Below are positions 1 through 12,025 of a DNA stretch of 12,025 nucleotides, one piece after another. This DNA comes from Chloroflexota bacterium (lineage in GTDB: Bacteria; Chloroflexota; Limnocylindria; Limnocylindrales; CSP1-4). The DNA lies in contig JAJYJR010000113.1 in the NCBI GenBank assembly GCA_021789355.1, positions 1-12,025 on the forward strand, in the 5' to 3' direction. Position numbers and translations under genes: made by a program. The notes under the pieces were generated by a model. The model was given only the letters and a program-made list of their open reading frames with translations, was not told the DNA's origin and made no database searches. Each line of letters starts with the position of its first letter. Position 1 is the first letter of the stretch.

Positions 1-958
1 TCCAGGATACGGCGGGCAGGGTCCCCGCCTGGGCCGCCGCAAAGTACGCCGACAGGTCGCGGATGTCGGCCATCTGGCCATCGGCGTGCACGTCGCCGAA
101 GCCGGGCAGCACGTTCCAGATCTTGGGCACGCCGCCGTTTGCCTTCCCCTGGTAGGCGCCCTGCGGCGCGGCTCCCTGGTCGAGGTACCAGGACCAGCTG
201 ACGTGGTCCCGGGAGAGCAGGTACGTGAGATCGGTCCAGGCGAAGGGGGTGGGGCTGGCATTGCTGCGGTTCGCCGGGTCCACCGCGCTCGTGCAGCTCA
301 TCGGGTCGGCGGCGTTGGCACAGGTCGCCGACCAGGCCGAGACGAGATACAGGTGGGACGGGAAGCTCCAGGAGTGCACCGCCTCGAACATGTGGTCCTG
401 CAGCACGAAGTCTCGGGCATAGGTCCAGTAGTTGGGGATGTCGGAGCCCGTGTGGTAGCCCATGACGTCGGGCGCGGGAAGGTTGGCGCAGGCGGGGTTG
501 GTGGGATTGGCGCAGCCATGCCGGGCGCGCTCGGCCTGCGCGATGAATCCGTCCATCTTGCCGCCGTTCACGTCGGCCACGCTGTTGACGTCGTTGTGCG
601 GGCCGCCCCCGTTGCGATCTGCGTGATCGGGGTAGGGCTTGACGCACTGTCCGCTGGCGGGATCCGGGACGCACACGGTGGGGACCCCGTTCTGCATGGG
701 GATGCCATCGGCGCCCGGGAACGTGCCGAAGTAGCTGTCGAAGGAGCGGTTCTCCTGGAAGATCACGATGACGTGCCTGATCTTGTGGATGCCGCTCGCG
801 GTGCTGCTGTTCGGGCCCGCCGTCGACGTCGCCGTCCCGCTCGGGGCCGTCGGGTGCGCGGTGGTGGAGGTGGTGCCGCACGAGGCGAGGAGCGGCGCGA
901 GGGCGACGGCCAGCGCCGGAAGCGCAAGGTGCCCGGCGAGACCGGCTCGTCCCCTCAT
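1..958 (-). CDS. Secreted phosphoesterase lipoprotein (phospholipase C / acid phosphatase family), C-terminus beyond left edge
   Basis: The gene starts at ATG 958-956 and stays open for 319 codons to the left edge, so the C-terminus is missing. Residues 1-27 form a lipoprotein signal: basic n-region, Ala/Leu-rich core, lipobox LASC with Cys27. A Thr/Ser/Ala-rich linker follows (about 29-56). The mature domain opens with HVIVIFQENRSFDSYFGTFPG-type sequence (about 62-82), the N-terminal hallmark of the phosphoesterase family of phospholipases C and AcpA-type acid phosphatases; Glu69-Asn70 match the metal-binding Glu-Asn pair. A second block, HSWSFPSHLYLVSAWS (195-210), should carry the nucleophilic Ser, probably Ser196 or a neighbour. 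The protein is inferred to be anchored outside the membrane, releasing phosphate or head groups from phosphoesters. The start is supported by the fit of the signal peptide; no clear Shine-Dalgarno sequence is visible. It is transcribed away from the Kai-like operon. The exact substrate cannot be told. Confidence 0.88.
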   Translation of the reverse strand, partial: MRGRAGLAGHLALPALAVALAPLLASCGTTSTTAHPTAPSGTATSTAGPNSSTASGIHKIRHVIVIFQENRSFDSYFGTFPGADGIPMQNGVPTVCVPDPASGQCVKPYPDHADRNGGGPHNDVNSVADVNGGKMDGFIAQAERARHGCANPTNPACANLPAPDVMGYHTGSDIPNYWTYARDFVLQDHMFEAVHSWSFPSHLYLVSAWSATCANAADPMSCTSAVDPANRSNASPTPFAWTDLTYLLSRDHVSWSWYLDQGAAPQGAYQGKANGGVPKIWNVLPGFGDVHADGQMADIRDLSAYFAAAQAGTLPAVSW

Positions 959-998
959 GGCGCCAGTCTGGCCGAACGAGATGAAGACCGCATCAAGA

Positions 999-1018
999 TC
1001 ACAGAATCCGTGTCACAG
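999..1018. repeat. Direct repeat TCACAG, 14 nt apart, in the divergent intergenic region
   Basis: TCACAG occurs at 999-1004 and again at 1013-1018. It lies 40-60 nt upstream of the phosphoesterase start, where a regulator of that gene could bind; on the minus strand it reads CTGTGA. The 14-nt pitch does not match the 11-nt pitch of a classical Pho box, so no regulator is assigned. Chance occurrence is possible. Confidence 0.25.
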
Positions 1019-1159
1019 AGCCCGTGCCGCGATCACCCCGGCGTGCCCGCGCCTGCGGACCGGTATCCCGCTGGCCGCGGATCGACGGCGCCCTGCTGCA
1101 GGCGATCCTCGACGGCGCCCGTCACTCGGGCACCCCGTGAGCTCCAGGCCGTCTGCCGC

Positions 1160-1191
1160 TTGACCGCGACTGGTAAGGTGAGCGGTAAGGT
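1160..1191 (+). promoter_or_regulatory. Candidate promoter/operator of the Kai-like operon
   Basis: TTGACC at 1160-1165 resembles a sigma-70 type -35 box. The octamer GGTAAGGT occurs at 1172-1179 and 1184-1191, a 12-nt direct repeat. Each copy contains TAAGGT, which fits the TAnnnT form of a -10 box, but TTGACC to the second TAAGGT is 20 nt, longer than ideal. An unusually AT-rich stretch follows (1191-1207). The position, about 30-40 nt before the ribosome binding site of the KaiC gene, suits a promoter. Promoter or repressor/activator site is inference only. Confidence 0.35.
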
Positions 1192-1219
1192 AACAAAATC
1201 AATATCCGGGGCCTCTCTC

Positions 1220-1224
1220 AAGGA
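1220..1224 (+). promoter_or_regulatory. Ribosome binding site supporting the GTG 1234 start of the KaiC-like gene
   Basis: AAGGA lies 9 nt before GTG 1234. It is the reason for choosing this start over in-frame ATG 1303 or GTG 1432, neither of which has a comparable site. Confidence 0.45.
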
Positions 1225-1233
1225 TAAGCCGAC

Positions 1234-2847
1234 GTGACGATCGAGAGGGACGACCAGGTTGTCGGGATCGGCCATGCGGCGAACCTGGCAGCGCCACTGG
1301 GCATGGGGACTGCCCCGACCGCGGACCAGGGCGACCGCCCGGTCCCCATTCGGTCCGCGACCCTGAACCGCGCTGGGTGGCAAGGTGACGGCCGCGGCCC
1401 GAGCGTCGGTGGCTTCGCCTGGCCCGGGCGAGTGTCCGGACCCCCGCTGCCCAAGACGCCAACCGGTATCCGGGGCCTCGATGAGATCACCGTCGGTGGC
1501 CTGCCCCGCGGCCGCACCACCCTCGTCTGCGGCACCGCCGGTACGGGCAAGACGCTGCTCGGACTCGAGTTCCTGGTGCGGGGCGCGCTGGAGCACGGCG
1601 AGCCGGGCGTGCTCGTGACCTTCGAGGAGTCCGCGGCAAAGGTTGCCGCCAACGTGGCTTCGCTCGGTTTCGATCTCGAGGAACTCCAGCGTCGCCAGCT
1701 GCTCGTGGTGGATTCCTTCCGGGTGGACCCTTCGGAGATCATCGAGACCGGGGAGTTCGACCTCGAGCCGCTGTTCCTGCTCCTCAACGACGGCATCCGC
1801 CGGATCGGCGCCAGGCGCGTCGTGCTCGACACGATCGAGGTGCTCTTTGGCGCCTTCCACGAGACCGCCATCGTCCGCGCCGAGCTCAGCCGCCTGTTCC
1901 GCTGGCTCGAGGAACAGCAGGTCACCGCGATCGTGACCGGCGAACGGGGCGACAACGCGCTCACCCGCACCGGGATCGAGGAGTACGTGTCGGACTGCGT
2001 GATCTCTCTCGATCACCGAGTGCGCGAGGAGATCTCCACGCGCCGACTGCGCATCGTGAAATACCGCGGCTCGGTGCACGGCTCCAACGAGTACCCCTTC
2101 CTGATCTCCGCCAACGGCATCGTCGTCCTGCCTGTCACCTCGGTGGCCCTCGCCTACGACGCCTCCTCGGAACGCGTCTCCACGGGCGTTCCCGATCTCG
2201 ACCACATGTTGAGCGGCGGCGTGTATCGGGGTTCGACCGTGCTCGTGAGCGGGACGGCCGGCACCGGCAAGACGACCTTGGCCGCACACTTCGTCGACGC
2301 GGCATGCGCGCGCGGCGAACGTGCTCTGGTCGTGCAGTTCGAGGAGTCACCAGCCCAGCTGATCCGCAACATGCGCTCGGTGGGCCTCGACCTCGGGCGC
2401 TGGGTGGAGGCCGGCCTGCTCCACGTCTGGGCGGCACGATCGAGTGCGTACGGCCTCGAAGCCCACCTGACGATCCTCTCGGACCTGCTCGATGAGTTCC
2501 ATCCCGCGGTGGTGGCCCTCGATGGGCTCAGCAGCCTCGGTCACGGTGTGGCGGCGTCGCAGGCGACCTCCATGGTGGTGCGCCAGTTCGACCTGCTGAA
2601 GGCTCGTGGGATCAGCACGGTCGCGACCGCGCTGTCGCACGGCGACGAGACGACCACCCTCGATGTGTCGTCCGCGGTCGATACCTGGCTGTGGCTGCGC
2701 AATGTCGGATCGAACGGCGAGCGGAACCGACTGCTGTTCGTGGTGAAGTCGCGCGGCAGCGCCCACTCGAACGCGGTGCGCGAGTTCGTGCTGACCGACG
2801 CAGGTGTCGCCCTGCTCGACCCGTACTCCGGCCCGAGGGCGCCCTGA
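1234..2847 (+). CDS. kaiC: KaiC-like double-domain RecA ATPase/kinase
   Basis: A 537-residue protein with two tandem KaiC domains. CI spans about 72-300: Walker A GTAGTGKT (100-107), FEE with catalytic Glu pair 131-132, KYRG (276-279) matching the inter-subunit Lys/Arg of KaiC. CII spans about 312-530: Walker A GTAGTGKT (340-347), FEE with Glu370-371, KSRG (505-508). In KaiC, CI hydrolyses ATP to set the tempo and CII autophosphorylates on an adjacent Ser-Thr pair. Here VSSAVDTW (478-485) aligns with that site, giving Ser479-Ser480. The protein stops about 15 residues after the FVLTDAG strand, so the A-loop and C-terminal tail used by KaiA are missing. The soluble protein is expected to form hexamers. 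Residues 1-66 are not recognisable KaiC sequence; a start at GTG 1432 would give the more usual beginning (PLPKTPTGIRGLDEI follows it). It is the first gene of an operon with two kaiB homologues, a kinase and an EAL protein. Oscillator versus hourglass/stress function cannot be decided from sequence. Confidence 0.93.
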   Translation: MTIERDDQVVGIGHAANLAAPLGMGTAPTADQGDRPVPIRSATLNRAGWQGDGRGPSVGGFAWPGRVSGPPLPKTPTGIRGLDEITVGGLPRGRTTLVCGTAGTGKTLLGLEFLVRGALEHGEPGVLVTFEESAAKVAANVASLGFDLEELQRRQLLVVDSFRVDPSEIIETGEFDLEPLFLLLNDGIRRIGARRVVLDTIEVLFGAFHETAIVRAELSRLFRWLEEQQVTAIVTGERGDNALTRTGIEEYVSDCVISLDHRVREEISTRRLRIVKYRGSVHGSNEYPFLISANGIVVLPVTSVALAYDASSERVSTGVPDLDHMLSGGVYRGSTVLVSGTAGTGKTTLAAHFVDAACARGERALVVQFEESPAQLIRNMRSVGLDLGRWVEAGLLHVWAARSSAYGLEAHLTILSDLLDEFHPAVVALDGLSSLGHGVAASQATSMVVRQFDLLKARGISTVATALSHGDETTTLDVSSAVDTWLWLRNVGSNGERNRLLFVVKSRGSAHSNAVREFVLTDAGVALLDPYSGPRAP

Positions 2848-2927
2848 TGGGAACGGCTCGCCTGGCCGAGGACGGCGGCCAGGGCCAGCTCTGGCCCGAT
2901 GCGCCGCCGCGGAGGCCCGAACCGTGA
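2847..2927 (+). CDS. Possible 26-residue coupling ORF between kaiC and kaiB1
   Basis: The ATG at 2847 shares its A with the kaiC stop (TGATG), and the TGA at 2925-2927 overlaps the kaiB1 GTG start (GTGA). The ORF therefore bridges the whole kaiC-kaiB1 gap with a 1-nt and a 4-nt overlap. GAGGG (2835-2839) lies 7 nt before the ATG. The peptide (MGTARLAEDGGQGQLWPD...) has no recognised domain, signal or membrane segment. It could be a short translated leader coupling translation, or a chance frame in GC-rich DNA. Confidence 0.35.
   Translation: MGTARLAEDGGQGQLWPDAPPRRPEP
2911..2915 (+). promoter_or_regulatory. Ribosome binding site fixing the GTG start of kaiB1
   Basis: GGAGG lies 8 nt before GTG 2924, a strong Shine-Dalgarno match. 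It rules in favour of this GTG over longer upstream forms of the frame, which would add non-KaiB residues. Confidence 0.65.
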
Positions 2928-3235
2928 CCGATGAGCCCATCGTCGGCGACGAGACCTGGGACCTTCGTCTGTACGTCACCGGACGATCCCCCAAGTGCCT
3001 GCGCGCGGTGGCGAACCTGCGCCAGGTCTGCGAGGAGCACCTGGCTGGACGCTACCGCATCGAGGTGGTGGATCTGCTCGAGGACCCGCGTCTGGCGGCC
3101 GACGACCAGATCTTCGCGGTGCCCACGCTCGTGCGCCGCTTGCCGCCGCCCATCCGCAAGATCGTGGGCGACCTTTCCGACGAGGATCGGGTGCTCGTGG
3201 GCCTGCAGCTCAGGGCGAGCCGGGGTCCCACGTGA
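2924..3235 (+). CDS. kaiB: KaiB-like protein 1 (canonical type)
   Basis: A 103-residue protein that aligns along nearly its whole length with cyanobacterial KaiB: LRLYVTGRSP (14-23) as the first beta strand and loop, IEVVDLLEDPRLA (46-58), AVPTLVRRLPPPIRKIVGD (65-83), then LSDEDRVLVGLQL. The central PTL motif and the PPPIRKIVGDLSD block are close to KaiB consensus. One difference is Gln in GLQL where KaiB normally has Asp (GLDL), in the region that influences KaiB fold switching. KaiB has a thioredoxin-like fold in its KaiC-bound state and binds the CI ring of KaiC; the same role is inferred here. The gene has a strong ribosome binding site and its stop overlaps the next start by 4 nt (GTGA). 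Confidence 0.93.
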   Translation: MTDEPIVGDETWDLRLYVTGRSPKCLRAVANLRQVCEEHLAGRYRIEVVDLLEDPRLAADDQIFAVPTLVRRLPPPIRKIVGDLSDEDRVLVGLQLRASRGPT

Positions 3236-3552
3236 CCGACTCCGCCGATCCACCCCGCTGGTCGCTCGCCCTGTACGTCAACGGAGCGTCGCCGGCCTCG
3301 GCCGGCGCCATCGAGACGGTCCGTCGACTCTGCGACACCGAGCTCGCGGGGCAGGTGGACCTCGAGGTGATCGACGTGCACCTGCAGCCGGCACTCGTCG
3401 TGCGCGACAACGTCATCGCCACGCCCACGCTGGTGAAGCGGCTGCCGGCGCCGCTGCGGCGGCTTGTGGGCAGCCTCGCTGACGCCCATCGCGTCCGTTT
3501 GGGCCTGGACCTCGACCCCCCTGGGCTCGGGGTCCGGGGTGAGCGGCGTTGA
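3232..3552 (+). CDS. KaiB-like protein 2 (divergent paralogue)
   Basis: A 106-residue protein starting at GTG 3232 inside the stop of kaiB1 (GTGA overlap). It aligns with KaiB1 without gaps from LALYVNGASP (12-21) to LGLDL (90-94); by hand about 38 of 84 positions are identical. ATPTLVKRLPAPLRRLVG (63-80) is a clear KaiB signature, and it keeps the GLDL motif that KaiB1 has lost. It diverges in the first helix (SPASAGAIETVRRL) and has SLADAH where KaiB has DLSD. It ends in a short basic tail (VRGERR). Tandem duplication followed by specialisation is the likely origin. It may bind KaiC in a different state, or bind the kinase encoded next, since the cyanobacterial kinase SasA senses KaiC through a KaiB-like domain that the kinase here lacks. 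That role is inference. Confidence 0.88.
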   Translation: MTDSADPPRWSLALYVNGASPASAGAIETVRRLCDTELAGQVDLEVIDVHLQPALVVRDNVIATPTLVKRLPAPLRRLVGSLADAHRVRLGLDLDPPGLGVRGERR

Positions 3553-3582
3553 CCCACGCAGGTAGCGGGGGGGGTTGGTGAG

Positions 3583-6420
3583 GTGCGGCCGGCGGCCGGG
3601 CGGCGGTCGCGTGCGGAACTGGGCCGGCCGGCACCCGGCGACGAGTTCGTGTCGGCCGCCGAGTTCGCCGTACTTCGTGCCCAGCTGCAGGAAGCGCTCG
3701 AGACGATCGACGCGATCCGTGCGGGCGACGTCGACGCGCTTGTCATCGGCCCTCCCGGCGAGGAGCGCCTCTACACCCTGACCAGCGCCGACCGCACCTA
3801 CCGGCTCCTCGTGGACGGCATGAACGAGGGCGCCGCGACCGTCTCCTCGAGCGGTGTGATCCTGTATGGCAATGCCCGCCTCGGGGCCATGGTCGGCCGC
3901 GCGCCGGCCATGCTTGCCGGCACGGATGCCCTGGAGTTGACCAGGGGTGCCGATCGCGCGACGCTCGCGCGGCTCCTCGAGAGCGGGGGCGACGAGCCCG
4001 CCACCGCCGACCTCGAGCTCGCGACGGCGGACGGAGGCCGCCTTCCGGTCCTCGTGTCGGTGAGCTGCGTCGATCTGGACGGGGCCCGTGTTCGGGTCGT
4101 GGTCGCCACCGACATCTCCGTCGTGCGGGAGGCGGAGCGCGAGGTGATGGACGCACATCAGGGCCTCCAGAGGAGCGAAGCGCTCCTGCGTGAGACGCAG
4201 GCCGTCGCCCATGTTGGCGGCTGGGAGCTGGACGTCCTGGATGACAGGCTGCGCTGGACGGACGAGACCTACGTCATCCACGAGACCTCGCCGGCGGAAT
4301 ACAGCCCCACCGTCCCCAGCGCAATCGCGTTCTATGCACCGGAATCGGTCCCCCGCATCAGCGCCGCGGTGCGGGATGCCGTCGAGCACGGCACCCCCTA
4401 CGACCTCGAGCTCGAGCTGATCACCGCCAAGGGCCGTCGGATCTGGGTGCGTGCCACGTGCAGGGCGACGGTGGATGCCCAGGGACGGACGACCAGGCTC
4501 GCGGGTGCGTTCCAGGACATCAGCGAGCGCCGGGCCGCGGATGCCGCGCTCCGCGAGAGCGAGGAGCGGTTCCGCTCGGTCGTCGAGGGCTCTCCCGACG
4601 CCATGTTCCTCACCGGCCTGGACGACCTGCGGATCCGCGCCGTCAACCCGGCCGCCTGTGCTCTCCTCGGGTGCAGCGCCGACGAGCTGATCGGGAAGCA
4701 CATCTCCGAACTGGTGCCGCCCGCCGACGAGGCGACCCAGGCCCGGCGAGCGGATGCCCTGAGGGCCGGACACCTCGTGCGCAGTGAGGTACGCCTGCTG
4801 CGCCCGCACGCCCCCCCGTTCGACGCCGAGATCGCCCACGTCGTGCTCCCCGACGGACGCATCCTGTCCACGGTTCGCGACATCTCCGATCGGAAGCGAG
4901 CCGAGGCCGAGCGGACGCGCCTGCTCGCAGCCATCGAGCACGCCCCCGACCCGCTCCTGCTCGTGGATCCCGACGGGCGCATCGTCTACGCCAACCGCGC
5001 CCTCGAGGTTGTGTCGGGCTACGAGCGCGCGGAGCTCGCGGGCCGTCTCACCCAGATATTCGGCGGTCCGGGGCACACGAGCCTCCCGGTGGAGGTCTGG
5101 CAGGGAATCCTGGCGGGCCGGCCCTGGGCCGGCGAGATCCCGGCCCTGCGGGCCGACGGGAAGACCTACACCCTGGAATGGACGATCGCCGAGGTGCACG
5201 ACGACGCCGGTGCGCCCCTCGGGTTCATCGCGAGCGCCCGCGACCGCTCCGTTGAGAAGGCCCTCCAGGCGCAGCTCGCGCAGTCCCAGCGGCTCGAGGC
5301 GGTGGGCGAACTGGCGGGCGGCATCGCGCACGACTTCAACAACCTGCTCACCGCGATCCGCGGCTATGCCCAACTGATCCAGCGCGGCCTGGGGGCCGAC
5401 GATCCCGCCCGCGCCGACGCCGAGCAGGTCATCGGCGCTGCCGATCGGGCCGCTGCGCTCACCCGCGGCCTGCTCGCCTTCAGCCGGCGCCAGGTCCTCG
5501 CACCGCGCATCGTCGACCCGGCCGAGGTGGTCGACGGCATCGCCCCGCTCCTCCGCCAGCTCCTCGGTGCGCACATCGAGCTCAGCACCGCCGTCACGCC
5601 CGGTGGCGGGCACGTCAGCGTCGACCCCTCCCAGCTCGAGCAGGTGATCGTCAACCTCACGGTGAACGCCCGCGATGCGATGCCCGAGGGCGGGCAGCTC
5701 ATGGTCGAGCTCACGGACGTCGAACTCGACGCCGCGTACGTCGCGACCCATCCCGAGGCGACGGTGGGCCCCCACGTGCAGCTCGCCGTCTCCGACACGG
5801 GGATCGGCATGGACTCTGCGACCCAGGCGCGCATCTTCGAGCCGTTCTTCACCACCAAGGAGACAGGCCGGGGGACGGGCATGGGCCTGGCCACGGTGTA
5901 CGGCATCGTCAAGCAGTCGGGCGGCTCGATCTACGTGTACAGCGAGCCCGGGCACGGCACGACGTTCCGGGTGTACTTCCCGCGCGTCGCAGGCACGGCC
6001 GCCCCGGCCGTGGCGGAGCCCATCGAGCCCCGTCCGTCGGCGGCCGGGTCCGAGACGATGCTGCTCGTGGAGGACGATGCGGCGGTCCGCGGCTTCGCGC
6101 GCCGCACGCTCGAGGCACAGGGGTACGAGGTGCTCGAGGCGGGGAGCGGGGCCGAGGCGCTCGCGCTCGCGGACGCCCATGCGGGAATGATCGATCTGCT
6201 CGTCACCGACGTGGTCATGCCGGGCCTGCAGGGCCACCGGCTCGCCGAGCAGCTGAGGGCCGCCCGACCAGGTCTCCGTGTCCTCTACGTCTCGGGCTTC
6301 ACCGAGAACTCGGTGATTCACCGTGGCGTGGCCGCCGAGGGGATCGCCTTCCTCGCCAAGCCGTTCAGCGCCGAGGCACTGGGGCGAGCGGTGCGCGCCG
6401 CCCTTGATCGTCCGGCATGA
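3583..6420 (+). CDS. Soluble hybrid histidine kinase (4x PAS, HisKA, HATPase, REC)
   Basis: A 945-residue protein with no membrane segment or signal peptide, so a cytosolic sensor. Order: N-terminal helix plus LYTLTSADRTYRLLVDGM segment (about 24-80) leading into PAS1 (to about 180); PAS2 of the PAS_3 type (about 205-315, GGWELD to GAFQDISERR); PAS3 (about 326-438); PAS4 (about 445-558); HisKA with GGIAHDFNNLLTAIRGYAQL, phospho-acceptor His583; HATPase with N-box NLTVNARDAM (691-700), DTGIGMD (738-744) and GRGTGMGLA (762-770); C-terminal REC (about 825-940) with acidic residues 830-832, phospho-acceptor Asp876 (VTDVVMP) and Lys926. All catalytic residues are present. It starts 30 nt after kaiB2; GTG 3583 is the most upstream start, preceded only by a G-run as a poor ribosome site, so GTG 3649 (residue 23) is possible. 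Its stop overlaps the next start (ATGA). It is the inferred reader of KaiC/KaiB state or of redox/ligand signals, passing phosphate to the downstream REC-EAL protein. Confidence 0.93.
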   Translation: MRPAAGRRSRAELGRPAPGDEFVSAAEFAVLRAQLQEALETIDAIRAGDVDALVIGPPGEERLYTLTSADRTYRLLVDGMNEGAATVSSSGVILYGNARLGAMVGRAPAMLAGTDALELTRGADRATLARLLESGGDEPATADLELATADGGRLPVLVSVSCVDLDGARVRVVVATDISVVREAEREVMDAHQGLQRSEALLRETQAVAHVGGWELDVLDDRLRWTDETYVIHETSPAEYSPTVPSAIAFYAPESVPRISAAVRDAVEHGTPYDLELELITAKGRRIWVRATCRATVDAQGRTTRLAGAFQDISERRAADAALRESEERFRSVVEGSPDAMFLTGLDDLRIRAVNPAACALLGCSADELIGKHISELVPPADEATQARRADALRAGHLVRSEVRLLRPHAPPFDAEIAHVVLPDGRILSTVRDISDRKRAEAERTRLLAAIEHAPDPLLLVDPDGRIVYANRALEVVSGYERAELAGRLTQIFGGPGHTSLPVEVWQGILAGRPWAGEIPALRADGKTYTLEWTIAEVHDDAGAPLGFIASARDRSVEKALQAQLAQSQRLEAVGELAGGIAHDFNNLLTAIRGYAQLIQRGLGADDPARADAEQVIGAADRAAALTRGLLAFSRRQVLAPRIVDPAEVVDGIAPLLRQLLGAHIELSTAVTPGGGHVSVDPSQLEQVIVNLTVNARDAMPEGGQLMVELTDVELDAAYVATHPEATVGPHVQLAVSDTGIGMDSATQARIFEPFFTTKETGRGTGMGLATVYGIVKQSGGSIYVYSEPGHGTTFRVYFPRVAGTAAPAVAEPIEPRPSAAGSETMLLVEDDAAVRGFARRTLEAQGYEVLEAGSGAEALALADAHAGMIDLLVTDVVMPGLQGHRLAEQLRAARPGLRVLYVSGFTENSVIHRGVAAEGIAFLAKPFSAEALGRAVRAALDRPA

Positions 6421-8096
6421 CCGCCGACACGACCGCCGACCGCGGGGACCCGTCGGCAGGGCTGGCGGCGCCCATCCTCATCGTTGATGACGAGCCGGCC
6501 GTGCGGGCCCTGTTCGCGCGCGTCCTGCAGGAGGCGGGCTATGCCGCCCTCGAGGCAGCCGACGGGATCGAGGCCCTCGAACTGCTGGAGCGCCACGAGG
6601 TCGCGCTGGTGCTGCTCGACAGCACGATGCCCCGCCTCGACGGCGCCGGGGTGATCCGCGCCGTGCGTGCCCGCCCGGCGACACGCACCCTGCCCGTCAT
6701 CCTGGTCACCGCCAAGGCGAACCTCGAGGATCGGGTGGCGGGCCTCGAGGCGGGGGCCGACGACTACCTTGCCAAGCCGGTCGTGCTTGATGAACTGATT
6801 GCGCGCATCGGTGCCCAGATCCGCCACCACGCCGCCTGGACCGAAGCGGTCGCGCGGGAAGCGGCGGAACGACGCTCCATGACCGCCGCGCTGCGTCGCG
6901 TGCGGACCGACGACGTCCCCGAACACATGGCGCGTGCGTTGGTGGCGGAGCTGCGCCCTGCCCTCGGGCTGGAGGGGCTCGCCCTCGCCAGCTATGCGCC
7001 CGACGGGGCGCTGATCCCGATGGGGGTGGATGGGAGCTGGCCGGGGCGCTTCCGTCCCGGCGACCCTGTGGAGGCGGGCATCGCGCGTCGACTGCGCGAT
7101 CGCGTGGCCCAGGGCCCATGGGTGCTCGACCAACCTGCGCGCAGCGGCGAGGCGGCGCCGGGGCTTGGGACCGTGGCCGCCCTGCCCCTCGAGGGACCTG
7201 ACGGCCCGTTCGGGCTGCTGGCGCTCCGCGTGGCATCCGCTCCCGACGGAGTCCGCGCGTTCGCCCGCCGCATGCCCCTGTTCCTGGAGCTCGCCGATCT
7301 GGTGGCCACGATGTTGCTCCCGGGCCTCGCGGCCGACGCAGCGCATCGTCATGCGCGTGGCACGCTGGAGGGCATCATCGCCGCGCGCGCCTTCGTCCCG
7401 TACGTCCAGCCGGTGGTCTCGCTCGCCGATCGCACCGTCGTCGGGTACGAGGCGCTCACCCGCTTCTCGGACGGGACTGCACCAGACGCCCGCTTCGCCG
7501 ACGCCGAGCGTCTCGGCCTCTCCGACGAGCTCGAGCGCGCCACGCTGGCGGCCGCCGCCGCTGCCGCGGATGGCCTCCCCGATGGCACCTTCCTCGCGCT
7601 CAACGTCTCCCCCTCGTTCCTGCTGGGCGCGAACCTCTCCGAGCTCCTCCCCGGCGTCGGGCGTGACATCGTGCTCGAGATCACCGAGCATGCCCCGATC
7701 CACGACTACGGCGCGGTGCGCGCGGCGCTCGAACGGCTCGGCCCGCGCGTGCGGGTGGCGGTCGACGACGCGGGATCTGGATATGCCAGCCTGCGCCACA
7801 TCCTGGCCCTGCGACCCGCCTTCGTGAAGCTCGACATGGGTTGGGTCCGCGACATCGACGCCGACCCGGCGCGCCAGGCTCTCGTGGCGGGCCTCGTGCA
7901 CTTCGCCGCCGAGGTCGGCTGCGCGCTCATCGGTGAGGGCATCGAGACCGAGGCCGAACGGGCGGTCCTGCGCCGCCTCGGGGTGACACTCGGCCAGGGC
8001 TACCTGTTTGGACGGCCGGCATCCCTGGCAGCCGCGGCCGCCGAGCCGGCGATGCCACGCTCCGGCGTCATGGCCCCCGGCTCGCCCATCGGCTGA
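6417..8096 (+). CDS. REC-EAL response regulator, c-di-GMP phosphodiesterase
   Basis: A 559-residue protein. REC spans about 18-135: Asp24-Asp25, phospho-acceptor Asp68 (LLDSTMP), Lys120. A middle region (about 155-305) has a GAF-like pattern but is only weakly recognisable. EAL spans about 315-540 and keeps its catalytic signatures: YEALTRF (Glu345), LNVSP (Asn396), EITE (Glu421), DDAGSGYASL (Asp450-Asp451), Lys471 in VKLDM, EGIETEAE (Glu507) and GQGYLFG (Gln527). An active phosphodiesterase that cleaves c-di-GMP to pGpG is expected. There is no GGDEF domain, so it should only degrade the messenger, as in REC-EAL regulators such as RocR. The ATG overlaps the kinase stop by 4 nt, implying translational coupling and a cognate kinase-regulator pair. 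It is the likely output of the Kai-like operon. Confidence 0.92.
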   Translation: MTADTTADRGDPSAGLAAPILIVDDEPAVRALFARVLQEAGYAALEAADGIEALELLERHEVALVLLDSTMPRLDGAGVIRAVRARPATRTLPVILVTAKANLEDRVAGLEAGADDYLAKPVVLDELIARIGAQIRHHAAWTEAVAREAAERRSMTAALRRVRTDDVPEHMARALVAELRPALGLEGLALASYAPDGALIPMGVDGSWPGRFRPGDPVEAGIARRLRDRVAQGPWVLDQPARSGEAAPGLGTVAALPLEGPDGPFGLLALRVASAPDGVRAFARRMPLFLELADLVATMLLPGLAADAAHRHARGTLEGIIAARAFVPYVQPVVSLADRTVVGYEALTRFSDGTAPDARFADAERLGLSDELERATLAAAAAAADGLPDGTFLALNVSPSFLLGANLSELLPGVGRDIVLEITEHAPIHDYGAVRAALERLGPRVRVAVDDAGSGYASLRHILALRPAFVKLDMGWVRDIDADPARQALVAGLVHFAAEVGCALIGEGIETEAERAVLRRLGVTLGQGYLFGRPASLAAAAAEPAMPRSGVMAPGSPIG

Positions 8097-8142
8097 TCGA
8101 GGATCTGCTCCGCCGGCACGATCGCGGTCCCGGCTGATGTCC

Positions 8143-8148
8143 TACGCT
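8143..8148 (+). promoter_or_regulatory. Candidate -10 box for the SQR-like gene
   Basis: TACGCT fits the TAnnnT pattern and lies 25 nt before the ATG, just upstream of a strong ribosome site. No convincing -35 box is seen, and the 76-nt gap from the EAL gene could equally be read through. Confidence 0.22.
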
Positions 8149-8158
8149 CGGAGAAACC

Positions 8159-8166
8159 GGAGGAGG
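8159..8166 (+). promoter_or_regulatory. Strong ribosome binding site of the SQR-like gene
   Basis: GGAGGAGG lies 6 nt before ATG 8173 and decides this start over the longer open frame, which runs back into the EAL gene. Confidence 0.7.
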
Positions 8167-8172
8167 CGTCGC

Positions 8173-9393
8173 ATGGCTGCGCGTACGGTGCTCGTTCTCG
8201 GAGGTGGCGTGGGTGGTCTCGTGGCCGTCCGGGAACTGCGCCACAAGCTCGAGCCGCACGATCGGGTGGTGCTCGTCGAGCGGGAGCCCGACTACCTGTT
8301 CCAGCCGTCGCTGCTCTGGCTCATGGTCGGGCGGCGGCGGCGGGCCGACCTGTCGCGGCCCATGTCCGCGCTCCTCGCGCCGGGGGTCGAGCTCGTGCGG
8401 GCCGAGGTGCGGGGCATCGATCCGGCCGGCTGTTCGGTCGGGACGAGCGCCGGGCGACTGACCGGCGACGGGATGCTCGTGGCCCTCGGCGCAACACTCG
8501 CCCCCGAGGCGAGCCCGGGCTTCGCGGAGGCCGCCCACAACATCTTCACGCTCGACGGCGCGCTCGGCTGCGCCCGGGCGCTGGAGGGGTTCCGGGGCGG
8601 ACGGCTCGTGGTGGCGGTTGCCGGCCTCCCCTACAAGTGCCCCGCGGCCCCCTACGAGGCCGCGCTCCTGCTCGACGACGAGCTGCGCCGCCGCGGGGTG
8701 CGCGGGCCGGCCGAGATCGAGCTCTACACGCCCGAGCCCCAGCCGATGCCGGTGGCGGGCCCGGCCATGGGCGAGGCGGTGAGCCGCATGCTGGAGGCCC
8801 GCTCGATCCGGTTCCATCCGCGATCTCCGATCGAGCGGTTCGAGCCCGGGACCCGCGAGATCGTGCTGGCCGACGGGGCGAGGGTGGGCTATGACCTGCT
8901 CGTGGGTGTGCCGCCCCACCGGGCCCCGTCCGCGCTGCGCGACTCGGGGCTCGTCAACGACGCGGGCTGGGTCATGGTGGACCCGCGCACCCTCCGGACG
9001 AGCTTCGAGCGCGTGTACGCGGTGGGAGATGCGACCTCGATCACCCTCGCCAACGGCAAGCCGCTCCCGAAGGCGGGCGTGTTCGCGCACGCGGAGGCGG
9101 TCGCGGCGGTCGGGGGACTCGCCGCGGCGCTGGCCGGTGCGACGAGCGGGCAGGCGTTCGACGGCCACGGCTACTGCTGGCTCGAGACCGGGGAGGGGCG
9201 CGCGGCGTTCGCCGACGGCGACTTCTATGCGGAGCCCGATCCGGTCGTGGCTCTGCGCCGGCCGGGCCGCGTCTGGCATGCCGGCAAGGTCCTCTTCGAG
9301 CGCTACTGGCTCTCGAGCGGCCTCGCGCACCGGCTCTCCGCCGCCGCCCTCAGCGGCGCCGGTGGACTGGTGGGCGTCCGCGCAGAGCTGTAG
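8173..9393 (+). CDS. sqr: FAD-dependent oxidoreductase of the sulfide:quinone oxidoreductase family
   Basis: A 406-residue flavoprotein, a normal length for the family. Residues 5-38 are the N-terminal Rossmann FAD-binding region (GGGVGGLVAVREL, with Glu36 ending strand 2). YKCPAAPYEAALLLDDEL (154-171) carries Cys156. VYAVGDATSI (281-290) is the second FAD motif, and KPLPKAGVFAHAEA (296-309) is typical of SQR-like proteins. GYCWLETGEGRAAF (333-346) carries Cys335. Cys156 and Cys335 match the redox-active Cys pair of SQR, which oxidises sulfide to sulfur/polysulfide and reduces membrane quinone. The C-terminal part (KVLFERYWLSSGLAHRL, 372-388) could be an amphipathic membrane-binding helix. 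Other members of the superfamily (type II NADH dehydrogenase, flavocytochrome c sulfide dehydrogenase) remain possible, but the Cys pair favours SQR. It precedes a SHOCT protein and a cupredoxin. Confidence 0.8.
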   Translation: MAARTVLVLGGGVGGLVAVRELRHKLEPHDRVVLVEREPDYLFQPSLLWLMVGRRRRADLSRPMSALLAPGVELVRAEVRGIDPAGCSVGTSAGRLTGDGMLVALGATLAPEASPGFAEAAHNIFTLDGALGCARALEGFRGGRLVVAVAGLPYKCPAAPYEAALLLDDELRRRGVRGPAEIELYTPEPQPMPVAGPAMGEAVSRMLEARSIRFHPRSPIERFEPGTREIVLADGARVGYDLLVGVPPHRAPSALRDSGLVNDAGWVMVDPRTLRTSFERVYAVGDATSITLANGKPLPKAGVFAHAEAVAAVGGLAAALAGATSGQAFDGHGYCWLETGEGRAAFADGDFYAEPDPVVALRRPGRVWHAGKVLFERYWLSSGLAHRLSAAALSGAGGLVGVRAEL

Positions 9394-9416
9394 GCGGGTT
9401 GTCGGCGGCACGCGGC

Positions 9417-9433
9417 CTTGATCCGATCTTGAT
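9417..9433 (+). promoter_or_regulatory. Direct repeat CTTGAT with 11-nt pitch, candidate response-regulator site
   Basis: CTTGAT occurs at 9417-9422 and 9428-9433, exactly 11 nt apart; a related CTTGAG is at 9451-9456. One-turn direct repeats are the usual binding format of OmpR/PhoB-type winged-helix regulators. It lies about 105-120 nt upstream of the SHOCT gene start. The assignment to a regulator is inference. Confidence 0.35.
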
Positions 9434-9441
9434 GGTCAGGC

Positions 9442-9466
9442 GCACGGCGCCTTGAGCTTGCCGTGC
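9442..9466. promoter_or_regulatory. Perfect 7-bp inverted repeat, operator or weak terminator
   Basis: GCACGGC (9442-9448) and GCCGTGC (9460-9466) are a perfect inverted repeat around an 11-nt centre. There is no T-run after it, which argues against a standard intrinsic terminator of the SQR gene. A dyad of this size could be an operator for a dimeric regulator of the SHOCT-cupredoxin genes. Confidence 0.3.
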
Positions 9467-9523
9467 AACCATCGTCGAAGCGAGCGGGAATCCGCCGCGG
9501 GGCCGGTATCGGATCGTGGCGCA

Positions 9524-9529
9524 GAGGAG
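9524..9529 (+). promoter_or_regulatory. Ribosome binding site of the SHOCT gene
   Basis: GAGGAG lies 7 nt before ATG 9537. It favours this start over the in-frame GTG at 9516, which the site itself would overlap. Confidence 0.6.
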
Positions 9530-9536
9530 TCTTGAG

Positions 9537-9779
9537 ATGATGTGGGGCGCAGGTTTCGGGATGGGCCTGGTCGGTTGGCTGTGGATGCTCGGCGGGCTGA
9601 TCCTGGTGGCCGCTCTCGTCGCCCTCGTCGTGCGCGCCCTGAGCGGCCCGACGTATCCCGAGGAACGCGGGTCCGCGAGAATGAGCGCGCTCGACATCCT
9701 GCGGGAGCGCTACGCCCGTGGCGAGATCACGGAGGCCGAGCTCGAGCAGGCGAAGAAGGCCCTGGGGTATCGGTCATGA
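9537..9779 (+). CDS. Small membrane protein with C-terminal SHOCT domain
   Basis: An 80-residue protein. Residues 1-10 are Gly/Met-rich with a Trp (MMWGAGFGMG), followed by one transmembrane helix (about 11-35). A short charged linker follows, then a C-terminal SHOCT motif: ALDILRERYARGEITEAELEQ (about 51-71). SHOCT domains are short helical modules often found at protein ends with a proposed oligomerisation role; their biochemical function is not settled. The gene is the first after a repeat-rich intergenic region and its stop overlaps the start of the cupredoxin gene by 4 nt (ATGA), so the two are probably co-translated. An accessory role in the membrane alongside the copper protein is inferred. 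Confidence 0.82.
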   Translation: MMWGAGFGMGLVGWLWMLGGLILVAALVALVVRALSGPTYPEERGSARMSALDILRERYARGEITEAELEQAKKALGYRS

Positions 9780-10330
9780 GCCACCGGATGCTGGGCCGGC
9801 TGGGCGCCGCACTGGTGGGGCTGGGCCTCATCCTCCTGGTCGCGGGCACGGTCCTCGGAGGGCTCGGTCCTGCCGGCGGGTTCTCCTCGCCGGGTGCGGG
9901 CGCGAACCGGGGCCCGTTCGGGGCCATGGGGCCGGGCATGATGGGCGGCCTGTGGGCCGGCAACACCGGCAGCGCACCCGGGCCTGGTGCCGCTGGCTTC
10001 GTCGCCGGCACGCCCGCCGCGCCGCGGGTGGTCCACGTCCTCGCCGGCCCCGGGTACACGTTCAGCCCCGCCGACGTCCGGATCGTCGCCGGCGAGACGA
10101 TCACGTTCGAGGTCACGACCGTGGGTCCGATGGTCCACGAGTTCAAGGTGGGGCCGGCGGCCGAGGTGGCGGCCGACGCGGCTGCGGCGCCCGAGATCGC
10201 CGACATCGGCATGATGGAGACGAAGTCGCTCACATACACGTTCACTGGCTCGGGGCCGTTCGCGTTCGCCTGCCATGAGCCGGGCCACTACGAGGCGGGC
10301 ATGCGCGGGACGATCACGATCGTCTTGTAG
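9776..10330 (+). CDS. Membrane-anchored cupredoxin (type I copper protein)
   Basis: A 184-residue protein. Residues 11-30 form an uncleaved signal anchor or signal peptide. A Gly/Met-rich linker (about 35-62, with GAMGPGMMGG) follows, then a cupredoxin domain (about 85-184): GYTFSPADVRIVAGETITFEV is the usual second/third strand, His121 lies in MVHEFK, and FACHEPGHYEAGM supplies Cys166, His171 and Met176 (Cys-x4-His-x4-Met). All four type I copper ligands are therefore present. The protein is expected outside the cytoplasmic membrane, either as a single-electron carrier (plastocyanin, sulfocyanin or rusticyanin-like) or in copper handling. The start overlaps the SHOCT stop. The Met-rich linker may bind Cu(I). 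Confidence 0.88.
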   Translation: MSHRMLGRLGAALVGLGLILLVAGTVLGGLGPAGGFSSPGAGANRGPFGAMGPGMMGGLWAGNTGSAPGPGAAGFVAGTPAAPRVVHVLAGPGYTFSPADVRIVAGETITFEVTTVGPMVHEFKVGPAAEVAADAAAAPEIADIGMMETKSLTYTFTGSGPFAFACHEPGHYEAGMRGTITIVL

Positions 10331-10348
10331 GCGCCGCGGGCGATCGCC

Positions 10349-11053
10349 GTGCCCGAGGCCTCGCCGGTTCGGATCGGGCCGTCGAGCTATGCCCGGTGGC
10401 GGGCGACGACCCTCGGCGCCCTCACCGACGCGCTCGAGGAGCGGCTCATCACCGAGCTCCTCGGCGAGGTCGACGGTCGTCGGGTGCTCGACGCGGCCTG
10501 CGGCGACGGCGCGCTCGCGCGGACGCTTGCCCGCCATGGAGCGAGCGTGGTCGGGCTCGACGCAGACCCGGCGATGGTCGAGGCGGCCCGACAGGCCGCC
10601 GCCGATGCCGGGCTCGGGGCGACGTTCGTCGCGGGGGAGCTCGCGCGATTGCCGTTTCCGGACACCTCGTTCGACGTCGTGGTCGCGGTCACCGTGCTCT
10701 GCTTCGTCCCCGGCGCGACGGCTTCGATCCGGGAGCTCGTCCGCGTCCTGCGGCCCGGCGGCCGGCTCGTGCTGGGAGAGCTCGGCCGCTGGAGCACCTG
10801 GGCCGCGCTCCGTCGCGTTCGGGGCTGGCGTGGGTCGGCCACCTGGCGGGCGGCCCACTTCCGGACCGCCACGGAGTTGCGCGGGATGCTCGAAGCTGCC
10901 GGCCTCACGGTCGAGACCGGCCGCGGGGCGGTCGACTACCCGCCGCTCGGGCTCGCCGCGCGTGTGCTCGCACCCATCGACGCCTCAATCGGGCGGCGGA
11001 CGACACTCGGGGCCGCGTTCCTCGCGCTTGCTGCGACAAGACCTCCGATCTGA
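10349..11053 (+). CDS. Class I SAM-dependent methyltransferase
   Basis: A 234-residue cytosolic protein with the Methyltransf_11/UbiE-like pattern: motif I VLDAACGDGAL (46-56), acidic end of strand 2 in VVGLDADPAM (Asp71), LPFPDTSFDVVVAVTVLCF (101-119) as motif II region, and RVLRPGGRLVLGEL (132-145). The substrate cannot be told; the family includes quinone, small-molecule and lipid methyltransferases. A quinone-linked role would suit the SQR neighbour, but that is only inference. It starts at GTG 10349, 18 nt after the cupredoxin stop, without a clear ribosome site, so the start is uncertain. The end converges on the nucleoside phosphorylase gene with 5 nt between stop codons. Confidence 0.85.
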   Translation: MPEASPVRIGPSSYARWRATTLGALTDALEERLITELLGEVDGRRVLDAACGDGALARTLARHGASVVGLDADPAMVEAARQAAADAGLGATFVAGELARLPFPDTSFDVVVAVTVLCFVPGATASIRELVRVLRPGGRLVLGELGRWSTWAALRRVRGWRGSATWRAAHFRTATELRGMLEAAGLTVETGRGAVDYPPLGLAARVLAPIDASIGRRTTLGAAFLALAATRPPI

Positions 11054-11060
11054 GGTCGTT
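11038..11060. terminator. Hairpin spanning both convergent stop codons, possible bidirectional terminator
   Basis: GACCTC (11040-11045) and GAGGTC (11052-11057) form a perfect 6-bp stem with a 6-nt loop, extendable by two A-T pairs across a bulged G. The stop codon of the methyltransferase and part of that of the phosphorylase lie inside it. U-tracts on either side are weak, so efficiency is uncertain. Confidence 0.4.
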
Positions 11061-11841
11061 ACTCCGTCGCGAAGGCGCGCACCAGCGCATCGATGACCGC
11101 GAGAGCATCGTGCGCCCCGTTCGCCCGACCCTTCTCGAAGTCGCCCTCGCGCTGGGCCAGCGCGTTCGTCACGTGGGCAACGCAGATGACGGCACGCTGC
11201 CGCGCCTGCGCGAACGCATAGAGGGCGGCGGCCTCCATCTCGACCGCGACGACACCCTCGCCGCGGCGGGCGGCGATGAGCGACGCCGTTTCGCGGAATG
11301 GCGCGTCGGTCGTCCAGCTCGAGCCACACGCGATGGCAACACCGGCCGTCGCCAACATGTTCTGCGCTCGGGCGAGGAGGTTCGGATCGGCCGCCGCGAA
11401 GCGACCAGGCGGCAGATAGTGATGGCTCGTGCCCTCGTCGCGGAGGGCGCGCTCGATCACGACGAAGTACGGCGGCGTGCCGATGGGTGCGATCTGGCCC
11501 GCCGAGGTGATGCTCACGAGCAGCGCGCAGCCGGAGGCGAACAGCTCCTCCGCGACGAGCACCGCGAACGGGGCGCCGACCGCGCCGCCGACGATCCCGA
11601 AGCGCGTGCCGTCGTCGACGACGAAGAGCTCGGTGTGATAGCAGGCCCAGGCCGGATCGCGCGTGGCCCGGCCGGAGGCGACGAGCTCGCGGACGATGTC
11701 GCCGTCGGGATCGAGGACGCAGACGGCCGGGACATCGCCGCTCGGCAACCCCTTCTGGCGGCGCGCCTCGCGGAGCAGGTTCTCCGGGGTGAACGCCGAC
11801 GGCTCCGCGTAGTCGCGGTCGTCGCCGAGCGGGATCGTCAT
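11059..11841 (-). CDS. Nucleoside phosphorylase (PNP/UDP phosphorylase superfamily)
   Basis: A 260-residue protein, a normal length for the superfamily. FGIVGGAVGAPFA (81-93) is a glycine-rich phosphate-binding region, LLVSITSAGQI (107-117) a core strand and turn, SSWTTDAPFRET (174-185) a substrate-binding segment, and VVAVEMEAAALYAFA (197-211) the signature in which Met202-Glu203 contact the nucleoside ribose. It cleaves a nucleoside with phosphate to give the free base and (deoxy)ribose-1-phosphate; purine, uridine or methylthioadenosine specificity cannot be read with confidence. ATG 11841 overlaps the TGA of the upstream cysteine desulfurase (ATGA), so the pair is probably co-translated; no separate ribosome site is clear. 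Confidence 0.88.
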   Translation of the reverse strand: MTIPLGDDRDYAEPSAFTPENLLREARRQKGLPSGDVPAVCVLDPDGDIVRELVASGRATRDPAWACYHTELFVVDDGTRFGIVGGAVGAPFAVLVAEELFASGCALLVSITSAGQIAPIGTPPYFVVIERALRDEGTSHHYLPPGRFAAADPNLLARAQNMLATAGVAIACGSSWTTDAPFRETASLIAARRGEGVVAVEMEAAALYAFAQARQRAVICVAHVTNALAQREGDFEKGRANGAHDALAVIDALVRAFATE

Positions 11842-12025
11842 GCCGGGGTGAGCGGGGCGGGAAGCGGTCCGACTGCCTCGAGCGCGCGCTCCATCTGCGA
11901 GGCGACGGTCCGGATCTCGGCCTCCGTGGTCGGCCGGCCGAGGCTGAAACGGATCGCGCCCATCCCCACCTCGGGCGCCACGCCCATGGCGGCGAGCACG
12001 GGCGAAAGCTCCACGCGCCCGGCGT
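11838..12025 (-). CDS. Cysteine desulfurase, C-terminal fragment (5' end beyond right edge)
   Basis: Sixty-one codons at the right edge end at TGA 11840-11838. The peptide begins AGRVELSPVLAAMGV and continues with MGAIRFSLGRPTTEAEI (21-37), the conserved C-terminal end of NifS/IscS-type cysteine desulfurases. These PLP enzymes take sulfur from cysteine, giving alanine and an enzyme persulfide for Fe-S clusters, thiolated tRNA or other uses. The family pattern Cys-His-Ala-Gly places the catalytic Cys two codons beyond the edge; the two bases left before the first full codon (AC) fit a His codon CAC. The rest of the gene and its subtype are outside the window. Confidence 0.85.
   Translation of the reverse strand, partial: AGRVELSPVLAAMGVAPEVGMGAIRFSLGRPTTEAEIRTVASQMERALEAVGPLPAPLTPA

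Follow-up and report, generated by a model that had tools for sequence, protein, structure and literature searches.

In a Chloroflexota bacterium, an apparently KaiA-less Kai module has, on balance, probably been acquired and plugged into a native c-di-GMP phosphodiesterase relay, by means of a SasA-like KaiB and a short motif at the N-terminus of a hybrid kinase. The genes concerned, kaiC, kaiB-I, kaiB-II, the kinase gene and a REC-EAL gene, form one row on the + strand of the window, i.e. the whole stretch of 12,025 nucleotides analysed.

Gene content and selection

The gene order proposed by the sequence-only reading is borne out by Pfam, which finds all five genes at the positions given below. 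A KaiBC module does stand in the same row as a c-di-GMP phosphodiesterase gene, and a search of the two nearest genomes (91% and 76% complete) gave no KaiA (PF07688). As the five proteins share 88-94% identity with those of the congener locus (L021), and as dN/dS against this congener, a ratio spanning all time since its split, is 0.13-0.42 (lowest for KaiC, 0.21, KaiB-I, 0.17, and KaiB-II, 0.13), the row is more than a chance arrangement; the genes are genuine and evolve under purifying selection. The junctions listed by the earlier reading (TGATG, GTGA, GTGA, 30 nt, ATGA) all occur in the DNA, but the first two, at 2845-2849 and 2924-2927, lie on either side of a 26-codon frame, a relic of the KaiC tail.

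The proposal of a conserved five-gene circuit did not hold. Rows of the type KaiC-KaiB-KaiB-kinase are widespread, but among the loci examined the whole row occurs, besides the window, only in the congener, and other relatives combine KaiC-KaiB(-KaiB) with other outputs. The sequence-only reading had named kaiBC without the EAL gene in related genomes as an observation that would speak against it; these relatives therefore count against the EAL half of that circuit.

KaiC and its missing tail

The kaiC gene (1234..2847, + strand; PF06745, 2.4e-105) encodes a double-domain protein ending after residue 537. With kaiB beside it and a two-serine phosphosite (SS, residues 479-480, 2668-2673 on the + strand, located by comparison with relatives), it displays features of the KaiC2 type, and its top PDB matches are the R. 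sphaeroides KaiC structures 8db3/8dba. The C-terminal coiled-coil extension of this type (about 50 residues) is absent in the window KaiC and present in L021, where KaiC is a single open frame with an intact coiled-coil tail and a stop overlapping kaiB by GTGA. The frame at 2847..2927 (+ strand) was considered as a small separate gene between kaiC and kaiB; this was rejected, because it aligns to the L021 KaiC tail as a frameshifted and shortened relic. Compared with L021, a single base is missing near 2826 and some 195 bases near 2872-2876, so that the window KaiC is either truncated or affected by an assembly error, and an assembly fault is a possible source of the damage. The tail is also absent from the KaiC of a few relatives (L065, L079, L190). 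The lack of the A-loop region and of the coiled-coil tail means that the phosphorylation state of KaiC may be altered in this copy, which may be impaired.

Two KaiB classes

The genes kaiB-I (2924..3235; PF07689, 3.7e-24) and kaiB-II (3232..3552; PF07689, 1.4e-21), both on the + strand, are named by position, so that kaiB-I is not to be equated with Synechocystis KaiB1. The AlphaFold models, both of modest confidence, predict the ground-state KaiB fold for KaiB-I (pLDDT 65; top PDB match 8fwj) and a thioredoxin/SasA-like fold for KaiB-II (pLDDT 74). In the trees, which were built without L043 (a near copy of L040) and L019 (the same as L021), or in one case without L019 only, KaiBs in first and in second position, from many phyla (46 rows vs 48), fall on two sides, the separating branch having a support of 38 in one tree. 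On this evidence the two appear to be old paralogs and not the product of a simple kaiB duplication, which was the earlier interpretation and is rejected here. The score of the SasA model was also tried for telling the two KaiBs apart and was abandoned as a weak separator (33/40 vs 39/40); KaiB models fit both proteins far better.

A mosaic kinase and its native REC-EAL partner

With regard to the hybrid histidine kinase (3583..6420, + strand), Pfam and segment comparisons indicate the motif, four PAS domains, HisKA, HATPase_c and a REC domain. The residues from about 25 to 190 are up to 59% identical to kai-linked output proteins and comprise the motif (residues 27-78, 3661..3816, + strand, delimited by motif comparison) and a kai-type PAS1 (about residues 73-190, 3799..4152, + strand). 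The remainder (residues 195-945, 4165..6417, + strand) is of native type, the origin of PAS3-4 (326-560) being unclear: PAS2, the kinase core and the receiver match native EAL-paired kinases at 56-76%, and the core clusters with six of these in the tree (support 96/95). An AU test placing the window with kai-linked kinases against the natives gave p 2e-6, and is given little weight because the kai-linked kinases are themselves not one clade. The kinase is thus a mosaic: its N-terminus is of kai type, its core that of a native REC-EAL-paired kinase. According to Pfam, it contains no KaiB domain, KaiB-II being a separate gene, and no Hpt domain is found among the matches of the row.

The REC-EAL gene (6417..8096, + strand; Response_reg 1.7e-28, EAL 1.4e-40) encodes a REC domain (20-131), a weak GAF-like middle and an EAL domain (321-534). 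The EAL motif set, which contains catalytic residues of these enzymes, is kept and aligns with the motifs of PDB phosphodiesterases. Relatives of this protein are present in 61 of the 177 genomes of the host's Chloroflexota class (E<=1e-70). Among 12 kai-less loci (the 11 best REC-EAL matches outside G066 and one of G067), a hybrid kinase lies directly upstream in 11 (L167-L175, L177, L178), that of L170 being only a fragment; L176 has none. By these comparisons, the kinase/REC-EAL pair is native to the host's Chloroflexota family and elsewhere occurs without kai.

Origin of the kai module

KaiB exceeds the cut-off in only 1 of the 177 genomes of the class, and the kai module looks foreign there, in contrast to the home-grown kinase and REC-EAL. 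The surroundings of the row differ between the two congeners, while flank and row are equally diverged (92 and 91%). An empty site was not found in the genomes examined: the contig of G001 starts inside the EAL gene (window 8003), the flank match of G066 stops inside a gene and, in G067, which has no KaiB over the cut-off, the upstream neighbour adjoins an unrelated frame. The 120 KaiC matches listed (8000 candidates scored) are headed by the congener, and the next 119 are 68-75% identical. The six listed with an organism name all belong to the Actinomycetota, yet the KaiCs of six actinomycetal loci compared are 52-60% identical, and no donor was found among these.

The kai-output motif

The kai-type segment of the kinase opens with a motif of about 50 residues for which Pfam has no model and which marks kai-adjacent outputs irrespective of their catalytic domain. 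Strong carriers are found in 21 of 400 Chloroflexota genomes, all within the 39 that are KaiB-positive, and the motif lies beside kai in three phyla (20/23, 9/9 and 6/6 hits or loci). A search with residues 22-82 yielded 2 proteins, one with residues 22-190 yielded 33. Natural KaiB-motif-PAS-kinase fusions are confined to L065 and L069, and the KaiB trees assign their KaiBs to the second type. The database protein P0127 has the composition motif-PAS-EAL: an N-terminus like that of the window kinase is fused straight to an EAL domain of like kind, which is 55% identical to that of the window. With P0127 and the mosaic kinase, the link between the two halves is better supported than in the sequence-only reading, although signalling across it would still have to be inferred. 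As the motif also occurs in rows with a single KaiB, e.g. L015 and L016, KaiB-II is not always needed.

No significant enrichment of c-di-GMP genes around kai is observed by neighbourhood count (11/56 downstream, 8/52 upstream, p 0.37; L019, L021, L043 and the window were left out, and loci too short on one side were not counted there). It is the motif-bearing c-di-GMP enzymes, not this count, that argue for a link between Kai and c-di-GMP. The motif may be the missing plug between KaiA-less timers and their outputs.

Proposed mechanism and alternatives

We propose that a KaiC2-type KaiC/KaiB-I/KaiB-II module foreign to the class was joined to a native two-gene relay by fusion of the kai-type motif and PAS1 onto the native PAS2, kinase core and REC. 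KaiC would autophosphorylate without KaiA, as set by ATP/ADP; KaiB-I would be the fold-switching KaiB, which binds KaiC and drives its return. KaiB-II, thioredoxin-like as the sensor domain of SasA, would read KaiC and dock on the motif of the kinase, which would alter the phosphorylation of the REC of REC-EAL and thus set c-di-GMP hydrolysis. We infer each binding and phosphotransfer step, and likewise the signalling between the parts and the time-keeping. It is also conceivable, although we lean slightly against it, that KaiB-II and the motif generally serve Kai modules without KaiA, in bacteria at large, as a portable plug for readout. Such a split SasA would allow one timer to be combined with a kinase, a diguanylate cyclase or a phosphodiesterase, and the window would be one such swap of an imported timer onto a native relay through a single kinase fusion.

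A somewhat unlikely alternative is that the row is an energy gauge, KaiC reporting ATP/ADP or redox to the kinase and c-di-GMP following the nutrient state without daily timing. The two nearest genomes yielded no KaiA, phototrophy is not known for the host and the R. sphaeroides KaiBC is described, in sections of two reports, as an hourglass responding to ATP/ADP (PMC10076222; PMC11372060); however, KaiB-I and the two-serine site, which that hourglass uses, are retained. With a gauge, the wiring would be the same and only the meaning of the signal would differ. We consider it unlikely that KaiB-II is an ordinary second fold-switching KaiB, serving dosage or fine tuning, with the motif acting as a kinase helix for dimerisation or signalling and not as a docking site. 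The higher scores of the KaiB models for both proteins and the motif in single-KaiB rows fit this, whereas the two tree sides by position, the differing predicted folds and the second-type KaiBs in the fusions do not.

The frameshift and deletion in the KaiC tail would be expected if this organism were losing the Kai half and retained the row for the sake of the kinase and REC-EAL, but KaiC and the two KaiBs have the lowest dN/dS in the row since the congener split, a few relatives are also tail-less and the assembly may be at fault; such decay seems improbable. Similarly doubtful is the import of an older splice, in which the mosaic kinase, REC-EAL and kai arrived together from an unsampled relative of the host's class: the surroundings differ between the congeners, but the equal divergence of flank and row, and the kinase core and REC-EAL being nearest to those of the host's own family, argue against it. 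Finally, the kinase and REC-EAL might answer only their own PAS signals, with kai acting elsewhere and a transcription unit shared by accident of acquisition. The pair works without kai in relatives and the neighbourhood enrichment is not significant; nevertheless, a kai-type N-terminus sits on the kinase itself and the motif goes with kaiB in three phyla, so that this is very unlikely.

Comparison with known systems

c-di-GMP is a messenger for attachment and motility, and under the proposed fusion it would be a direct Kai output in the host lineage. Since only the motif and PAS1 of the kinase are of kai type, the likely coupling site is narrowed.

Clusters of kaiC and kaiB followed by a histidine kinase or a GGDEF/EAL protein are already known outside cyanobacteria from De Luca et al. 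2011 (PMC3164672) and represent the same kind of gene neighbourhood; in the window, a hybrid kinase precedes the c-di-GMP enzyme, which is a REC-EAL protein of its own. The output-cluster section of that paper describes neither two KaiB classes, nor a shared motif, nor a spliced kinase, and we found no published report of the graft or the motif. Within the host family, the pairs of L167-L175, L177 and L178 have a kinase core, REC and REC-EAL of the window's kind, but another kinase N-terminus.

The KaiBC hourglass of Rhodobacter (Cereibacter) sphaeroides, of KaiC2 type (part of PMC10076222), has no KaiA, as is apparently the case for the window, and resembles it in its two-serine KaiC and in providing the closest PDB structures to the window KaiC (8db3/8dba) and KaiB-I (8fwj). 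In its locus (L016), a motif-bearing kinase adjoins kai, as in the window. In contrast, it has one KaiB and an HWE kinase, whereas two KaiBs, a hybrid kinase of mosaic build and REC-EAL are present in the window, and the KaiC tail is missing. In S. elongatus, artificial changes of c-di-GMP affected the clock, according to part of PMC13001216; the same two systems are linked, but in the window the direction would be reversed, Kai acting on c-di-GMP.

A 2017 survey states, in the portion concerned, that SasA homologs outside cyanobacteria have no KaiB-like domain and that the output must take a different route (PMC5520375). A concrete candidate for such a route is offered by the motif together with the second KaiB class and the natural fusions. 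In the cyanobacterial SasA-RpaA system, KaiC is sensed by a KaiB-like thioredoxin domain that in turn drives a histidine kinase, the role assumed here for KaiB-II. In SasA this domain lies inside the kinase, whereas in the window it would be a separate protein, and the output is an EAL enzyme instead of a transcription factor.

Gene content of the row

The sequence-only reading had placed five genes on a single strand with particular strings at their junctions, and the DNA of the window bears this out. Pfam identifies KaiC, two KaiBs, a PAS-bearing hybrid kinase and a REC-EAL protein, the EAL motifs of which can be aligned with those of PDB phosphodiesterases and the middle region of which shows only a faint GAF likeness (GAF_3, E 0.052). 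KaiA was not found in the two nearest genomes searched (91% and 76% complete), with a positive S. elongatus control. The row is shared, at 91% DNA identity over window positions 1324-8040, by the congener G066 (contig JAJYGH010000020.1, 'Chloroflexi bacterium isolate DBS1-3.bin120', locus L021), in which eleven GGDEF matches suggest that c-di-GMP is made.

The KaiC of L021 is approximately 95 residues longer than that of the window; the added tail starts VGPEGALTGSARLAQEE and is coiled-coil-like in appearance, and the kaiC stop overlaps kaiB as GTGA. Compared with L021, a single base near 2826 and approximately 195 bases near 2872-2876 are missing from the window. The strings TGATG and GTGA that had been read as junctions at kaiC are present, but the 26-codon frame between them is, by alignment to L021, a remnant of the KaiC tail. 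Among 95 aligned KaiC frames (L019 being the same sequence as L021, and L191 reading through Ns), 79 extend 66-112 residues beyond the common end point, and other short-tailed frames occur, e.g. in L065, L079 and L190. The loss in the window may be either real or a fault of the assembly. In R. sphaeroides, an extension of this kind holds a pair of KaiC hexamers together through a 12-helix bundle and serves regulation without KaiA (PMC10076222).

A native kinase/REC-EAL pair and a mosaic kinase

KaiB scores above the Pfam cut-off in 39 of 400 Chloroflexota genomes and, within the class, in a single genome out of 177, and REC-EAL matches at E<=1e-70 are present in 61 of these 177; eight genomes without KaiB above the cut-off carry near full-length relatives of the REC-EAL protein (55-69%). 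To judge from this distribution, REC-EAL is native to the class, unlike kai. A hybrid kinase lies directly 5' of it in 11 of 12 fetched loci (L176 has no kinase, that of L170 is a fragment and the EAL gene of L173 is in two frames), so that a kinase with REC-EAL and no kai is the native state.

The kinase of the window is a mosaic of kai-type and native parts. Residues 1-190 match kai-linked output proteins from other phyla; after the congener, native EAL-paired kinases are the best matches of residues 195-325 (three, 56-63%), 561-805 (six or seven, 66-74%) and 820-945 (six or seven, 65-76%), and residues 326-560 (PAS3-4) are clearly assignable to neither source. In 60-residue windows along the kinase, the better-matching source switches between 151-210 and 181-240. 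A database search with residues 22-190 returned 33 proteins: P0001, identical over these residues, P0002, a close relative (87%), and 31 others. The nearest 11 of the 31 (P0123-P0133, 48-59%) have kinase cores at 23-29% to the window, except P0127, which has no kinase core, and the best core in all 31 is that of P0138 (49%). Four native kinases have cores at 68-74% and N-termini at no more than 24%. Among the 60 kinase cores of a carefully built tree, those of the window and L021 group with six native ones (support 96/95), and the kai-linked cores are not one clade, the supported branches forcing at least four changes.

The motif and its exchangeable outputs

The kai-type N-terminus starts with a motif of approximately 50 residues (kinase residues 27-78; consensus ExxxLRxRLxExExTLxAIRxGEVDAxVVxxxxGxxVxTLxGADxxYRxxVE); nothing N-terminal of kinase residue 73 matches a Pfam model, even at E 1. 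Of the PAS-bearing frames in the fetched loci, those no more than 700 nt from a kai gene on the same strand have the motif in 64 of 79 cases and the remainder in 4 of 48, the profile having been built from the same loci, and the window, L021 and near copies (L040/L043) being counted. Scanning of 400 Chloroflexota genomes gave 22 with a match. All 21 strong carriers (E<=8e-15) are within the 39 KaiB-positive genomes, and one weak match (7e-5, 25 residues) is outside them (Fisher 1.2e-24, or 2.6e-23 including the weak match). Of the 23 Chloroflexota hits, 20 adjoin kaiB, the exceptions being L207, L222 and L223. L207 (genome G507) and L223 (G468), both from KaiB-positive genomes, have motif-PAS-kinase and motif-PAS-GGDEF proteins not directly adjoining kaiB.

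With the seed genomes counted, the motif occurs in 9 of 319 genomes of the Methylobacterium phylum, with kai adjacent in 9/9, and 6 of 316 genomes of the Nocardioides phylum have KaiC at E<=1e-140, the adjoining output bearing the motif in 6/6. The motif was not found in 18 of the 39 KaiB-positive Chloroflexota. Six fetched motif-less loci (L186-L188, L193-L195) have a different KaiC type, at 36-39% to the window, and L190 is motif-less despite a KaiC at 54%.

Behind the motif, outputs are exchanged: the catalytic ends of motif-bearing proteins are histidine kinase, hybrid kinase, GGDEF-EAL (L039, L073, L074, L077, L243, L244) or EAL alone. The single chain of P0127, known as a protein only, combines the motif and a PAS1 at 54% to the window with more PAS and an EAL domain (55% to that of the window). 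In a betaproteobacterial MAG, a single stop-to-stop frame (L071:8660-11773) comprises motif, PAS, GGDEF and KaiC, a diguanylate cyclase joined to KaiC. Pfam also matches both KaiB and KaiC within the single chain of P0034 (695 residues). GGDEF/EAL genes near kai are not above background (downstream in 11 of 56 loci versus upstream in 8 of 52, p 0.37).

Two classes of KaiB

In rows with two KaiBs, the first and second copies (KaiB-I and KaiB-II, names by position that do not follow the Synechocystis KaiB1/KaiB2 naming) are separated in every case, one side of the tree holding 46 first copies and the other 45 second copies and three KaiBs within longer frames (L065 and L069, KaiB-motif-PAS-kinase; L185, PAS-PAS-KaiB adjoining a motif protein). 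The parting branch has a support of 38 in that tree, and FastTree on 143 rows gives a set with all first and zero second copies at support 99. The KaiB-II of the window is divergent and its position unsure, and it has the second-copy letter at most diagnostic columns. L182 (genome G397) has three consecutive kaiB genes (9526-10672) between kaiC and a motif-bearing kinase.

AlphaFold2 models from alignments of 40 rows per class, of modest confidence, predict a helix-helix-strand end for KaiB-I (pLDDT 65), the 17 best PDB matches being free KaiB crystals, and a thioredoxin-like end for KaiB-II (pLDDT 74), best matched by fold-switched KaiB, L. pneumophila KaiB (4kun) and the SasA N-domain (1t4y, 6x61). 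Within the window, the NCBIfam SasA model matches KaiB-II alone (1.8e-6). The same model matches 33 of 40 first copies and 39 of 40 second copies, and SasA likeness in sequence therefore hardly parts the classes.

Constraint and genomic place

Between the window and the congener, dN/dS is 0.21 for KaiC, 0.17 for KaiB-I, 0.13 for KaiB-II, 0.39-0.42 for three kinase segments and 0.28 for REC-EAL. The downstream flank lies mostly on a different G066 contig (92% over the longest piece), and the row or its surroundings therefore moved since the congeners parted. In G067, where KaiB is not above the cut-off, the upstream neighbour adjoins an unrelated frame. By Pfam, the neighbours in the window are a phosphoesterase (PF04185, 2-958, opposite strand) upstream and a Pyr_redox_2 flavoprotein, a SHOCT protein, a cupredoxin-like protein and a methyltransferase downstream (8173-11053), with no evident link to the kai row.

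Proposed working and comparison with known systems

In the most probable scheme, KaiC would be phosphorylated as ATP/ADP permits; KaiB-I, once fold-switched, would bind KaiC and reset it, KaiB-II would read KaiC and dock on the motif, and the kinase would alter REC-EAL, c-di-GMP going down or up. Gene content, the mosaic kinase, co-occurrence and constraint are observed and the KaiB folds are predicted, and we infer the contacts, the phosphotransfer and the timing. An energy gauge without timing would fit almost as well as the proposed timer.

According to De Luca et al. 2011 (PMC3164672), a histidine kinase or a GGDEF/EAL protein is encoded immediately 3' of kaiC or kaiB in nearly all non-cyanobacterial kaiC-kaiB clusters. 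In its general form, a link to c-di-GMP is therefore already known; the same paper proposes RtaNt as an N-terminal KaiC-interacting module in kinases of a kaiB-less group. The S. elongatus clock responds to changes in c-di-GMP (PMC13001216). Nothing in the accessible portions of the open-licence literature that we searched describes the motif, a division of KaiB into two classes in such rows, or a kinase spliced from kai and EAL types. The survey by Schmelling et al. 2017 (PMC5520375) confirms that the KaiB-like domain is absent from non-cyanobacterial SasA homologs and infers a different output path. The KaiB-motif-PAS-histidine kinase frames found outside cyanobacteria (L065:11755-13350 and L069:11191-13215) are exceptions to that statement.
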